Translations under genes and position numbers: made by a program
Shown here: one piece after another, positions 1-62,591 of the stretch
How positions within the stretch are numbered: the stretch's first letter is position 1
Layout: every line of letters starts with the position of its first letter
NCBI RefSeq assembly: GCF_024372725.1
Contig: NZ_VOUA01000022.1
Span: 1 to 62,591, forward strand
Direction of reading: 5' to 3'
DNA from: Methanosarcina sp. KYL-1
Lineage (GTDB): Archaea > Halobacteriota > Methanosarcinia > Methanosarcinales > Methanosarcinaceae
Length of the DNA stretch: 62,591 bases
Notes under the pieces: generated by a model
Database searches by the model: none
What the model saw: the letters and a program-made list of their open reading frames with translations, nothing else
What the model was told of the DNA's origin: nothing

Positions 1-1
1 C

Positions 2-697
2 AATGAGTTTTCCGATAACACTTTGACCAATGACGGTAACTCCGATTACTACTGTTACGGAATTTACCTTGACTATGAATGCAATTCCAACGTGTTTACC
101 GGCAACACTTTGGGCAACAACGGCGATGACGATGACGAATGTTACGGAATCTACCTTGAGGATTATTGCGATTCCAATGAGTTTTCCGATAACACTTTGA
201 CCAATGACGGTAACTCCGATTACTACTGTTACGGAATTTACCTTGACTATGAATGCAATTCCAACGTGTTTACCGGCAACACTTTGGGCAACAACGGCGA
301 TTCAGATGAAGATTGTTACGGAATTTACCTCTACGATTATTGCTATTCCAACAATTTTACCAGTAACATGGTAAGTAATGATGGAAATTCCGATTACTAT
401 TGTTACGGAATTTACCTTTACGATGATTGCAGCTCCAACGAGTTTACCGGCAACACTTTGGGCAACAACGGCGATTCAGATGAAGATTGTTACGGAATTT
501 TCCTCTACGATTATTGCTATTCCAACGAGTTTACCGGCAACATTTTGAGCAATGCCGGTGATTACGATGACGAATGTTACGGAATTTACCTTGACTATGA
601 ATGCAATTCCAACGTGTTTACTGACAACACTCTGAGCAATGACGGTGATTTCGATAACTATTGTTATGGAATTTACCTTTACGATTATTGTGAGATG
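2..697 (+). repeat. Eight tandem 87-bp coding repeats (29-residue beta-helix turns)
   Basis: Units start at 2, 89, 176, 263, 350, 437, 524 and 611, and a degenerate ninth begins at 698. Alternate units are most alike (174-bp super-period): bases 1-120 recur almost unchanged at 175-294. Every unit keeps CYGI(Y/F)L and two Cys. The near-identical DNA indicates recent duplication or gene conversion. Confidence 0.92.
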
Positions 698-3004
698 AAC
701 ACTTTCTCCGGAAACGTTATTTGTGGAAACCTCACCTTACCCGTTTACGGAGGTGAGTCGGATAACTCCTGGTGTACATCCGATCAATACTCCCTCACTG
801 AAGCCGATTTTCAGTGGGTCAACATCACGCAGGAGGACCTGGACTGGAGTGATACGTCAGATGACTACTATTCAGAAAAGGTTCCCATAGGCTTTAACTT
901 CACTCTTGACGGAGTGACCTATACCCAGATGGAAGTCGTGAGCAACGGAGTTATTCATCTCATCCCCAAAGGCGGGGTGGAACTGTGTGATTCCGATTAT
1001 GATTACGCTTCGCAGTGGGCAGACTGGTACCCTGAAGAGACATTCATATTTGCCCTCTCCGACGATCTTTATCCGGGATCTGATGGTTGGTACGGGTATA
1101 AAAGCTATTCAGCAGGAGATTTTGATTCCGGAAACTCTCTTATCCCCTGCAACCTGACGGTGATAGATTACCATGTTTCTACATATGAAGACTACGGTTA
1201 TAGCGAATACCCCAACGATTTTCAGGTAGTGCTGTATGAAAACGGGACCTTAAGGTTCAATTTTAAGAGGATTGATTACCTTTCTTTCGGTTACTCCCTG
1301 GACAGCGGTTTGTATCTCGGGAATGATTCATCCGAGCATTCAAAGGAGCTCATGTATGTATCCAGGGCCGGAGACTATGAGAATGAGACGTCTTTTATCA
1401 CTCCCATCTCCCTTGTTTCCAGCGCTCACATCGGAAACTACTACGGGGATGTTTACAGCAAATACTCTTTGACTGAATCCGCCTATCAATGGGTCAACAC
1501 CACCCGGGACAATGCAATCTGGAATGATATGTCAGACGACAGTTATTCGGAGAAGATTCCTATTGGCTTTAACCTCACTCTCGACGGGGTTAACTACACC
1601 GACATGCAGGTCGTGAGCAACGGGGTGATCCAGCTGATCCCGGCGGGATCTGGTGAGCTTAATGATTCTTCCTGTGAAGGTCTCAAATACTGGGTTGACA
1701 CATATCCCGACGAAACGTTCATATTTGCCCTCTGTGATGACCTTAACGCAGAAGATAGCTCCGGATCTCCAACGCTAAACGAGTATGCAGCTACATCAGA
1801 GAAGCATGGAATTGAAAGAAACTTCGCAGTCAACTCTGAAGAACCTGAAACTCTTAATGAAAAAGCTGTAACAGAAAAGGAAAAGAAGACGAAAAAGAGC
1901 GTTCCGGTTACCATGGAATCCTGTTCAATTGAAAAGACCCTCATGGAAAGTACTTTCTCGGATGCTGCGTGGTATGGGTACACGATGTACTCGGCGGAAG
2001 ATAATGATTCCGAAGGCAATGCTATCCCGTGCAACCTGACGGTGATCGATTATCACGTGGCTACATACGAGGATTCGTATTATAACAGTGGTTATGGCGA
2101 ATACCCCAACGACTTCCAGGTAGTGTTGTATGAAAACGGTACCGTAAGGTTCAATTTTAAGAGAATTGAGTATGCTTACTTCGATTATACCCTCTACAGC
2201 GGTTTGTACCTGGGCAACAATTCTTCCATGCACGCAAAAGAAATCGTCCATGCTGCAAGGGCAGGACAGTACGTGAACGGGACATCGTTCAGCACTCCGG
2301 TAATCCGCACTCTTTCGAGCAGTTATGATGCTGATGGGGACGGCATTGCAGACAGCGCATACGATATTGCCAGCTATGATGCGGGAGATAAGCAGACCGA
2401 TTACTATCCGCTTGTTCTTCTCTCAGAGGCAAGCGCCCCGTCCACAGCCAGCAGTTCGGGCACGGTCTCGTTTACCGTCAGTACCAGGTTTACCAACCCG
2501 GCAAGTGTCGGTGTGGACATGGTTGAGCTGTACTACAAGAAGGATGATGGGGCCTGGAGCAAATACGGTGAGAGCAGTACCGGTAGCTTCAAGTTCTCTA
2601 CCTCTTCCGCAGGTGACTACTACTTCTACACTGTCGCCTCGGACGTCTACGGAAACATCGAAGGTCTGCCTGATGATTATGATTCCCACACTTCGGTGAG
2701 CATCAGTAGTGGAAGTAGCGGAACCAAGACAGGGGAAGCCCGGATAATCTCCACAGGGACCGAGGATACCGAGGATACCGAGGATACCGAGGAGGAGTCT
2801 GATGAAGAAGCAGACGGATCCGAGGGATCATATACGCTGGTTCCCTCTACAGGAGATACGGGTACACCCGAAAACCCTACAGCTTCTAACGTGACAAAAG
2901 ATTCCGGGGAAGAAGGAGATGACGAATCTGAAGATGCTCCCGGCTTCGGCATCTTTACAGCTATTCTCGGGCTTGCAGCCGGCCTCTACATGAGAAAAGA
3001 CTGA
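2..3004 (+). CDS. Beta-helix repeat surface protein with PGF-CTERM anchor, 5'-truncated by window edge
   Basis: The frame is open from the first bases, so the N terminus and any signal peptide lie outside the window; 1000 codons are visible. Residues 1-232 form eight 29-residue NosD/PbH1-like right-handed beta-helix turns, each with Cys at unit positions 18 and 27. Two copies of a ~220-residue domain follow (about 780-1430 and 1450-2300), each opening with YSLTE..(F/Y)QWVN and holding the motif GFN(F/L)TLDGV.YT. Then comes an Ig-like domain (about 2430-2700), an acidic Thr/Glu linker with a short EDT repeat, and a C-terminal APGFG motif, hydrophobic helix and basic tail. That tail is the PGF-CTERM signal, known to direct archaeosortase processing and lipid anchoring. 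It is probably an exported, glycosylated cell-surface protein; its ligand is unknown. Confidence 0.9.
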   Translation, partial: NEFSDNTLTNDGNSDYYCYGIYLDYECNSNVFTGNTLGNNGDDDDECYGIYLEDYCDSNEFSDNTLTNDGNSDYYCYGIYLDYECNSNVFTGNTLGNNGDSDEDCYGIYLYDYCYSNNFTSNMVSNDGNSDYYCYGIYLYDDCSSNEFTGNTLGNNGDSDEDCYGIFLYDYCYSNEFTGNILSNAGDYDDECYGIYLDYECNSNVFTDNTLSNDGDFDNYCYGIYLYDYCEMNTFSGNVICGNLTLPVYGGESDNSWCTSDQYSLTEADFQWVNITQEDLDWSDTSDDYYSEKVPIGFNFTLDGVTYTQMEVVSNGVIHLIPKGGVELCDSDYDYASQWADWYPEETFIFALSDDLYPGSDGWYGYKSYSAGDFDSGNSLIPCNLTVIDYHVSTYEDYGYSEYPNDFQVVLYENGTLRFNFKRIDYLSFGYSLDSGLYLGNDSSEHSKELMYVSRAGDYENETSFITPISLVSSAHIGNYYGDVYSKYSLTESAYQWVNTTRDNAIWNDMSDDSYSEKIPIGFNLTLDGVNYTDMQVVSNGVIQLIPAGSGELNDSSCEGLKYWVDTYPDETFIFALCDDLNAEDSSGSPTLNEYAATSEKHGIERNFAVNSEEPETLNEKAVTEKEKKTKKSVPVTMESCSIEKTLMESTFSDAAWYGYTMYSAEDNDSEGNAIPCNLTVIDYHVATYEDSYYNSGYGEYPNDFQVVLYENGTVRFNFKRIEYAYFDYTLYSGLYLGNNSSMHAKEIVHAARAGQYVNGTSFSTPVIRTLSSSYDADGDGIADSAYDIASYDAGDKQTDYYPLVLLSEASAPSTASSSGTVSFTVSTRFTNPASVGVDMVELYYKKDDGAWSKYGESSTGSFKFSTSSAGDYYFYTVASDVYGNIEGLPDDYDSHTSVSISSGSSGTKTGEARIISTGTEDTEDTEDTEEESDEEADGSEGSYTLVPSTGDTGTPENPTASNVTKDSGEEGDDESEDAPGFGIFTAILGLAAGLYMRKD

Positions 3005-3013
3005 GTATAAGAT

Positions 3014-3046
3014 GAGGGTTTTACCCTCTTCTTTCTCCTTTTTTTT
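3014..3046 (+). terminator. Hairpin plus T-tract after the surface-protein gene
   Basis: GAGGG / CCCTC stem with a 5-nt loop (3014-3028), followed by pyrimidine-rich sequence ending in a run of T (3039-3046). It lies 10 bp after the stop codon. Confidence 0.6.
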
Positions 3047-3100
3047 GATTTTTTAAGGATTAATCACTGACTGATTAATTTTCTCCCGGCTAATTCTCTT

Positions 3101-3874
3101 TTAAGCTCTGCATAAAGTGACTTCTCTTTTGAAGTATAGATAACCAGTTTTACCTTCTACTTCGTATTCAAAAACAAGCGGATATACCATAACCCCTTTT
3201 TCAACAGCCCTTTCGAACGCTTCCGCAAAAGCCGGGTCAATCTCCCGGTTCGGAGCAAAACACTCCGCATCAGGCCGGAAAATAAGGATAAGGATCAGGG
3301 CCTGGTCCCCGGCTTTCAAGGCTTTTATCAGTTCTTCGACATGCCTTTTTCCCCTGGTTGTGGGCGCATCCGGGAAGAGTGCCGTCCCATTTTCGGAAAG
3401 GGTACAGCCCTTGACTTCAACCCATATTCTTTTTCCTGCGCCTTTATTCTCCTCTAACTCCGGATTGTTTCCTTTTTTCTCAAGCAGGAAGTCCAGCCTG
3501 CTCTCTCCGAAGCGCTGTTCGGGCAGGATTTTTTCCAACTCCTCAAAAGGAGGGATCACCTCGTTCCGGATTGCCCACTCAGCGATTTTCCTGTGATAGC
3601 TTGAATCTGTCAGGACCCAGTTTTCTCCCACCCTGCCTGCTATCAGGTCCCATTTTGTTTTTCGGTTCTTGTTATCCGCTTTTTTTAAAAGGACCCGGTT
3701 TCCGGGGTAGAGAATATCCTCAAGCCTGCCGGGGTCCAGGATATGGACTTTTTCCCCTCTCAGGGTTTCAGGTTTCACTATGTCCACGATTCCGAGAAAC
3801 CTGTTCGGACGGATTTTTAAGATTCCCCCGGCATCCGGTTTAATTTCAAGCACGGGTTTTTTCATGCGGGTCAT
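3101..3874 (-). CDS. sfsA: SfsA family protein (sugar fermentation stimulation protein homologue)
   Basis: 257 residues, the usual length for SfsA. The C-terminal half carries the family signature: RLDFLL, then WVEVKGCTL, then FPDAPTTRGKRH, and later IDPAFAEAFERA. The D...EVK arrangement is that of a PD-(D/E)XK nuclease-like fold, and SfsA proteins are known to have an N-terminal OB-like domain plus such a domain. The cellular role is poorly defined; nucleic-acid binding is the known property of the E. coli protein. Met4 is an alternative start. The gene is convergent with the surface-protein gene and divergent from the uracil permease, from which it is separated by a 15-bp tandem array. Confidence 0.88.
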   Translation of the reverse strand: MTRMKKPVLEIKPDAGGILKIRPNRFLGIVDIVKPETLRGEKVHILDPGRLEDILYPGNRVLLKKADNKNRKTKWDLIAGRVGENWVLTDSSYHRKIAEWAIRNEVIPPFEELEKILPEQRFGESRLDFLLEKKGNNPELEENKGAGKRIWVEVKGCTLSENGTALFPDAPTTRGKRHVEELIKALKAGDQALILILIFRPDAECFAPNREIDPAFAEAFERAVEKGVMVYPLVFEYEVEGKTGYLYFKREVTLCRA

Positions 3875-3905
3875 TTTACTTCTTTCCCATAATATGCTGG
3901 TCGTG

Positions 3906-3980
3906 GTTTATGTGAATACGGTTTATGTGAATACGGTTTATGTGAATACGGTTTATGTGAATACGGTTTATGTGAATACG
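3906..3980. repeat. 15-bp tandem repeat, five copies
   Basis: Five perfect copies of GTTTATGTGAATACG in the 375-bp spacer between sfsA and the uracil permease gene. A shorter motif, GAAGTACATTTATT, is also repeated about three times at 4180-4220, just before the permease start. Apart from these repeats the spacer (3875-4249) shows nothing I can name. Confidence 0.95.
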
Positions 3981-4249
3981 GTTGATTGCTGTTAACAGGT
4001 GGATGTGAATCTTTTTCTGTTCGATTTTTTATGAAATTTTGGGCATCTTTTGGAAAAAGTGCACCGATTCAAATGAATAAGAAATAAAAATGATGAGCTA
4101 TTTTAGGGATTGGATTCTTAAAAGATGGATTCTTTAAGAGACGGATTTAGCAGTTATTATTTTTCTTTAACTGATTTCAAAGTACATTTATTTGAAGTAC
4201 ATTTATTCGAAGTACATATCCATGATTCACCCCATCCGGAGACTAAAAA

Positions 4250-5491
4250 ATGAAACGAATTGTCTTAGGTTTTCAACACGTACTGGCGATGTTCGGGGCT
4301 ACTATCACTGTTCCCCTTGTGGTAGGCTCTGCCGTTGGACTGCCGATTTCGGATATCGCACTCATGATCCAGTCGGTGCTGCTTGCCATGGGCATTGCCA
4401 CGCTTTTACAAACAGGTATAGGTTCTAAATTCCCGATTGTCCAGGGTTCGAGTTTTGCCTTCATTCCGGGGCTGATTTCCATAGGTACGGGGGCTGCCGG
4501 GCTTGCAGCTGCCGAAGGGGCTCTGATCGTGGGAGGCATTGTTGAAGGGTTGACCGGGGCTCTTGGCCTTATCGGAAGGTTAAAAAAACTTTTTTCTCCT
4601 CTCGTGACCGGAATTACCATAATGCTAATCGGCTTTTCCCTTTCTCATGTGGCTGTCAAATATACATTCAACTTTTTTGCGGACGCTGCCGGGACTTCTA
4701 TTTTGCCTTCAACCATTGTTGCATTTATCACTTTTGTCACAACAGTCCTTGTTGCCCTGAAAGCAAAAGGGACTTTTAAGGCAATGCCTGTGATTGCAGG
4801 GGCTACAGTCGGTTATATTGTGAGCATCGTTTTCGGGCTTGTGGATTTCGGGCTGGTAAGCGAATTGAAATTCTTTAGCCTCCCCAGTCTGTTTCCCTGG
4901 GGCACTCCTGTGTTTGACGCAAATGCAATAATCATCCTCCTCTTTGCTTTCATGGTAAGCATCATCGAAAGTGTAGGAGACTACCACGCAATAACGGCTA
5001 TTGCAAACCTGCCCATTGACAACCAGAAGATCAACAGGGGCATTGCTTCCGAAGGAGTGTCCTGTTCGATTGCCGGAATCTTCGGGGCCTGCGGGACTAC
5101 CAGCTACTCCGAAAACATCGGGCTTGTGGCCCTGACCAGGGTGGCTAATGTCCAGGTGGTCCAGATCGGGGCAGTGATCCTGATTTTCATGTCTCTTATC
5201 CCTAAGTTTGCAGGGGTCCTGGCTTCCATTCCTGCCCCCGTGCTTGGCGGCCTGACGATTGCCCTGTACGGGATGATTGCGGTTACCGGGCTTAAACTGA
5301 TCAAGGATAAGGTCGAGTTTAATGACAGGAACACGTTAATTATTGCCAGCGCCCTGGTAATGGGGCTTGGAGCTCCGCAGCTCCCTCCTGAGTTCCTTGC
5401 CCATTTCCCCCAGATCATTGCAAGCATTCTGGAGTCAGGTATGGCGGTAGGCGCGATTTCGGCCATCCTTATGGACCAGTTCCTTAAATGA
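4250..5491 (+). CDS. uraA: Uracil/xanthine permease, NCS2 family
   Basis: 413 residues, hydrophobic throughout with about 12-14 membrane segments. The N terminus (GFQHVLAMFGATITVPLVVG) and the central segment with GDYHAITAIANLP, which corresponds to the family's GDY.A.G region, are typical of nucleobase:cation symporters of the UraA type. TSYSENIGLVALTRVAN matches the conserved NCS2 segment near TM10. The start at 4250 places the protein directly at the conserved N terminus. The next gene on the same strand is uracil phosphoribosyltransferase, so uptake and salvage of uracil are paired; this supports uracil over xanthine as substrate. Confidence 0.92.
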   Translation: MKRIVLGFQHVLAMFGATITVPLVVGSAVGLPISDIALMIQSVLLAMGIATLLQTGIGSKFPIVQGSSFAFIPGLISIGTGAAGLAAAEGALIVGGIVEGLTGALGLIGRLKKLFSPLVTGITIMLIGFSLSHVAVKYTFNFFADAAGTSILPSTIVAFITFVTTVLVALKAKGTFKAMPVIAGATVGYIVSIVFGLVDFGLVSELKFFSLPSLFPWGTPVFDANAIIILLFAFMVSIIESVGDYHAITAIANLPIDNQKINRGIASEGVSCSIAGIFGACGTTSYSENIGLVALTRVANVQVVQIGAVILIFMSLIPKFAGVLASIPAPVLGGLTIALYGMIAVTGLKLIKDKVEFNDRNTLIIASALVMGLGAPQLPPEFLAHFPQIIASILESGMAVGAISAILMDQFLK

Positions 5492-5554
5492 ACCAGGAAT
5501 TTTATTGTTTATTTTTTATTGTTTGCAGTTTAGCTCGATAAAAAGGGTATTGAA

Positions 5555-5610
5555 GAAAAAGGTTTAAAAAAAGCTATTTGGTGAAAAAGGCTTAAAAAAG
5601 GCTATTTGAG
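5555..5610 (+). repeat. 28-bp direct repeat upstream of upp
   Basis: Two adjacent 28-bp copies (5555-5582 and 5583-5610) differing at a few bases. The second ends with GAG of the upp ribosome binding site (GAGGT at 5608-5612). The leader position is suggestive of regulation, but no function can be assigned. Confidence 0.8.
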
Positions 5611-5619
5611 GTATAATAT

Positions 5620-6318
5620 ATGATCAAAGATGAACGGTGGGAAGGGGTATACTCCTTTGAAGATTCTCCTTACCTGATGGAAATTTTAAGCAACCTGAGG
5701 GACAAGGAAACAGGCACCATCAAATTCAGGAAAGGGCTTGTAAAACTCGGGCGTTACATGGGCTACGAGTTTACCAGGACAATGGACTATGATAAGGTCA
5801 GGATCGAGACCCCCCTGGAAACTACCGAAGGGGTCGCAGCCGGGGACAGAAAGCATGTCCTGATCATCACCGTGCTCAGGGTTGCAATCCCGCTGATGGA
5901 AGGGCTTATCAAGACTCTGGAATGTTCGCGCGTAGGGATCGTCTCGGCATCACGGGGACATGCCCCCGAGTTTAACATTGAGATGAAATACATAAAGGTC
6001 CCACAGATAAAGCCTGAAGATACTCTCATCATTGCCGACCCCATGATTGCAACGGGTTCCACCCTGATCCGGACAATCGAAGGGATCAAGCAGTGCGGGA
6101 AACCCAAACGTGTGGTAATCATGGGCGTTCTTGCAGCTCCGGAAGGAATCGATTCCATCAAGGAACTGCACCCCGACGTGGAAATCTATGTGGCAAAGAT
6201 CGATCGGGAGCTAAACAAAAAAGGTTACATCCTGCCGGGCCTGGGCGATGCCGGTGACAGGGCTTTCGGGGAACCGTTGAATATCTCCCTGCTCCCTCTT
6301 ATGCATACCCTGGATTAA
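5620..6318 (+). CDS. upp: Uracil phosphoribosyltransferase
   Basis: 232 residues. It converts uracil and PRPP to UMP in pyrimidine salvage. The PRPP-binding loop is visible as [13 protein letters not shown] (about residues 140-152), and the C-terminal uracil-binding signature [15 protein letters not shown] is intact. A good ribosome binding site, GAGGT, lies 8 bases before the ATG. It is the second gene of a uraA-upp pair, 128 bp apart, so the two may be co-transcribed or read from separate promoters. Confidence 0.95.
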
Positions 6319-6345
6319 AATTCGAATTTTTATCTCAGCCTAATA

Positions 6346-6365
6346 CCCCGCAGCAAGCTGCGGGG
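6346..6365. terminator. Perfect 9-bp GC-rich hairpin after upp
   Basis: CCCCGCAGC-AA-GCTGCGGGG, 28 bp after the upp stop codon. The stem is perfect and much more GC-rich than its surroundings. It could terminate upp transcription, but no T-tract follows directly; the same shape is also common for REP-type palindromes spread by transposases. Confidence 0.5.
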
Positions 6366-6578
6366 ATGGGCATTAATTCGTTTTCCTTTTTTTGCAGGAA
6401 GGGCCGGGAAGTAAAAAATGAAGAACATGGCATTTTCCACTCCCTGGATTTTTATGGGATAGAGGACTGTCGGGTTGGTAAGTGCCGGGTTTTTAGCTGA
6501 ATGGGGTTCTTTCTTCTCAGATATCTTGTGGCCCAGACTGTTGGATTTCTCTGTTTTTTTCGGTATGAATAGGCGTTT

Positions 6579-7331
6579 TTACTTTACCAGGACCGTGGCT
6601 TTTGCTTCCGGATTGTCTTTAAGGCCGAATGTATAGGTTCCTGTCTCTTCAAATGTATATGAAAAGGCTTTGCCGTAATAAAGGGTTTTTTCTTCCCACA
6701 GGCCTTCTTCGCTTATCAGCCCTACAGGGTGTTTCGGCTTTTTGAAGTTGACCCATGTGACTGTCTCTCCTGCTTTTATCTCGACAGCATCCGGCACGAA
6801 TGCATTGTAAATAACCAGCTTCTTCTCTTCATGCCGGTCGTTTCCAACACTTTTTTCAGGGTTTGCCTGGACTGGTGCTGTTGCTTCCCTTGTCAGGGGT
6901 TCGCCTGCAGAAATGCCGGTTTCTGCTGGAGCTGTTGTTTCAGGGCCTGCTTCCCGTGTCCCGGGGGTATGTACAGTGACTGTAAGCTTTACCCCGGGGT
7001 TATCTTTGAGGGTGAAGGTATAAGACCCGGGCTCTTCAAAAGTATGTGTGAATGTTTTGCCGTAGTACAGGGTTGTTTCTTCACATATTCCTTCTTCACT
7101 CATAAGCACAACCGGGGCTTTCGGTCTCTTTAAATTGACCCAGGTGATGCTTTCCCCTGCGTTGATGTTAGTTGCCTCCGGTACGAATGTTCTGTAGATC
7201 ACTACTCTGTTTGCAGGGTTTTCGGTATTTGTGAAAATTACAGCTGGCTTTGCTGCTGCCAAACCTGTCGATACGAGCAGGATTGACACCATAAGCAAGG
7301 TCAAAATTATGGGTTTATTGCAGTTTTTCAT
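6579..7331 (-). CDS. Secreted protein with two cupredoxin-like domains
   Basis: 250 residues. The N-terminal signal peptide has a Lys/Asn start, a hydrophobic core and a cut near GLAAA-KP. Two homologous ~85-residue domains (about 38-122 and 170-250) share the pattern VIY..FVP.A..I.AGE..TWVN....P, then LYYGK.F..TFEE.G.YTF.LKDNP. This is a plastocyanin/azurin-like beta-sandwich, separated by a Thr/Ala/Glu/Pro linker. The type-1 copper set (His, Cys, His, Met) is not present: the C-terminal Cys-x-x-x-His-Met loop is replaced by LKDNP. A structural or adhesion role is therefore more likely than electron transfer. Confidence 0.75.
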   Translation of the reverse strand: MKNCNKPIILTLLMVSILLVSTGLAAAKPAVIFTNTENPANRVVIYRTFVPEATNINAGESITWVNLKRPKAPVVLMSEEGICEETTLYYGKTFTHTFEEPGSYTFTLKDNPGVKLTVTVHTPGTREAGPETTAPAETGISAGEPLTREATAPVQANPEKSVGNDRHEEKKLVIYNAFVPDAVEIKAGETVTWVNFKKPKHPVGLISEEGLWEEKTLYYGKAFSYTFEETGTYTFGLKDNPEAKATVLVK

Positions 7332-7582
7332 TTAAAGCCTCCAGTTTTCCTTTTAGAATCTAATCCACTTTTGGAACACCATTTTACATTTTAGGTTATG
7401 TCCGTATATAGCCCAACCGTTGCGTGTTTTTTCTCATGGTAGCAGGAATGTTTCAAAGAGATTTGCCAGAGCAAACACATTTAGAATTAGCAAAAAGTAC
7501 CGTGTATTCTGAGCTGGATTGATAGTTATTTTTCTGCTTTTCCGTTTTTTCACATAGTATGATTATTTCTTCACAGAGGAGG

Positions 7583-7720
7583 TCTGAAGTTGAGAAGCTC
7601 TGAAGTTGAGAAGCTCTGAAGTTGAGAAGCTCTGAAGTTGAGAAGCTCTGAAGTTGAGAAGCTCTGAAGTTGAGAAGCTCTGAAGTTGAGAAGCTCTGAA
7701 GTTGAGAAGCTCTGAAGTTG
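7583..7720. repeat. 16-bp tandem repeat, 8.6 copies
   Basis: Eight perfect copies of TCTGAAGTTGAGAAGC (7583-7710) and a 10-bp partial copy, between the cupredoxin-like gene and the duplicated hairpin element. Confidence 0.96.
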
Positions 7721-7865
7721 GAGAGAAAACCGGGTTTCTGCTGTCTTCAAGTTTTTTCTTTGGAAAAAAGTGGATTCTATGTTTTCTTAAATGTTGATAT
7801 GGACGCAGGTATGGAATATGAGGAAACTGGAAAATGAGTAACTAACATCCTGTTATAGATATGAA

Positions 7866-8365
7866 GCTGATTTCAGGAAGCAAGGAATTTTGTGAAAGAG
7901 GCTCGCTTCCTGAAATTCTTGTGTGTGATAAAGCTGGTTTCGATACTTTCCTCTTTCATTTAGCCGCTTACCGGGAATCCCGCCAAACCGGCTCTTCCAA
8001 ATATCATCCTGCCTGTACATAGCCAAAACGATGTTGTTTTTTCTATCTCCGTTAGAATATTCAAACAGCTTTTACCCTGGCAAATGTCGGAATCCAAAAG
8101 GAATCCAAAAAAGAACTGCACATTAAGCTTTATTTCAGGAAGCAGGGACTTCCTGCGCGCAGAAGCTTGCTTCCTGAAATGTTCTGGTATGATGGAGCTG
8201 TTTCCTATGTGGAATTCTTTCACTGAGCCGGTTCCGGTGAATCCCGTAAACAGGCTCATTACATATCTTATGTCCTGCAGGTACATAGCCAAATCCGTAG
8301 TGGTTTTTTTCCGCGTGGCTGATATTTTCCAGCGGCTTTTGCCCAGGCAAACGCCTTTGGAATCT
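7866..8365. repeat. Tandem pair of diverged ~240-bp elements, each with a conserved 12-bp inverted repeat
   Basis: Copy A (about 7866-8095) and copy B (about 8128-8365) align along their length with many substitutions. Shared blocks include GTACATAGCCAAA and GCTTTT(A/G)CCC(T/A)GG(C)AAA. Each starts with the identical inverted repeat ATTTCAGGAAGC...GCTTCCTGAAAT (7870-7881/7905-7916 and 8132-8143/8169-8180), with unrelated 23- and 25-nt loops. No convincing gene covers them. On the minus strand both copies can be read as related peptides containing RL.ER and FQEAS, but copy A carries a stop. Confidence 0.7.
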
Positions 8366-8489
8366 GGCTCGCCGCCAGGGACTCAAAACAGCAGGAAATT
8401 TTCCAATGGATTTATATGTATCTATTCACTGTATATGCGATTTTATATCTTTCCATTTAACTCATATTAAATCAGGAGCAGGCATTAGA

Positions 8490-9359
8490 GTGGATACCAA
8501 ATCTTCTTTACTGGATACTATTTTCCTTTCAGATAAACGAAAGAATATTCTCCTTCTTCTGAAAGAAGACGGTCCCAAAAGTAGTGAAGAAATTAAAGAA
8601 GCATTTGATTTCCCCTGGAAGTCAATGATCCCCCAGATAAGGAAATTAATTGATTGGGGTCTGGTCGTTGAGGATGATGGAGTGTATGCTCTCTCAGGGA
8701 TGGGGACAGTAATTACCACAAATGCACAGTTTTTACTGGACACTCTCTTAATATACGAGGAAAACCGGGATTTCTGGTCCGAGCATGACCTGAGTCCTAT
8801 TCCTTTCCACCTGCTTACCAGGGTAGGGGAACTTGGGCACTGCGAAATCCTGGAACAGGACCTGTCCCATGTTTTCAGGATTCCGGAGGAGGTTTTACAG
8901 GGCGTTATGGATTCAAGCCGCTTAATGTCCTTTCGTTCCGCGTTTCATCCCTTTTCTCCCTTTCTCTTTTCCGAATCTCTGGAGCGGGGAATTGAATTTA
9001 CGGGAATTATTACGGCATCTGCCCTGGAAACCCTCCGGAATGAATGCAGTCCAGGGCCTTCCCTTCTTAATACAAACAATTCGGTTCTGAACAGGACACT
9101 GACGGAGTATAAAGAAGAAATAAAAAATCTCCTGAACAGTGAGGACTCGAGTTTTCTGGTCTACGACGGGAACATAAAACCGATGTCCATGACTGTTACG
9201 GACAAGGTCTTTTTCCTCTCCCTGCTGGACAAAAAGGGAAGGTTAACCAACAGGGTCCTGATGGCCTCCGGGCCCGGGGCTTTAAGATGGGGAGAGGAAC
9301 TGTTCATGTACTATAAAGAGAGGTCCAGAAAGTTGTCTCCTTCCGGAACCTTCCTCTGA
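8490..9359 (+). CDS. Winged-helix transcriptional regulator, FilR1 (DUF1724) family
   Basis: About 290 residues from a GTG at 8490, preceded by AGGAG at 8474; an in-frame ATG at 8406 lacks such a site and would add a non-conserved tail. The N-terminal ~70 residues form a winged helix (SDKRKNILLLLKEDGPKSSEE...QIRKLIDWGLV). The rest matches the middle and C-terminal FilR1/DUF1724 domain typical of Methanosarcina regulators, including the Msr proteins that control methanol methyltransferase genes. It is probably a DNA-binding regulator of a nearby or methylotrophic gene. The duplicated inverted-repeat element lies directly upstream, and the gene is convergent with the next methyltransferase gene. 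Confidence 0.82.
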   Translation: MDTKSSLLDTIFLSDKRKNILLLLKEDGPKSSEEIKEAFDFPWKSMIPQIRKLIDWGLVVEDDGVYALSGMGTVITTNAQFLLDTLLIYEENRDFWSEHDLSPIPFHLLTRVGELGHCEILEQDLSHVFRIPEEVLQGVMDSSRLMSFRSAFHPFSPFLFSESLERGIEFTGIITASALETLRNECSPGPSLLNTNNSVLNRTLTEYKEEIKNLLNSEDSSFLVYDGNIKPMSMTVTDKVFFLSLLDKKGRLTNRVLMASGPGALRWGEELFMYYKERSRKLSPSGTFL

Positions 9360-9447
9360 ATTTTTTTGTCCTCAATTTTTTTGTATTATTCCGGTATTTT
9401 TAGTATTCTTTACATTGTTCTGGTATTCTTTACATTATTCGCATTTT

Positions 9448-10125
9448 TTATTTCTGCAATGTCACCATGAACAATTTCCTGGGCAGTTCTCCTTCTTCAA
9501 ACTCCTCTACCTTGAAACTCGCATACCCCCGGGCCAGGTGCTCGACCTTTTCCCTGCTAAAGAAGTGCACGATAAAGCCCCCGGCAATTTCGTACATATC
9601 TTCGCCCCTGTGGGTTCCTGTCCCGCAGTGAGGGTCTCCGGTGTGCCTGGCCGTGTAGATGTTAAGCCCGCCGGGTTTGAGTACCCTTCTTACCTCACTG
9701 CAGAGGAATTCCAGTTCTTCCGTTGTCAGGGCCATGCAGTAGAGCATGTGGGAATAGCAGGCGTCAAAAGTACTGTCCTCGAAGGGAAGGGGGTTTCGGA
9801 CGTCATGCTTCAGGGCTGTGACAGATCCTGATAAGCCCATTTTTTCAGCTTTTTCTTTTATCGCCCCGGTTCCGCTTTCGGTGTAATCGAGCGAATGGAC
9901 GGAAAAGCCCTCTTTTGCAAAAAAGCAGGTATCTCTACCCTGGCCGCCTCCAAGTTCCAGGATTTTGCTTTTCCCCTCTCTTTTGAAAAGTTCGGCTGCT
10001 TTTCGGGCCGGGTAACTGGCTTCGTCCCCAAACCTTGCACAGCTATTCGAAAATACGTTTTCCCAGTGCGGCTGCTGTTTGTTCAGGACATTTTCTTCCA
10101 CACTGCCTCTTGCTTCCCTGTTCAT
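9448..10125 (-). CDS. Class I SAM-dependent methyltransferase
   Basis: 225 residues. Rossmann-type methyltransferase with motif I as ILELGGGQGRDT (about residues 55-66), the acidic motif II at HSLDY, and a post-motif segment KHDVRNPLPF.DSTFDACYSHM that fits the UbiE/Methyltransf_11 group. RRVLKPGG is the usual motif III region. The substrate cannot be told. The spacer on its upstream side (10126-10458) contains no recognisable feature. The gene is convergent with the FilR1-type regulator. Confidence 0.85.
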   Translation of the reverse strand: MNREARGSVEENVLNKQQPHWENVFSNSCARFGDEASYPARKAAELFKREGKSKILELGGGQGRDTCFFAKEGFSVHSLDYTESGTGAIKEKAEKMGLSGSVTALKHDVRNPLPFEDSTFDACYSHMLYCMALTTEELEFLCSEVRRVLKPGGLNIYTARHTGDPHCGTGTHRGEDMYEIAGGFIVHFFSREKVEHLARGYASFKVEEFEEGELPRKLFMVTLQK

Positions 10126-10458
10126 TGGTTCACTTCCTTTTTACACATTTTTTAAGTCCATTCTTTTTATGTTTCCACTTAAAATATATCCGGGTGTATT
10201 TTTATATATTGTGGACCGGGAAGTGAATTAAAAAAGAAGTCTCACCTGGCAGCTTTTTAACAGACTGCGGAAAATGCCTGAGGCGGCAGTAAATCCTTTT
10301 AGAAGCTGTAAATGTCCGGCTGCTACAGGGGTTTGGAGGTTTGCCCGGGGGAGGTTTTGCCCGGGCAGTGTTTTTGAAACTGGTTATGAAAAATGGCTCT
10401 GCTTTTTAAGATCTGTTTTTTAATATCTGCTTTTTAATATCAGTCTTTCACTGAACTG

Positions 10459-10593
10459 TTATTCTTCATCTATTGCGCTGACGTATCTGGGAAACAGGAG
10501 CATGTAGTTCTCTTCGTACGTCCTACCGTCTTTTTTTATATCAAGGGTCCACACAATCTCCGGTTTTCTGGCTATTTCTTTTGCCTGGATCAC
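10459..10593 (-). CDS. Possible small protein of 44 residues, unknown
   Basis: A GTG at 10593 is preceded at good spacing by a strong GGGAGG ribosome binding site on the minus strand. The frame reads on to a TAA at 10459 and ends in FPRYVSAIDEE. The same frame stays open upstream to 10656. I recognise no family. Composition is plausible for a small soluble protein, with Lys/Glu-rich and mixed hydrophobic segments. It stands alone between two spacers, so expression is uncertain. Confidence 0.35.
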   Translation of the reverse strand: MIQAKEIARKPEIVWTLDIKKDGRTYEENYMLLFPRYVSAIDEE

Positions 10594-10656
10594 ATTTATT
10601 CCTCCCGACATTTTCATTTTTAAAGTTGCTATCTTTCTGGCACTGGTTTCTGACAC

Positions 10657-11523
10657 GGTTTTATCTTCCCGTGGTCTTTTAAGGTCTATGGATCAGGGCT
10701 GCATTTCCCGTGGTCTTTACCGGTCTTATGATCAGAGGTCTGTTTGTTTCAAAGGTAGAGACCGGAAATCCTGCCCAATTTAATTAAAAATAGAAAATTA
10801 TGTAAGGGTATGGATTCGGGTAAGGGGTCTTAGCTTTAGAGCTAACATGAATTTGGAAACAAGGTTGTATCCTGTTCCTCTCCTGTTCTTCTCCTGTTCC
10901 CGCCGGAATTTGGTTGTGCGGTCTGGAATCCCGTTCCCATAAATTTGGTCTGGATACCTGGCATCCTGTTCCCGTCTGAATTAGATCAGGATATAAAGGT
11001 TCCTGTCCCGGAGGAAGGGGATAATGGAACTCTTGAAGGGTTCAGGACAAAAGAAGCTCATTTTGACCTTCCGTTTGCCCCCTGTATTCTTCTCTTTTTC
11101 TGGCATATGTTTCTCTTATTTGCTCATATTCCGGAGCAAGTTCATCACCTCTTGTTTTCACTTTTGAGATGAGTTTTTGAATTCATCATAAGTTTGTGTT
11201 CTAATGTGCGAATTTGTAAGGATAAATGTGGGCATTTTATTTAAAATTCTAATTTCTCGTAAGAATAAAAAGGTAAAATATCCTGAATCCCGCTGGTCTT
11301 TACGGGTAATCCACATCAGTAGCTTGTCCCAGGCGTGGGCAGATATCCTTAATCCTGCTTCTGGTAATAAATATCCAGTTTTTTTGGCTCTCTCGGGGCA
11401 TATAAGGATAAATGTGGGGGACAAATAGTTTCTTTCCATGCTATTTCTTCAGGAAAACGTATGAGTACAAGCATAATAAATTATTTTTTAAAGATAAATA
11501 CCTATTTATAAAAAGGCTCCCAA
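10657..11523. other. Gene-poor spacer with degenerate repeats
   Basis: No convincing gene. Short imperfect repeats are visible: CCCGTGGTCTTT twice near 10668 and 10707 (a variant at 11290), CTGTTC-rich copies at 10870-10975, and AAGGATAAATGTGGG at 11218 and 11408. The short open frames here, on both strands, have no ribosome binding sites or known motifs. Confidence 0.6.
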
Positions 11524-11595
11524 GTCATGGTTGAAAGGAAAATTATAGTCAAGGTTGAAACGAGAATTACAGTCAAGGTTGAAAGGAGAATTTTG
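11524..11595 (+). repeat. 24-bp tandem repeat, three copies
   Basis: Units at 11524, 11548 and 11572 of the form GTCAAGGTTGAAACGAGAATTACA with a few differences. They lie in the leader of the CDF transporter gene. Confidence 0.9.
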
Positions 11596-11624
11596 ATAGG
11601 TGAATTATATTCAAGGGGGCTAGT

Positions 11625-12794
11625 ATGTCCGAAAAGCATTCTTACACTCATTCCAATGAAAGTGACCTTACTTCATCCGAGCCGCCCTTTAAGCCTGATG
11701 CACACAAAAAAGGGCTTTTTCATTTCCATTCTCATGCCCATTCTCACAGGCAGTTCCATGATCCTTCTCATGAGTCCTCCCATGAGTCCTCCCATGAAAA
11801 CTCCCGCGGGCACACCCATACCCACGGGTCTGTGGACCCTTCGATCCTTGCAACCGAAAAAGGTATCTGGGCAGTGAAATGGTCTTTCATAGGGCTGATG
11901 GTCACCGCCGTTATGCAGATCTTCATCGTTTATATTTCGGGCAGCGTTGCCCTTCTTGCCGATACCATCCATAACTTCGGTGACGCATCAACGGCAATCC
12001 CTCTTGCTATTGCTTTTTCCCTGGCCAGGAGAAAACCGAGCAAAAGCTTTTCCTACGGGTATGGCAGGGTCGAGGACCTGGCAGGCGTGATCATCGTTTT
12101 CCTGATCCTTTTCAGTGCTGCCGTGGCGGGTTATGAGTCTGTGACCCGCTTCTTCAACCCGCAGCCGATAGGGCATCTGGGAGCCGTGGCTGTAGCCGCG
12201 ATCATCGGCTGCATCGGAAACGAAGTCGTGGCCCAGTTCCGGATGAAGGTCGGAAAGGAAATAGGGAGTGCCGCCCTCATTGCAGACGGCTACCATGCCC
12301 GGGTGGACGGCTTTACGAGCCTTGCGGTACTTATCGGGGCAGTCGGCGTCTGGCTGGGGTACCCGATTATCGATTCTCTAATAGGGATGCTGATCACAAT
12401 CGCAATCCTGAAAATCGTCCTTGATTCGAGCAGGCTGGTCTTTACCCGGCTCCTGGACGGCGTTGAGCCGGAAATCCTTGATAAGGTCAAGAATGTTGCC
12501 GAATGTGCCGACGGGGTATGTGAGGTGACGGACGTGAGAGTCCGCTGGATAGGTCACCGGCTCCATGCGGAAATCAATGCCTCAGTTGATCCCTCCCTTT
12601 CGGTAGAGGAAGGCCATGAGATTGCAGGTGCGGTCAGGCAAAAACTTCTGGAGAATTTTTCCTACCTGTCCGGCACCACCATCCACGTGGATCCCCTGAC
12701 GGCTTCAGGGGAATGCTGCCATTTAGGGCCTGAAAACACGGGAAAGAATGGAAGCGTGAAGCAAAAACTTGCTGCGAACGCTTATACCCATTGA
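11625..12794 (+). CDS. Cation diffusion facilitator (zinc/metal exporter) with His-rich N terminus
   Basis: 389 residues. The first ~70 residues are extremely His/Ser-rich (HSHAHSH, SHESSHESSHE, GHTHTHG), a probable metal-sensing or buffering tail. A CDF membrane domain follows, with about six helices and the paired metal-site motifs ADTIHNFGD (TM2) and ADGYHARVDG (TM5). The C-terminal ~90 residues form the cytoplasmic ferredoxin-like dimerisation domain ending IHVDPL. The Cys/His-containing tail (ECCHLGPEN) is non-conserved. Such proteins export Zn, Co, Fe or Mn in exchange for protons; the substrate cannot be told. Start chosen at the ATG after GGGGG (11613-11617). Confidence 0.92.
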   Translation: MSEKHSYTHSNESDLTSSEPPFKPDAHKKGLFHFHSHAHSHRQFHDPSHESSHESSHENSRGHTHTHGSVDPSILATEKGIWAVKWSFIGLMVTAVMQIFIVYISGSVALLADTIHNFGDASTAIPLAIAFSLARRKPSKSFSYGYGRVEDLAGVIIVFLILFSAAVAGYESVTRFFNPQPIGHLGAVAVAAIIGCIGNEVVAQFRMKVGKEIGSAALIADGYHARVDGFTSLAVLIGAVGVWLGYPIIDSLIGMLITIAILKIVLDSSRLVFTRLLDGVEPEILDKVKNVAECADGVCEVTDVRVRWIGHRLHAEINASVDPSLSVEEGHEIAGAVRQKLLENFSYLSGTTIHVDPLTASGECCHLGPENTGKNGSVKQKLAANAYTH

Positions 12795-12890
12795 GTCTAC
12801 CCCTCGAGTCTTTCAGGTTTCTTCCGAAAGTTCCTTTGTGGGAGTTTACTTTGCGTGCGTTCCCCTTTGTTGGTGTTTCCTTTCCGGATT

Positions 12891-12954
12891 TAGCATACCC
12901 GATTCAGCATTCCGGGTTCAGCATTCCGGGTTCAGCATACCCGGCTCAGCATAC
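12891..12954. repeat. 14-bp tandem repeat, about 4.6 copies
   Basis: Copies of CAGCATTCCGGGTT and the variant CAGCATACCCGGCT between the convergent CDF and lipoprotein genes. Confidence 0.9.
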
Positions 12955-12961
12955 TTTTGCA

Positions 12962-13405
12962 TTATCTTATTCCCGTGTCTATTGAAATGTCAAGGTAGGC
13001 TGTCTCTCCAGGGGAAATCCGGATTTCTGCGGGCAGGTCCGAAGTGCTGTCTATTCCCAGGGGTTTCATGTCTACAACATATGCCCCGGCTTCAAGCTCT
13101 GTTTTCATTTGCCCTTCCACATCCGGGCTGAGTTCTTTGACCAGGGTTTCCCGGTTTTCGGTATAGACCTGAATCGTTCTTGCGGAATAAATTTCGGCTT
13201 TTCGGGCTTCCGGGATTTCGCAGGGTTCTACGGGGCAGAGAGGGCCTATTGTTACATTTGCCTCCAGAAAGCCGGGTTTTTGAGTGTTTTCAGGCTGAGT
13301 TTCAAGGCAGCCGCCAAACAGGCAGAAGAAGGTCACGGCCGCAGCTACTGCAAGTCCGATATGCCAGTAATTTCTCCTTTTTTCATGCCGTAAATACGAC
13401 TTCAA
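12962..13405 (-). CDS. Lipoprotein with small beta-sandwich domain, unknown function
   Basis: 147 residues. After a charged start there is a hydrophobic segment ending in the lipobox-like FGGC, so the mature protein should be lipid-anchored outside the cell. The remainder (NVTIGPLCPVEPC ... AGAYVVDMKPLGIDS ... ISPGETAYLDISIDTGIR) resembles a widespread secreted beta-sandwich of unknown function. The TTG start at 13405 lies 23 bp inside the end of the IscU-type gene, so translation is probably coupled to it. Whether this protein has anything to do with Fe-S assembly is unknown. Confidence 0.65.
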   Translation of the reverse strand: MKSYLRHEKRRNYWHIGLAVAAAVTFFCLFGGCLETQPENTQKPGFLEANVTIGPLCPVEPCEIPEARKAEIYSARTIQVYTENRETLVKELSPDVEGQMKTELEAGAYVVDMKPLGIDSTSDLPAEIRISPGETAYLDISIDTGIR

Positions 13406-14018
13406 CCCTTTTCACGTCCCACAAAGCTCCCAGTTTTTCTACGATATCCTCCTTGATGGACGAAGCAAACTGGTGGTCTGACGGAAGATCCACAACAACC
13501 CTTACAACCCCGTCTTCCACAGTGGTTTTCAGGATAAGGTCCGTCCGGATGATGTCCAGGCCGGTGAGAGGGTTCATCACATGCTTGAGCCTCCTCCGGA
13601 CCACTTCTTCGGTAGTAGGCTCTTTCTCGGTTACAAGCCCGTGCTTTTCTTCATAGTCGCGGATTGCTGCCCGCAGGCCTTCTACGGCAAGCACTGAGCA
13701 GTGGGCCTTGATCGGAGGAAGCCCGCCCAGTTCTTCCGAGGCCTGTTTCCAGGTGATCTTTTTTGCTTCTTCCAGGGTCTTTCCCTTTGCAAGTTCCGTA
13801 ATCACCGACCCTGTGGCAATGTTTGAGGCACAGCCGTAGGATTCGAACTTTACGTCCTCGATAATCTTTGTTTCTGGTTCCACCTTGATATAAACAGCAA
13901 CCATGTCCCCGCATGCCGGACTGCCCTCCAGCCCTTTTCCATCGGGGTTCTCGATTTTTCCCACGTTCCGGGGGTTTCTGAAGTGCTCCAGCACTTTTTC
14001 GCTGTATGGAAACTTCAT
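13383..14018 (-). CDS. IscU-type Fe-S scaffold fused to a DUF59-like domain
   Basis: 211 residues. Residues 1-125 are an IscU/NifU N-terminal scaffold with all three cluster Cys: Cys36 in PACGD, Cys63 in YGCAS and Cys107 in KAHCS, plus Asp38. Residues ~135-211 (RRRLKHVMNPLTGLDIIRTDL ... VVDLP) look like a MIP18/DUF59 assembly domain, but the usual Cys is absent and SDHQF stands in its place. Known IscU proteins end near residue 130, so the fusion is unusual. The gene lies 150 bp after the IscS homologue on the same strand and overlaps the lipoprotein gene. It is probably a scaffold for [2Fe-2S] or [4Fe-4S] clusters. Confidence 0.88.
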   Translation of the reverse strand: MKFPYSEKVLEHFRNPRNVGKIENPDGKGLEGSPACGDMVAVYIKVEPETKIIEDVKFESYGCASNIATGSVITELAKGKTLEEAKKITWKQASEELGGLPPIKAHCSVLAVEGLRAAIRDYEEKHGLVTEKEPTTEEVVRRRLKHVMNPLTGLDIIRTDLILKTTVEDGVVRVVVDLPSDHQFASSIKEDIVEKLGALWDVKRVEVVFTA

Positions 14019-14171
14019 CTTCTCACCTCTCTTTTCCGTCCTCTTTCTTTTCCGTCCTGCCCTTCTTTTATCTGGTTTGCTTTCCTGCCCTTTTTTATTT
14101 GCCTTCCTTTCCTGTTTTTCTATCCTGCCTTCTTTTTTCCTAAGTCTGTCCTCTCTTCTTCCTCTTCCGGC

Positions 14172-15338
14172 TCATTTCTCCATAAGGGGACTGATTTCCC
14201 GGAGCCTGGCAACCACTTCGCTGATGGCATCGATTGCTGCATCCGCGTCTTCCATACGGTTATAACGCCCGAAGCTAAAGCGCACCGAGCCGTGTGCCCG
14301 TTCATGGTCTCCTCCTATGCCCATGATTACGTGGCTGGCTTCAAGGGAGCGGGAGAAGCAGGCTGAACCCGTGCTCACGGCAAAGCCCCTCATATCCATG
14401 TGCAGGGTTATGGACTCTCCCTCAACGTAGTGGAAGGTCAGGTTTGCATTCTGAGGCAGGCGTTTCTCCAGGCTTCCGTTCAGGGTTACTTTCGGGATAT
14501 CGGAAAGTGCCCGGTCTATTACCCGGTCCCTCATCGCCTCCAGGTGCCGGGTCTCTTCCGGGGTCACCAGTTCCGCAGCCTTTGCAAACCCCACAGCCCC
14601 CGGGATGTTCTCTACCCCTGCCCGCCGGTTAAACTCCTGAAAACCCCCGTCCATGAATTTATTGATAGGAGTGTCTTTCCGGATGTAAAGAGCCCCTATC
14701 CCTCTCGGCCCATGGATGGTGTGGGCGGATAAAGTGACCAGGTCCACCGGCAGTTTTTTTACGTCAAGGGGCAGCCTTGTGAAACTGTGGGTGGCATCGG
14801 TGTGCAGGAGCACGTCCTTTTCTTCACAGATTTCGGATATGGCCTTCAGGTCCTGCACGGTTCCGATTTCCTGGTTGCCGTGCTGGATTGAGACAAGGAT
14901 GGTCTCTTCTGTAATTGTTTTTTCCAGCTTTCCCAGGTCTGCGAGCCCTTCTGCATCCACTTCCAGGAAAGTCACTTCAAAACCCTGCTTCGTGAGGGCT
15001 TTTGCCGTATTCAGCACCGGAAAGTCCTCGATCTTCGAGACGATAATATGTTTGCCTTTCTTTTCCTTCAGGGCCGAAGCCACCCCTTTAAGTGCAGTGT
15101 TGCTCGATTCCGTGGCCCCGGAGGTAAAGACGATTTCCCCCGATTCTGCACCGAGTTTTGCAGCTATGCCTTCCCGGGCCTTTTCGAGCCCTTCTTTTGC
15201 ATCGATGCCCATGGAGTAGCCGAACTCGGACGTCGCTACAGCGTACGTATCAAAAAAATACGGTTTCATGGCCTCAAGCACCCGTTCGTCCAGCCGGGTA
15301 CAGGCGGCATTGTCAAGATAGGTTATATTCTCAAATAT
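14172..15338 (-). CDS. Cysteine desulfurase (IscS/NifS) homologue lacking the PLP lysine
   Basis: 388 residues if translation starts at the ATA at 15338. Only from there is the conserved YLDNAA N terminus included; the first GTG (15281) would remove it. The fold is clearly IscS-like (SGATESSNTALKG, GPRGIGALY, STGSACFSRS with the active Cys at 327). Against E. coli IscS, however, PLP contacts are changed: Lys206 to Thr207 (SAHTIHG), His104 to Asp105, Gln183 to His184 and Asn155 to Gln156. Normal PLP-dependent desulfuration is therefore unlikely. As I recall, Archaeoglobus fulgidus IscS also lacks this lysine and acts as a partner contributing a Cys ligand to IscU. It heads the iscU-lipoprotein genes. 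Confidence 0.88.
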   Translation of the reverse strand: MFENITYLDNAACTRLDERVLEAMKPYFFDTYAVATSEFGYSMGIDAKEGLEKAREGIAAKLGAESGEIVFTSGATESSNTALKGVASALKEKKGKHIIVSKIEDFPVLNTAKALTKQGFEVTFLEVDAEGLADLGKLEKTITEETILVSIQHGNQEIGTVQDLKAISEICEEKDVLLHTDATHSFTRLPLDVKKLPVDLVTLSAHTIHGPRGIGALYIRKDTPINKFMDGGFQEFNRRAGVENIPGAVGFAKAAELVTPEETRHLEAMRDRVIDRALSDIPKVTLNGSLEKRLPQNANLTFHYVEGESITLHMDMRGFAVSTGSACFSRSLEASHVIMGIGGDHERAHGSVRFSFGRYNRMEDADAAIDAISEVVARLREISPLMEK

Positions 15339-15352
15339 TTTCTCCCCCTCCC
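15339..15352 (-). promoter_or_regulatory. Strong ribosome binding site deciding the non-ATG start of the IscS homologue
   Basis: On the minus strand GGGAGGGGG (15352-15344) lies 5 bases before an in-frame ATA (15338-15336). No ATG, GTG or TTG occurs in frame between the upstream stop and the conserved N-terminal motif. Confidence 0.6.
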
Positions 15353-15490
15353 TGGATAAGTCTATACTATTTTTATTAATTGTTAAAGTGTAATATTAAT
15401 TCTGATCAATGGTTAAAGTGTAAATTAAAACTCCGGATAAATTTCGATAAGCTGGGCCTGTAAAGTAAGGCGCGGAAAGCCTCCACAGGT

Positions 15491-15916
15491 TCAGATAAAG
15501 AGCGTAATGTTTGCGTCCCTTGCCTCATGGATATACGAACCCACGGCTCCCCATTCATCAACCCATTCCGTCCGAAGCTCTTCTTTCTTTATGCCCATGA
15601 TTTCCATGGTCATTTCACAGGCTATGATCTTTCCTCCCAGCTCTTTGAAGTCGTTCATGAGCCTTTCAAGGGATGCTACGTTAGCTTTGTCCATCCTCTT
15701 TTTGACCATCCACTTCCCCAGGCCCAGCATGTGCATCTTGGAAAGCGGCCCCTTTTCAAGCCCCCCTTTCTTCAGCCTCATGAGCCCCCAGAAGGTAAAG
15801 TATATGGAGGCTTCCATACCCATTGCCAGGGCTCCGTTCCCGATTATAAGCGCGCTGTACACTTTGTCCATATCTCCGCTGTGCAGGACAATAACTGCTT
15901 TTTCCCCCATTTTCAC
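15491..15916 (-). CDS. DsrE/DsrF-like family protein
   Basis: 141 residues. It has the DsrE-like alpha/beta start (KAVIVLHSGDMDKVYSALIIGNGALAMGMEASIYFTFWG) and a single conserved Cys in IIACEMTMEIMGIK (about residue 99), the position that carries persulfide in DsrE-type sulfur carriers. The middle is a Met/Lys-rich segment (KMHMLGLGKWMVKKRM) typical of the archaeal branch. It lies 13 bp after the TusA-like gene on the same strand. TusA and DsrE-like proteins are known partners in sulfur relay, so a persulfide-transfer role is likely. Confidence 0.85.
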   Translation of the reverse strand: MKMGEKAVIVLHSGDMDKVYSALIIGNGALAMGMEASIYFTFWGLMRLKKGGLEKGPLSKMHMLGLGKWMVKKRMDKANVASLERLMNDFKELGGKIIACEMTMEIMGIKKEELRTEWVDEWGAVGSYIHEARDANITLFI

Positions 15917-15929
15917 TCCCTATCCGGAT

Positions 15930-16157
15930 TTACCTCCGGATCTTTATCTCCCACTCTTTCCCTTCTTTTTTGTCTTCTATCCCGAGAACTTCGAGTCCCA
16001 TTGCCTCGCAGGCCATGGGTATTTCTTTTTTGGATGCGGGATGCGTGCCTTTCACAATTACAAGGTCCCCGGGAGAGGCTTTCTTAAGTGCTTTTCTGCA
16101 CTCTACCAGCGGGACGGGGCAGGTCTCCCCTCGAACGTCTATTTCCATTTCTGCCAC
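15930..16157 (-). CDS. TusA/SirA-like sulfur carrier
   Basis: 75 residues, the full length of the family. The CPxP motif is present as GETCPVPLVECRKAL (Cys at about residue 13), the site that carries persulfide in TusA. VIVKGTHPASKKEIPMACEAMG covers the second conserved segment. It starts the minus-strand tusA-dsrE pair, upstream of the IscS/IscU genes. It probably moves sulfur between the DsrE-like protein and an acceptor such as a thiolation or Fe-S assembly enzyme. Confidence 0.92.
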   Translation of the reverse strand: MAEMEIDVRGETCPVPLVECRKALKKASPGDLVIVKGTHPASKKEIPMACEAMGLEVLGIEDKKEGKEWEIKIRR

Positions 16158-16285
16158 TGTTCTTCCCCCAGAATTAAGAGAAATGCAAGGCTCCTGAAAA
16201 ATAAAGCCTCCAACTTCCCCTGAATTCAGTATATTTCAAAAAATATATTATCGTTTCGTCCTGAAAATATTGTGAGTTCTTTTTT

Positions 16286-16705
16286 TCAAAGGGCTTTCCT
16301 TATTTTCTCTGCAGTCCCTTCAAGGTTTGCGGTATCGGTTTCAGTCCAGACGATTGACTTTATCCCTCTTCCTCCATCTCCCTTTTTCCTGGGAATCACG
16401 TGGACATGGACATGGGGGACTTCCTGGCCGGCGACCTCCCCGTTGTTAATGCCTATGTTCGATCCCTCTGCCGAAAAGGCTTTTTCAACGGCAGCAGTAA
16501 TTTTCCTTGCGGCTTCGAAGAGTGTGGTGACGTCTTCTGCTCTCATGTCCGTGAAATTCCCAAAATGTTTTTTCGGAGCCACCAGCGTGTGCCCTTCGCT
16601 TGCCGGGTAGATGTCAAGAAATGCATACACGGAATCGTCTTCATATACCCTGTACGAAGGGATTTTCCCTGATACGATCTTGCAAAAAAGGCAGTCTTCT
16701 GTCAT
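16286..16705 (-). CDS. HIT family nucleotide hydrolase/transferase
   Basis: About 139 residues from Met at 16705; the frame also allows 16720. The histidine triad is seen as VPHVHVHVIPR (about residues 90-100), and the N-terminal CLFCKIVSGKIPS with paired Cys is typical of Hint-type proteins, which may bind zinc there. Family members hydrolyse AMP-lysine or nucleoside phosphoramidates; the exact substrate is unknown. It stands alone between the sulfur island and the SemiSWEET gene. Confidence 0.92.
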   Translation of the reverse strand: MTEDCLFCKIVSGKIPSYRVYEDDSVYAFLDIYPASEGHTLVAPKKHFGNFTDMRAEDVTTLFEAARKITAAVEKAFSAEGSNIGINNGEVAGQEVPHVHVHVIPRKKGDGGRGIKSIVWTETDTANLEGTAEKIRKAL

Positions 16706-16861
16706 AAACGGCATCCCCATAAATGTTTATGCTTTACGCTTATATTAGAATTCGTTTCTTACACAAGTTTTATCTGGAATCCGGGTATCTGCTTTCGCGG
16801 AAAAATCCGGAATGCTATTTCTTCATCGTTTGGAAAATGGATCGGGGAGGATGATACTTGC

Positions 16862-17110
16862 ATGATAGGTTACATTGCAGGCGCACTAACAACCATAGCT
16901 TTTGCCCCTCAGCTATTAAAGGCGCTGAGTACGAAATCCACAAAAGACGTATCCCTTCTGATGCTGCTCTGCTCAACACTGGGCATGGCTCTCTGGCTGC
17001 TTCACGGAATTCAGGTAAATGACCCTGCGCTTATCGTGGCAAACAGTGTGTCCCTGGTGCTGGCCTCCTCGCTTCTTGGTCTCAAACTTAAGAACGACTG
17101 TTTTAAATGA
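16862..17110 (+). CDS. SemiSWEET-type PQ-loop transporter
   Basis: 82 residues with three membrane helices, the size of a SemiSWEET half-transporter that works as a dimer. The PQ motif is present (TTIAFAPQLLKAL, about residue 18), and the third helix follows the conserved Asn-containing NDPALIVANSVSLVL. Known family members pass sugars or small solutes. GGGAGG at 16844-16849 serves as ribosome binding site. Confidence 0.88.
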   Translation: MIGYIAGALTTIAFAPQLLKALSTKSTKDVSLLMLLCSTLGMALWLLHGIQVNDPALIVANSVSLVLASSLLGLKLKNDCFK

Positions 17111-17189
17111 ATGCCAGTACATAATCTATGTTGGCTCTAAAAACGGATTGACAGTTTTAAGATACGAAAATAAATGTGAGAAAATAGGG

Positions 17190-17336
17190 GCCAATATATG
17201 GACCAGTATATAATCGTGAGTGAATAAGCGCGAGAAAATAATGGTCAGAATATAAATGTAAGTTAATATGCGTGAGAAAATAACGGTCAGAATGTAAATG
17301 TAAGGGGATGAAAGTCAGGATATAAAGGTGAGAAAA
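17190..17336. repeat. Imperfect ~42-bp repeats in the leader of the DUF5518 gene
   Basis: The block GAGAAAATAA.GGTCAGAAT.TAAATGTAAG occurs at 17232 and again at 17274. Shorter degenerate copies flank it (GTGAGAAAATAGGGGCC at ~17175; GTCAGGATATAAAGGTGAGAAAAG at ~17313). Confidence 0.75.
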
Positions 17337-17337
17337 G

Positions 17338-17694
17338 ATGGGTCAAACCTTAAAAGGTGCAGTAGTCGGGCTTGTCTGTACTTTAATCTTTTATTTCGTA
17401 CCCGCCGTAAATGCTATAGCTCCTCTTCTGGGGGGTCTGCTCGGAGGCTACGTAGCTGACGGCGGCTTCGGAGGAGGGCTGAAGTCCGGGCTTTTAATGA
17501 CGGTTCTTATGGTTTTTCCCGGTTTCATATTGGCGGGAGCCCTTGGGGCCGTGCTCTACGAAGTTCCGGTTCTCGGAGGCTTTGTGGCCGCTTCTACAAT
17601 TGTAATAACTCTGCTTATAGTGGCACATACTGCGGTTGTGGGTATCATCGGCTCGATAATTGGAGCTCTTGTTTCCGAAAAAAAGTTGGTCTGA
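17338..17694 (+). CDS. Small membrane protein, DUF5518-like
   Basis: 118 residues, four hydrophobic helices with Gly-rich packing (LLGGLLGGYVADGGFGGGLKSG; IIGSIIGALVSE). It fits the DUF5518 family of small archaeal membrane proteins of unknown function. The ATG at 17338 follows AAAGGTGAG. It has no clear functional neighbours. Confidence 0.75.
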   Translation: MGQTLKGAVVGLVCTLIFYFVPAVNAIAPLLGGLLGGYVADGGFGGGLKSGLLMTVLMVFPGFILAGALGAVLYEVPVLGGFVAASTIVITLLIVAHTAVVGIIGSIIGALVSEKKLV

Positions 17695-17872
17695 GACGTA
17701 GGCCTGAGACATAGGCCTGAGATTTCTCTAATTTATGGATTCTTAAAAAAAGATCAGGTTATGGCAGAACACCTGTGCCTTAAGCAGAACATGTCTGCCC
17801 AACCGCTTTTCTACTTTCTAATTGTGATTCGGCATACACAGCCACAACTTTCTGAAACAGGGGGGTCTGTTT

Positions 17873-18064
17873 TCAGAATTTCCTGGGTTTTCTGTGCTTT
17901 GGCAGGCAGTCCCTGCAGTAAACAGGTCTGTCCGGGTCTGGCATGAAAGGCACTTCTGTTTCTTGCCCGCAGTCCGAGCATGTTGCACGGTACATTTTGC
18001 GTGGCTCCCGGTCGTTCTGGTCAAAACCACCACGGCCTCTGCCCTGGAAACTTTTTCGTTCCAT
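17873..18064 (-). CDS. Small CxxC-x17-CxxC zinc-ribbon protein
   Basis: 63 residues from the ATG at 18064, which follows an AGGAGGT ribosome binding site at ideal spacing. The frame continues upstream to 18109, but without such a site. The N terminus is Arg/Gly-rich (GRGRGGFD), like an RNA-binding tail. The C terminus has Cys-SD-Cys, 17 residues, then Cys-RD-Cys, a known small zinc-binding domain, followed by a basic tail KHRKPRKF. A nucleic-acid-associated role is likely, but no partner is visible. Confidence 0.85.
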   Translation of the reverse strand: MERKSFQGRGRGGFDQNDREPRKMYRATCSDCGQETEVPFMPDPDRPVYCRDCLPKHRKPRKF

Positions 18065-18343
18065 CTGCTTACCTCCTCTTGTTATAATCCAATAATCCTG
18101 GAAACGCACTGGAATCGATGATTCCCGGGGATTCCTCTCCGACTATTGATTGGAGGGTGTATAACTTTCTTGAATAAGTACTTTTGCCCTGTTTTCAATC
18201 AGTTATTCTCCTCTGGAAGGCACCCGGCAAGGAATTCTTCCCTTTCTATTCCCGTAAATCCGGTCAAAAGAAAAGGCAAACTAAAAATCCGGTCAAAGGG
18301 AAAAAGGAATATGGGGTAAAGGAATTGAAAAAGTAATCCCTTC

Positions 18344-21300
18344 TCATTTCCTTATCTTCATAACTAAATATTCAGAGAGAATCAGGAAAATAGGCAGGGA
18401 AATTAACATCATGATTTTACTTATTCCCCCCGTTTTTCCCTCCTCATTACTTTCTTCTTTTTCCCCGCTTCCATTAATGACCCCTGATTTTCCTGACTTA
18501 TTCAGGCTACCGAGAGCTCCGTGGAGTTCGTCGTTTTCGACCAGGATCTCCTCTTCGGCTGTTTCCTCTTCAATCGTTTCCTCTTTTCCTGTGTATTCAG
18601 CTATTGCAAAGGAGGAATAGCCGGGAGTACTGGATTTGAAATAGGTACATTGTTTGTCTTCACCTACTTTTTCGGTATACAGGGGCTCCCATTTTTTGTC
18701 GTATCTCAGCATGCTGATCAGGGATTCGTTAATATCGTTATTTTCTATCCAGGCTTTCTCAACCTTGAACTCGATGTAGCCGTTCTCAAGAACTTCCGGC
18801 ATCCCAGCTCCACTATCTCCTACCCAGATGTTTACGTTTTTGTACACTTTTCCCGGCGCGGGAATCGAAGCCAGAGTGGTTTTTCCTTTGAGCACTTCTG
18901 CTATGGTTGTCGTTCTCTTAAAACTCCTCTTTGGGTCGAATTCGATGCAGGTAATGCAGGTTGCGTTTTCCACGAAATCAAACCTTACGTGATATCCGTA
19001 AATGATATATCTTGTTGAAAGTTCCTTGACCTGGACGTTTTTAGCAGGTTCCTTTGAACCTCCTCCCGAAACGCTGGGGGGTTTTGGCTTTTTCTTGCTA
19101 CCTCCGCTCCCAGAAGAAGCCACTTTCTTGGAAACCGTCACCGTTCTTTTTATTTCGTTGTTTGTTTCCCTGCTTTCAAAAACCGCATTTTCGGAATCCA
19201 CAACAACTCTTACTTCGAAATTTCCTTCCTTCTCCGGAATCCAGGTAAAAGTTCCTGTTGAGGTCTCACTCCCTGAAAGTGCCGGTACAGATAGGTTTCC
19301 TTCATATTCCCCAGCTATATAGTATTCAAGGTCTGCGGGTCCCGAGGTTACAGATCCCTCATTCTTTACGGTTACAGTGTACTCCACACTTTCTTCGGGT
19401 TTTGGATTTTGAGGTTTCCATGTAAGTGTTTCTATAATAAGGTCCGGGGACTCTTCAGCTTCGGCTTTCACGGTCACGTTCCTTACGATTTCATTATTCG
19501 CCTCATTGCTTTCAGGTACGTCATTTCCTGAATCTGCGACCACCCTTATCTCAATTTCTCCCTCATTCTCAGGAATCAGGGAAAATTCAGCTTTCACATC
19601 CTTCCCTGGTAAAAGGGCCGGTATGGAAATTTCTTCTCCGGAAGTTCCGTCGATATAGTACATTGCAGTGCTGCTTTGGGCGGGCTCCGTTCCCAGGTTC
19701 CTTACTGTCAGAGCAAAGTTTAAGGTTTTTCCGGGTTCAGCCTCAACCGGCTCCCAGGACAGTTCTTCGATTACAAGGTCTGAAGATGCTTGTTCCTCTA
19801 CTACTATTATTGTCCCGGCCTTTTCGTTGTTTCCTTCATTGCTTTCAAAAACCCTGTCCTCGGGATCTACCCTGGCCCGGATCTCTTCTGTTCCTCCCTT
19901 TTCCGGGGTCCATGAAACTGAAATTGAGGTTTCCGATCCAGGATCCAGTTCTCTTACTTCTCTTTCCCCTTCAGTTCCGCCAACCTCATACTCCAGGTTC
20001 GTTTCTCCCGACCTCTCCGTTCCCAGGTTCCTTACTGTTATGGTGATGCTTATTGCTTCTCCGGGCTTCGAAATGAACGGCTCCCAGGAAAGATCTTCTA
20101 TTACAAGGTCTGAAGATGCTTGTTCCTCTACTACTGTTATTGTCCCTGTCTTTTCGTTGTTTCCTTCATTGCTTTCAAAAACCCGGTCATTGGGGTCTAC
20201 CCTGGCCCGGATCTCTTCTGTTCCTCCTGTCCCGGGGGTCCATGAAACTGAAATTGAGGTCTCCGAACCAGGATCCAGTTCTCTTACTTCTCTTTCCCCT
20301 TCAGTTCCGCCTACCTCGTATTCCAGGTCCGTTTCTCCCGACCTCTCGGTTCCCAGGTTCCTTACTGTTATGGTGATGCTTACTGTCTCTCCCTGGTCCG
20401 GGACAACCGGTTCCCATGAAATATTTTCGATTACAAGGTCCGGAAATGTCTTTTTTTCTACTATTATTGATCCGGTTTCTTCGTTGTTCCCTTCATCACT
20501 TTCAAAAACCAGATCCTTGGGATCTACCCTGGCCCGGATCTCCGCCGTCCCTCCTGTTTCCGGGGTCCATGAAAATGAAATTGAGGTCTCCGAATCAGGA
20601 TCCAGTTCTCTTACTTCTCTTTCCCCTTCAGTTCCGCCTACCTCGTACTCCAGGTCCGTTTCTCCCGACCTTTCCGTTCCCTGGTTCTTTACTGTTACAG
20701 TGATGCTTACTGTCTCTTCCGGTTCAGGATTTTCCGGCTGCCAGGTGATTTTTTCTATTACCAGGTCCGGAGATTTCTGGTTATACACGTTTACGAACTC
20801 TATTTTTTCATTGTTCCATTCATTACTTTCATAAACAAGATTATCGGGATCTACCTCTACCCCTATCATCACCGTTTCTTCTCTTTTCGGAATCCAGGGA
20901 AATGACATGGAAATACTTGATTCTGGAGGTATTTCAGGTACTTTTTCCTCTCCTTTCTCAGTTCCGTCAATACCACTGATATAGTAAACCAGATCCGTAC
21001 TTGCCGACTTTTCTTTTCCCTCATTCTTAACTATCACTTCAATATTTGCTGCCTTTTCTGGTTCCGGATTGGCCGGTTCGCAGGAAATCGTTTCGACTAC
21101 AAGGTCTGGATCTCCCCCATTTTTTGAAGTTATGAAGTATGTCTCTTCATTATTTTCTTCATCACTTTCAATAACGGACTCTTCGGTGTCCGCCTGTACC
21201 TTTATTTCCACCGTTCCTTCGGTTTCCGGAACCACTGTAAATGATATTGAATCACTCGATCCCGGGTGGAGTCCCCGTATCTCCTCATCCCCTGCGTAAT

Positions 21301-21640
21301 TTCCATCTCCATAATATTCAAGGCCCGATAAACCCCACACCTGTATATCGTCCCCGCTTATGAAGCACGCGAGATTAGTCCTTCCCGACCTTCTTATTCC
21401 CTGGTTCTTTACCGTTACAGTGACCCTCACCTGTTCTCCTGGTTCAGGTTCGACCGGTTCACAGGAAACCGATTCGATTACCAGGTCCGGGAGTGCTTCA
21501 TTGTCGGATGAATTTCCTCCGTTTATGGGAGATTCATCCTCCTCTCCTGCAGATGCTGCCCCCAATATAATTACAAGAAATACAAGAGTTATCAGTGATA
21601 CGGCTGTAAATGGCTAAAAATAAGTGGCCTTAATTTTCAT
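18344..21640 (-). CDS. Seven-repeat CARDB surface protein with PGF-pre-PGF domain; in-frame TAG in the signal peptide
   Basis: From the ATG at 21640 the frame reads MKIKATYF, then TAG (21616-21614), then 17 codons to the TTG at 21565 and on without a stop to 18344: about 1098 residues if TAG is read. Only this longer form has a full signal peptide: Lys near the start, then SLITLVFLVIILGAASAG. Seven CARDB beta-sandwich repeats of ~108 residues each begin (P/S)DL(V/I)(I/V)E. They are followed by a basic Ser/Gly/Lys/Pro linker, a PGF-pre-PGF domain (STRYIIYGYHVRFDF ... SSFAIAEY) and an acidic tail. The C-terminal membrane helix and basic end anchor it, although no PGF tripeptide is present. Without TAG readthrough, a TTG start would give a truncated signal. 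Confidence 0.85.
19775..20770 (-). repeat. Three near-identical CARDB-coding repeats
   Basis: The block CTACCCTGGCCCGG and its surroundings recur at 19867, 20197 and 20524 (periods of 330 and 327 bp) with high DNA identity. The other CARDB units in the same gene are much more diverged. Confidence 0.85.
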
Positions 21641-21820
21641 TATCTACTGCCCCCCCAACCAGATATGGAAATATCTGCTCCATATCTAACTTATAAAAAA
21701 GGTAATTATATAAGTCATAGAAAGAAAGCGCCGTATTTTTTTTTCTGAACAAAGATCTAATCACCAGTTCAGTTCCAAAAACCTGTCCGGTCCTGAAATT
21801 TACGCGCCGTTATCTTAAGA

Positions 21821-21940
21821 ATTCCTTTTAATTCCTTTTAATTCCTTTTAATTCCTTTTAATTCCTTTTAATTCCTTTTAATTCCTTTTAATTCCTTTTA
21901 ATTCCTTTTAATTCCTTTTAATTCCTTTTAATTCCTTTTA
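21821..21940. repeat. 10-bp tandem repeat, twelve copies
   Basis: Twelve perfect copies of ATTCCTTTTA (21821-21940). The last three copies overlap the 3' end of the small membrane protein gene and encode its last residues. Confidence 0.97.
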
Positions 21941-22127
21941 ATTCATCTATTTCGCTGCCGTAAACCATCCGGAGCAAGCCAAGTAAGACTCCGATTCCGG
22001 CTCCTAGAAGAATCCCGATTTTTACATCCCCTAACAAAATTCCTATTCCACTCCCAAGCAGCCAGCCGCCAACAAAAGCAATTTCCGCATCCGAGTTTTT
22101 CTGATCCCCTTCTTTTTGTTCCCCCAT
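21918..22127 (-). CDS. Small glycine-zipper membrane protein
   Basis: 69 residues. A charged N terminus (EQKEGDQKNSD) is followed by two Gly-rich hydrophobic stretches with GxxxG-like spacing (GGWLLGSGIGILLG; GILLGAGIGVLLGLL) and a charged tail. The last residues (ELKGIKRN) and the stop are encoded by the 10-bp array, so the C terminus is set by the repeat phase. Start chosen at the ATG at 22127. No named family recognised. Confidence 0.6.
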   Translation of the reverse strand: MGEQKEGDQKNSDAEIAFVGGWLLGSGIGILLGDVKIGILLGAGIGVLLGLLRMVYGSEIDELKGIKRN

Positions 22128-22301
22128 GGAAGAAGATTGGTCTCGGGAACACTTATATCTATCATGGTATATTTTTTGGGAATACGGTTACAGCAGGCTT
22201 TTTCTCGGTTTGGTACTACTCGGTTTGGAACTGGCAGGTTTAATGGTAAAGTATAGTACTATCCGGTTCGGTACGATTCTGTTCTTTATTGCAGTTCCTT
22301 A

Positions 22302-22847
22302 TTATATTCGATTATACTCGAAATTCCATATCGGAATCCCTTCAACTTCCCCTTTTTCCAGGTGTTCCAGTTCATGGGCTGCGCTGTATGCCGGGGTGCC
22401 TTTCAGCTCGATACTCTTTTTCTTTAATTCCCTTACTTTTATTATTCTTAAGCCCGGGTTTACTTCTGCAAGGATGGTCCTCCTTGCCTTCAGGGTTATG
22501 CGGTAAGGCCTTGTTACGAGTTCTCTTTCCCCTTTATTCCCGCATTTTTCCAGCCTGTAAACGGTTCCTTCCTCTTCTACGAGCTCGGGGTCCAGGAAGA
22601 AGTATATCTTTTCCAGGGTGTAACCGGCCATGTTCTCTTCATCATAGAAGGTTATGACATCCTTTACGGCAATGCTTCTCATTTCTTCAGTGGCGTAACT
22701 CCAGGAACCTCCGGATTTTAGTGAAAGCAGCAGGGGCAGAAACATGTCTTCCTGGACCCCGAAACTCAAAAGGATTTTTCTTTCCTCAGCCGAAAACTTG
22801 AAAATTGCCTTTATATCTTCGGCGCTCATGATTTTTTCTATGTCCAT
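22302..22847 (-). CDS. Peptide-deformylase-like metalloprotein
   Basis: 181 residues from the ATG at 22847, preceded by GGGGGT; a TTG six codons upstream is the alternative. The C-terminal half follows the deformylase order: FLDPELVEEEG, then EKCGN where deformylases have EGCLS (metal Cys), then RPYRITLKA, then AAHELEHLEKGE for the HExxH metal motif (about residues 157-166). The first deformylase motif (GxGLAAxQ) is not recognisable, and an N-terminal ~60 residues are unfamiliar. Archaea do not start proteins with formyl-Met, so the substrate is probably different. Confidence 0.65.
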   Translation of the reverse strand: MDIEKIMSAEDIKAIFKFSAEERKILLSFGVQEDMFLPLLLSLKSGGSWSYATEEMRSIAVKDVITFYDEENMAGYTLEKIYFFLDPELVEEEGTVYRLEKCGNKGERELVTRPYRITLKARRTILAEVNPGLRIIKVRELKKKSIELKGTPAYSAAHELEHLEKGEVEGIPIWNFEYNRI

Positions 22848-23052
22848 GTGTACCCCCGTTTTCAAGGATTGGATATCGAAGTTTATTTATCTTTCCTCTC
22901 ATTGTGTATTAAAGGTGAATTGTGTATTAAAGTGAATATTCTGCCGATAATTTCTCCTCTGCCCTGATCTCTCTGATTTACAATGTTTTCTTTGCATTTT
23001 GATTTTCTCCAAGCGTCTTCGGTTTTTTTTCAATTTTTGTGAGGTCTCTTCT

Positions 23053-23511
23053 ATGTATGAAGAAAAAATGAAAAACTATATTTCCGTGAAAAAGGTTCAG
23101 GCCGAACACTTGAGTTTTGCCACTTCCTGCCATTCGGTTGAGGAAGCTGCTGAAACGTCAGGGGCTTCTCCTGATGATTTCGTAAAAAGCATTTGTCTCC
23201 TTGATTCAAAGGGGAATCTCATTGTGGGAGTTGTCAGGGGCAAAGACCGTGTAAGCACTTCGAGAGTTGGAAAACTCCTCGAGATAGAAAGGCCCAGTCC
23301 GGCCCTCCCCGAAGAAATCCTTGAAAAAACCGGTTACCCTTGTGGAGGTACCCCTCCTTTCGGGTACGAAGCTCTCTTTTTGATAGACCTGGCGGTTATG
23401 GAAATGAAGGTGGTTTATGCAGGCGGCGGGTCAGAGACTTCTCTTCTAAAGGTTTCTCCCCATGAGCTGCAAAGGGCAAATGGTGGTAAAATCGTAAGGA
23501 TACGTAAGTGA
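23053..23511 (+). CDS. YbaK/ProX-type aminoacyl-tRNA deacylase-like protein
   Basis: 152 residues from the ATG at 23053, which follows GAGGTC; the frame opens earlier at 22999. The YbaK fold signatures are present: SVEEAAETSGASPDDFVKSICLLD (the conserved Lys is in VKS), VVRGKDRVSTSRVGKLL, and CGGTPPFGY for the Gly/Pro loop. Relatives hydrolyse mischarged tRNAs such as Cys-tRNA(Pro) or Ala-tRNA(Pro). It stands alone, divergent from the deformylase-like gene. Confidence 0.88.
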   Translation: MYEEKMKNYISVKKVQAEHLSFATSCHSVEEAAETSGASPDDFVKSICLLDSKGNLIVGVVRGKDRVSTSRVGKLLEIERPSPALPEEILEKTGYPCGGTPPFGYEALFLIDLAVMEMKVVYAGGGSETSLLKVSPHELQRANGGKIVRIRK

Positions 23512-23576
23512 AATAACTTATTCAGTACACAAAAAAGAAAAAAGTAGGTGATGGAGGTAAAAAACGGTAGAAAAGC

Positions 23577-24749
23577 TCAGACGATCAGGTACTTGCTTTC
23601 CTTGATCTGAGCTTTACTGTCCACGCCGAGGATTCCTGCAATCTCAACGCCTTCGCCTCCCACTTCGGCAAGCTGGGTGTAGATTTCGGCTTTTGTGATA
23701 TACTTTTCTGTCCTCGTGCCATCGGCTTCTTCCATCTTGATGGTGATTTCCTCTTTGTTGTGCCCCTTTGTCAGGCATTCCTGAACGATTGCCCCGTACT
23801 GCTCGGCGATAACCTTCAGGCAGTCAAAGATCTGGTTGTTGGACACGGCATCTTCTTCGTCGAGGAGAATTTTTGAAAGGAAATAGCTGCGGATGTTTGT
23901 CTTGAGGTAGGCCTGTACTTTTTCCGGGATTTTTGCCAGGCTCCCCATGTCAACAAGTGAGCCAAGTTCCTTGTCGGCGGTGATTTCCTTATCGTCTTCG
24001 TACACAAAGTACTTCAGTTCCCCGCCTTCTATCCTGAACTTCCGGTTTGCTTTTTTGTTTTCAAGGGTAATGCGGATATTTTTCTGGCTGTCATACTCCA
24101 CGGAGCTTACAAGAAAATCCGAAATATCAAGCATCTTTATTTTTTCTTCCTTCCGGATGAGCCCTGTTCTGGTCCTGCCGGGCAGGCTCAGACTTCCGAT
24201 AAGTTTCTCAACTGTCAGGGATTCTTCTGCAAATACCAGTTTATACACGTATTGCAGGCCTGAAACCGAGCCTTCCATTTCTCCGGAAATACCGTTTCCA
24301 TTTGCGGAAAGCTCAAAGTTCTTTTCGGCTCCGTAGACCCCGGAGATTAAAAACAGGGTGAGTATATCCAGGATTTTCTCTTCAATTCTCTGATATTCCT
24401 GAGCGGCTCCACTTCCTATTTTTTTGGATTCTGACTCGAGTAATTCTCTTTTTTGCCCTATGTTTTCACTGCACTTTGAAAGTACTGCATCTACACAGGG
24501 CCTGACTTCTTCCGTATTTACTTCATCAGCAAGTTTTTTTACCATATAGTTGAACTTTTCTTCAAAAACGTTCAGGCTTTTGATTTTATTGTTAAGTGCC
24601 AGGATTGCTTCTTTGTTCTTGCACTTGAGTTCAATTATTGAGTTTTCCAGAGGGATCACTCTCGCCGTGATCTCTATAAATACTTTCAGATCCTCAATGA
24701 AATCCCTCTGTATAGGTAGTTCCGTGGAGTCCTGATAGATATACTTCAT
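23577..24749 (-). CDS. Unknown 390-residue protein with helical N terminus
   Basis: I do not recognise the family. Residues 1-135 are Lys/Glu-rich and predicted helical with heptad-like spacing (ENSIIELKCKNKEAILALNNKIKSL; KRELLESESKKIGSG). The rest mixes beta-rich stretches and helices (FLVSSVEYDSQKNIRITLENK; NIRSYFLSKILLDEEDAVSN). No signal peptide or membrane helix is evident, so it is probably cytoplasmic. It is convergent with the YbaK-like gene and lies 164 bp after tyrS, so it may be read with the tyrS cluster or alone. Base and codon use look like the neighbours. Confidence 0.75.
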   Translation of the reverse strand: MKYIYQDSTELPIQRDFIEDLKVFIEITARVIPLENSIIELKCKNKEAILALNNKIKSLNVFEEKFNYMVKKLADEVNTEEVRPCVDAVLSKCSENIGQKRELLESESKKIGSGAAQEYQRIEEKILDILTLFLISGVYGAEKNFELSANGNGISGEMEGSVSGLQYVYKLVFAEESLTVEKLIGSLSLPGRTRTGLIRKEEKIKMLDISDFLVSSVEYDSQKNIRITLENKKANRKFRIEGGELKYFVYEDDKEITADKELGSLVDMGSLAKIPEKVQAYLKTNIRSYFLSKILLDEEDAVSNNQIFDCLKVIAEQYGAIVQECLTKGHNKEEITIKMEEADGTRTEKYITKAEIYTQLAEVGGEGVEIAGILGVDSKAQIKESKYLIV

Positions 24750-24913
24750 AAACGCACCCTGAATATCTAAACAAACCCTTCAAATATTCTATGTTCTGGA
24801 TCTATTTAATATTTTATCCAAGAGCTATTGTGATTTTCCAAAAGTGTTTTCCTCTCCCAGAAGTTCCGGTCTTATCCGGGGGGTCAGGCCGGAGCCGGAA
24901 CTTTGCAGGATGA

Positions 24914-25867
24914 TCAGAGTAAAACCTTTCTGACGGGGTCGAGGATCTCGTTTATGTACTTTGCGGCTGCGTTTTTAAGATCCATGGGATGCACGTTTTC
25001 GGCTGCAAAGGCGCTTTCCATTTCAGCGTAGCTGGAGTATGTAAGGTCTCCTCCGAATTTCTCAGGCCTTTCGATGACAATTTTCTCATATCTCGGGAAG
25101 ATGTGGTAGCGGAATAGCGCCAGGATCGGGTTTTCTTCCGTGTCCCCCATCTTGCAGAAGGCTTTCTTAAACTTTTTCTGGATTTCTTCTTCCGTATCGT
25201 CCACGGAAATGAAATTGTCCTTTGAAGATGCCATCTTTGTCCCGTCGAGCCCGAGGAGGATCGGCGTGTGGATGCAGATCGGAGTTTCAAACCCGAGGCT
25301 CTTCAGGTTTTCGCGGGCAAGCATGTGGATCTTCCTCTGGTCGATGCCTCCCACGGCTATGTCCACATCGAGCATTGCAATGTCAATAGCCTGCATCAGG
25401 GGGTATACCATCTGGGAAACCGTGGGGTCATCCATGGCGCGCCCGACTTCGTCCATACTTCTCCTTGCCCTGTTCAGGGTCACCGCTCTTGAAAGTTTGA
25501 GGACGTTTAACATGTATTCGGCCCCAAGCTGGTAGTCCGAACCGTACACAAAGTCGGTTTTTTCTGCGTCAAGCCCGAGGGCAATAAAGCAGCGCCTGTT
25601 GTAGTCTGCAATCTTCCGGACCTCTTCAAGCGTGCCTTTTCTGTTCAGGTAGGCATGCACGTCTGCCAGCAGGACAGTAATCTTGAATCCTGCGTTTTGC
25701 AAATCGATTAACTTGTTTACGGTAAGGACGTGCCCCATGTGAATCTTCCCGCTGGGCTCGTATCCCACGTAGGCGCGGGGGGCTTCCTTTTTCTTAAGAA
25801 GTTCTTCAAGTTCTTCTTCAGTTACGATTTCCTGAACGTTTCTTTTTATAAGCTCAAGTCTGTCCAT
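24914..25867 (-). CDS. tyrS: Tyrosyl-tRNA synthetase
   Basis: 317 residues, the archaeal/eukaryal short form. Class I synthetase with the HIGH box as HMGH (GYEPSGKIHMGHVL, about residue 43) and the KMSKS box as KMASSK (about residue 211). Tyrosine-binding residues are in YVGYEPSG and in the segment YPLMQAIDIAMLDVDIAVGGIDQRKIHM. It charges tRNA-Tyr. It is the third gene of the minus-strand PRC-barrel, thg1, tyrS cluster, with a 43-bp gap after thg1. Confidence 0.96.
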   Translation of the reverse strand: MDRLELIKRNVQEIVTEEELEELLKKKEAPRAYVGYEPSGKIHMGHVLTVNKLIDLQNAGFKITVLLADVHAYLNRKGTLEEVRKIADYNRRCFIALGLDAEKTDFVYGSDYQLGAEYMLNVLKLSRAVTLNRARRSMDEVGRAMDDPTVSQMVYPLMQAIDIAMLDVDIAVGGIDQRKIHMLARENLKSLGFETPICIHTPILLGLDGTKMASSKDNFISVDDTEEEIQKKFKKAFCKMGDTEENPILALFRYHIFPRYEKIVIERPEKFGGDLTYSSYAEMESAFAAENVHPMDLKNAAAKYINEILDPVRKVLL

Positions 25868-25910
25868 TGCCTCTACATTCCTGCTTTTTATTTTTCTTAT
25901 TCTGAAAATC

Positions 25911-26642
25911 TCAGTTTCTATTAATAAGTTTCTCTAAAAACGCTTTCCCTTCTTCGGATTTGAATTTCGGAATTTCCCAGTTCTGGGTGATTTTCCTGCG
26001 CAGGGATTTAGTTTCCTTACCGGACACAGGGTTAAAGCCGGAGATTTCATATTCCTTTCCGGAAACTATGACTCCTCGCCGCTGCCAGGCCGGAAGCGCC
26101 GCCAGATTGATCCCCCTTTCAAAAAGCAGCTCATGTATTTCGCTTTCTTTTTTTCCTTTCAGGAACTTTGAAGCTTCTTCCCCACCCATACCTTCATTTC
26201 TTAACGTATAGTATCCGTAGGATGCTGCACAGTTGCGCCAGGCTTCAAGCTGCCTCCAGTGCAGGTACTCGGGGATTTCTTCTCTTTGCAGGGCAACTAC
26301 CCTTGCATCGAAAGCTATGGGCTCCTCAAGCCCCAGACTTATTGTAAGCGCACTTCCCAGAAAGCTCGCCGTGACGGAATCGATTTTCTCAACCCGGCCG
26401 TCAAAAGGTAGGTCAATGAATAAGAAACTGATCTCATCAGAAAAAGTGTAGGCAAAAAGAGGGCTCAAACCGCTTTTTTTTATGAAGAGTTCAGCCGTAT
26501 TAGCAATTGCCCTGGCGAAAGTTTCGTCGTAAGGTTTTTTAAAGCCCAGGCCTGAAAGCACGTTTTTAAAATTCCTGCCGTCAGCGCGCACAACCACGGG
26601 AGGGATACAGCGCATCTCAGCAAAGATTTCCCGGCTTTTCAT
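25911..26642 (-). CDS. thg1: tRNA-His guanylyltransferase family protein (Thg1-like)
   Basis: 243 residues, complete. Thg1 landmarks in order: VVVRADGRNFKNV (metal-binding Asp of the polymerase-like palm), FAYTFSDEISFLF (second Asp/Glu pair), FDARVVAL, YLHWRQLEAWRNCAASYGYYTL and RRGVIVSG. Archaeal Thg1-like enzymes add or repair 5' nucleotides of tRNA by 3'-5' polymerisation. In M. acetivorans the orthologue is known to contain an in-frame TAG read as pyrrolysine; here the frame has no internal stop. It shares the cluster with tyrS, 24 bp after the PRC-barrel gene. Confidence 0.9.
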   Translation of the reverse strand: MKSREIFAEMRCIPPVVVRADGRNFKNVLSGLGFKKPYDETFARAIANTAELFIKKSGLSPLFAYTFSDEISFLFIDLPFDGRVEKIDSVTASFLGSALTISLGLEEPIAFDARVVALQREEIPEYLHWRQLEAWRNCAASYGYYTLRNEGMGGEEASKFLKGKKESEIHELLFERGINLAALPAWQRRGVIVSGKEYEISGFNPVSGKETKSLRRKITQNWEIPKFKSEEGKAFLEKLINRN

Positions 26643-26666
26643 AGATGTTTTTTAAAATTTTTATGT

Positions 26667-26924
26667 TCATTCTTCCTTCTGTTTTTTGTACCTCTGGATG
26701 ACGTCGCGGATTATTATGATGTCGGCTGCCGTTATTACCCACCTGTAGGGAATGATGACGCCTTTGCTGCTCAGGTCGAAGAGTTCCCGGTTTATGTCCG
26801 AAACCGCAAGCCCGGTGATTTTCTGTTCTTCAACATCAATCACGAGATCCTGTAACTTCCCTACATAAACACCATTGTTTGTGTATATGTTTAAGCCAAA
26901 GAGTGATGTCAGTTCTGCGCGCAT
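26667..26924 (-). CDS. PRC-barrel domain protein
   Basis: 85 residues. One PRC-barrel fills nearly the whole protein: LFGLNIYTNNGVYVGKLQDLVID, then KITGLAVS and KGVIIPYRWVITAADIIIIRD. Archaeal stand-alone PRC-barrel proteins are thought to bind RNA or partner proteins and have been linked to cell division or ribosome maturation. It is the first gene of the cluster with thg1 and tyrS. A TATA-like CATATATAAG lies on the minus strand about 60-70 bp upstream (around 26984-26996). Confidence 0.9.
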   Translation of the reverse strand: MRAELTSLFGLNIYTNNGVYVGKLQDLVIDVEEQKITGLAVSDINRELFDLSSKGVIIPYRWVITAADIIIIRDVIQRYKKQKEE

Positions 26925-27315
26925 TATATCCCTGCTTTGTAAATTAATTTCAATATCTCTTTCTATCCTATATGAAAAACATACTTATATATGTTACAGT
27001 TTTCCTAAATTTTTTGCTGTTTTTTTCGGCTGGAAGGGTTTTACCTATTATTATAATAATGATTTCGTATTTAACTTAATCAGAGAAAGAGGATTATCTA
27101 GCTTATTCACAATAAATGTTTTGTAGTTAAGTTCTCAGGAAAAGCGCAGTTTTAATTCATCTAAATTGATTATTTTGTATTAAATTGATTATTTTAAATT
27201 TTCAACAAAAAAGAAGCTCTTAAACGGGAAATCAAGGAGATTTTCCCATTTTAGAGAGGTTTAACTTATGAGTGAAATTTGTATTTTTTCCCTTTTTGAA
27301 TGCCTTTATCTCCGC
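26925..27315. other. AT-rich spacer
   Basis: Besides the TATA-like sequence for the PRC-barrel gene I see nothing coding; AT-rich short repeats such as AAATTGATTATTTT occur twice at about 27160-27200. Confidence 0.5.
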
Positions 27316-27382
27316 AGGCGGGAAGACCCCTTCCTAAAAAACCTGAGCCGGAAGGCGAAGGTTTTAGGGAGGGGGAGTTCAC
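27316..27382 (+). mobile_element. Solitary IS200/IS605-type right end (omega-RNA-like hairpin)
   Basis: Stem CCCCTTCCT...AAAAACCT / AGGTTTTAGGGAGGGG (27327-27374) with an inner GCC-GGAA-GGC hairpin, then AGTTCAC. The minus strand at 38886-38831 has the same structure and sequence, with the inner loop changed from GGAA to ATCA, directly after a broken tnpB. In TnpB elements this end encodes the guide RNA scaffold. No transposase remnant is visible around the copy here. Confidence 0.7.
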
Positions 27383-27478
27383 TGCATGAAACCCACGATA
27401 CTCACATATCAGTAAGAACTATGGTTTTGATACCAATTTTTTCTTGAAATACATTCTTTTTCGAAATCCACTCTTTTT

Positions 27479-28402
27479 TTAGATTTCTAGTTTTGAAATC
27501 ACCTGTCGAATGGTTTCGGCGGATTTCCTTAGGATTTCACACTGGCTTTCGCTTAGTTCGAGTTCCAGGATTTCCTCGATTCCCGATGCCCCCAGTTTCA
27601 CGGGCACGCCGAAGTAGATGCCTTCCTGTCCGTACTCCCCTTCAAGGTAGGCAGAAGCCGGAAGCACTCTCTTCGAGTCCTTCAGCACCGCTTCGGCCAT
27701 ACGGGCAATTGCAGCGGAAGGGGCATAAAAGGCGCTGCCCTGCTTGAGGAGTCCCACTATTTCTGCGCCTCCGTTTACCGTCCTTTCTACCAGCCTTGCA
27801 ATGGTCTCTTCAGGGAGCAGTTCCGGAAGAGGAATTCCCGAGACGGTCGTATACTGGGGAAGCGGCACCATGAGGTCCCCGTGGCCCCCTATGACCATTG
27901 CGTCCACACCCTTTTTCGAGCACTTCATCTCTTCTGCGATGAAGCTTGCAAAACGCCCTGCGTCCAGAACCCCACTCATCCCGAAGACTTTTTTTGGCTC
28001 GAAGCCCGTTGCCTTCAAAGCCACATAGGTTATAATGTCAAGAGGGTTCGTAACATTCATTACAATAGATTCCGGGGCGTATTTTGCGATGTTTTCGGAA
28101 ATTTCTTTTATTATTTTTGAATTGGTACTTATCAGGTCTTCCCGGCTCATCCCGGGTTTCCGGGCAATCCCGGCCGTGGTGATAACAAGGTCGGAGTCTG
28201 CAATATCTGCATAGTCGTTGCTGCCTGTTATCTCGGTATCATAGCCCATTATGGCTCCCGCCTGCATGAGGTCCAGGGCTTTTCCCTGAGGCAGCCCCTC
28301 CACTATATCTGTCATGACAATTTCGCCAAGTTCCAGTTCAGCAAGCCGCTGAACTGTGGTTGCACCTACATTCCCTGCACCTATTACGGAAATTTTAGCC
28401 AT
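27479..28402 (-). CDS. mdh: Malate dehydrogenase (LDH/MDH family)
   Basis: 307 residues. NAD(P)-binding Rossmann motif GAGNVGATT (about residues 8-16), then catalytic residues typical of the family: the Arg-containing loop ARKPGMSREDL, MNVTNPLD, and IGGHGDLMVP with the catalytic His. The Arg in the substrate loop (ARKPGMSR) favours malate over lactate. It interconverts malate and oxaloacetate in the partial citric-acid pathway of methanogens. It stands alone, divergent from the exonuclease-like gene. Confidence 0.93.
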   Translation of the reverse strand: MAKISVIGAGNVGATTVQRLAELELGEIVMTDIVEGLPQGKALDLMQAGAIMGYDTEITGSNDYADIADSDLVITTAGIARKPGMSREDLISTNSKIIKEISENIAKYAPESIVMNVTNPLDIITYVALKATGFEPKKVFGMSGVLDAGRFASFIAEEMKCSKKGVDAMVIGGHGDLMVPLPQYTTVSGIPLPELLPEETIARLVERTVNGGAEIVGLLKQGSAFYAPSAAIARMAEAVLKDSKRVLPASAYLEGEYGQEGIYFGVPVKLGASGIEEILELELSESQCEILRKSAETIRQVISKLEI

Positions 28403-28697
28403 TACTTAAACACCTGTGGTTTCAAACACTTGCTTTAGGATGTTTTTATAAAATCCTTTCTGCAAAACTTCTCAATGTGTTTTTGAATATTATTGTTGGT
28501 AGACTATTATTTTGATATTTATTTCTTTGTTATTATTTTCTTTGTTAAGTATATTATTTATAAAGTCTTTTTTGTTTGCAATATATATCTTTTACAAAGT
28601 ATTCCGTCCCCGAGTCCCTTGATTTTTGCTGCAGAACACTTTCAGTTCCCATACAGCATTTTTATTTAACATTACTCCCTATGATTCAGGGGAAAAC

Positions 28698-29468
28698 ATG
28701 CTGACGAATACATACATCCATATTCCGGGCGTAGGGAAATCTCTTGAGCAGAAAATCTGGGCCCAGGGGATACGTACCTGGGACGAGTTCCTTGAAATGG
28801 AGGACCGGATTTCCATTCCTCCTTCCAGGAAAGCCAGGGTCCTTGAGGGGATCAGGCAGTCTTCGGAACGCCTGGCTGCAAAAGACTGCTGCTTTTTCTC
28901 ACAGTGTCTCCCCTCTGCAGAACACTGGAGGGCGTATCCTCTGTTCGCAGATTCCGCCGCATTCGTGGACATTGAGACTACAGGGCTTTCCCCGGGTAGG
29001 GACTGCATAACCATGGTAGGGATCTATGATGGGAAGGAAGCGAAGACCTACATAAAAGGCATCAACCTTGATGATATCGTAGAAGAGTTCTCAAAATACA
29101 GGCTGCTCGTGTCCTTCAACGGGGCGAGGTTTGACCTTCCTTTCATTAAGTCCGAGTTCCCCGAAATCGAGTTTAAACAGCTCCATGTGGACCTTATGTA
29201 TCCTCTCCGGCGCATAGGGTACAGCGGGGGCCTCAAACACATCGAAAAGGTGCTGGGAATCAGCAGGGATGAAGACACTGAGGGGATCACAGGGTTTGAT
29301 GCAGTCAGGCTCTGGAAGCAGTATGAGAGAGGAGACAGAGAAGCTCTCGACCTGCTTGTTAAATATAACAGGGAGGACATAGTAAATCTGAAAACGATTA
29401 TTGAGCTTACCTACCCAAAGATGGTTGAAAAAGCTCTTGGAACCGGGGAATTGGAAAAAACCTCCTGA
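28698..29468 (+). CDS. RNase H-like 3'-5' exonuclease domain protein with helix-hairpin-helix
   Basis: About 256 residues from the ATG at 28698, which follows AGGGG; an upstream in-frame start at 28626 has no such site. Residues ~1-60 contain an HhH-like segment (IPGVGKSLEQKIWAQGI). Residues ~95-245 form a DEDD exonuclease-like domain: FVDIETTGLSPGRD, LVSFNGARFDLPFI, and YNREDIVNL with the final Asp. This is the YprB/RNase_H_2 type found in archaea and bacteria. Substrate unknown; DNA or RNA trimming is likely. Confidence 0.82.
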   Translation: MLTNTYIHIPGVGKSLEQKIWAQGIRTWDEFLEMEDRISIPPSRKARVLEGIRQSSERLAAKDCCFFSQCLPSAEHWRAYPLFADSAAFVDIETTGLSPGRDCITMVGIYDGKEAKTYIKGINLDDIVEEFSKYRLLVSFNGARFDLPFIKSEFPEIEFKQLHVDLMYPLRRIGYSGGLKHIEKVLGISRDEDTEGITGFDAVRLWKQYERGDREALDLLVKYNREDIVNLKTIIELTYPKMVEKALGTGELEKTS

Positions 29469-29677
29469 TCCTGTACCGCAGCAGGGTGAAGTGCCAGGGC
29501 AGAATGTATCTCTTTCCGGTGAGCAGATTCTCTTTCCGGTTAGCAGGTTATTTATCGACAGTTGCTTTTATCAGTATTGTATCCTTAATTATCCTTACAG
29601 ATGTATCTTACAGATGCGTTCTCCTTACAGATGCATCGTCTGCTGTCGGTAAATTGCCTGGTGCCTGCAAACCTGTT

Positions 29678-29777
29678 GCCGTAAACTTATGTTATTCGAA
29701 ATGTTATCTGTATGGCCGTAAACTTATGTTATTCGAAATGTTGTCCTTATGGCTGTAAACGTATGTTATCCGTATGC
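29678..29777. repeat. 37-bp tandem repeat, 2.7 copies
   Basis: Units start at 29678, 29715 and 29752 and contain GTAAACTTATGTTATTCGAA. The same spacer has a 20-bp direct repeat (TCTCTTTCCGGT.AGCAG at 29508 and 29528) and three copies of CTTACAGATG at 29592-29633. Confidence 0.9.
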
Positions 29778-29798
29778 TCTGAAGTAAAGGGGAATTCT

Positions 29799-30539
29799 AT
29801 GAGTGTAAAACTGAAATTTGGGGATAAAGTCACTGTGGCGGATATAAGAAAGCTTCACGATATGGAAGATGTTTTGTTTGATAGGGAATGGTTTGAGGGA
29901 GCCGAGAGCAGAAACGGAGACCTGTACTATATGTTCCGGGACCTTGCAAAAAGCGATGCTGACCTTGAGGCGATAAAGGCCCATCACCTCAGGTACGATG
30001 TCACCAGAATCCCCCCCGGGATGCTCGGTCTGGAATACGTCAAAACCGTCGGGCATTATCATCCGAAAGTGCCCGGAACCGATGTTTCCTACCCTGAAGT
30101 CTATCAGGTCCTTGAGGGCTCTGCTCTCTACCTCCTTCAAAAAGTGGAATCCGGGGAGGAAGACTGGGTTATTGACGTGGCAGTCGTCGAGGCTGAAAAA
30201 GGGGATTGTGTTATTGTACCTCCGGGTTACGGGCATGTGACAATAAACGCTTCGTCTGAAACACTGGAGATGGCAAATTGGGTCTGCCGCGACTTTTCTT
30301 CAATTTACGAACCTATAAAAAGGCTTTCAGGGGCTGCCTATTTCCTCCTTAAAAGCGGATTTGTCAAAAATCCCCTCTACAGGGACGTGCCCCCCATCCG
30401 CCACCTTAAACCTAAATCTTTCCCTGAAACCGGTCTTGTTTCCGGGAGAGACATGTATGGGCTTGTTAATAACATTGAAAGGCTCAGGTTCCTTACGGCT
30501 CCTCAGGACTTTACGGCCTTTTTTGCCGGGGTGCTCTGA
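29799..30539 (+). CDS. pgi: Glucose-6-phosphate isomerase, archaeal cupin type
   Basis: 246 residues from the ATG at 29799, which follows AAAGGGGA. The cupin motifs are clear: VGHYHPKVPGTDVSYPEVYQVLEG (two His and the Glu that bind the metal) and VIVPPGYGHVTIN (third His). This is the metal-dependent phosphoglucose isomerase of euryarchaea, unrelated to the bacterial enzyme. It interconverts glucose-6-phosphate and fructose-6-phosphate for gluconeogenesis and glycogen metabolism. It is monocistronic, between two long leaders. Confidence 0.93.
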   Translation: MSVKLKFGDKVTVADIRKLHDMEDVLFDREWFEGAESRNGDLYYMFRDLAKSDADLEAIKAHHLRYDVTRIPPGMLGLEYVKTVGHYHPKVPGTDVSYPEVYQVLEGSALYLLQKVESGEEDWVIDVAVVEAEKGDCVIVPPGYGHVTINASSETLEMANWVCRDFSSIYEPIKRLSGAAYFLLKSGFVKNPLYRDVPPIRHLKPKSFPETGLVSGRDMYGLVNNIERLRFLTAPQDFTAFFAGVL

Positions 30540-30758
30540 GTCGGATTGAAAAGGTCAGGTCTTTTTAGATCCATTTTTTCTTCCGATAGTTTTTCCGTGG
30601 CAAAATTAAGGGGCAACATGCTCTTTTCCATTTGTCCGGAACCCTGGCAAACATGGGCTTTCTAATGGCTGAAAAACGGGAACTCTCCGGCTTTCGGCAA
30701 GGCAACTAACGCATAAATTATAATAGGTATAAATACCTTCAATAAGTAGAGGGATGAA

Positions 30759-31517
30759 ATGCAAAAAAATGGATACCGTATTCAGTTCACATCATCCAGA
30801 ATCAAGGATCTCATGTACAGGACCACTTTTGATCCGAAAACAATGGATGGAGATGTTATTCTTAACCTCTCGCTCATCGATAAGAAGGACCTGGATGATG
30901 TTCTCGGGATCTTCAAGATGGTAATTTCAAGCGGGCTCTCGGTAACTCCCTATGTAAAAGTGATCTCAGAGGGCGAATCGATCGGAAATCTTACCATCGA
31001 AAATGGAAAAGTAGGGATAGGGACCGTATGCAGCATAACAATCGACGGTGTGCTGCTTAAAGCAGGAATTCCCATAAACCCCAAACTGGGGGGAGTTGTC
31101 CAGATCCGAAACGGGACTCCTGTCCGCTTTACTGATGTGCTGACCTATGTAAGTACCACAGTTGACCCCCTGGAAGTCCTGATGTCCCAGGGCATTACTT
31201 CAGTATCCGAAATGCTCAGGACAGGTTCCGGCAAGATCCTCGCAAACCTCAGGGAAGCTCCCATGGTTGCAAGGGATGAAATCGAAAGCCGCCTTTCCGA
31301 CCTTATGGATGCAGGCTTCAGCGGAATTCTTGAGGTAGGGGAACCAAATACCCGTGTCCTTGACGTCCCGATTGAGAGGGACCACCTGGGAATCGTCGTC
31401 ATAGGCGGGACAAACCCTATGGCAGTTGTCCAGGAGTATGGAATTCCAATCGATACCAGTGCAATGTCAAGACTTATTCCTTTCAAGGAAATGAGCAGGA
31501 TCGAAGACCTGGTCTGA
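30759..31517 (+). CDS. nrpRII: NrpRII-type nitrogen regulator (stand-alone NrpR/DUF128 domain)
   Basis: 252 residues made of a single NrpR (DUF128) effector domain: [34 protein letters not shown], then [22 protein letters not shown], and [17 protein letters not shown]. There is no winged helix, so it is not the DNA-binding NrpRI. In M. mazei NrpRII is known to bind NrpRI at nif and glnA-type operators and contact general transcription factors, with 2-oxoglutarate as inducer. By analogy this is the co-repressor; the gene for NrpRI is outside the window. The start follows AGAGGGATGAA. Confidence 0.82.
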
Positions 31518-31553
31518 GCCTTTTCATAAATTTTATCTCTTTTTTTCTTTTCT

Positions 31554-32960
31554 TTAATTTTTCCCGGAATTTGCTTTCTTTTGAAGTTGTTCTCCTATGA
31601 AAAGGTCGAGCTTCCGGGCAAATTCCTCTTTTGTGCCTTCCGGGATCGTGGCCCCTGCGGCAATGTCGTGCCCGCCACCTGCTCCTCCTACTTCGGCCGA
31701 GACCTTCGACATGGCTTCAGAGAGGTTCACTCCTCTCCGGATCAGGTCCTGAGTCCCCCTGGCCGAGACCTTTATGCCGCCGTCGGTGTTTGCAAAAGCG
31801 ATAATAGGAAGGTTCCGGTTTTCAACTATTGTGGAACTCATTCCAGCGATAATTCCCACAATGGTTTCCTTGATATTCGAGCCTGCATCAAAGTACTGGA
31901 TGTTTTCAAGCTGGATTATGCCTTTTTCCTTTACGTATACGAGCCCGTTTACGAGGTTTTGCCTGTGTTCCGCAAGCAGTTTGCGGGCGTCTTCATAAGC
32001 TTCTTCCCTGTCTCCCATACAGACCGCAAGCCCGATTTCCGCATGGTCATAACGGGCAGTTGCGTTGAGGAGGGTAGAATACTCGGAAGCGTCCCTCATT
32101 TCCGTGCCTTCACGCTCTTTTTCAAGGATATAAACCTCGCCTACAAGGCGTTCAATCCTGTATGAAGGAATTCCGGCCTTCAGGCAGTACTGGATTAACC
32201 CGGAGACTATCTTCTGCTTTTCCGGGGGCTCAAGGTCAATCCAGCGCCTCCAGCGCTCTTCCTGGCTGAAGCGGAGGTTAAGGGTATGCAGAAACTCTAT
32301 GCAGGCTTCCTCATCCCCTGTGAGTCCCGGCAGGTACGGATCGGAAGAGTATTGGAGTAACTTGAAGATCGGGCGGGTCTGTTTCCCGAAAAGGGTCAGG
32401 TCCTTTTTGAACTGGAGGTTTCCTCCTTCTACCCCTTCTTCCAGGATTTCCCTGTTTATCCCTACAAGCTGGCCCATTTTCAGGTGCTGCATGTCTCCTA
32501 CGGCCCCAACGATGGCAAGGGCGGACAGGTCCCGGTTCTTTCCGAGGGCTGAAGCCAGCAGGTAAGTGCTGCCCGAACCGCTAAGCTCATAAGAGCCGTT
32601 TGCTCCGATGAGGTGTGGGTTTAAGTGGAATTCAAGGTCTCCTTGGGGCTGGTGGTGGTCCGAGATTACGGCCCGGATCCCGCGGGATTTTATTGGCTCG
32701 CACATCCCGCTCCCGAGGTCCGTAAAGATGACAAGCTCGGGGTTTTCGTCGGCGATTGCATCAAGAGCTGCTTCATCAAGCTGCTTTACGAAACGTGTTG
32801 TGTATTCGAACCCTCCTCGTTCAAGGGCTGTGCATATTATCCCTGCAGAGGTCAGCCCGTCTGCGTCAATATGGGAGACCACATGAATTTCTCTGTGTTT
32901 CCTTATTTCTTCGGCACACCTGTCGGCTCTTTTCCTGAGTGCTTCCGTTCTTTCAGACAT
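31554..32960 (-). CDS. RecJ-like DHH phosphoesterase, single-strand exonuclease
   Basis: 468 residues from the ATG at 32960, which follows GGAGAAGA; the frame also runs up to 33029. DHH domain: HVVSHIDADGLTSAG (motif I), VIFTDLGSGM and VISDHHQPQGD (motif III). DHHA1 domain at the end: SARGTQDL and VGGAGGGHDIAAGA. Archaeal RecJ-like proteins are known to act with GINS/CMG at the replication fork or in RNA trimming. It follows the PD-(D/E)XK nuclease gene by 28 bp on the same strand, so the two are probably co-transcribed. Confidence 0.9.
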   Translation of the reverse strand: MSERTEALRKRADRCAEEIRKHREIHVVSHIDADGLTSAGIICTALERGGFEYTTRFVKQLDEAALDAIADENPELVIFTDLGSGMCEPIKSRGIRAVISDHHQPQGDLEFHLNPHLIGANGSYELSGSGSTYLLASALGKNRDLSALAIVGAVGDMQHLKMGQLVGINREILEEGVEGGNLQFKKDLTLFGKQTRPIFKLLQYSSDPYLPGLTGDEEACIEFLHTLNLRFSQEERWRRWIDLEPPEKQKIVSGLIQYCLKAGIPSYRIERLVGEVYILEKEREGTEMRDASEYSTLLNATARYDHAEIGLAVCMGDREEAYEDARKLLAEHRQNLVNGLVYVKEKGIIQLENIQYFDAGSNIKETIVGIIAGMSSTIVENRNLPIIAFANTDGGIKVSARGTQDLIRRGVNLSEAMSKVSAEVGGAGGGHDIAAGATIPEGTKEEFARKLDLFIGEQLQKKANSGKN

Positions 32961-32988
32961 CGTTCTTCTCCGAGCTTTCCTTCTTGCT

Positions 32989-33534
32989 TCAGTCCGACTC
33001 CGGCTTTTCAACCCTGCTTTCTTCCTCATTCCCCTGGCCCGTTTCCTGAATATTTACCTTTTTCCATTCACCTGGCTCGATTTTATAGCCTTTGCCTTTC
33101 CTTTTTATTTCCGGGAAATTCCGGATTTCCTGTAAGGTGAGCTTGAGGTTTTCGGCACGGTAACTCTGTTCCAGTTCCTTCCACGGGATCATGTACGCTT
33201 CTCTGCCGCGGCCTACCCCCATGCGGAGTTCTACGGCAAGGTACCCATGTCTTCCGGATTTTTTCAGGTAGTCTGATATCCTTTCTATCTGGTGGACACC
33301 TTTTTTATCAACTGTGAAATGCTGGGAAAAATAAAGAGCATTAGCCCCTTTATCCACTGATATGCTCTTGCATTCAATTCCCAGGTAAAGGTCAGGGTCA
33401 AGGGAGTCCACAAGCACATCCAGGAACTGGGAAGTGAACCTGTGCTGCTTGAGCCTGTATGAAATTGCTCTTATTCCTTTCTCTTCAATATAAGTATTAA
33501 ATGAGTGTACCAGCACTCTTTCAAATTCTGTCAT
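32989..33534 (-). CDS. PD-(D/E)XK nuclease-like protein
   Basis: 181 residues. The nuclease core is FLDVLVDSLDPDLYLGIECKSIS, giving the D...ExK catalytic pattern (about residues 38-57), in a Holliday-junction-resolvase/RecB-like fold. VHQIERISDYLKKSGRHGYLAVELR is the later core helix and strand. The tail (after ~150) is charged and disordered. It is the first gene of a two-gene unit with the RecJ-like nuclease, so a DNA repair or recombination role is likely. The exact family name is uncertain. Confidence 0.75.
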   Translation of the reverse strand: MTEFERVLVHSFNTYIEEKGIRAISYRLKQHRFTSQFLDVLVDSLDPDLYLGIECKSISVDKGANALYFSQHFTVDKKGVHQIERISDYLKKSGRHGYLAVELRMGVGRGREAYMIPWKELEQSYRAENLKLTLQEIRNFPEIKRKGKGYKIEPGEWKKVNIQETGQGNEEESRVEKPESD

Positions 33535-34089
33535 GAAAGTCCCGTCCTCTGTTTTTCGCTATTTTACTTAAGCTTTTACTCTTTATGGACAAGGTTTTGT
33601 TGTATTTCCAGTCCAGGCATGAACCTGCAAGCATGAGCCTGCAATCCTCTGCAAGCATTGCCTCCTGCTAATGAGGTTCCTGTATAATGGTGCTTTTTCA
33701 CAAGTCATTTTTAGAGTCCCCGGTGATTTTTCCTGCAGAAATTTGTTTTACCAGCAGAATGTGTTTCTTTTGAAGCGATTATTTGAAGCAGTTATATGAA
33801 AACTGGCGTTGAAGCTTATAATCTTTCAGGATGGGTGTTTCTCATGGCAGGTTGGAGGTGTGGAGAAATAGTTTCCAATGAGGATCTCCGGAAAAGCCTT
33901 CGGCTTTTATGCGGCCTTAGGGCAAAAGTTACTAAAAAGGAGGACCGAATTAAAAAATCCAAAGGTTTAAGGATAAATATTCAAGGATTCGAATATTTAA
34001 ATATTCTAAGGAAGGGTTTTTCAAAAGAGAGTTTTTTAAAATCGGTGCCGGTCAGGTCAGAAATCCGACCGGCATCATAAATTTTTGAT
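33535..34089. other. Spacer without a supported gene
   Basis: An open frame at 33796-34080 (94 residues, Lys/Arg-rich) has no good ribosome binding site and no known motif; I do not call it. Degenerate CCTGCAA/GCATGA repeats occur at 33615-33665. Confidence 0.5.
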
Positions 34090-34485
34090 TCAGTTTGATA
34101 TGATGAAGGTCACGAAGTCCGGGCTGAGCCTGGTTTCCCTGACAAGTCTTTCAATGGTGTCTTCGTCGGAGAGGCCTTCTTCCTTGAGCTCCTTTATGCG
34201 GTCGAAAACATGCTGGGAAACTTCGGAGTATTCGTTGATGTCCTTTCTGTGGCCCCAGACATCGCCCTCGAGTAAAGCGATATTCTGCATGGAGAGGTAC
34301 ATCTGTGCAGAACTGGAAATTGTTCTCTTGTATGAGCTTGGGATGTGGATCGCTTTAATCTCCGGACATTTCATGATAAGTTTGAAAATGTCTTTGTTGG
34401 ACGGCCTGAATGCGAGGTGGACAATTTCTTCATCGTTTTTTAATGTGTCAATCTCTTCCTTTGAACTTACTACTCTAATCTTCAT
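34090..34485 (-). CDS. DUF1699 family protein
   Basis: 131 residues. The whole protein matches the DUF1699 family as I know it from Methanosarcinales: KIRVVSSKEEIDTL, VHLAFRPSNKDIFKLIMKCPEIKAIHIPSSYKRTIS and a Glu/Asp-rich end. It is soluble, with no signal peptide. Function is unknown. It is preceded by a very long AT-rich region (34486-35997) and has a possible SD-like AACGGTGATAAA just before the ATG. Confidence 0.82.
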   Translation of the reverse strand: MKIRVVSSKEEIDTLKNDEEIVHLAFRPSNKDIFKLIMKCPEIKAIHIPSSYKRTISSSAQMYLSMQNIALLEGDVWGHRKDINEYSEVSQHVFDRIKELKEEGLSDEDTIERLVRETRLSPDFVTFIISN

Positions 34486-35997
34486 TTTATCACCGTTCTT
34501 CCAGTTTTTCCTTTTTTGGGTTTTTTGGGTTTTTGAATTTCAGGTTTTAGGGATTTTAGGGTTCTTGACGTTTTCAGGTTTTAGGGATTTAGGGTTCCAA
34601 AATTTATCTTAAAAAAATTTTAGTTTTTATCTTTTTTTCGTTTTTTAAGAATTTTTTGGGTTTTTGAATTTCAGGTTTTAAGAGGTTTGGAATTTTTAGG
34701 GATTTAAAGTTTTTAAAATTTTTTATGACTTTAAAGTCCTTTTTTTAAAGTTTTTTAAACTTTCCAAAGTTTAAAGTTTTTAATATTATTTTAGGGTTTT
34801 ATATTTTTTATCCAGGTTTTCTGTTTTTTGAATTTTTGAAAACTCTGCTTTGACATTTTAAAGGTTTTAAGGTCCTGATCTGGCAGTTAAACTTTAGGGT
34901 TTTCATTTCCATCATTTTGTAATGGAAGGGGATTTTGCCTGAAAGGACGCATAAACTTGAGGTCGGTTTCAAATTTGAGGGATGGTTAATTTTTCAGGTT
35001 ATCCTATATCTACTTTATAAATATTTTATATATCTGTTGGAAGTAAGTATACCATATCATACCATACTATTTAATATTTTTCTGTAATGCTTTCGATTTA
35101 GTAAATTAGTTCTAACGTCCGGAGGCATTAGCTTAATTTCTTCAGACTGGCGGTTCCCACTTCTTTAGAAAATCATTTCTTTTGCAATGACACTTGATTT
35201 ATGCTCTCGATCCAGGTTATTCTATGATCTTTTTCTCTATTTAAGTTTCAAGTATCTCTATATATGTGAGGAGGTTTTCGGGTTTCAAGGGCATCTTTCG
35301 ATTTATTTAAGATTTTAACCGCCTGCCATTAACCATCATTGTACACTGGTGCAGAAATTTTTTATTCCCTTCTAATATTGTTAATATGTTGGGTTACTTT
35401 ATTTACAATGTACTATTTATATTTTTACATCAAATATTTTTAGTAACTCTTATATAATTGGAATATTTTTGAATAAGTCCAGCTTTTTTTTATGTTAATT
35501 CTTTTTTAGTTTTGATCTATTGATGTTGTTTTTTCTATTTGTCTCTCTCACTCATCGAAAATATTCTTATGTCTGGATGGTGTCTTACTTCTTAACCATA
35601 CAAATAATATTTTTCAGTAATAAATTTTACTAAAAAAATTTTTAACTTTTTCACGAAGTTCTCCCTTTTCCTCTTGTCAGTGACCTGTACTTTCATTCAG
35701 ATACGCCGGGACTGGGTCTTTTCTTTCTGACAGTATGTCTCTTTTTACCGGCCCGGTTTGAACGGGGATAATCCGACATTATCTGCTTCTGGCCCTGCCT
35801 GATATTTCATCTTAAAAAAGAGGTTCCACTGCGGTGTAAATTCTTTTACCCGCAAAATATTTTATCTCCGGAAGTGGTGAGGTCGGGGAAGTTTCCAGGC
35901 ATAAAGGGTTTAATCTGGAATCTTGTAAGTGAAGTTCCCGGGTTCCCGCATGTTAGGGGGGTAAAAGTCAGAAATTACTGTCCTTTACCCGGAGCCT
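34486..35997. other. 1.5-kb very AT-rich region without genes
   Basis: No frame has coding character. T-rich low-complexity sequence dominates; the phrase TTTTGGGTTTTTGAATTTCA occurs at about 34518 and 34653, followed by AGGTTTTA in both. Many stretches of TTTAAAGTTTT occur at 34690-34790. Around 35690-35995 base composition becomes more balanced, but I could not recognise an RNA gene there. Confidence 0.6.
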
Positions 35998-37641
35998 TTA
36001 TTTTTTCAGAGTTTTCGACATATAGACGCCTTCTAAGGCATACCCGAATTTCCGGTAATATCCCCTGGCTCCGATCCCGCTGATTATTGAAAGCTTGCCG
36101 TACCCGGCTTCGGATGCGATTTTTTCCGCACATTCAAGGAGTTCTTTCCCGTATCCCCTGTGCTGCCATTCCGTTTGCTTTGCTCCTTTTCCTACTGGAA
36201 CCATGGAGCCGTATACGTGCAGTTCCCGGATCAGGGCGGAATCCTGCAGTTCGGGGCGGTGTGGGGCTGCCGGGAAACGCAGGCGTGTAAAACCTATCAG
36301 TACGTCTTCTGAGATGTCTTCAAATGCGATGAAGTGTTCAGTGCCCTCACAAGCCTCATAAGTTTCCACGGTAAGCTCGATGTCTTTTTCGTTTACCTTT
36401 CTCCCTCTCAGGCTGTTGTGCCCTACTTCCCTGCAGCGGATGCAGCGGCATTTTTTCCCCTTCTCCCTCAACTTTTCCTCTGCAAGCTGCCTGAGGTTAC
36501 TCTTCCGGACCCCTGCAAAGATCTGGTTGGCAGGGATGTCGCGCTGGATGCGCTGGAGCCTGACCCATTTCGGAAGGACTGCCTTTATGTCTGCAACCAG
36601 TTCTGCGGCTTCATCGTCCGAAAGGGCTTCATACTCTCCCGCTTCCCAGAGCCTGTATAAAGGGGTACCTTCGGTCACAAGGGTTGGGTAGATCTTCAGG
36701 TAATCAGGCCTGAAGCGCGGGTCTTCAAAGAGTCTTTTAAAGCCTTTCAGGTCGAGCTCCGAATCCGCTCCTGGCAGGTGAGGCATCATATGAAAGCCTA
36801 CCTTAAAGGCGCTGTCCCGGAGAACACGGTTTGCCCTTACGGTTTCGGCTACGCCGTGCCCTCTCTGCATGCGGGAAAGTACAAAATCGTAAACGCTCTG
36901 GACCCCGATCTCAACTTTTGTTCCCCCCAGGCGGAGAAACTCATCCACGTGTTCTTCCCTTGCCCAGTCAGGGCGGGTTTCAAAGGTTATGCCCACATTA
37001 CGGATGTCCGCCGTTTCGTTGGCTCTCTGTACTTCTTCAAGAGGAATGTAGGGCACGGCTTCTCCAATTCTGGTGACGTTTTCCCTCCACTCCTTGCCTG
37101 TGAAATCATTCATGGCTTCAAGGCAGCGTTTGGTGAACCATTCCTGGTAATCAAGGCTCCTGGCCGAAAACGTACCCCCCATGACAATCAGTTCTACCTT
37201 CTCCACGTCGTGCCCAATCTCCCTGAGCTGGGAAAGCCTGGAGCTAACCTGCGCGTAGGGGTCAAACTCGTGCTGGATTGCCCTCATTGCGGCAGGCTCC
37301 CTTCCCATATAGCTCTGGGGAGACCTGAATGAGGAATTCGGACCTCCGGGGCAGGGCAGGCAGATGCCGTGGGGACAGGGGGCAGGCGAGGTCATTACCG
37401 CAATTACCGCAACACCGGAGATGGTCCTTACAGGCTTTCGCCTGAGGAATTCTTTTATTACTGCCTGCTCTTCGGGAGTGCCCTGTACGATTATGTCCCC
37501 GTTCCGGGGGAGGCTTGAGAGGTGGTAGCGTTTGCTAACTTCTTTTTTTGCTTTGTTAAGCTGCTCTTCGTCATTTATCCTGCCTGCCAGCACCATCTCA
37601 AGGACTTCCCGACAGGCCCTGTTAAAATCATCTTGTTTCAT
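35998..37641 (-). CDS. elp3: Elp3-type tRNA uridine(34) modification enzyme (radical SAM + acetyltransferase)
   Basis: 547 residues, the full length of archaeal Elp3. The radical-SAM Cys motif is seen as CPHGICLPC (CX4CX2C, about residues 88-96) in the Elp3 context PCPGGPNSSFRSPQSY. The middle has MGGTFSARSLDYQEWF and the Cys-rich CRCIRCREVG. The C terminus is a GNAT acetyltransferase domain (ELHVYGSMVPVG, QHRGYGKELLECAEKIA, YRKFGYALEGVYM). Elp3 makes cm5U at the wobble position of tRNAs from acetyl-CoA and SAM. It stands alone. Confidence 0.95.
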   Translation of the reverse strand: MKQDDFNRACREVLEMVLAGRINDEEQLNKAKKEVSKRYHLSSLPRNGDIIVQGTPEEQAVIKEFLRRKPVRTISGVAVIAVMTSPAPCPHGICLPCPGGPNSSFRSPQSYMGREPAAMRAIQHEFDPYAQVSSRLSQLREIGHDVEKVELIVMGGTFSARSLDYQEWFTKRCLEAMNDFTGKEWRENVTRIGEAVPYIPLEEVQRANETADIRNVGITFETRPDWAREEHVDEFLRLGGTKVEIGVQSVYDFVLSRMQRGHGVAETVRANRVLRDSAFKVGFHMMPHLPGADSELDLKGFKRLFEDPRFRPDYLKIYPTLVTEGTPLYRLWEAGEYEALSDDEAAELVADIKAVLPKWVRLQRIQRDIPANQIFAGVRKSNLRQLAEEKLREKGKKCRCIRCREVGHNSLRGRKVNEKDIELTVETYEACEGTEHFIAFEDISEDVLIGFTRLRFPAAPHRPELQDSALIRELHVYGSMVPVGKGAKQTEWQHRGYGKELLECAEKIASEAGYGKLSIISGIGARGYYRKFGYALEGVYMSKTLKK

Positions 37642-38208
37642 TTTTTACATTCCGTCTTTCCGGTTTCCGGGATTCCCGTTTGTTCCTTTTGGGGCAGGTA
37701 TTTTGAGAGCAAAAAAGCCTGTTACATACGGCACTGTTTTTTTGATTCCCCTGTATTCTACCGGTTTTTACATTCCCTTATTTGGCGCAGGCTTTTGATT
37801 CTCCTGTTTGTTGCCTGTTTTTAATTCCTTTCTTTATAATTTCCTGTGTCCGGGTAGTTTCCCGATGGGTTCCCACCTGATTGTAAAAATTCAACAGGTT
37901 ATGTTTTAAAAAAAGATTGCTTTCTGCTTTCATAAATTGGGGCCTTGTTACGTAAAACATTCTGCGGCAATCTGCGTGCCGGGATGTAATTGTTCCGGCA
38001 TTTAATTGATAAATTGCCATATCTTGTGCATCTCATTGTCATGTAATATAATGCACGCATATTTTGTCAAGTAATGTAATGCACGTATATTTAATTCTGT
38101 TATATTTCTGTTATATAATGGATGTATATTCTTTTCATGCAACAGGATGGATTTGTCTTAATGGATTTTTACGGGGTCCATTTTTGATGCACCCCGTCCA
38201 TAGAACCT
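37642..38208. other. Spacer with short AT-rich direct repeats
   Basis: No supported gene. TAATGTAATGCACG(T/C)ATATTT-type copies occur at about 38040-38100, with further related TTATAT stretches to 38130. Confidence 0.5.
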
Positions 38209-38784
38209 TCAGCAGAAGTCGAGCCCTATGATAAAGGTCCCAAGGCCTATGCCCGTCTTAAGCCCCATCCTTGACCTGAGATACTCGTCCGTGGGAGTGG
38301 AAGGCGATGCCAGTACCACGTTGGTCACGCCGCAGGCACATTCGACTTCCGGGCATTTCTGGGGTGGGAGGACCACGGTAAGAGGCTCTTTTTTTGCTTC
38401 TTTTGGCTTGGGAACTGCATTTTTGTAAATCACAAAGTTCCCCATGACCATCATATCGCTACACTTTTTGCACTCTTCAAGCTTTTCGGGGTCGTAGACG
38501 TCTTCTCCGACCTTTTCCCCGTGCTGCATGAGAACGACATTGGGCCCTTCAGGCCATACATATTCCATGTTGGTAGTAAAAGCTATGATTGCCTGGCGCT
38601 TGAAGACCTCCTTGATCCCCTGGTTATCTCCTACGCCCAGGCCCATCAGGACTGCTCCTTCGGCTTTCTTCTCAAGCGCGATGATTTCTTCTCTGTCTTT
38701 CTCATCAAGGATATACGTGTCTTCCACGCCTTTTATTGCCTTAATCCTGCACAGGACATCCTGAATAGTATCGTTACATTCCAA
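38209..38784 (-). CDS. Cys-rich protein of unknown function, methanogen type
   Basis: 191 residues, soluble. The N-terminal half is alpha/beta-like with VLMGLGVGDNQGIKEVFKRQAII. Two Cys clusters follow: ECKKCSD (CxxC, about residue 108) and KCPEVECACGVTNV (about residue 145), and the last residue is Cys. This could be a metal or Fe-S site. MVMGNFVIYKNAVPKPKEAKKEP forms a hinge between the halves. I cannot assign a family with certainty; it may be one of the methanogen-specific DUFs. It lies between elp3 and the decayed IS element, on the minus strand. Confidence 0.75.
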   Translation of the reverse strand: MECNDTIQDVLCRIKAIKGVEDTYILDEKDREEIIALEKKAEGAVLMGLGVGDNQGIKEVFKRQAIIAFTTNMEYVWPEGPNVVLMQHGEKVGEDVYDPEKLEECKKCSDMMVMGNFVIYKNAVPKPKEAKKEPLTVVLPPQKCPEVECACGVTNVVLASPSTPTDEYLRSRMGLKTGIGLGTFIIGLDFC

Positions 38785-38830
38785 AGCTGATTCCCCTTAG
38801 TGTTTTTCATACTTATTATATTGTTCAGGT

Positions 38831-38886
38831 GTGAACTACCCCTCCCTAAAACCTTCGCCTGATGGCTCCGGTTTTTGAGGAAGGGG
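38831..38886 (-). ncRNA. Omega-RNA-like right-end hairpin of the tnpB element
   Basis: On the minus strand CCCCTTCCTCAAAAACC pairs with GGTTTTAGGGAGGGG around an inner GCC-ATCA-GGC stem, then TAGTTCAC. TnpB guide RNAs are known to end at the element's right end with such a scaffold. Expression is not shown by the sequence. Confidence 0.55.
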
Positions 38887-38952
38887 CTTCCTGCTTCATA
38901 CCTCTGAGCAAACTCCGCAAGTCCACAGGCTCTACCCCACGTTCCGCAGGTG

Positions 38953-39764
38953 TCAAGTTACGATCAGATTTTGAACTTGAAGTGCAAATTTTTTGATATT
39001 GATAGTGGCATTTATGTCCCTGTCATGTTTTGTTTTACACACAGGGCATTTTCATTCTCTAACATCCAGAGTTATATCTTTATTGTGATACCCACAAACA
39101 TTACAAAGCTTTGTTGATGGCTCAAATCTTCCTATCCTTAACAGGGTTTTCCCGAACCATTCAGCTATACTCTAACTTTGTAACAAAACTCCCTCATGAA
39201 GAATCGCTTATTGCCTTTGCAAGACAACGGTTTTTAAGCATCACGTTAACGTTTAACGTTTCCACAGCTATTGATCGGTTCTCGCGTATAAGTTTAGAGG
39301 AAAGTTGGTGCTGGAAATCGTTGCTGTTTTTAGTTTTCCCTCCAACCTCTGGTGGAGAACCGCTTTAACTTTACCTATTTTAGGGATTTTGACAAGTTAT
39401 TGTCAAAATCGACAGTGTAGTGTTGAGGGACAGGGAACGGCTGTATAGGGTTCTTTCTTAATTTGAAATTAGGAAACCCATTATTTTTCCTGAAAAATCT
39501 GGTAAAAGCAGAATCCAGGTTTTTCGTCATTCCCTGCAATGACTGTGAATTTGCTTCCTTAAGCCATTCATGTTCTTTTTTGAGTTCAGGAAGCCGTTTG
39601 TTCAGGTCATAGTGGGATAGTGATTTCCCTTCCTGCTCGTAAGATTTGATTTTCTGTTCTAAAGCCCAATTATAGACTAACTTGCAGCTACCGATATGTT
39701 TAGCTATCATGGTTTTTTGCTCGGCTGCAGGATACAACCTGAATTTATAGGCTTTTAACATCAT
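38953..39764 (-). pseudogene. tnpB: TnpB (IS605 OrfB) pseudogene
   Basis: The first 129 codons are a normal TnpB N terminus (KAYKFRLYPAAEQ, CKLVYNWALEQK, LKEANSQSLQG, FKLRKN) and then run into a stop at 39375 after a likely one-base deletion near NNL(V)K. Other frames downstream continue as KIGKVKAVLHQR, then jump to VETLNVNVMLKNRCLAKAIS, WFGKTLLRIGRFEPSTKLCNVCGYHNK, CPVC and HDRDINATINI. The zinc ribbon and the last RuvC Asp are still visible, but the first RuvC part is missing. At ~810 bp it is about a third shorter than intact tnpB. It cannot make an active nuclease. Confidence 0.88.
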
Positions 39765-39893
39765 ATCAGTAAACGTTTTACGAATTTATATGTATATAGG
39801 CAAGTTAATTAAATGTAGTGCCGGGAAGTGGACGGCTTTCATCCCCCCTGCCATTTCCGGCAAAGCCAGAAATGTCGAGGAAGGGGGTCTTCT

Positions 39894-40921
39894 CGCCTTA
39901 AGAGGTCAAATGTCAACTGCCCCTTACTTATGTAGGGTGTATCCTGCTGAGATTTTTATGAACATTGAGTTCCTTATCTTTATATTATTGTTCCGACGTT
40001 TTTATTAGTACTAATTTATTATTTTCATTTTTATTCTTTTCGGCAATTTACTATACCCGGCTATGTTGTATTCGAATCCTTGCATACTCGATAATTTCAG
40101 AATCTTTTTCTATTATATATTTAAAATGTTGTCCTGCTACTGGTTGTATACTGTGTGAAATTTCCCTTATTTAGTTAATGCGCAGGATTGCCCTGGATTT
40201 TAAGCTTGTGGCCTATTCCAGCCTTTAATGAATCAGTATGAGTTCTGTCACAAATGCCAAAAAGGTCGGAGCTAATGTAGTGCTTAATGTATTAATTAGT
40301 GAGAAGAAGGTAATGAAGGAGTAAAGAGGCGCTAAAGGGAGCTAAAGAGGAGCTAAAGAGGAGCTAATGTGGAGATCCATACGATACGTTTATCCTTGGG
40401 GAGGATACGGCAAAAAAGGCTCCAAAATACTTATGGTGGTGTAGGGAATTTCTGGAATTCAATTTCTGGAAAATTCGTGTGCCATTGTGAGTTGTATTCT
40501 GGCTTTCAGTTGATCATATTTTAAATCAACATTTCCTCAAATTTCTTTTTCCCTGTCCCCCTATATTATACACCTTTTTTCAATAGTATTTTATAAGTAT
40601 TTCGACTTTAATCTGTATGTTAACACCTGATGCATGTCCTTCTAAGATCTATTCGACATTTACCGTCATTTGTATCGTTGTTTTGCGCTTTTCTGGTTTG
40701 AATTCTCTGAAATAGACCACAAAAGATTTAATAAGGCAATTATTTTATAGAACACTTGTAATCCAATTTGAAGGGATAAGGAGGGTGAAGAAATCCTCTT
40801 CGGCAATAGACGAAAATCATAAGTCTTATTTGGTGAAGAAAGGCGAAACCCTTGCAGTGTTTGATCCCGACACTCCTTCTTACATACAATATATTTTAAT
40901 GAATACGGAGGAAACAACAAA
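39894..40921. other. Spacer and long leader upstream of the S-layer gene
   Basis: No gene is supported. An 11-bp repeat (GAGCTAAAGAG, about three copies at 40339-40367) occurs. The last ~200 bp probably form the leader of the S-layer mRNA. A weak hairpin AGTGT/ACACT lies at 40856-40874. Confidence 0.5.
40721..40735 (+). promoter_or_regulatory. Candidate BRE/TATA element of the S-layer gene
   Basis: AAAAGATTTAATAAG is A-rich upstream followed by a TATA-like core. If used, transcription would begin near 40760 and the leader would be about 160 nt, with the ribosome binding site GGAGG at 40906. Confidence 0.3.
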
Positions 40922-43006
40922 ATGAAGAGATTTGCAGCAGTTACACTGGCTGCCCTCATGGTCTTAACTGTATTTGCCTCTTGCGCAAGTGCAGCAGACG
41001 TCGTTGAGGTCCGCAGTTCAGTATACAATGCCACTCAATTAGAAGACGGCATTACAATCAGTTCTACTGATTTTGCCGGCTTCTACTACGACATTGATGA
41101 CAACCTTACCAGTGAGACAATCGAGCTCCCTGGCGGCCCGTTAGTCGATGGCAGGAAGATCGAGGAAAATGGTCTCGTCTACACCTGCCAGATCGTCAAC
41201 ACCAGCTATGACTACGCTGGAGACTGGAAAGACGATGAGTTCACCCTGATGGGATTCTTTGCAGAGAAATATGTCCCGCTGAACGCTAAGGACAACACCA
41301 TTTATGAAGCAAAGCCGGACAAACTCGCAAAGCTCCTTCTCGATACCGACACCAAGTACACTCTCCGGACCGGTGAGGTTCTTGACCTCAGCAACGGCTA
41401 CTCTCTCGAAGCCAAGCAGGTTGACGTAGACGGTAAGAAGGTCTGGCTCGAATTCACCAAGGACGGCGAGTTCATCGACGACGAAATCATTAACGTTGAC
41501 TCTGAGGTCACCGCTGACAAGACATGGATCGTTGACCTTGACGACATTGAGGACGAAGACAACATCGTTGTTCTGAGAGTACACGTGAACCAGGTCTTCC
41601 AGGGCGCTGTGGACAGCATTGCCCAGATCGAAGGTCTCTGGCTTATCGACTACCAGAACGCTATGACCATCGAGTCTGATGATGAATTTGAAAAACTTGA
41701 AGTCACGGGAATCAACAATGGTAACGAGGACGACGAGACCTTCGGAAACCTGGTTCTCGAGAACAAGGACTCCATTACCCTTACCTCTGACTCCAAGCAG
41801 AACATTGCAAAGGGCCTGAAATTCAAGGTCGCTGACGACTCCGCTAACCTCAGGTTCTACCTGATGAAGGAATACACCGAACCCGGCACCTACGAAATCA
41901 GGGGTTCAGTTGCAACCGGCGATGCCGTGTGGGATTACAAGAGCTTTGCTGGCTTCTTCTACGACCTGAATGATGACGTCTACTCTGAGACCCTTACCAT
42001 CGACTCCGATCTGAGCGGCTCCGACCGTAAGATTGAGGATGGCGACCTTGTCTATGAGGCTGACATTACCGCAGTGGACTACGAATACACCAGTGAAACC
42101 GATGACCTTTGGGAAGCAGATGTGGACCAGTACGCTGTCATGGGCTTCTTTGCAGAAAAGTACGTCCCGCTGAAAGCCAAGGATGACTCAGTTTATGAAG
42201 CAAAGCCGGACAAGCTTGCAAAGCTCCTGCTTGACAGTGATGAAAAGTACACTCTCCGTACCGGTGAAGTTATCGACCTCAGCAGCGGCTACTCTCTCGA
42301 AGCCAAGCAGGTTGATGTAGACGGTAAGAAGGTCTGGCTCGAGTTCACCAAGGACGGCGAGTTCATCGACGATGAAATCATTAACGTTGACTCTGATGTC
42401 ACCGCTGACAAGACATGGATCGTTGACCTTGACGACATTGAGGACGAAGACAACATCGTTGTTCTGAGAGTACACGTGAACCAGGTCTTCCAGGGCGCTG
42501 TGGACAGCATTGCCCAGATCGAAGGTCTCTGGCTCATCGACTACCAGAACGCCATGACCATCGAGTCTGATGATGAATTCGGCAAACTTGAGGTCACTGA
42601 TATCAACAATGGTGACGAGGACGCTGAGACCTTCGGTAGCCTGGTTCTTAAGAACAAGGACTCCTTCACTCTGACCAGGGACTCTGACCAGACCCTTGGA
42701 CAGAACATGAAGTTCAAGGTTGCTGACTCTAGCGATCTCAGGTACTACCCATTCGTTGAACTGACCATCGAAGGCGCTGAGGAAGAACCTACAGTTACCC
42801 CCGGTGAGGAAGAAACCCCCGCAGAGGAACCCACTGAGACCCCTGTTGAGGAACCCACCGAGGAAGTAACTGAAACCCCCGCTGAGGAAGAACCCACCGA
42901 GGAAGAACCCACCGAGGAACCCACCGAAGAGCCCACACCAGGCTTCGGAATTGTTCTCGGACTTGCTGGCCTCCTTGCAGTGGTCTACCTCGTCAGGAGA
43001 AACTAA
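40922..43006 (+). CDS. Major S-layer protein, two S-layer (DUF1608) domains, PGF-CTERM
   Basis: 694 residues. The signal peptide is cut near CASA-ADVVEV. Two tandem S-layer domains of ~300 residues each follow (about 25-320 and 330-620), both containing GFFAEKYVPL, YEAKPDKLAKLLLD, KYTLRTGEV and WIVDLDDIEDEDNIVVLRVHVNQVFQGAVDS. A Thr/Glu/Pro-rich stalk of ~60 residues and the PGF-CTERM end (TPGFGIVLGLAGLLAVVYLVRRN, with the basic tail) complete the protein. This is the arrangement of the known Methanosarcina S-layer lattice protein, which forms the cell envelope sheet. GGAGG lies 12 bases before the ATG. A terminator hairpin follows. Confidence 0.95.
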   Translation: MKRFAAVTLAALMVLTVFASCASAADVVEVRSSVYNATQLEDGITISSTDFAGFYYDIDDNLTSETIELPGGPLVDGRKIEENGLVYTCQIVNTSYDYAGDWKDDEFTLMGFFAEKYVPLNAKDNTIYEAKPDKLAKLLLDTDTKYTLRTGEVLDLSNGYSLEAKQVDVDGKKVWLEFTKDGEFIDDEIINVDSEVTADKTWIVDLDDIEDEDNIVVLRVHVNQVFQGAVDSIAQIEGLWLIDYQNAMTIESDDEFEKLEVTGINNGNEDDETFGNLVLENKDSITLTSDSKQNIAKGLKFKVADDSANLRFYLMKEYTEPGTYEIRGSVATGDAVWDYKSFAGFFYDLNDDVYSETLTIDSDLSGSDRKIEDGDLVYEADITAVDYEYTSETDDLWEADVDQYAVMGFFAEKYVPLKAKDDSVYEAKPDKLAKLLLDSDEKYTLRTGEVIDLSSGYSLEAKQVDVDGKKVWLEFTKDGEFIDDEIINVDSDVTADKTWIVDLDDIEDEDNIVVLRVHVNQVFQGAVDSIAQIEGLWLIDYQNAMTIESDDEFGKLEVTDINNGDEDAETFGSLVLKNKDSFTLTRDSDQTLGQNMKFKVADSSDLRYYPFVELTIEGAEEEPTVTPGEEETPAEEPTETPVEEPTEEVTETPAEEEPTEEEPTEEPTEEPTPGFGIVLGLAGLLAVVYLVRRN
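41386..42590 (+). repeat. Near-identical ~300-bp direct repeat inside the S-layer gene
   Basis: Bases ~41386-41690 and ~42286-42590 (offset 900 bp) differ at about seven positions, most of them silent. The flanking parts of the two domains are clearly more diverged. Confidence 0.9.
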
Positions 43007-43017
43007 ATTCTTTGAGT

Positions 43018-43050
43018 GAAGGGTTTTCCTAACCCTTCTCTTTTACTCTT
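43018..43050 (+). terminator. Terminator of the S-layer gene
   Basis: GAAGGGTT / AACCCTTC stem with a 5-nt loop (43018-43038), followed by T-rich sequence. It begins 11 bp after the stop codon. Confidence 0.7.
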
Positions 43051-43159
43051 TTTTGAATTTACTTTTGCAGACACTTTCTTTACAGATACTTTTAAATCCA
43101 GGCGACTCTTTTATGACCTGCCTGTTCTTTTCAGGATCTACAAGATCAAGGTGAAGTTT

Positions 43160-43741
43160 ATGAAAAAAAGTATAGCTTTGATATCTTTACTTGCGGTTTT
43201 GATGATCGCGTTTTCGGGCTGTGTGGATAATAATAACCCTGCAGTTAATGAAACGGGTCCAGATGCCCCCGGGTCTGGTGCAAATACGGAAGAAGGTGCA
43301 GCAGCCATGAGTGAGCTTGAAAACCTTCCGGCAGGATTTGAATACCTCGCTTCTCTCCCTCTCTCCGCAGATGAAATAAGGAAAGATTATAAAGCTGAAA
43401 ACGTTTCCGGAATTCTGGGAGGGTCCGAAGGGATGTACAAATACTCCGACGGATCTGATTTTTATGTGGATGTAATAGAATGCGAGAGCAGTTCTGCTGC
43501 CGACGATTTGATCTTTGCATACAAGTCATCCTTCAAGCCGCTCAATGTTGGCTCACGCTTCGTGGAAGAGTCCTTTAACGGGCATTTTGCGGTGAAGATC
43601 ACCGAATATGCGACGATTGGAGGAGATGATGTGCCCAGGTATTCCTATATCTGGAAGCACGAGAACTATATATTCGTAGTTTTCGGAAATTCTGATGACA
43701 GTTCTACTGTTAAGGAACTCGCAGAAGCCACCGGATACTGA
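43160..43741 (+). CDS. Lipoprotein of unknown function
   Basis: 193 residues from the ATG at 43160, which follows AAGGTGA; the upstream open frame (from 43016) is the leader. The signal peptide ends in the lipobox FSGC, so Cys20 is probably lipid-modified. The mature part starts with a disordered Asn/Gly/Pro/Glu linker and then a small domain (LPAGFEYLASLPLSADEIRKDY ... GMYKYSDGSDFYVDVIECESS ... YIFVVFGNSDDSS). I do not recognise a named family. It follows the S-layer gene after a terminator, so it is probably its own unit. Confidence 0.78.
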   Translation: MKKSIALISLLAVLMIAFSGCVDNNNPAVNETGPDAPGSGANTEEGAAAMSELENLPAGFEYLASLPLSADEIRKDYKAENVSGILGGSEGMYKYSDGSDFYVDVIECESSSAADDLIFAYKSSFKPLNVGSRFVEESFNGHFAVKITEYATIGGDDVPRYSYIWKHENYIFVVFGNSDDSSTVKELAEATGY

Positions 43742-43780
43742 TCCAACAGGAATACTGATTCATTTTCCTTTCAGGAAAGC

Positions 43781-43805
43781 AGGGCTCAATGCCCTCTTTT
43801 TTGTT
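43781..43805 (+). terminator. Terminator after the lipoprotein gene
   Basis: AGGGC-TCAAT-GCCCT hairpin (43781-43795) followed by CTTTTTTGTTT; a second small hairpin, TTTCC/GGAAA, lies just upstream. Confidence 0.7.
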
Positions 43806-44026
43806 TAATTTCTTTTCTGATCTTCTTATTGTTTCATTTTTTGAAATTTCGACAAAGGTCGAAAGTCTTCCCTGGTGTATTTCCGAAGCACTATTTCGAA
43901 GTCTCGATTTTCAAAATACAGATGCTAATTTAATTGCTAAGCAGATTCCTGGCTAAAATTTGCAGACGTAAAATTAGCAGAGTTTTAATTCGCAGACGCA
44001 AAATTGCCGAAGCGATATAATAAGCA

Positions 44027-44160
44027 ATTAGCAAAAGTCAATTAGCAGAAATCAATTAGCAGAAATCAATTAGCAGAAATCAATTAGCAGAAATCAATTA
44101 GCAGAAATCAATTAGCAGAAATCAATTAGCAGAAATCAATTAGCAGAAATCAATTAGCAT
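44027..44160. repeat. 14-bp tandem repeat, nine copies
   Basis: Eight perfect copies of ATTAGCAGAAATCA (44041-44152), a variant copy before them (44027-44040) and a partial one after. Degenerate relatives (ATTCGCAGACGCAAA) extend upstream to about 43960. Confidence 0.96.
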
Positions 44161-44224
44161 AACTAAAATAAGTGAAAATAATAGAGTTCGATTAAGCTGA
44201 ATGAAATACAAGAGAAAAAGGGAA

Positions 44225-44251
44225 AAAGAGCGCTCAAAAAATGCGCTCTTT
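44225..44251 (-). terminator. Terminator of the fwd operon
   Basis: AAAGAGCGC / GCGCTCTTT perfect 9-bp stem with a 9-nt loop. On the minus strand it is followed by T-rich sequence. It lies 79 bp after the fwdC stop. Confidence 0.7.
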
Positions 44252-44329
44252 CAGATCGAATTCTTATCCATTATTGCTTTTACTGCTTTTACTGCTTTTT
44301 TATGTCTGGGCAATATACCTGCTGCCTGT

Positions 44330-45088
44330 TCATTTTATAAGCAGCACGCCCTTTCCGCCGGCATTGACATCGCCCACAAATTTGCGGTAGGTGATGCCAT
44401 CCACTTCTTCGGTCCCGTCTTCTTTGTAGGAGGGGAGCAGGTCGGATGTCTCGCCTTTGATGATTACTGTCCCGCTCTTCATTTCGCTTGCGGGCATGGT
44501 GGCACTGCCTTCTATGGTGATTGTGCCGCCGTTGTTTGAGATTGCAGGGAGGAGGCCGGCGTTGCCCTTGACGAGGATTTCTCCTCCGCACATGTGCTCG
44601 CCGAGGTAGTCCTTTACATCGCCGTTAACGGTGATCTTTCCTCCGCGCATGCCGCAGGACTCTCCGCGGTACCCGGACCCTACGTAGTAGGCGGCGTTTC
44701 CGTTGAGGGTGATTTCCCCGCCTTTCATCTCGCAGCCGAGCCAGCTGTCCGCATCACCGTTGATAGTGATTTTTCCGCCTCTCATATTCGAGCCGCAGTG
44801 CATGTCCACGTTGCCGTTGATCTCGATCTCCCCGGCACTCATGTCCTGTCCGATGCGCTTGACCCTGGAGACGTCTCCTTCGATCACTATTTTTGTGTTC
44901 TCAACGGAGTCACTTCCTTCCACCTCGACATTGAATAAGTCGCCGAGGGGGCACTGGCCGTTCCCGTACCAGACGAGAATCGCCTCGATCTCTTCCTTCG
45001 TCTTGCCTGCGAAGTTGTCAGGGTTCACATTGTCGGCTTCGATCGGGATCTTGTTGGCCTTTTTCAGGGAAAGCTTTACGACCTGCAT
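44330..45088 (-). CDS. fwdC: Formylmethanofuran dehydrogenase subunit C
   Basis: 252 residues. The protein is dominated by a GXXGXXMXXG-type repeat forming a right-handed beta-helix, the same fold as the glutamate synthase C-terminal domain: MSAGEIEINGNVDMHCGSNMRGGKITINGDADSWLG and so on. FwdC is a structural subunit of the enzyme that reduces CO2 to formyl-methanofuran, the first step of methanogenesis from CO2, or the last oxidation step of methyl groups. The start ATG directly follows the fwdA stop. It is the last gene of fwdDBAC. Confidence 0.96.
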   Translation of the reverse strand: MQVVKLSLKKANKIPIEADNVNPDNFAGKTKEEIEAILVWYGNGQCPLGDLFNVEVEGSDSVENTKIVIEGDVSRVKRIGQDMSAGEIEINGNVDMHCGSNMRGGKITINGDADSWLGCEMKGGEITLNGNAAYYVGSGYRGESCGMRGGKITVNGDVKDYLGEHMCGGEILVKGNAGLLPAISNNGGTITIEGSATMPASEMKSGTVIIKGETSDLLPSYKEDGTEEVDGITYRKFVGDVNAGGKGVLLIK

Positions 45089-46813
45089 TTAGAATACCCC
45101 CTCAGTGTCGATCTCTACAGGCTTTGTGAGGTATGCGTCCTCTACCATGTAGTTAGACTTGCTCACGGTGTAGTATTTCTTGAACTTGAAGTCGATGTCC
45201 TTCTGCATGGCGGTGTCGACAGTTTCGGGAACTTTTGCATTCACCCAGTAGACCCTGCCTTTCGGGGTGGCTTCGATTTCTCCGTCTTTTACGACGATTT
45301 CCCCGTCTTTCAGGGTATACGCTGTACCTGAGAAGGCTTTCTTGACTTTTTCATGTTCTGCGGACGGGTCAACCTGCCCCGGAATGAGGTCGTAGATTGC
45401 AATATCTGCGTCAGAACCGACTTTCAGGTTTCCTTTCTCGGGCATGCTGTATATCTTTGACTGGGTGCTCCTGGTCATTACTGCAAGCTCGTAGAAGTCC
45501 AGTTCCCTGTCGATTCCGGGCAGGACCATTCTGTCCAGGGCCATCTGGGAGAAGCCGGAAATGACCTGTTCCCTCTTCTTTGCGCTCATCAGGTAGGTGA
45601 AGGCTTCCGGATAGTTTACAAAGGAGCCGCCGTTCGGGCTGTCAGTTGTAAACATTACTTTCCAGGGGTCTTTTACAAGCAGGGCAAGTTCAAGCCCGAT
45701 TGCCCACTGGACTGCGTTTACGAAGCTCTTCGGGGAGTAGAACAGGGGCACCACACCCGAGGCATCTTCAAGTTCTACGTCCTGGTTGCTCCACTTCTCA
45801 TGCAGCATCCTTGAGTTTGCGTATTCCACAGGCCCGTCAGCAGTCATTGTCACGGCAGGGCCGAAGATAACCTGTCCCAGGTCAAAGGTCAGGTGGTCTG
45901 CACCGTTCACGTAGTCTGAAACCATGGGGGCTCCGGTCTCAAAGTCTCTCCAGGAAGTCCCGGCGTAGGCATTGAACTGCACGTGGGTCACGTGGAGGCT
46001 CTGCCTGTCCCTGGAAGGCTTAACCTTCTCGAACATTTTCATGGTCTCAATGGTGGTTGCGTAGTTGCCAGGCTTTCCCAGGTTGTTGCAGTGTACGTGC
46101 ACGGAGTGGGGGAGCTGCAGGCGCTCATTGGCTTCGGCAAGTCCCATCAGGATTTCGGCAGGGGTAACGTCAAAGTTCGGGACAGGGTCGTAGAGTCCGC
46201 TGACATTCTTTCCCCAGCCCCAGGCTTCTCCGCCGCCGGGGTTTACGATCTTTACTCCGTAGCCGCGGGAGGCTTTCAGGCCCCAGGCAATGTAGGCGGC
46301 AAGTTTTTCGGGTTCCTTGTCCCGGATGTATTCCATGACCTGCCAGTTGCTCCCGAAGAGGGAGAGCCCCATTTTATCAAGGATCGGGATTTCCTTGAAT
46401 TCTTCGTGGGTGTGCCTTGCAGCAAGGAGGGGGATTGCGGCTTCACAGATGGTTGTGTACCCGAGTTTTGCATACCTGTACCCGATTGCGTAGGTATTCG
46501 GAGTGTTGTACCCTACCTGTGCCCTGGTCTTTTCAGTGCGTGCCACCTGCCCGGAAAGTCCCGGGACCAGGTTCTTCCTTGCGTCGTTTGGGTTAATGAA
46601 GCGCCCTACGTTGATCTTGCCGGCGCTGTGGGTGTGCCCGTCAAAGCCGCCGGCCATGGCGAGCCTGCCTCCTGCATCGATAACCTTCGCGTTCTCAGAG
46701 ACGCTTTCCACGATCTTTCCGTCTCTTATGCAGAGGTCCATTGCCTCGCAGTTGATCCCCTGGGCCGGGTCGCAGACGCTTGCGTTTTTAATCAGGATTT
46801 CCGACATTTTCAT
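45089..46813 (-). CDS. fwdA: Formylmethanofuran dehydrogenase subunit A (amidohydrolase subunit)
   Basis: 574 residues. Amidohydrolase-type metal site: GFDGHTHSAG with His60 and His62, SRGYGVKIVNPGGGEAW with the metal-bridging Lys, VHVHCNN and FTTDSPNGGSF with the catalytic Asp. FwdA is known to convert formate, made by FwdB and passed through an internal tunnel, and methanofuran to formylmethanofuran. The start ATG overlaps the fwdB stop (ATGA). The two genes are translated together. Confidence 0.97.
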   Translation of the reverse strand: MKMSEILIKNASVCDPAQGINCEAMDLCIRDGKIVESVSENAKVIDAGGRLAMAGGFDGHTHSAGKINVGRFINPNDARKNLVPGLSGQVARTEKTRAQVGYNTPNTYAIGYRYAKLGYTTICEAAIPLLAARHTHEEFKEIPILDKMGLSLFGSNWQVMEYIRDKEPEKLAAYIAWGLKASRGYGVKIVNPGGGEAWGWGKNVSGLYDPVPNFDVTPAEILMGLAEANERLQLPHSVHVHCNNLGKPGNYATTIETMKMFEKVKPSRDRQSLHVTHVQFNAYAGTSWRDFETGAPMVSDYVNGADHLTFDLGQVIFGPAVTMTADGPVEYANSRMLHEKWSNQDVELEDASGVVPLFYSPKSFVNAVQWAIGLELALLVKDPWKVMFTTDSPNGGSFVNYPEAFTYLMSAKKREQVISGFSQMALDRMVLPGIDRELDFYELAVMTRSTQSKIYSMPEKGNLKVGSDADIAIYDLIPGQVDPSAEHEKVKKAFSGTAYTLKDGEIVVKDGEIEATPKGRVYWVNAKVPETVDTAMQKDIDFKFKKYYTVSKSNYMVEDAYLTKPVEIDTEGVF

Positions 46814-48114
46814 GCACCTCTCTTCAGTTCCCTGACTTTTGCAATCAGGTCTTTTGCAATTTCTTCGTCGGTCTTGAACTTCGAATCAATCAGTTTCTTC
46901 ATGCGGAGGGAGATTGCATCCATCCTGTAGGCTGTCCCTTCAGCTTCGATCCCCACCACGGCTGCCGGGATGATCACGTCGGCAATTTCGGTGGTCGGGT
47001 TGGCGTACGGGTCAATCTGGATTACCGGGATCTTTGCAAGGTGCCTGACAGCTTTCTGCGGGAAGTGGGCTCCTGCATCGGCTGCGGCGATGATTGCCGC
47101 GTCAGCTTCTTCGCGGACAAGTACGTCATTTGCCCCGGTCTCTCCGGGGTTATAGTAGGGGTAGCCTCTGGCAAAGTCGATTGCCATGGGGAAGCCTGTT
47201 TCCCAGGTTGCCACCTGTCCGAAGCCTGTGACGTTGTAGTGCCCGCGCATCCCTATCATGACGGCCTTGGTGTGCTGGTTGAGGTCCGAGATCAGGGAAG
47301 ATACGCCGTCCCCGTTCTTGTACTTAGAGCGGGACTGGGTGACCCCCATGCCGAAGAAGACGCAGACGAACTTTGCGTTCTTCAGGGTTTCGGCAAGTTC
47401 CATTACTTCGGCTTTTGAGACTCCTGCAACGGTTTCAGGCACAACATCCGCATGCCCGTTTACGATTGAGCGGAGTGCCGTGATCAAAAGCAGGTCAGAA
47501 CCCTGGTCGATTTCAACGTACGTGTCGGCCAGCTTTGCGGTATCGGTCTTACGGACATCGATTACCACCATTTTCCTGCCTTTCCTGCCCTTCTCGGTAA
47601 AGAAGCCTTTTGAAAAGCTTGAGTAACGGGACATGTGCCGCGGGTGGGCGTGTACGGGGTTGCAGCCCCAGAAGATGAGCACGTCTGCCCTGTTCTTAAT
47701 TTCTCCCAGAGTGGCTGAAGGGGCCCCCTTTTCCTGTGCTGCAAGGGCTGAAGGCCCGTGGCAGACGTTTGCTGTGGAATCGATGATAGAGCCCGTTTCT
47801 TCAGCGAGCTGGATGGCCTTGCTGATGGCTTCGCAGGAAGTGGAGCACCAGCCGTAAGAAAGCGTCCTCCTGGAGTTTACAAGGATATTTGCGGCAGCCT
47901 CGATGGCTTCTTCGTAGGAGACAGGGACCAGTTCCCCTTCTTTCCTTATCATCGGGGTCTCGATCCTGTCGTGCTCGAACATGCCGACAAACTTACTGTG
48001 CCCGAGGATGCAGGCGTTTTCAATTTTTGTGATCTTGTTATCTTCGACAGTAACCGTGATGTCGTCGCAGAGGGACCCGCAGAGGGAACATACTGCGTCT
48101 TTTATTACTGGCAT
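46810..48114 (-). CDS. fwdB: Formylmethanofuran dehydrogenase subunit B (W/Mo-pterin catalytic subunit)
   Basis: 434 residues. N-terminal [4Fe-4S] motif C9-x2-C12-x3-C16 ... C35, and the metal-ligand Cys118 in STANVCHGPS, where some relatives have selenocysteine. Molybdopterin-binding segments include VLIFWGCNPVHAHPRH. This subunit reduces CO2 to formate using a tungsten- or molybdenum-pterin. The gene order DBAC is that of the tungsten-type fwd operon; fmd operons have a different order. Subunits E, F and G are not in the window. Next gene fwdA overlaps by 4 bp. Confidence 0.97.
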   Translation of the reverse strand: MPVIKDAVCSLCGSLCDDITVTVEDNKITKIENACILGHSKFVGMFEHDRIETPMIRKEGELVPVSYEEAIEAAANILVNSRRTLSYGWCSTSCEAISKAIQLAEETGSIIDSTANVCHGPSALAAQEKGAPSATLGEIKNRADVLIFWGCNPVHAHPRHMSRYSSFSKGFFTEKGRKGRKMVVIDVRKTDTAKLADTYVEIDQGSDLLLITALRSIVNGHADVVPETVAGVSKAEVMELAETLKNAKFVCVFFGMGVTQSRSKYKNGDGVSSLISDLNQHTKAVMIGMRGHYNVTGFGQVATWETGFPMAIDFARGYPYYNPGETGANDVLVREEADAAIIAAADAGAHFPQKAVRHLAKIPVIQIDPYANPTTEIADVIIPAAVVGIEAEGTAYRMDAISLRMKKLIDSKFKTDEEIAKDLIAKVRELKRGA

Positions 48115-48142
48115 ATTTTTTTCCTCCGAGTTCAGAGCTTTC

Positions 48143-48526
48143 TTACTCTTCCCTGTACTTTTTCATGAGAGCCTTCATGTCCAGAGGCTTTTCTTCCGTT
48201 GCTTCGATTTCCGCAGGGACGCCTTTGAAGCCCGGCATTCCGCAGCCGTGGGTGTCGGGGTTCAGTACCGCGTTTGCCCAGGGCCCCATGGGAATGAAGG
48301 CTAGGCTGTCAGGATTTCCTTCGTTTGCTTTTGCAAAAACCACCACTTCCCCAAAATCGGTGGTGACCTTCAGGCTGTCTCCCTCGGAAACACCCAGTTT
48401 TTCAAGGTCCGAGGAGTTCAGTTCGCAGTACGCGCAGGCATCAAAATAGCCTTTGTGCGTCTTTGCTTCCAGATGTGCGCCCTGGTCGGCGGTTCTTCCG
48501 GATATCAGATTCGCTTTCAATTTCAT
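48143..48526 (-). CDS. fwdD: Formylmethanofuran dehydrogenase subunit D
   Basis: 127 residues, a single molybdopterin-dinucleotide-binding domain: LISGRTADQGAHLEAKTHKGYFDACAYCELN, then LGVSEGDSLKVTTDFGEVVVFA and FIPMGPWANAVLNPDTHGCGMPGFKGVPAEIE. It completes the pterin-binding pocket of FwdB. It is the first gene of the minus-strand fwdDBAC operon, with 28 bp before fwdB. A promoter should lie in 48527-48700, but I see no clear TATA box. Confidence 0.96.
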   Translation of the reverse strand: MKLKANLISGRTADQGAHLEAKTHKGYFDACAYCELNSSDLEKLGVSEGDSLKVTTDFGEVVVFAKANEGNPDSLAFIPMGPWANAVLNPDTHGCGMPGFKGVPAEIEATEEKPLDMKALMKKYREE

Positions 48527-49436
48527 GGAAATTCCTCATCTGGGGGGTAATTAGGTCTCGATAAGCTGAATCATTGTTTTGAGCTGTATAATTAGCTCTA
48601 ATTAGCTCTAATTAGCTCTCTGGCAGCCCTGTAAAGCAGGAAATGGCCGGCTTTTAACCTGGCACTGCCCGATTATGAAGCTTCAGGTCCGGGGCTGTAT
48701 TCGGGCTTTTATCTATTTGAGGGTTTGATTGATGTTTGATTGATGTTTGATTGGTTGGGAAGTGTAACAAGTAAATATAATGAAAGGAGCACGGGTCCTT
48801 CGATATGCTTTTGCACATCATGGAGGTCAGTAATGGTAGGGTTGCGGCAGTTGTACGCAATTCCCTTCAAGAATCTCTCTTTGCAAGGCCGTTCTTTGAG
48901 AGGATTACCCTCCTTTGAAAGCGCCCTCCTGTTGAGTTGGTCCAGTGAAGGTCCGGGTTCCATGCCCTAATAATGGCTTTTCTGGTCCTGAATGGGATTT
49001 TATGTTTCACTCTTTTTGTACGGTTTTATATCGATTTTTCATTATAATTATATGGTTTATATATATTTGCCTAGATTTATCTGTGTCGGCTGTTAGAACC
49101 TTTATAAAAACATTGACTGAAATTCCGGTAGGGTCAGTTTCCCGGGGAATCTTCTTTTTAAAAACGACCGAAATTTCATTTATATATCTTTCTTATTATA
49201 TATACGATTGTTATACTGACCATATCCCCATAACTCACTTTTATTATATATTACCCTATTATGTTACTTCTAACATAACGTGCCTCCCGGATTTATGCAA
49301 CATACTCTCAATATTGCAGGTTTGTTTCTCCCCTTTTCTGCCTGCTTTCTTCCTCTAAAAATTTACAAAAAAATCCGATTTTTCAGGTTTTCAATCGTTA
49401 CCCTTTAATATAACTTTAGCCATTTGTGTGTTGCAA
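48527..49436. other. Spacer upstream of the fwd operon
   Basis: Three copies of ATTAGCTCTA occur at 48591-48620 and an 11-bp repeat (GTTTGATTGAT, about 2.7 copies) at 48722-48752. Open frames between 48654 and 48970 and on the plus strand to 49358 have no clear family and are not called. The rest is AT-rich. Confidence 0.5.
49404..49414 (+). promoter_or_regulatory. TATA box of the tRNA gene
   Basis: TTTAATATAAC centred about 28 bases upstream of the mature tRNA 5' end, the expected archaeal distance. Confidence 0.5.
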
Positions 49437-49546
49437 GCCCGGATAGCCTAGTCGGTTGGGGCGCCAGACTCATAGGGACTTTATATGAGGCGTCTTTAAT
49501 CTCCTGAGATATCTGGAGGTCGCGTGTTCGAGTCACGCTCCGGGCA
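49437..49546 (+). tRNA. tRNA with anticodon CAT (elongator Met likely) and 36-nt intron
   Basis: Acceptor GCCCGGA pairs with TCCGGGC (49539-49545), discriminator A, no encoded CCA. D arm GCCT/GGGC, anticodon stem CCAGA/TCTGG, loop C-T-CAT-A, T arm CGTGT/ACACG-type with GTTCGAGT. The intron is 49475-49510, between positions 37 and 38. The bulge-helix-bulge is perfect: central helix CTCA (49469-49472)/TGAG (49505-49508), bulges TA^G and AT^A, outer helix GGA/TCC. The mature length is 74 nt. tRNA-Ile2 with CAT is the alternative, since C34 could be agmatinylated. Confidence 0.92.
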
Positions 49547-50163
49547 CTTAAATTCTTTTTGCTCAGTGCCCTTAAAGGTATTTTTCTGGTTTTTTGTTTC
49601 TTATGTGCTGTATCCTAAAATTAGTTTTTCATATCTATATTTTTGGCCGACGCTCTACGTTGCAGCAACTATAATTTTAAAGACCTTTTGTAAATGGATG
49701 CAATTTTTTTTCGTCCTCACTTTTTAGGTGCCTGATCTTTCGTATATGCTCGTACAATCGATTAAAACAGTTTTTTTCTCCGAAGGGCATTACGAAGTTA
49801 CCTGTGAAATACCAATCATGAGGCACTTTCTGCCTGATCCGGAACCAGGGATGCAAAATTTTCATCCTATGTGAATCGCGAAAACCAGGTTTCGAATTTA
49901 TCTAATATTTTTCTTTCTTGAGCTTCATAGCATATCAACTACCGTTACTGACAGAATCACAAAATAGGACTTGAAACCTAATTTTTAAGAAAACATCGTC
50001 AAATTAAATATTATTTTAGAATCAAATTATATCTAATTCTTTTTTTGGGTACATTTAGTAATACTTTTATATTTTTATGTAATACAACTGTGTGTTGTTA
50101 ATATCTTTTATTCAGATTCTCAGATGATTAGTAGGGTAATTCACAAAAAAAGGGTGTTCTGTA
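49547..50163. other. AT-rich spacer before the ABC importer operon
   Basis: No supported gene. A 62-residue frame on the minus strand (49677-49865) has no recognised family. A TATA-like CTTTTATATTTTT at 50064-50076 could start the ABC operon transcript near 50097. Confidence 0.5.
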
Positions 50164-51819
50164 ATGGAGAAAAAAAAATTATTAGTATTATTTACTGTTT
50201 TCCTGACAGCCCTGATCTTAATGAGTGCAGGCTGTATTGGCCAGAGTGCTCAGACCGGGACACCGGCTGGGGAAACCCTGGCTGAGAATACTGCTGACGG
50301 ATCACAGCACGCGGATGTTGTTTATCTGAGCGGCGGAGATTATGGCTATCCACAGCCGTTTACGATATATCCGAGGGGTCCCGGGTCATCGAAGGTCGGA
50401 ATGATCTTTGACAGTCTGGTAGAAAGAGATGAAATAGGTATAATTCCCTGGCTTGCTGAAAGCTGGGAGGTCAGTTCAGATGGAATGGAATATACATTCT
50501 ATCTCCGTGAAGGTGTCACATGGAGCGATGGAGAACCTTTCACGGCAAGTGATGTTAAATTTACTTTCGATTATGAGCAGGAAAATGTACCTATCTCGGG
50601 TGGAATTGAATCCGGCGTTGTAGATAATGTCCAGGTAGTGGATCCCAACACCGTCAAATTCGTGCTGGTCCAGCCTGCTTCATCATTCCTTTACAAGCTC
50701 ACGAGTTTTAATATCATACCCGAGCATATCTACAAAGATGTCTCGGATCCTTTCACTTTCCTTGATCCGGAGGCGGTCATCGGTACTGGCCCGTTCCTTC
50801 TTGATGAGTACAATAAAGAGCACGGATCATACAGGTTTGTAACAAACGACAATTTCTGGGGACCGGATACTGCCGTTGAAGCCGTAGAATTCATTCCTGT
50901 CAGCGATTCCTTAATAGCTTTTGAACAGGGGCAAATAGATTTCACAAGTATATCTCCTGATATTCTTGATCGGTTCACATCAGACCCTGATGTAAGAATA
51001 GTCCAGCAGCCGGCTTTCTGGGGTTACCAGTTTTATTTCAACATGAAAGCATGTCCGGAGCTTGCTGACAGGAGAGTAAGGCAGGCTTTTGCTTATGCCA
51101 TTGATCGTGACGAACTGGTGAAAAAGATCGCAAGAGGTGCAGGGAAATCCGGTAAGATGGGCATACTCTCTGAAGACCACATCTGGTATAATCCTGACCA
51201 GCCGGAATATAGCTACGATCCGGAGAAAGCCGGGGAATTGCTTGAAGAGGCCGGATGGATTGATACAGATGGGGATGGAATACGTGATAAAAACGGGGAA
51301 AAACTGTCGTATGTATTGTCTCTTGGCAGTGGCGAAGTCCGTATCGGCGAGCTTATAAAAGAGAGACTGAGTGAAGCAGGAATTGACGTTCAGGTAAAGG
51401 CCCTGGAGAGTAAATCCCGTGATACCAATCTGAAGAACGGAGACTTTGAACTCCTGATAAGCGGCTTTGGGGGCTGGGGAGCAGATGCGGATTATCTTCG
51501 TACAAGATACTGTGATACAACACAGTCAGGAAGTGTATCCTCCGGTGCAGCAGTATTTGGTTACCACAATGATACTCTGAATGCTCTTGGTACTCAGGAA
51601 TTGCAGGAATTGGACGATGAGAAACGGAAGGAAATAGTATACGACATGCAGACCGTCCTTGCGAATGATATCCCCGCAATCCCGCTCTATTATACTACAT
51701 CGTATGATGTCTGGCGCATTTCAAAATACGACGGCTGGATGAATATGTACGACCACCATGCAAGGACACACAGCATTCTTTCATATCTTGAGAGGGATCG
51801 AATTGCAGCAAAAAGATGA
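50164..51819 (+). CDS. ABC transporter substrate-binding lipoprotein, peptide/nickel family (SBP_bac_5)
   Basis: 551 residues. The signal peptide ends in the lipobox MSAGC, so it is lipid-anchored outside. The body follows family-5 solute-binding proteins: LAESWEVSSDGMEYTFYLREGVTWSDGEPFTASDVKFTF, then FNIIPEHIYKDV, GTGPFLLDEYN, VRQAFAYAIDRDELVKKIARGAG and the end IPAIPLYY. These proteins bind peptides, nickel or nickel chelates. It is the first gene of an operon with a methyltransferase, two permeases and a fused ATPase. The substrate cannot be decided from sequence. Confidence 0.92.
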   Translation: MEKKKLLVLFTVFLTALILMSAGCIGQSAQTGTPAGETLAENTADGSQHADVVYLSGGDYGYPQPFTIYPRGPGSSKVGMIFDSLVERDEIGIIPWLAESWEVSSDGMEYTFYLREGVTWSDGEPFTASDVKFTFDYEQENVPISGGIESGVVDNVQVVDPNTVKFVLVQPASSFLYKLTSFNIIPEHIYKDVSDPFTFLDPEAVIGTGPFLLDEYNKEHGSYRFVTNDNFWGPDTAVEAVEFIPVSDSLIAFEQGQIDFTSISPDILDRFTSDPDVRIVQQPAFWGYQFYFNMKACPELADRRVRQAFAYAIDRDELVKKIARGAGKSGKMGILSEDHIWYNPDQPEYSYDPEKAGELLEEAGWIDTDGDGIRDKNGEKLSYVLSLGSGEVRIGELIKERLSEAGIDVQVKALESKSRDTNLKNGDFELLISGFGGWGADADYLRTRYCDTTQSGSVSSGAAVFGYHNDTLNALGTQELQELDDEKRKEIVYDMQTVLANDIPAIPLYYTTSYDVWRISKYDGWMNMYDHHARTHSILSYLERDRIAAKR

Positions 51820-52657
51820 TATTAATAACCTGATCGAGTGCTGGAAAAAAGCTGTGGGTGACGGTTTGATCCGGGATGAGGGCAGGATGGCAGAGTTCTG
51901 GAACAAGCGCTCCGAGAACTATGCTAATAATATTGGCAAAGATAAGCGGAAGAAGAGAACCGATGAAATTCTCGAACTTCTTGAAGAAGCCGGTTTTTCC
52001 CCGGAAGGTTCCAGAGTCCTGGATATCGGGTGCGGACCCGGTACCCTCTCCCTTCCTCTCGCAAGGCTCGGAGCAGAGGTGACCGCACTTGATATATCTT
52101 CCGGAATGCTCAACAGACTAAAAGATGCCGTAAAAAAGGAGTCTCTTCCGATAGATATCATTGAATGCTCCTGGTGGACGGCAGACATAGATGAACTTGG
52201 ATTTCGGAACGAATTTGACCTTGTAATTGCCTCCATGACTCCCGGGATAAGGGATGTTGAAAACTTTGATATGATGATGGCCTGCTCAAAAAACCTTTGT
52301 TATTACAGTAACTTCCTGAGAAGAGTTGAGGATAAGGCGTATCGGGATATCCGGAGTTCGATACTCGGGGAAAAATCCGAGAATAACATGAACGGCATAA
52401 TTTACCCTTTCATGTATCTTTACCTCTCAGGCTACAGGCCCTCGCTCAGGATCAACCATTCCGAATGGAAGGAAGAGCAAAACTGGAAAGAGGCGGCAGA
52501 ACAGGCAATAGGGTTCATTGGACGGGGCCGTGATTTTGATGATAAAACAAAGGAAAAAATAATGGATTATTATCAAAATGCCTCTCCGGATGGAAACTAC
52601 CGTTCCGAGTCGGATGTATACACCGGGATGATGGTCTGGGAAGTTAACGGCAGATGA
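51803..52657 (+). CDS. Class I SAM-dependent methyltransferase inside the ABC importer operon
   Basis: About 285 residues from a TTG at 51803, which follows GAGAGGGAT and overlaps the end of the binding-protein gene by 17 bp; the open frame extends up to 51758. Motif I is RVLDIGCGPGTLSLPLA (about residues 72-88), then AEVTALDISSGML and FDLVIASMTPGI. The C-terminal half has Trp/Tyr-rich elements (YPFMYLYLSGYRPSLRINHSEWK). Its place between the binding protein and the permeases, with translational overlap, indicates that its product acts with the transporter, perhaps on the transported ligand. Confidence 0.88.
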   Translation: MQQKDDINNLIECWKKAVGDGLIRDEGRMAEFWNKRSENYANNIGKDKRKKRTDEILELLEEAGFSPEGSRVLDIGCGPGTLSLPLARLGAEVTALDISSGMLNRLKDAVKKESLPIDIIECSWWTADIDELGFRNEFDLVIASMTPGIRDVENFDMMMACSKNLCYYSNFLRRVEDKAYRDIRSSILGEKSENNMNGIIYPFMYLYLSGYRPSLRINHSEWKEEQNWKEAAEQAIGFIGRGRDFDDKTKEKIMDYYQNASPDGNYRSESDVYTGMMVWEVNGR

Positions 52658-52684
52658 TCGGGTGGTAAAGGGGCAGATGATTGG

Positions 52685-53668
52685 ATGGAAAAGGACAGGA
52701 ATTCGTTTATTTTCAGGTTGTTATCGACCCTTTTTGTAATTCTTGCCATTAATTTTTTCCTTCCGAGGATGATGCCCGGAGACCCGTTCTCAACCACTTC
52801 CGCAGATGAGGTCGGAGAAGAAATTATTGTAATGACAGAGGAGCAGCGGCTTTATTACCTGAACTATTACGGACTTGACCGGCCGCTTTATGAACAGTTT
52901 CTGGTATATATGAAAAATCTGATGACGGGAGATCTGGGCAGGAGCATTTATTACAAAATGCCTGTCAGTGATGTAATAATGCTCCACCTCCCCTGGACTG
53001 TGTTGATTGTCGTGGGTGCTACGGTAATCAGTACAATCTCCGGGGTGATTCTCGGAACCCTTTCGGCAAAGAACCGGAAAAAAGGGAGCGACAGAATTAT
53101 GATGACGGGTCTGATAGCCTTTGCGGAAATTCCCTCATTTCTGCTTGGCCTGATCCTCCTTCTGGTTTTTAGTGTCTATCTCAGGCTTTTCCCGCTCGCA
53201 GGTGCTGTTACTCCCTTCGCGGACTATAACGGTCCGGCAGAACAGGCATGGGATATACTGTACCACGCCTTCCTGCCCATTGTGACCCTATCACTTTCAC
53301 AGCTTACCGGTGTGTACCTGCTCACCAGAAATACCCTGATTACAGTGACCACAAAGGATTACATCAGGACTGCCCGGGCCAAAGGGCTGGGGGAAAAAAC
53401 CGTATGGATCCGGCATGCCCTCCGAAATGCCCTGCTTCCTGTAGTGACAAGAACAGGTTTTATGATCGGCATAATGATGGGTGGGGTTGTACTTGTTGAG
53501 AGTGTTTTTTCTTATCCCGGCATAGGGATGACCCTCCGAAGTGCTGTAGTCGGCCGGGATTATCCTCTAATCCAGGGCATTCTCCTGGTAATTGCGGTCT
53601 CCATACTTGTCTGCAATCTGCTGGTTGACAAAATATACGGGAAACTTGATCCGAGAGTTGGGATATGA
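52685..53668 (+). CDS. ABC transporter permease, DppB/NikB type
   Basis: 327 residues with about six membrane helices. N terminus FIFRLLSTLFVILAINFFLPRMMPGDPF and LTGDLGRSIYY-like segments are typical of DppB. The EAA-loop DYIRTARAKGLGEKTVWIRHALRNALLPVVT (about residues 225-255) binds the ATPase. It forms the membrane channel with the next gene product. The stop overlaps the next start by 4 bp. Confidence 0.93.
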   Translation: MEKDRNSFIFRLLSTLFVILAINFFLPRMMPGDPFSTTSADEVGEEIIVMTEEQRLYYLNYYGLDRPLYEQFLVYMKNLMTGDLGRSIYYKMPVSDVIMLHLPWTVLIVVGATVISTISGVILGTLSAKNRKKGSDRIMMTGLIAFAEIPSFLLGLILLLVFSVYLRLFPLAGAVTPFADYNGPAEQAWDILYHAFLPIVTLSLSQLTGVYLLTRNTLITVTTKDYIRTARAKGLGEKTVWIRHALRNALLPVVTRTGFMIGIMMGGVVLVESVFSYPGIGMTLRSAVVGRDYPLIQGILLVIAVSILVCNLLVDKIYGKLDPRVGI

Positions 53669-54633
53669 TAAAAGATATTGCTACCTCTGGAAATGCCGGA
53701 ATACTCTCTTTTATTCAGGCTTTGAATATTAACAGAATTAACCAAATTATCAGCAGTATAGCCAGGAAATTTTCTAAATTTAGTACTATAGCTAAGCCAT
53801 TCTCCAGATTCAGTATTGAAGGTAAAATTGGGATCTTTGGCGTTATCTGCATCATTTTAATGGCAGTTTTTGCTCCCATGATAACAATTTATCCTCCTCA
53901 GAAGATCACAGGGGATTCCCTTGAACCTCCGGGTCCAGGGCACATACTCGGAACCGACGAACTTGGCATGGATATCTGGTCACAGATATGTTACGGGGCA
54001 AGAATGAGCCTTACAATAGGGCTTGCAGTAGCCTTTGCGGCAGGTTTTGGGGGAGGAGCTCTCGGAATACTGGCCGGATATATGGGAGGGCACATTGACC
54101 AGGGCCTGATGAGAGTAATTGATGTGACAATGGCCCTTCCGAGTTTTCCTCTTCTGATTGTAATATCCGCTTTTCTCGGCCCGAGTATTTTTAACGTAAT
54201 CTTTGTACTTGTTCTTTTCAGCTGGGCAAAACCCGCACGTATTGCACGTTCCCAGACGCTGTCATTAAAGAAGAACAACTACATTATTGCTGCCAGGAAT
54301 TACGGGGCAAAGCCATTTTACCTGCTCTGGAGGCATATATTTCCTGAAGTTATGCCTGTTCTGCTTGTGCTTGTCATCGGCATATCCTCCCATGCAATCA
54401 TAGCCGAAGCTGGCCTTGCCTTTCTGGGCCTTGGGGACCCCACTTCCAAGAGCTGGGGGATGATGCTTAATCATGCAACCGGTTTTCGTTCAATATATTT
54501 TACCCCTTATTGGCAATGGTGGCTATTGCCCCCGTTGTTTATGCTTATTTTCCTCCTGCTCTGTCTTGCGTTCATAAGCAGGGATATGGAGAGAATACTT
54601 GATCCTAAATTAAAGATAAAGAAAGGTTTCTGA
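53665..54633 (+). CDS. ABC transporter permease, DppC/NikC type
   Basis: 322 residues. The DppC hallmark PGPGHILGTDELGMDIWSQICYGARMSLTIG is present (about residues 87-117), with the EAA-loop RNYGAKPFYLLWRHIFPEVMPVLLV. The N-terminal ~45 residues are a longer, non-conserved extension (NRINQIISSIARKFSKFSTIAK). Partner of the DppB-type permease; ATGA overlap shows coupling. Confidence 0.93.
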   Translation: MIKDIATSGNAGILSFIQALNINRINQIISSIARKFSKFSTIAKPFSRFSIEGKIGIFGVICIILMAVFAPMITIYPPQKITGDSLEPPGPGHILGTDELGMDIWSQICYGARMSLTIGLAVAFAAGFGGGALGILAGYMGGHIDQGLMRVIDVTMALPSFPLLIVISAFLGPSIFNVIFVLVLFSWAKPARIARSQTLSLKKNNYIIAARNYGAKPFYLLWRHIFPEVMPVLLVLVIGISSHAIIAEAGLAFLGLGDPTSKSWGMMLNHATGFRSIYFTPYWQWWLLPPLFMLIFLLLCLAFISRDMERILDPKLKIKKGF

Positions 54634-54635
54634 TT

Positions 54636-56357
54636 ATGAGTCTGCTTAAAATCAATGATCTTAAATGCCACTATCTGACCGATGCCGATACTGTCAGGGC
54701 CGTTGACGGCATTTCCTTTGAAATCGGCGAAGGGGAAATCCTGGGCATTGTCGGGGAATCCGGAAGCGGCAAGACCACTGTTGCCCTCGGGATCATGGGG
54801 CTTTTGCCGGAAAATACGGCTATTTCCGGAGAAATTCTTTACAGGGATGAGCTAATCTCTTCTTTACCCGAATCAGAGATGGACAGGTTCAGGTGGAAGG
54901 ATATTGCAATAGTTTTCCAGAACAGCCTGGAAGTCATGAACCCTGTCATGAAAGTAGGCGTTCAGGTAACGGAACCGATGATAAGGCACCTTGGGTTCAG
55001 CCCGGAGAAAGCCCGGAGCAAATGTGCCGACCTGTTCCGGACTGTAGGCCTTGACCCTAAATGGATGGATTCATATCCGCACCAGCTCTCCGGGGGTATG
55101 AGGCAGAGGGTCCTTCTGGCAATGGCCCTCTCATGCGACCCTAAATTCCTGATTCTTGATGAAGTTACTTCTGCCCTTGACGCATTTACCCGAAAGGAGA
55201 TCAGGGACCTTCTTGTCGCCCTTCAGAAAAAGAACGGGTATACGATGTTAATGATCTCTCATGATATCACTTTTGTGTCTTCTGTGGCGTCCCGGATTGC
55301 TGTTATGTATTCGGGAAGGGTTGTTGAAACCGGGCCTGTAAGGGATATTCTCGTATCTCCCCGTCACCCCTATACGAGAGGGCTTGTCCATTCGACCCCG
55401 GATATTTTCGTTTATAAAGATTTATGGGGAATTCCCGGGGATGTCCCGGCAGGGGACGAGTTTAAAGGCTGTCCTTTCAGCCCGAGATGTACACAAAAAA
55501 TCGATATCTGCAAAGATGCCACCCCGGTTCTGATGCCCATAGGGGGCGGGCGGGAAATTGCATGCCATAGAGGCGGCATAGCAGGCCTTCTGGAGGCCAG
55601 AAACCTGAGTTTCAGTTATCGTCTGCCAGATGGAGAATACCTCCGGGCAGTTGATAATGTCAGTCTGGAAGTGAGGGAAGGGGAGGTTCTTGCAGTTGTC
55701 GGTCAGACCGGTTCAGGCAAGTCAACCCTTGCGCATATCCTTGCAAACGTAATAAAGCCCGAGTGCGGAGAGGTATTGTTTATGGACGGGAATGCCGGCG
55801 GGGGAAGCTACGGAAACAAGGTCAATGGCATTCAGATAGTATTCCAGGATCCGTTCAGTTCAACCAGCAACAGGTTTACTGTGCTTGATGCAGTCAAAGA
55901 GCCTCTTTATATCAATAAGATCGGGTCCAATGGAGACAGGCTGCAAATGGTTAAAAATGCCCTTGAACTGGTTCGTCTCCCCACTACTGATAATTTCCTC
56001 AGTAAATATTGCGGGGAACTCAGCGGCGGGCAGAGGCAAAGGGTTGCACTTGCCAGAGCAATGGTTATGGAGCCAAAACTTCTTATTGCCGATGAGATAA
56101 CTTCGGCTCTGGATGTTTCAACCTCGGCAAATGTATTGCGTCTTTTAAAGGGCCTTCAGAACAGGAGAGGGTTTGCAATGATATATATTTCACATGACCT
56201 CTCCCTGACACTGAAGATTGCTGACAGAATAGCCGTTATGAATTCCGGAAAGATTGTAGAGATGGGAAATTCCCACGATGTTATGCTTTCACCTTATGAT
56301 GAGTATACAAAAAGGCTTGTGGGCTCAAGAATAGGGCTTTGCTGTCATAATCATTAA
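54636..56357 (+). CDS. ABC transporter ATPase, DppD and DppF domains fused
   Basis: 573 residues with two complete ATPase domains. First: Walker A GESGSGKTT (about residue 40), signature LSGGMRQRVLLAMAL, Walker B LILDEVTSALD, and the oligopeptide-transporter C-terminal motif GCPFSPRCTQKIDIC with two Cys. Second: Walker A GQTGSGKST, signature LSGGQRQRVALARAM, Walker B LIADEITSALD. Dpp/Opp systems normally encode these as two proteins, so the fusion is a family variant. It energises import of the substrate bound by the lipoprotein. It starts 2 bp after the permease stop. Confidence 0.94.
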   Translation: MSLLKINDLKCHYLTDADTVRAVDGISFEIGEGEILGIVGESGSGKTTVALGIMGLLPENTAISGEILYRDELISSLPESEMDRFRWKDIAIVFQNSLEVMNPVMKVGVQVTEPMIRHLGFSPEKARSKCADLFRTVGLDPKWMDSYPHQLSGGMRQRVLLAMALSCDPKFLILDEVTSALDAFTRKEIRDLLVALQKKNGYTMLMISHDITFVSSVASRIAVMYSGRVVETGPVRDILVSPRHPYTRGLVHSTPDIFVYKDLWGIPGDVPAGDEFKGCPFSPRCTQKIDICKDATPVLMPIGGGREIACHRGGIAGLLEARNLSFSYRLPDGEYLRAVDNVSLEVREGEVLAVVGQTGSGKSTLAHILANVIKPECGEVLFMDGNAGGGSYGNKVNGIQIVFQDPFSSTSNRFTVLDAVKEPLYINKIGSNGDRLQMVKNALELVRLPTTDNFLSKYCGELSGGQRQRVALARAMVMEPKLLIADEITSALDVSTSANVLRLLKGLQNRRGFAMIYISHDLSLTLKIADRIAVMNSGKIVEMGNSHDVMLSPYDEYTKRLVGSRIGLCCHNH

Positions 56358-56488
56358 GCACTACGGATCTTATTTATACAATTTTTAAACTTACACTGTT
56401 TATTTTTTGTAAGTGAAAGGTGAGCTTATGATTATTTTTCAAAAATTCCGGTCTGAAGCTTTTGTTTAGTTTGAAGGTTCTGTTTAAT

Positions 56489-57481
56489 ATGAGTGCAATA
56501 ATAATTAAAGAGCTTACAAAAAAATTCGGGGAATTTACTGCTGTGGACAGGGTCTCATTTTCGGTTGAGCCCGGAGAGCTTTTCGGGCTTTTAGGCCCTA
56601 ATGGTGCGGGAAAGACGACTATTCTCAATATGCTGACTACTCTTCTTCTTCCTACGGCAGGTGATGCTGAAATCGCAGGATATGATCTTAGAAGGGATCC
56701 AGGTGAGGTAAGGAATAATATCGGAATAATATTCCAGGACCCTTCGCTTGATATAGGGCTTACAGGGCGGGAAAATCTTGAATTTCACGCTATGATGTAC
56801 AGCATCGGTTCAGATGAGCGGAAAAAAAGAATCCGGGAAGTGCTTGATGTTGTGGGTCTGGCTGATAAAGCTGATATTCTTGTTGAAAATTATTCGGGTG
56901 GGATGAAAAGGCGGCTTGAAATTGCAAGGGGGCTTATTCATTATCCAAAGGTTTTGTTTCTGGATGAGCCTACTCTCGGGCTTGATGCACAGACCAGGAG
57001 ATCAATATGGGACCATATCAGAAACCTGAACAAAAATTACGGGACATCTGTCATTCTGACCACCCATTATATGGAAGAAGCCGATTACCTCTGTGACCGC
57101 ATTGCGATAATTGATCATGGAAAGATAATTGCACTCGATACTCCGTCAGGTCTGAAGAACTGTCTTCGGGGGGATTGTGTCAGCCTGACTATTGAGGGGA
57201 GGGTTGATCTCATTGCTACTGCACTTGAAGAGAAAGAATGGGTGAGGGAAATTGTTCCGAACGGAAAAATGCTTGAAGTTCTTATATCGGATTATGAGAA
57301 AAACATTCCTTATATTTTTCAGACTGCCGGCAATCTGGGTATTATGATTAGTTCGATAAATTTCAGCAAACCAAGCCTTGAAGATGTTTTTATCCGCCTG
57401 ACAGGTTCGATAATACGGGAGCAGGAAGGCACCAGGCAGTCAGCCAGGCGTGATCGGGTGAGAAGGAGGATGCTCCGATGA
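56489..57481 (+). CDS. ABC-2 type exporter ATPase (DrrA-like)
   Basis: 330 residues from the ATG at 56489; the frame opens at 56462 without a better start. Walker A GPNGAGKTT, signature NYSGGMKRRLEIARGLI, Walker B LFLDEPTLGLDAQTR and switch TTHYMEEADYLCDR are of the daunorubicin/NodI exporter group, as is the C-terminal ~100-residue extension (LEDVFIRLTGSIIREQEG). It pairs with the next permease, overlapping by 4 bp. It lies 131 bp after the importer operon on the same strand and may be co-transcribed. Confidence 0.93.
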   Translation: MSAIIIKELTKKFGEFTAVDRVSFSVEPGELFGLLGPNGAGKTTILNMLTTLLLPTAGDAEIAGYDLRRDPGEVRNNIGIIFQDPSLDIGLTGRENLEFHAMMYSIGSDERKKRIREVLDVVGLADKADILVENYSGGMKRRLEIARGLIHYPKVLFLDEPTLGLDAQTRRSIWDHIRNLNKNYGTSVILTTHYMEEADYLCDRIAIIDHGKIIALDTPSGLKNCLRGDCVSLTIEGRVDLIATALEEKEWVREIVPNGKMLEVLISDYEKNIPYIFQTAGNLGIMISSINFSKPSLEDVFIRLTGSIIREQEGTRQSARRDRVRRRMLR

Positions 57482-58239
57482 TTCAGGGAAAAGTTGTATA
57501 TGTTCTCTGGCGGCGTGAAATGATAAAGTATTTCAGGGCAAAATCAAGGGTATTGGGCGCTATTGCCATGCCGGCTTTTATGCTGATCTTTCAGGGTATG
57601 GGCTTTAGAAAAGTTGAATTTCCGGGTCTGCCTGAATCGATAGGATATTTTCAGTATCTTGTGCCGGGTATTATCGGGATGACTCTCCTTTTTACGGCTG
57701 CTTATGCAGGTATGAGTGTCATAATGGACAAGCAGTTCGGATTTTTAAAAGAGGTTATGGTGACTCCTGCAAGCAGAGTCTCTATTGTTCTTGGGATGAT
57801 CTCCGGAAGTGCAACCACATCAATCCTTCAGGCACTTATTATTATGATGATGTCGGTATTACTTGGTTTTAGGCTTCCTTTTCTTCCTTCAATTCTGTCC
57901 TCTGTCGTGATAATGGTCCTTATATCGATGATCTTCATAAATACGGGCTTGATCCTGTCCTCCGTACTGAAAGATTTTCACGGGTTCAGCACAATTATTA
58001 ATTTTATTGCATTTCCCCTCTTCCTTTTATCCGGGGCTCTGTTTCCGGTTTCGAATTTGCCTGCCCCGATAAGAACCCTGTCTTATTTTGACCCCCTTAC
58101 GTATGGAGTGGACGCTTTGAGGGGGGTATTGATCGGTCATTGTGAATTCTCAATTGTTCTGGACTTATCTATTCTTTTAACGCTATCAGTTCTGATGGTA
58201 TGCGCCAGTGGTTATTTCTTCCGGAGGGCAGTTATATAA
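57478..58239 (+). CDS. ABC-2 type exporter permease
   Basis: 253 residues with six membrane helices, the ABC-2 membrane fold: VLWRREMIKYFRAKSRVLGAI at the N terminus, MDKQFGFLKEVMVTPASRVSIVLG in the middle and the FPLFLLSGALFPVSNLP ... LSYFDPLTYGVDALRG motif near the end. It forms an exporter with the preceding ATPase. Substrate unknown; relatives export drugs, polysaccharides or lipids. Confidence 0.92.
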   Translation: MIQGKVVYVLWRREMIKYFRAKSRVLGAIAMPAFMLIFQGMGFRKVEFPGLPESIGYFQYLVPGIIGMTLLFTAAYAGMSVIMDKQFGFLKEVMVTPASRVSIVLGMISGSATTSILQALIIMMMSVLLGFRLPFLPSILSSVVIMVLISMIFINTGLILSSVLKDFHGFSTIINFIAFPLFLLSGALFPVSNLPAPIRTLSYFDPLTYGVDALRGVLIGHCEFSIVLDLSILLTLSVLMVCASGYFFRRAVI

Positions 58240-58283
58240 ATGTATTTTTTTCTCACCGGGTATGAGAAGCCTTCTCTCAACAG

Positions 58284-58634
58284 TCACTCCAGCTCTGAAA
58301 CCGTGCATTCCATGCTTTCAAGAACCGGTGTTTCCGCAAGTTCTCTTTCCATGCAGCAGACGTTGAAAACCGCAGAGGGGATCAGGCAGCTTCGGGTACA
58401 GTCCAGGGCGCATTCCCGTGTGCATTCCAGAGAGCACTCCGTTTGTCCTGCCATTTCCAGGGTGAGCATATCCTGATTATCGGGAAGTTCGTGTAGATGG
58501 AATTCTATGGGGTTTAGTTTACTGAACTTTTCACAGGGGGTATCTATCTCAATTATGATTCTGTTTTGTTCGACTCTTCCAAATATCGTATGGGTTAAAC
58601 CACATTTATGGGAAGATATTCTTATTTTTGTCAT
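58284..58634 (-). CDS. Small Cys-rich protein of unknown function downstream of the RamA-like gene
   Basis: 116 residues. The N-terminal half (KIRISSHKCGLTHTIFGRVEQNRIIIEIDTPCEKF) is beta-rich with two Cys. The second half has a dense cluster, Cys at about 67, 71, 75, 79 and 83 (TECSLECTRECALDCTRSC), then CC, which suggests an Fe-S or zinc site. I do not recognise a family with certainty. It lies 157 bp after the RamA-like gene on the same strand and is convergent with the exporter. Co-transcription with the activator is plausible. Confidence 0.72.
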   Translation of the reverse strand: MTKIRISSHKCGLTHTIFGRVEQNRIIIEIDTPCEKFSKLNPIEFHLHELPDNQDMLTLEMAGQTECSLECTRECALDCTRSCLIPSAVFNVCCMERELAETPVLESMECTVSELE

Positions 58635-58790
58635 TTTTTGGCTCCCTGTTGTTTCTTCCCTGGGCCAATCATTTTTCCCGGATTTTTCAGAGTTTCAGAA
58701 TGGTAAGGGGAAGCTGAAGGCCCAAAGGCAGCTTCTGGGTTTGCTGCGGCTTCGGGCACATCTCAGCAGGAGGTTTCCGCAGATAAGGTT

Positions 58791-60455
58791 TCAGTAGACC
58801 CCGCCGGTCATACCGCCTCTCTGGAGCCCGTTTGTGTTCTGAATTGCAATATTCTTGAAGTTTATCGCTTTTATCGGGCAGGCCCGGACGCAGCGCCTGC
58901 AGCTAGTCCCCAGGCAGTCCTGGGTACGGCAGCTTGCAAAGCGTCCTCCTTCCTTCTCGATGGTTACGAGGGCATTTTCCGGGCATTCATCGTTGCAACG
59001 CTTGCAAAGGAGGCAGCCTTCCACAGGGACTTCGAGGGTGATTCCTATATCCTCGACAATCTCCACCGGCACATTTCCGGTCTCTTCGATGTCCTTTGCA
59101 GCTCTTTTCTCCATTACTGCGTCATTTACCGGTTCCGGGAAGGGCGGATATTTGTACAGTTTCATGAACTTTTTGTACATTGCCATGTTCATGCCTTCCG
59201 TCCAGTATGAAAGTTCGCAGGTGTAGATGTTTTTGAAAGTCTCGCTGGTTGCCATCATCAGGTGGTCGGCTTTGATGGTCCCGGCAAGGGCAATGACCTC
59301 ATCGAGCCTGGACTCGTCCAGGAGAAGTTCCCGTGCAAGGGCTATGGAAGTGTTCCCGAACTGCACGGCTTTCCTCGAGAAATCCGGACAGGAGCCTATT
59401 TTCCTGGCTTTCTTGCAGTCCACGTATGTCCCGGAGGCTCCGGACATGTAGACGTTTTCGAGTCCTTCGAAGGGTACGCCAGCTTCCAGCAGGAGGGTAA
59501 GCTGAGCTGCCCGGATTGCCCCTATGGCTTTTCCGGCTTCGGCAATGTCCTCCTCCGTGATTTCGATGCCTTCTCCAAGGACCAGCTTCTTGTTGGGAAG
59601 TTTCGGAGGCTGCTCCATAAGGCCTGTTTCCATGGCAACTGCAATGACCGCGATCACTCCCGTGCCGGTAATTCCGACGGCTTCTATTTCCCCTTTCTCC
59701 TTTATTTCGCCGGTTACGGGATCGACAAGGTCTCCAGGTCTGCTTTCCATCCTTTCGTTCAGGACCGTAAGCCTCCAGTATCCGTTTTCGGGGTTCACGT
59801 CCGAAATCGCTCCCGGGCTTGCAATCATTCCGCAGCTGATGCCCTGCCCTTCTATAGCAGGCCCTGCAGCCGCACTGCCGGTAATGATCCGGTCCCCTAC
59901 CTTTATTGCCATCTCCGCGTTCGTGCCGTAATCGGTAACAATGGAGACCTCTTCCTGGTTCAGGAAATCAGTTTCAATCATCATTGCCAGGGCATCGGCC
60001 CCGATCTCGTGGGCAATTGCTGGAGGCACTGTGATCTCACAGTTTGGCAAGTCCAGAACCCCCTTGAAAAGTTCGGAAGCCGGAAAGACCTTTGCGCTCC
60101 TGTCAACATTTTCCACTCCCAGCCTTCTTTGCATGTTCTTCCCGGCAAAGGCAAGGTCCCTTATTTCCGAGTTCTGGAACAGGGAAAGCTGGATTGGGTT
60201 TCCGCATACAACCAGTTTCTTGATGGCGGCGGGTTCCACATTGAGGGTTTCGATTATCTTCTTTGCGGCATCCAGTATGATGCCGTTTGCAATGTCCTCG
60301 CCTACTTCAAGGGCAAAGTCCAGGTGGTCGATAACGTTGCCCCCCGGAAGGGGGTGCCTCATCGTCATTGCGGTTCTTACTACTTTTTTAGTTTCCAGGT
60401 CTATAAGCTGCGCTCTAAAGCCGCTGGTTCCCAGGTCAAGTGCAATTCCATACAT
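58791..60455 (-). CDS. RamA-like corrinoid protein reductive activator
   Basis: About 554 residues from the ATG at 60455, which follows GGAGTGAG; a GTG three codons upstream is the alternative. The N-terminal two-thirds are an ASKHA ATPase domain (ALDLGTSGFRAQLIDL, SIVTDYGTNAEMAIKVGD, GSAAAGPAIEGQGISCG, YMSGASGTYVDC). The C terminus has two ferredoxin-type clusters: CLLCKRCNDECPENAL and CLGTSCRRCVRACPIKAI. RamA is known to reduce inactive Co(II) corrinoid proteins of methylamine and methanol methyltransferases to Co(I), using ATP. The target corrinoid protein is not in the window. A TATA-like GAATTTATACC lies on the minus strand near 60540. Confidence 0.9.
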   Translation of the reverse strand: MYGIALDLGTSGFRAQLIDLETKKVVRTAMTMRHPLPGGNVIDHLDFALEVGEDIANGIILDAAKKIIETLNVEPAAIKKLVVCGNPIQLSLFQNSEIRDLAFAGKNMQRRLGVENVDRSAKVFPASELFKGVLDLPNCEITVPPAIAHEIGADALAMMIETDFLNQEEVSIVTDYGTNAEMAIKVGDRIITGSAAAGPAIEGQGISCGMIASPGAISDVNPENGYWRLTVLNERMESRPGDLVDPVTGEIKEKGEIEAVGITGTGVIAVIAVAMETGLMEQPPKLPNKKLVLGEGIEITEEDIAEAGKAIGAIRAAQLTLLLEAGVPFEGLENVYMSGASGTYVDCKKARKIGSCPDFSRKAVQFGNTSIALARELLLDESRLDEVIALAGTIKADHLMMATSETFKNIYTCELSYWTEGMNMAMYKKFMKLYKYPPFPEPVNDAVMEKRAAKDIEETGNVPVEIVEDIGITLEVPVEGCLLCKRCNDECPENALVTIEKEGGRFASCRTQDCLGTSCRRCVRACPIKAINFKNIAIQNTNGLQRGGMTGGVY

Positions 60456-61243
60456 TTTTCTCACTCCACTTGCAGCAATTGGAAAATTGAAAAAAACAAT
60501 TCATTTGAAACTATCTGCTATCAGGACGGATGAAAGGGTATAAATTCAAGCAGTGAGATGAGCTGCGCAGTGTTTTTTCACTGTTCAATTATCCTTTTTT
60601 CAACTACATTTCAGGATAATATCCTTTTTTTAACCACATTTCAGGACAATATCTTTTTCAACTATATTTCTGGATAATTATCCTTTTTTCAACTATATTT
60701 TAGGATTGTATCTATATAACATAATTCGGGGCATATCGTAAAGGGTATTGATTTTTGATAAGGCTTTGATTTTTTATAGGGCATTGATTTTTCGGAGGCA
60801 TTGATTTTTCCGGGCCTCCAACTTTTGTCCCCCCTCACATTTAAGCCCCTATAAACTGTTTGTTCGTCCCACGTTATGCGGTTAATGTTTTTGGGTAAAA
60901 CGAATATAGTAGCTGGCTCTGAATCCTGAATTCTGGCCCGTACAACCGGGACTCGTCATCTCATGTCCTGTTTTCTGTCTCTCTTTTGTCTCCTGGCTTA
61001 AGCCTGGACTTCCCAGGGTAAAATAAAAGCAGAAATATAAATTTAAATCTAAATTTACATATAAATATAAGCAGAAACAGAAAAAGAGATAATAGAGAAG
61101 TTAATCTCTTTTTGGAGCGCCTTCAGGCAAGCTGGCTGGTTTTTTCTTATAGCGCCTGGATAAAAAACGGTTTCCGGGGTAAGTGGATCATTTCCCGGGC
61201 CGGGTGGAGTATTTTTTTCTTTTAAAGTTGGTGTAAATTCGGT
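60456..61243. other. Spacer with repeats between the RamA-like and methyltransferase genes
   Basis: Four imperfect ~30-bp copies of AATATCCTTTTTT..AAC.A-type sequence ending in TTTCAGGA are at 60587-60707, and GGCATTGATTTTT occurs at 60779 and 60797 (variants at 60744 and 60762). No gene is supported. Confidence 0.7.
61080..61112 (-). terminator. Hairpin terminator after the methyltransferase gene
   Basis: AAAAAGAGAT / ATCTCTTTTT perfect 10-bp stem with a 13-nt loop. It lies ~130 bp after the stop of the minus-strand gene and ends in T5 on both strands. Confidence 0.5.
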
Positions 61244-62263
61244 TTATGGGTAAAGTTCATTCCTGGCATCGACAAGCGCTTTTATGTTTTTCGTCGGGGT
61301 ACCGGGGGCAATCCCGCAGCCTGGAGCTAGCACGTCAATTCCGCCTTCAAGGCATTTTCTTGCTTCTGCCTTTACTTCTTCGTATGTCCCTCCAAGCATA
61401 ACTCCTGAAGTGGAAATGTTTCCGATAAGGCTTGCTTTTCCTCCTACAAGTTTTTTTGCAGCCGGGAGGTCTGTTACTTTTTCTTCTATGCTTATACCAT
61501 TGAACCCGCATCCCGAAATGGTCTTGAGGATTGGTACGGCGTTTCCGCATATATGCACGATTTTTGCGCCTTTTGAGGCTTTGCAGAATACATCATATTC
61601 CGGACTTACCAGGGCTTCAAAGAGTTTCGGGTCCAGCATATCCGGGCCTGCGATCCCGTCAGCCAGACAGACTGCATCTGCCCCGGCTTCAAAGAGGACT
61701 TCCGCGTATTCGGTGCAGGCAGTTCTCGTGGCTTTCAGGCAGTCCCGGATGATTTCGGGTTTCCTGAGCACCCAGGTAAGGAAATTGTACGTGCCAAGAA
61801 GCCTTGAGGCAAGGGACGCAGGGCCTTCCATGCCTGCGATGAGGGGGACTTCCTCTCCTGCTTTTTCCCTGAGGATGGCGGTAGCTTCAAGGACGGTGGG
61901 AATTCTTGCCTTTTCCGTAAGGTCTTTGGGAATTTCAAGCTTCTCCGGTTCTTCTGCAAAAGGGTGGTATTTCAGGGAGGGCTGGATTTCTTTTGTTCCC
62001 CTGTTAATCCCGCATCCGAGGGCTTCTGAGAGTATGGTGAGGCAGTAAGGGTAGCGTACGGCTTCAAGCCCCGCGAAAGTATGTCCTACAAGGGCCAGTG
62101 CTGCCATTTCCTTTGCTTCGAAGTGAGCTTCCGGCCAGTAGCTTCCGCTCTTTTCCATGAGTTCCACGGTTCCGGTCTGTGTCACCGAAAGAGCAGGAAC
62201 TTTGTCTACGGCTTTACCATTAAGGGTATTGAGGAAACGGTCTCTCAGGTATGGATCTCCCAT
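61244..62263 (-). CDS. Methylcobamide:CoM methyltransferase, MtaA/MtbA family
   Basis: 339 residues, a TIM-barrel of the uroporphyrinogen-decarboxylase superfamily. The zinc ligands are His237 and Cys239 (VHICGNAVP) and Cys316 (APGCGIAPGTP), as in MtaA and MtbA. It moves a methyl group from a methyl-corrinoid protein to coenzyme M, giving methyl-CoM. Which corrinoid partner it serves (methanol, methylamine or methylsulfide) cannot be told. The presence of the RamA-like activator on the same strand supports a methylotrophic role. No operon partner is within 780 bp. Confidence 0.9.
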   Translation of the reverse strand: MGDPYLRDRFLNTLNGKAVDKVPALSVTQTGTVELMEKSGSYWPEAHFEAKEMAALALVGHTFAGLEAVRYPYCLTILSEALGCGINRGTKEIQPSLKYHPFAEEPEKLEIPKDLTEKARIPTVLEATAILREKAGEEVPLIAGMEGPASLASRLLGTYNFLTWVLRKPEIIRDCLKATRTACTEYAEVLFEAGADAVCLADGIAGPDMLDPKLFEALVSPEYDVFCKASKGAKIVHICGNAVPILKTISGCGFNGISIEEKVTDLPAAKKLVGGKASLIGNISTSGVMLGGTYEEVKAEARKCLEGGIDVLAPGCGIAPGTPTKNIKALVDARNELYP

Positions 62264-62591
62264 TATAATTCCTTTTAAACGTTTTTTCTTGCTTTTCAGA
62301 GTTCTGAAATATTTTATGTTAATAATTTTATGTTATTATGTTGTTATGTTATTAACTCTTATAATTTGTATTTTGCCGGCTCTTTTCTGTTTTTTCCTGT
62401 ATTCGTCTCTACAAAGCCTTAGTTTTAGGAGCATTAAGGGCTAATCCCCGCTTTTTCAAAGGCTGGATACAGCCCGTCAACTCCAACAACGCAACTTTAT
62501 TAACATATGTATAGTAACCATCTACATAAAATAATATGCCAGAGAAAGATTATTGGATAGTATATTGATACCTAAAAGGTTGATACCTAAA
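62264..62591. other. Spacer at the window edge
   Basis: AT-rich, with two copies of TTGATACCTAAA at the very end (62566 and 62580). No gene can be supported before the window ends. Confidence 0.5.

Follow-up and report, generated by a model that had tools for sequence, protein, structure and literature searches.

Iron-sulfur (Fe-S) cluster assembly is usually thought to begin with sulfur taken from cysteine. The window analyzed here, a stretch of 62,591 nucleotides from Methanosarcina sp. KYL-1 (contig NZ_VOUA01000022.1), encodes an IscS homolog without the Schiff-base lysine (positions 14172-15338, minus strand), and raises the question of what such a protein contributes to Fe-S cluster assembly.

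IscS fold and replaced PLP contacts

The plus strand of the interval 14172-15338 is interrupted by stop codons and the reading frame lies on the minus strand, where translation and Pfam/NCBIfam matches define a gene of 388 codons plus stop, here called iscS1. A chance misreading of the frame or a wrong alignment is out, since both the minus-strand translation and the alignment with E. coli IscS hold. The product contains a fold type I aminotransferase class V domain: Pfam Aminotran_5 (PF00266) matches residues 6-367 (E 7.5e-73, 246 bits against a cut-off of 21.5), and the AlphaFold2 model (pLDDT 93.6, pTM 0.92) overlays E. coli IscS with a Z of 54.6 and an rmsd of 1.3 A over 377 residues. An earlier note on this locus had expected the IscS fold to be kept, and the model agrees, though it speaks for the fold alone because the input alignment of the predictor contained IscS relatives. 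The nearest solved structures by sequence are the A. fulgidus IscS chains, with 45-46% identity to IscS1 in the structural alignment. IscS1 scores under the curated equivalog cut-offs of both NifS (TIGR03402, 433 against 530.75 bits) and IscS (TIGR02006, 379 against 643.2 bits).

Taking E. coli IscS from NC_000913 as the reference, we find that several residues that serve as PLP contacts in E. coli IscS are replaced. The Schiff-base Lys206 is Thr207 (14718-14720), the ring-stacking His104 is Asp105 (15024-15026), Asn155 is Gln156 (14871-14873), Gln183 is His184 (14787-14789) and the phosphate contact Thr243* is Val242 (14613-14615), all on the minus strand. Retained are T76, D180, S203 and H205 (T76, D181, S204 and H206 in IscS1), the IscU-docking tail LRxxSPL, and Cys327 (14358-14360, minus strand), the counterpart of the persulfide Cys328, which in the model lies in the block of lowest confidence (residues 321-330), consistent with a persulfide cysteine on a mobile loop. 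The alignment thereby confirms the changes to Thr207, Asp105, His184 and Gln156 and the kept cysteine that had been read by eye in the earlier note.

Given these pocket replacements, it is very unlikely that IscS1 works as an ordinary cysteine desulfurase, as had been proposed from the same residues, and it presumably has no desulfurase activity. The accompanying proposal of a PLP-free scaffold is less secure: a figure legend shows PLP in the A. fulgidus IscS structure 4EB5 (PMC9769115), a protein that also lacks the lysine, so that a missing lysine is no proof of missing PLP. As more PLP contacts are lost in the variant with Thr at this position (hereafter the Thr type), the claim is more plausible for IscS1, which may be free of PLP.

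Conservation and selection in the Methanosarcinaceae

An IscS1 ortholog at >=70% identity is carried by 83 of the 111 genomes of the family, with next best matches at <=50%; among the matches listed from 392 genomes of the phylum, none outside the family exceeds 50% identity. The four pocket replacements are fixed in all Methanosarcinaceae orthologs examined (51-52 of 52): Thr207, Gln156 and His184 each occur in 52/52 and Asp105 in 51/51, with one gap. Asp181 is likewise present in 52/52 and Cys327 in the 50/50 orthologs that have a residue there (two gaps), and the position of Val242 is occupied by V (36), L (13) or I (3). Lysine-type IscS sequences have Lys at the Schiff-base position in 154/154 cases. 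One Thr-type sequence from another phylum (L176) is omitted from the Thr-type residue counts for the pocket, TusA and the neighbor motifs. Thus the PLP-contact losses that led the earlier note to call the site "erased" are real, but the word does not fit well, as other residues have taken over in the pocket and have stayed unchanged since.

Comparison of the window iscS1 with 8 orthologs gave dN/dS values of 0.040-0.077 for the 6 pairs with unsaturated dS, similar to those of lysine-bearing paralogs (0.044-0.072, 4 pairs), and iscS1 is therefore under the same strong selection as these paralogs. Chance or decay is excluded as the cause of the replacements. A non-functional relic of a duplicated desulfurase, a possibility named by Deere 2020 (PMC7585200), would be in keeping with a partial ortholog that carries an in-frame TGA (G076), and with the M. 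acetivorans proteome as described in that paper, in which IscS2 and IscU2 are the only ones consistently found, though its table marks IscS1 as detected. Set against this are the dN/dS values, the number of genomes with an ortholog, an operon kept across genera, and the 11 genomes of one genus (g7) in which IscS1 is the sole close IscS. On the dN/dS values and the residue conservation we reject IscS1 as a relic or pseudogene, a reading to which we give hardly any weight.

The conserved pocket also bears on whether IscS1 is still an enzyme. A rebuilt pocket (Asp105, Gln156, Asp181, His184, His206 and Thr207) might hold PLP with no Schiff base, or some other ligand, and catalyze another reaction, perhaps on a persulfide; alternatively, it might bind a metal. 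The invariance of the replaced residues, the retention of T76, D181, S204 and H206, and the PLP drawn in 4EB5 would all suit such an enzyme. However, the stacking His, the Asn, the Gln, the Lys and the phosphate-contact Thr are all replaced together, and the invariance of the four replaced sites is just moderately unusual because 47% of the family columns are >=98% conserved, so that conservation of the pocket may merely keep the fold. We consider a surviving enzymatic activity improbable.

Translation start of iscS1

There is no in-frame ATG, GTG or TTG before the conserved N-terminal motif of IscS1, and the first codon is ATA (15336-15338, minus strand). This ATA is found at the start position in 29/29 genes of the genus of the window and one sister genus; the single outgroup in the comparison has ATG, and other genera have ATG, GTG or, once, ATT. 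It is preceded by the Shine-Dalgarno-like sequence GGGAGGGGG (15344-15352, minus strand), and purine-rich G runs lie at the same place in orthologs. Within the same genes, where ATA, ATC and ATT make up 33, 35 and 33% of the Ile codons, 10/10 other columns that are always Ile show synonymous change. That the start ATA is invariant while these columns vary indicates initiation at AUA, and translation of iscS1 likely begins at this non-standard start, which could hold IscS1 levels low. A literature search on AUA starts in archaea gave nothing relevant.

Two other starts were considered. The GTG at 15281 was rejected, as it would remove the conserved YLDN motif. Codon 5, which is ATG in many orthologs and fits the residue numbering of M. 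acetivorans IscS1 in PMC7585200, is an unlikely start, being farther from the G-rich stretch and reading ATA or GTA in the window and several orthologs. Annotation of iscS1 from codon 5 would drop four residues.

Gene cluster of iscS1

The gene lies in the order tusA-dsrE2-iscS1-iscU(DUF59), all on the minus strand, and this order is held through most of the Methanosarcinaceae. The tusA gene (15930-16157, minus strand; PF01206, E 2.4e-21) encodes a sulfur carrier with a CPVP motif and is the one TusA match in the whole genome; a second genome (G075) likewise has a single match, in the same cluster. Between tusA and iscS1 lies a gene for a DsrE2-like sulfur carrier (15491-15916, minus strand; PF13686, E 8.3e-37). 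The sulfur-carrier motifs are conserved next to Thr-type IscS, with CPxP in 45/45 TusA and the motif Cys in 44/44 DsrE2 sequences. Downstream, iscU1 (13383-14018, minus strand) encodes an IscU scaffold domain (NifU_N, E 3e-44) with a C-terminal DUF59/MIP18 part (FeS_assembly_P, 2.7e-13; residues 137-207, 13398-13610, minus strand), and the cluster-site motifs ACGD, YGCAS and HCS of IscU are present in 50/50 sequences. The fusion, which joins the scaffold to a possible cluster-delivery domain, is kept in Thr-type clusters. With >=70% identity, Thr at the lysine position, tusA-dsrE2 upstream and iscU-DUF59 downstream, the window gene belongs to the group of M. acetivorans IscS1 (MA0808), which is evidently its ortholog.

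Other genes nearby include a 147-aa open reading frame (12962-13405, minus strand) that overlaps the end of iscU, is lipoprotein-like, has no Pfam match and resembles frames in two other loci (L008 and L011), and a HIT-family gene (16286-16720, minus strand) upstream of tusA, which keeps this position in many Methanosarcina loci. Farther away, 18344-21565 (minus strand) encodes a 1073-aa protein with many repeats of about 110 residues (DLVIE..W.P..P.PGE), probably a cell-surface protein.

Lysine loss and tusA/dsrE neighbors

For a census of neighbors, 285 loci were picked by IscS similarity, except for about 20 from a TusA search and the E. coli stretch, and IscS frames of >=250 aa and >150 bits were counted; one locus (L136, a repeat of L075) was omitted and identical cores were merged, taking 282 sequences to 267. 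Sorted by the residue at the lysine position, these comprise 154 Lys, 57 Asp, 53 Thr, 2 Leu and 1 Gln types. A tusA and/or dsrE gene is located on the same strand no more than 2.5 kb from 103/113 lysine-less vs 0/154 lysine-bearing copies, figures in which the DsrE counts are lower bounds, as the DsrE model gave no match in the tusBCD stretch of E. coli; the TusA model detects E. coli TusA at 4.4e-17. A Fisher p for this contrast takes no account of relatedness, and we do not count it as evidence. By type, such neighbors accompany 46/53 Thr, 56/57 Asp, 1/1 Gln and 0/2 Leu copies.

Of the ten exceptions, two are short loci (L030 and L033) for which a genome search puts TusA about 2 kb upstream, one ends with the contig (L053), and four (L036, L038, L044 and L045) are from genus g7, where tusA is not beside iscS1 and TusA is found elsewhere in 10/11 genomes. 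The others are one Asp type (L270) and the two Leu types, both from Rokubacteria. The Rokubacteria copies (L168:3953-5203 and L195:2208-3497) carry Leu at the lysine position and Gln in place of the stacking His, and adjoin iscU; neither tusA nor dsrE was found beside these two, and they are possibly another non-desulfurase IscS.

In 19/19 genomes with both kinds of IscS, tusA/dsrE neighbors occur solely at the lysine-less copy. Among the matches listed from other phyla (80 named loci), neighbors are found at 7/9 lysine-less and 0/81 lysine-bearing copies; among these listed matches, six Asp types with TusA come from Thorarchaeota, Bathyarchaeota, an actinobacterial MAG, ANME-2, Methanomethyliaceae and Lokiarchaeia, and there is one further Thr type with TusA (L176). 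Judged by gene order, a partnership of TusA/DsrE with IscS1 is well supported, in the sense of co-location, not of contact.

Origin of lysine loss

How many independent events underlie this association depends on the history of the lysine loss. A tree was built from rows with <80% mutual identity (22/50 Thr, 18/19 Asp, 1 Gln and 39/65 Lys types) after removal of the trait columns. The Thr type forms one clade of 22 rows (support 100/100), with the single Gln type as its sister (100/96), and the Asp type, including A. fulgidus IscS, forms another clade of 18 rows (100/99) among lysine types. This agrees with the suggestion that the Thr variant may be a separate branch. A wider tree with a weak backbone (47 rows after thinning, with 7/24 thinned Lys rows at <=420 bits removed) has four changes.

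Two or more losses of the lysine are favored; a single clade of all lysine-less rows has an AU p of 0.15, and as the test does not reject a single origin, we do not claim convergence. Under a single origin of lysine-less IscS, the association with tusA/dsrE reduces to few independent events (2 independent pairs), and two independent contrasts cannot reach significance. The make of TusA also differs between the types: Asp45 and Asp51, described as conserved in TusA (PMC2854127), are retained in Asp-type TusA, and are replaced by His and Glu, respectively, in 45/45 Thr-type sequences, the chemistry of which may differ. This difference would fit separate recruitment of TusA in the two types.

A proposed sulfur relay

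E. coli IscS has separate docking sites for TusA and IscU, which can each reach the Cys328 loop but not both at once, and TusA is held by salt bridges between its R27 and R31 and E49 and D52 of IscS (PMC2854127). The Thr-type pair keeps these residues, with R27 in 45/45 and K/R31 in 45/45 TusA sequences, and E49 in 51/51 and E52 in 43/52 IscS sequences. In the Asp type (n=50) the charge pairs are partly kept: IscS 49 with TusA 31 attract in 14 and repel in 8 cases, and IscS 52 with TusA 27 attract in 39. At first TusA31 and IscS49 seemed to have exchanged charges in the Asp type, which this count did not uphold.

Our preferred explanation, to which we assign a probability of roughly 0.55, is that IscS1 is a conserved non-desulfurase IscS that serves as docking platform and persulfide relay in a TusA-DsrE2-IscS1-IscU1 assembly line. 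If IscS1 is unable to form a persulfide from cysteine, a relay from TusA via Cys327 to IscU1 is the simplest use of the parts that are kept, and the neighboring tusA, dsrE2 and iscU-DUF59 genes suggest such a relay rather than a scaffold alone. Sulfane sulfur would be made elsewhere from sulfide or polysulfide and carried by DsrE2 and TusA. The dimeric IscS1 would act as the docking platform, with TusA at the site it occupies in E. coli, and TusA would load Cys327, the reverse of the direction in E. coli. The mobile Cys327 loop would then swing to IscU1 and deliver the sulfur; by analogy with the proposal for A. fulgidus, Cys327 may in addition coordinate the growing cluster on IscU1. The fused DUF59 may help to pass the cluster on. 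In this scheme the TusA-IscS1 contact, the direction of sulfur flow, the sulfur source and the role of DUF59 are inferred.

The cluster-ligand role could also be the whole of it: IscS1 would supply just Cys327 as the fourth cluster ligand on IscU1, the sulfur would come from free sulfide, and TusA and DsrE2 would belong to another pathway. Deere 2020 (PMC7585200) carried this role over to IscS1 from the proposal made for A. fulgidus. The ligand role agrees with the same kind of lysine loss and the same IscU partner in both proteins and with Fe-S assembly fed by sulfide alone in M. maripaludis (PMC10500019). It leaves unexplained why tusA/dsrE genes sit at lysine-less copies and at none of the lysine-bearing ones, and why the Thr type keeps the TusA docking residues; we regard it as a rather unlikely, if serious, alternative.

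A relay through IscS1 would have a place in the physiology of Methanosarcina. M. acetivorans without sufCB retains growth and Fe-S assembly, which led the authors to raise the question of the remaining factors (PMC10500019); it also grows without IscSU2, its one proven desulfurase/scaffold pair, which is non-essential (PMC7585200). As neither SufBC nor IscSU2 is essential, another Fe-S route must exist, for which the iscS1 cluster is a candidate. More tentatively, and with the odds somewhat against the proposal in its full breadth, an ISC system independent of desulfurase, in which TusA, in some cases together with DsrE, passes sulfur to a lysine-less IscS that works with IscU, may be widespread in archaea and some bacteria, may have arisen at least twice at the loss of the lysine, and may be the missing sulfide-fed Fe-S route of Methanosarcina. 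If true, a TusA-fed lysine-less IscS-IscU would answer how the many Fe-S proteins of M. acetivorans get their sulfur, the puzzling A. fulgidus IscS structures would gain a physiological meaning, and a sulfur relay would be seen to run in reverse.

Comparison with known systems

The closest described protein is M. acetivorans IscS1 (MA0808), reported by Deere 2020 as lysine-less and likened to A. fulgidus IscS (PMC7585200). Like the window protein it lacks PLP-binding residues including the lysine, keeps STGSACFS and is followed by a 24-kDa IscU; the recombinant protein gave inclusion bodies (PMC7585200). The paper noted the gene clustering and called the neighbors genes of unknown function, and in the portions of its text available to us there is nothing for IscS1 on TusA, DsrE, family-wide fixation or the start codon (PMC7585200). 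Literature searches, whose reach did not extend to the original A. fulgidus papers or the paper on MIS/SMS evolution, found no publication on TusA or DsrE beside lysine-less IscS. As far as these searches show, the link of TusA/DsrE with lysine loss, the fixed set of replacements and the conserved ATA start are new.

The earlier note had mentioned a lysine-less IscS from A. fulgidus; this is correct, and for M. acetivorans IscS1, too, the loss is published (PMC7585200). A. fulgidus IscS (4eb5, 4eb7, 4hvk, 4r5f) resembles IscS1 in the lost lysine, the kept Cys loop and the adjoining IscU, and both IscS1 and A. fulgidus-type IscS share a gene cluster with tusA/dsrE and iscU. Unlike IscS1, it has Asp rather than Thr, and keeps the stacking His and, in the PDB protein, the Asn. 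Asp-type IscS has D at the lysine position (57/57), N before it (56/57) and A for Gln183 (55/57), where the window protein has T, H and H, respectively. The PDB protein corresponds to L132 (99.7% identical), which lies behind a dsrE frame without the usual N-terminus; a second A. fulgidus copy (L103) lies behind tusA-dsrE. Beyond the Asp copies, six genomes of its family, including A. fulgidus, have just one partial match at 27% identity.

The SMS system of methanogens (SmsCB/SufBC) consists of scaffold proteins unrelated to those of the iscS1 cluster, and "TusA" has 0 occurrences in the text of PMC12192291; it shares with our proposal a sulfide-fed Fe-S assembly without cysteine desulfurase (PMC12192291). 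E. coli IscS has in common with IscS1 the fold, the Cys loop, the IscU docking site and, for the Thr type, the TusA docking site. In contrast, E. coli IscS works with PLP and passes sulfur on to TusA, whereas IscS1 is proposed to receive its sulfur from TusA.

Follow-up and report, generated by a model that had tools for sequence, protein, structure and literature searches.

In the methylamine methyltransferases MtmB, MtbB and MttB, a single conserved in-frame UAG is read as pyrrolysine (Pyl), and the Pyl is catalytic and located in a cytoplasmic enzyme. Outside the methyltransferases, Thg1 and transposases are known to contain Pyl, and a sensory kinase is predicted to do so (PMC3639795, PMC2933860, PMC8211752, PMC1914089). 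The Thg1 gene of M. acetivorans has a UAG where orthologues have sense codons; this UAG was reported from a single species and considered to be neutral (Heinemann et al. 2009, via PMC2933860). In the predicted sensory histidine kinase (cluster 16, PMC3639795), the UAG is conserved across species and internal to the sensor kinase, and conserved ambers are also present in Methanosarcina transposase genes, which are mobile elements and do not encode exported proteins (PMC2933860, PMC8211752). The established uses of Pyl are catalytic or seemingly accidental.

Here we describe an in-frame amber codon within the predicted signal peptide of a surface protein encoded by Methanosarcina sp. KYL-1 (G000), in a 62,591-nucleotide stretch of contig NZ_VOUA01000022.1, hereafter the window, and compare it with genomes of a sister genus (g5; G036 to G039) and of other Methanosarcina. 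Like mtmB, mtbB and mttB, which are present in the same genome, the gene has a single in-frame UAG, but a Pyl at this position would lie in a leader that is presumably cleaved off, and there are relatives that lack the TAG. In contrast to the Thg1 amber, this amber is shared by four species from two genera and lies in a signal peptide. Among the open-licence papers searched, none was found that reports a signal peptide containing Pyl. In a discarded leader Pyl could act only through its decoding, not in the finished protein, and a leader amber makes the question of whether Pyl supply can regulate genes a testable one. Genes interrupted in this way may be truncated or discarded by gene callers.

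The amber-interrupted gene and its product

The features of the locus, all on the minus strand, are as follows.

18344..21640, minus strand: gene encoding a CARDB-repeat/PGF-pre-PGF secreted surface protein, 1098 codons with the amber counted, translated with TAG as O
21545..21640, minus strand: predicted signal peptide, MKIKATYF-O-PFTAVSLITLVFLVIILGAASAG, based on homology to the uninterrupted signal peptides of relatives and on hydropathy
21614..21616, minus strand: in-frame amber TAG, codon 9, inside the signal peptide, as read in the sequence
21563..21565, minus strand: non-conserved TTG, the sole common start codon to follow the TAG ahead of the mature protein; initiation here would yield no signal peptide
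21641..21690, minus strand: 5′ leader, containing a G-run and a predicted hairpin of 12 bp ahead of the ATG, based on fold prediction and alignment
21700..21725, minus strand: TATA-like region TTTCTATGACTTATATAATTACC, identical in G036, G037 and G038, a putative promoter judged from its sequence

The ATG at 21640-21638 is followed by codons for MKIKATYF, by TAG at 21616-21614 and then by PFTAVSLITLVFLVIILGAASAG, and the 1089 codons between the TAG and the TAA at 18344 are open, with no further lesion; the sequence and frame are exactly as an earlier note on this DNA had read them. Domain searches identified seven CARDB stretches in the product (PF07705, E 4e-165) and a PGF_pre_PGF domain (TIGR04213, E 1e-52) at residues 864-1014, consistent with the CARDB surface protein named in that note. 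With these repeats and this domain, a signal peptide and a hydrophobic segment at the C-terminal end, the last two judged by hydropathy and homology, the product has the make-up of an archaeal CARDB/PGF-pre-PGF surface protein. The only domain models that matched were CARDB, PGF-pre-PGF and other repeat or unknown-domain models, with no match to the MtmB, MtbB or MttB families.

When read through the TAG, the leader is a normal signal peptide, with two lysines ahead of the TAG and a 12-residue core with a mean hydropathy of 3.2, and a putative cleavage site follows ASA. Initiation at the TTG at 21565-21563 would leave MGAASAG, without a hydrophobic core, and so, as the earlier note had argued, a signal peptide is obtained only by read-through. 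No conserved usable start codon is present after the TAG in the G000, G036, G037 and G038 orthologues compared.

A 20-base TATA-like block upstream of the gene is identical in all four amber species (G000, G036, G037 and G038). The DNA spanning the promoter, leader, ATG and leader peptide is 76% identical in G000 and G036, and ~90% identical within the sister genus. The leader hairpin has a z of -1.8 (fold of 21620-21690), and at the corresponding place the sister genus has a shorter stem, CCAGA/TCTGG. Just upstream of the promoter, at 21820-21945 of the window, there are about a dozen tandem copies of a decamer, AATTAAAAGG, and similar arrays are present in other Methanosarcina genomes.

Orthologues and the state of the codon

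Syntenic orthologues are present in three sister-genus species, with the surrounding gene order conserved relative to 11.6-28.4 kb of the window, and each has exactly one in-frame TAG, at codon 8. In G036 the leader reads MKMKVTI, TAG, YPSIIVTLVTLVFISMIPGIVSAG; in G037, MKMKVTI, TAG, YLSIIVTLITLIFILMIPGTVSAG; and in G038, MKMKVAF, TAG, YSSIIVTLITLVFISMMPGTVSAA. The encoded proteins are 44-52% identical over the matched part, and in G000 and the orthologues the UAG is flanked on both sides by conserved coding sequence. The TAG is present in all three assembled sister-genus loci; for G037, the assembly covers 773 codons of the gene, up to a contig end. The contig of the fourth species, G039, stops short of the gene. 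That syntenic orthologues in the sister genus share one in-frame TAG within this predicted signal peptide is a new finding of the comparison.

Within Methanosarcina, the orthologues in all ten genomes first examined have identical flanking neighbours and are 40-45% identical over the matched part. The leaders of the other Methanosarcina orthologues examined conform to MKxxxFF(S/H)S.., with a sense codon at the site of the TAG, and among the matches listed the N-terminal part contains no stop in other genomes of the genus. The residues at the amber site in relatives vary, being Ser, His, Asn, Tyr or Val. The N-terminal alignment proposed in the earlier note has therefore a divided outcome, with a sense codon in the other Methanosarcina orthologues and a TAG in G036, G037 and G038. 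The corresponding loci of G029, G006 and G003 yielded no copy, and the G002 copy is broken by TAA stops; the gene is dispensable in the genus. No recognizable gene is present at the syntenic place in the outgroups G034 and G035. A DNA search for close orthologues within the genus returned repeat and low-complexity matches only, a scan of genome contigs found one good relative, on a contig that ends before the leader, and a plasmid search gave no match.

Ten neighbouring proteins gave a tree, rooted with G034/G035, in which G000 is the sister of the other Methanosarcina examined and the sister genus lies outside, with 99-100% support at these nodes. Given this topology, the amber either was present in the common ancestor of the two genera, with one later loss, or arose on two occasions. 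The TAG is codon 9 in G000 but the adjacent codon 8 in the sister genus; this one-codon offset leaves a single origin unproven and favours two gains or a local rearrangement.

Decoding of UAG

The G000 genome encodes a complete pylTSBCD, in the order pylT, pylS, pylB, pylC, pylD, together with TAG-bearing mtmB, mtbB and mttB, and so contains what is needed for the Pyl reading put forward in the earlier note. In G036 to G039 also, pylS is adjoined by a tRNA-Pyl, and the tRNA-Pyl beside pylS has a CUA anticodon in G000 and in all four of these genomes. No cis element is known to be required for Pyl insertion at UAG (PMC8211752, PMC9499178), and folding of the region 3′ of the TAG gave no signal of a PYLIS-like structure (z -0.75). 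The pylB of G000 apparently ends in TAG, as reported for other species (PMC2933860). TAG terminates 22 of 490 long ORFs in a G000 sample, although some of these are spurious or are methyltransferases (two are mtbB and mttB). UAG is unlikely to serve purely as a sense codon in this lineage and, as it also terminates, read-through may be partial. In a 2025 study, archaea were reportedly found in which every TAG codon is read as pyrrolysine. If all TAG were pyrrolysine in the host code, a Pyl in a leader would be less surprising.

We consider it very likely that the UAG is a translated codon, read as Pyl during synthesis of an exported surface protein. The computed basis for this is the homology on both sides of the TAG, the leader TAG in four species, purifying selection and the Pyl machinery; from these we infer Pyl as the residue, cleavage of the leader and a dependence of expression on Pyl. 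Ribosomes would initiate at the ATG at 21640 and the UAG at codon 9 would be decoded by Pyl-tRNA(Pyl) in competition with release factor. Elongation through the hydrophobic core would then complete a normal signal peptide, and the 1,000-residue CARDB/PGF-pre-PGF protein would be exported, with signal peptidase removing the leader and, with it, the pyrrolysine, so that the mature protein would be without Pyl. When charged tRNA-Pyl is lacking, only the octapeptide would be made. Because the UAG would be decoded by Pyl, output would depend on Pyl-tRNA, and surface display of the protein would depend on the pyrrolysine supply.

Gate or tolerance

Two accounts of why the codon is there are about equally likely, and both accept that the UAG is read as Pyl. 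In the first, which is advanced tentatively, the amber is a selected gate, with Pyl serving as a supply signal rather than for its chemistry, such that a large adhesin-like protein would be displayed only when charged Pyl-tRNA is present; secretion may then be restricted to methylamine conditions. The presence of the amber in all four assembled loci, at a position where abortive products would be cheapest and from which the residue would be cleaved, speaks for a gate. In the second, held no less tentatively, the codon has no role. A residue in a cleaved leader tolerates almost anything, so the TAG could have drifted in, and it would persist because Pyl-tRNA suppresses it efficiently. Such neutrality has a precedent in the harmless Pyl of M. 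acetivorans Thg1 (PMC2933860), and it would accord with the functional-looking sense orthologues and with an amber site that is variable among relatives; a sense codon serves the other Methanosarcina well, and so Pyl is not needed for function. Neutral drift fits less well, however, with a leader amber in four of four assembled loci (G000 and G036 to G038) from two genera, whereas the Thg1 TAG is present in only 1 of 14 genomes. Under two gains, chance would bring the TAGs to within one codon of each other in ~0.3% of cases; this figure assumes uniform placement along a gene of 1,100 codons, although leader sites tolerate more change than the average site.

Other readings of the interrupted frame

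The short UAG-ended peptides MKIKATYF and MKMKVTI, located directly past a conserved promoter, would also be compatible with an upstream ORF, in which ATG to TAG encodes a separate leader peptide and the protein begins past the TAG, without a signal peptide. This is highly improbable, as the start codons past the TAG are not equivalent, being a TTG in G000, whereas the sister genus has an ATG, two codons earlier; these later starts cut the hydrophobic core that all four species keep, and in the sense orthologues one continuous frame runs through the site.

A plain nonsense mutation, a pseudogene or a sequencing error in the G000 strain would require that the TAG is unread and so ends translation at residue 8. 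Related CARDB copies do decay in the genus, as in G002 and in a G000 copy on contig C46 that contains TAA, TAG and TGA. For the amber gene, however, dN/dS is 0.27-0.38 in every pair, within the sister genus and relative to G000, over 654-1187 compared codons, and the gene is, on these ratios, under purifying selection; the 33-codon leader alone has too few substitutions to show selection at the level of codons. As the gene is dispensable, decay would be expected to follow an unread amber, but none of the four amber copies is damaged as far as its assembly extends, and the 1089 codons in G000 have no other lesion. Three independent sister-genus genomes, in which this leader also contains an in-frame TAG and the assembled part of the gene is intact, refute the recent nonsense mutation that the earlier note offered as the plain alternative. 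Given these TAGs, the conserved promoter, leader and ATG, the absence of a usable later start and the purifying selection, all three forms of this explanation are very unlikely. That the UAG is read by a suppressor other than tRNA-Pyl is scarcely credible, as a CUA tRNA-Pyl adjoins pylS in G000 and in G036 to G039.

The genome-wide statistics are based on sampled stretches of 0.86 Mb (G000) and 0.42 Mb (G036). An early in-frame stop without a later start was not enriched for TAG among 586 ORFs in the 0.86 Mb of G000 (6 TAG, 12 TGA and 9 TAA). As this pattern is common and not TAG-enriched, it proves nothing alone; the amber gene is above chance because there is homology on both sides of its TAG and a TAG in three sister-genus orthologues. 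Tandem stops seemed at first to be overrepresented behind genes that end in TAG, but with more data the difference was not significant (4 of 19 versus 12-16%). In a codon-usage scan for interrupted coding frames, there were too few cases to establish an excess of TAG over TAA and TGA.

Other ambers in the group

The Thg1 gene is located at 25911-26642 of the window, 4.3 kb upstream of the amber gene, and has a sense codon in G000. The syntenic orthologue in G001 has a TAG and 13 others have a sense codon; a TAG has been reported in the M. acetivorans gene (PMC2933860). In G036 (C1:2920452-2920826), G038 (C60) and G039 (C73), the gene for a second CARDB/PGF-pre-PGF surface protein is interrupted internally by a TAG, always at the same position. 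The G000 copy of this second gene, on C46, has decayed (TAA, TGA) but retains the TAG there. An in-frame TAG is also present in a gene encoding a PAS/GAF sensor histidine kinase in seven genomes of two genera, for example at C42:8355-9110 in G000 and C1:3384683-3385441 in G036, and is at the same position in the six that were aligned. In the kinase's own preceding PAS repeat, there is a Gln where the TAG stands. This is probably the Pyl candidate designated cluster 16 (PMC3639795) and, together, the second CARDB protein and the kinase suggest that use of Pyl in this group is wider than the methyltransferases.
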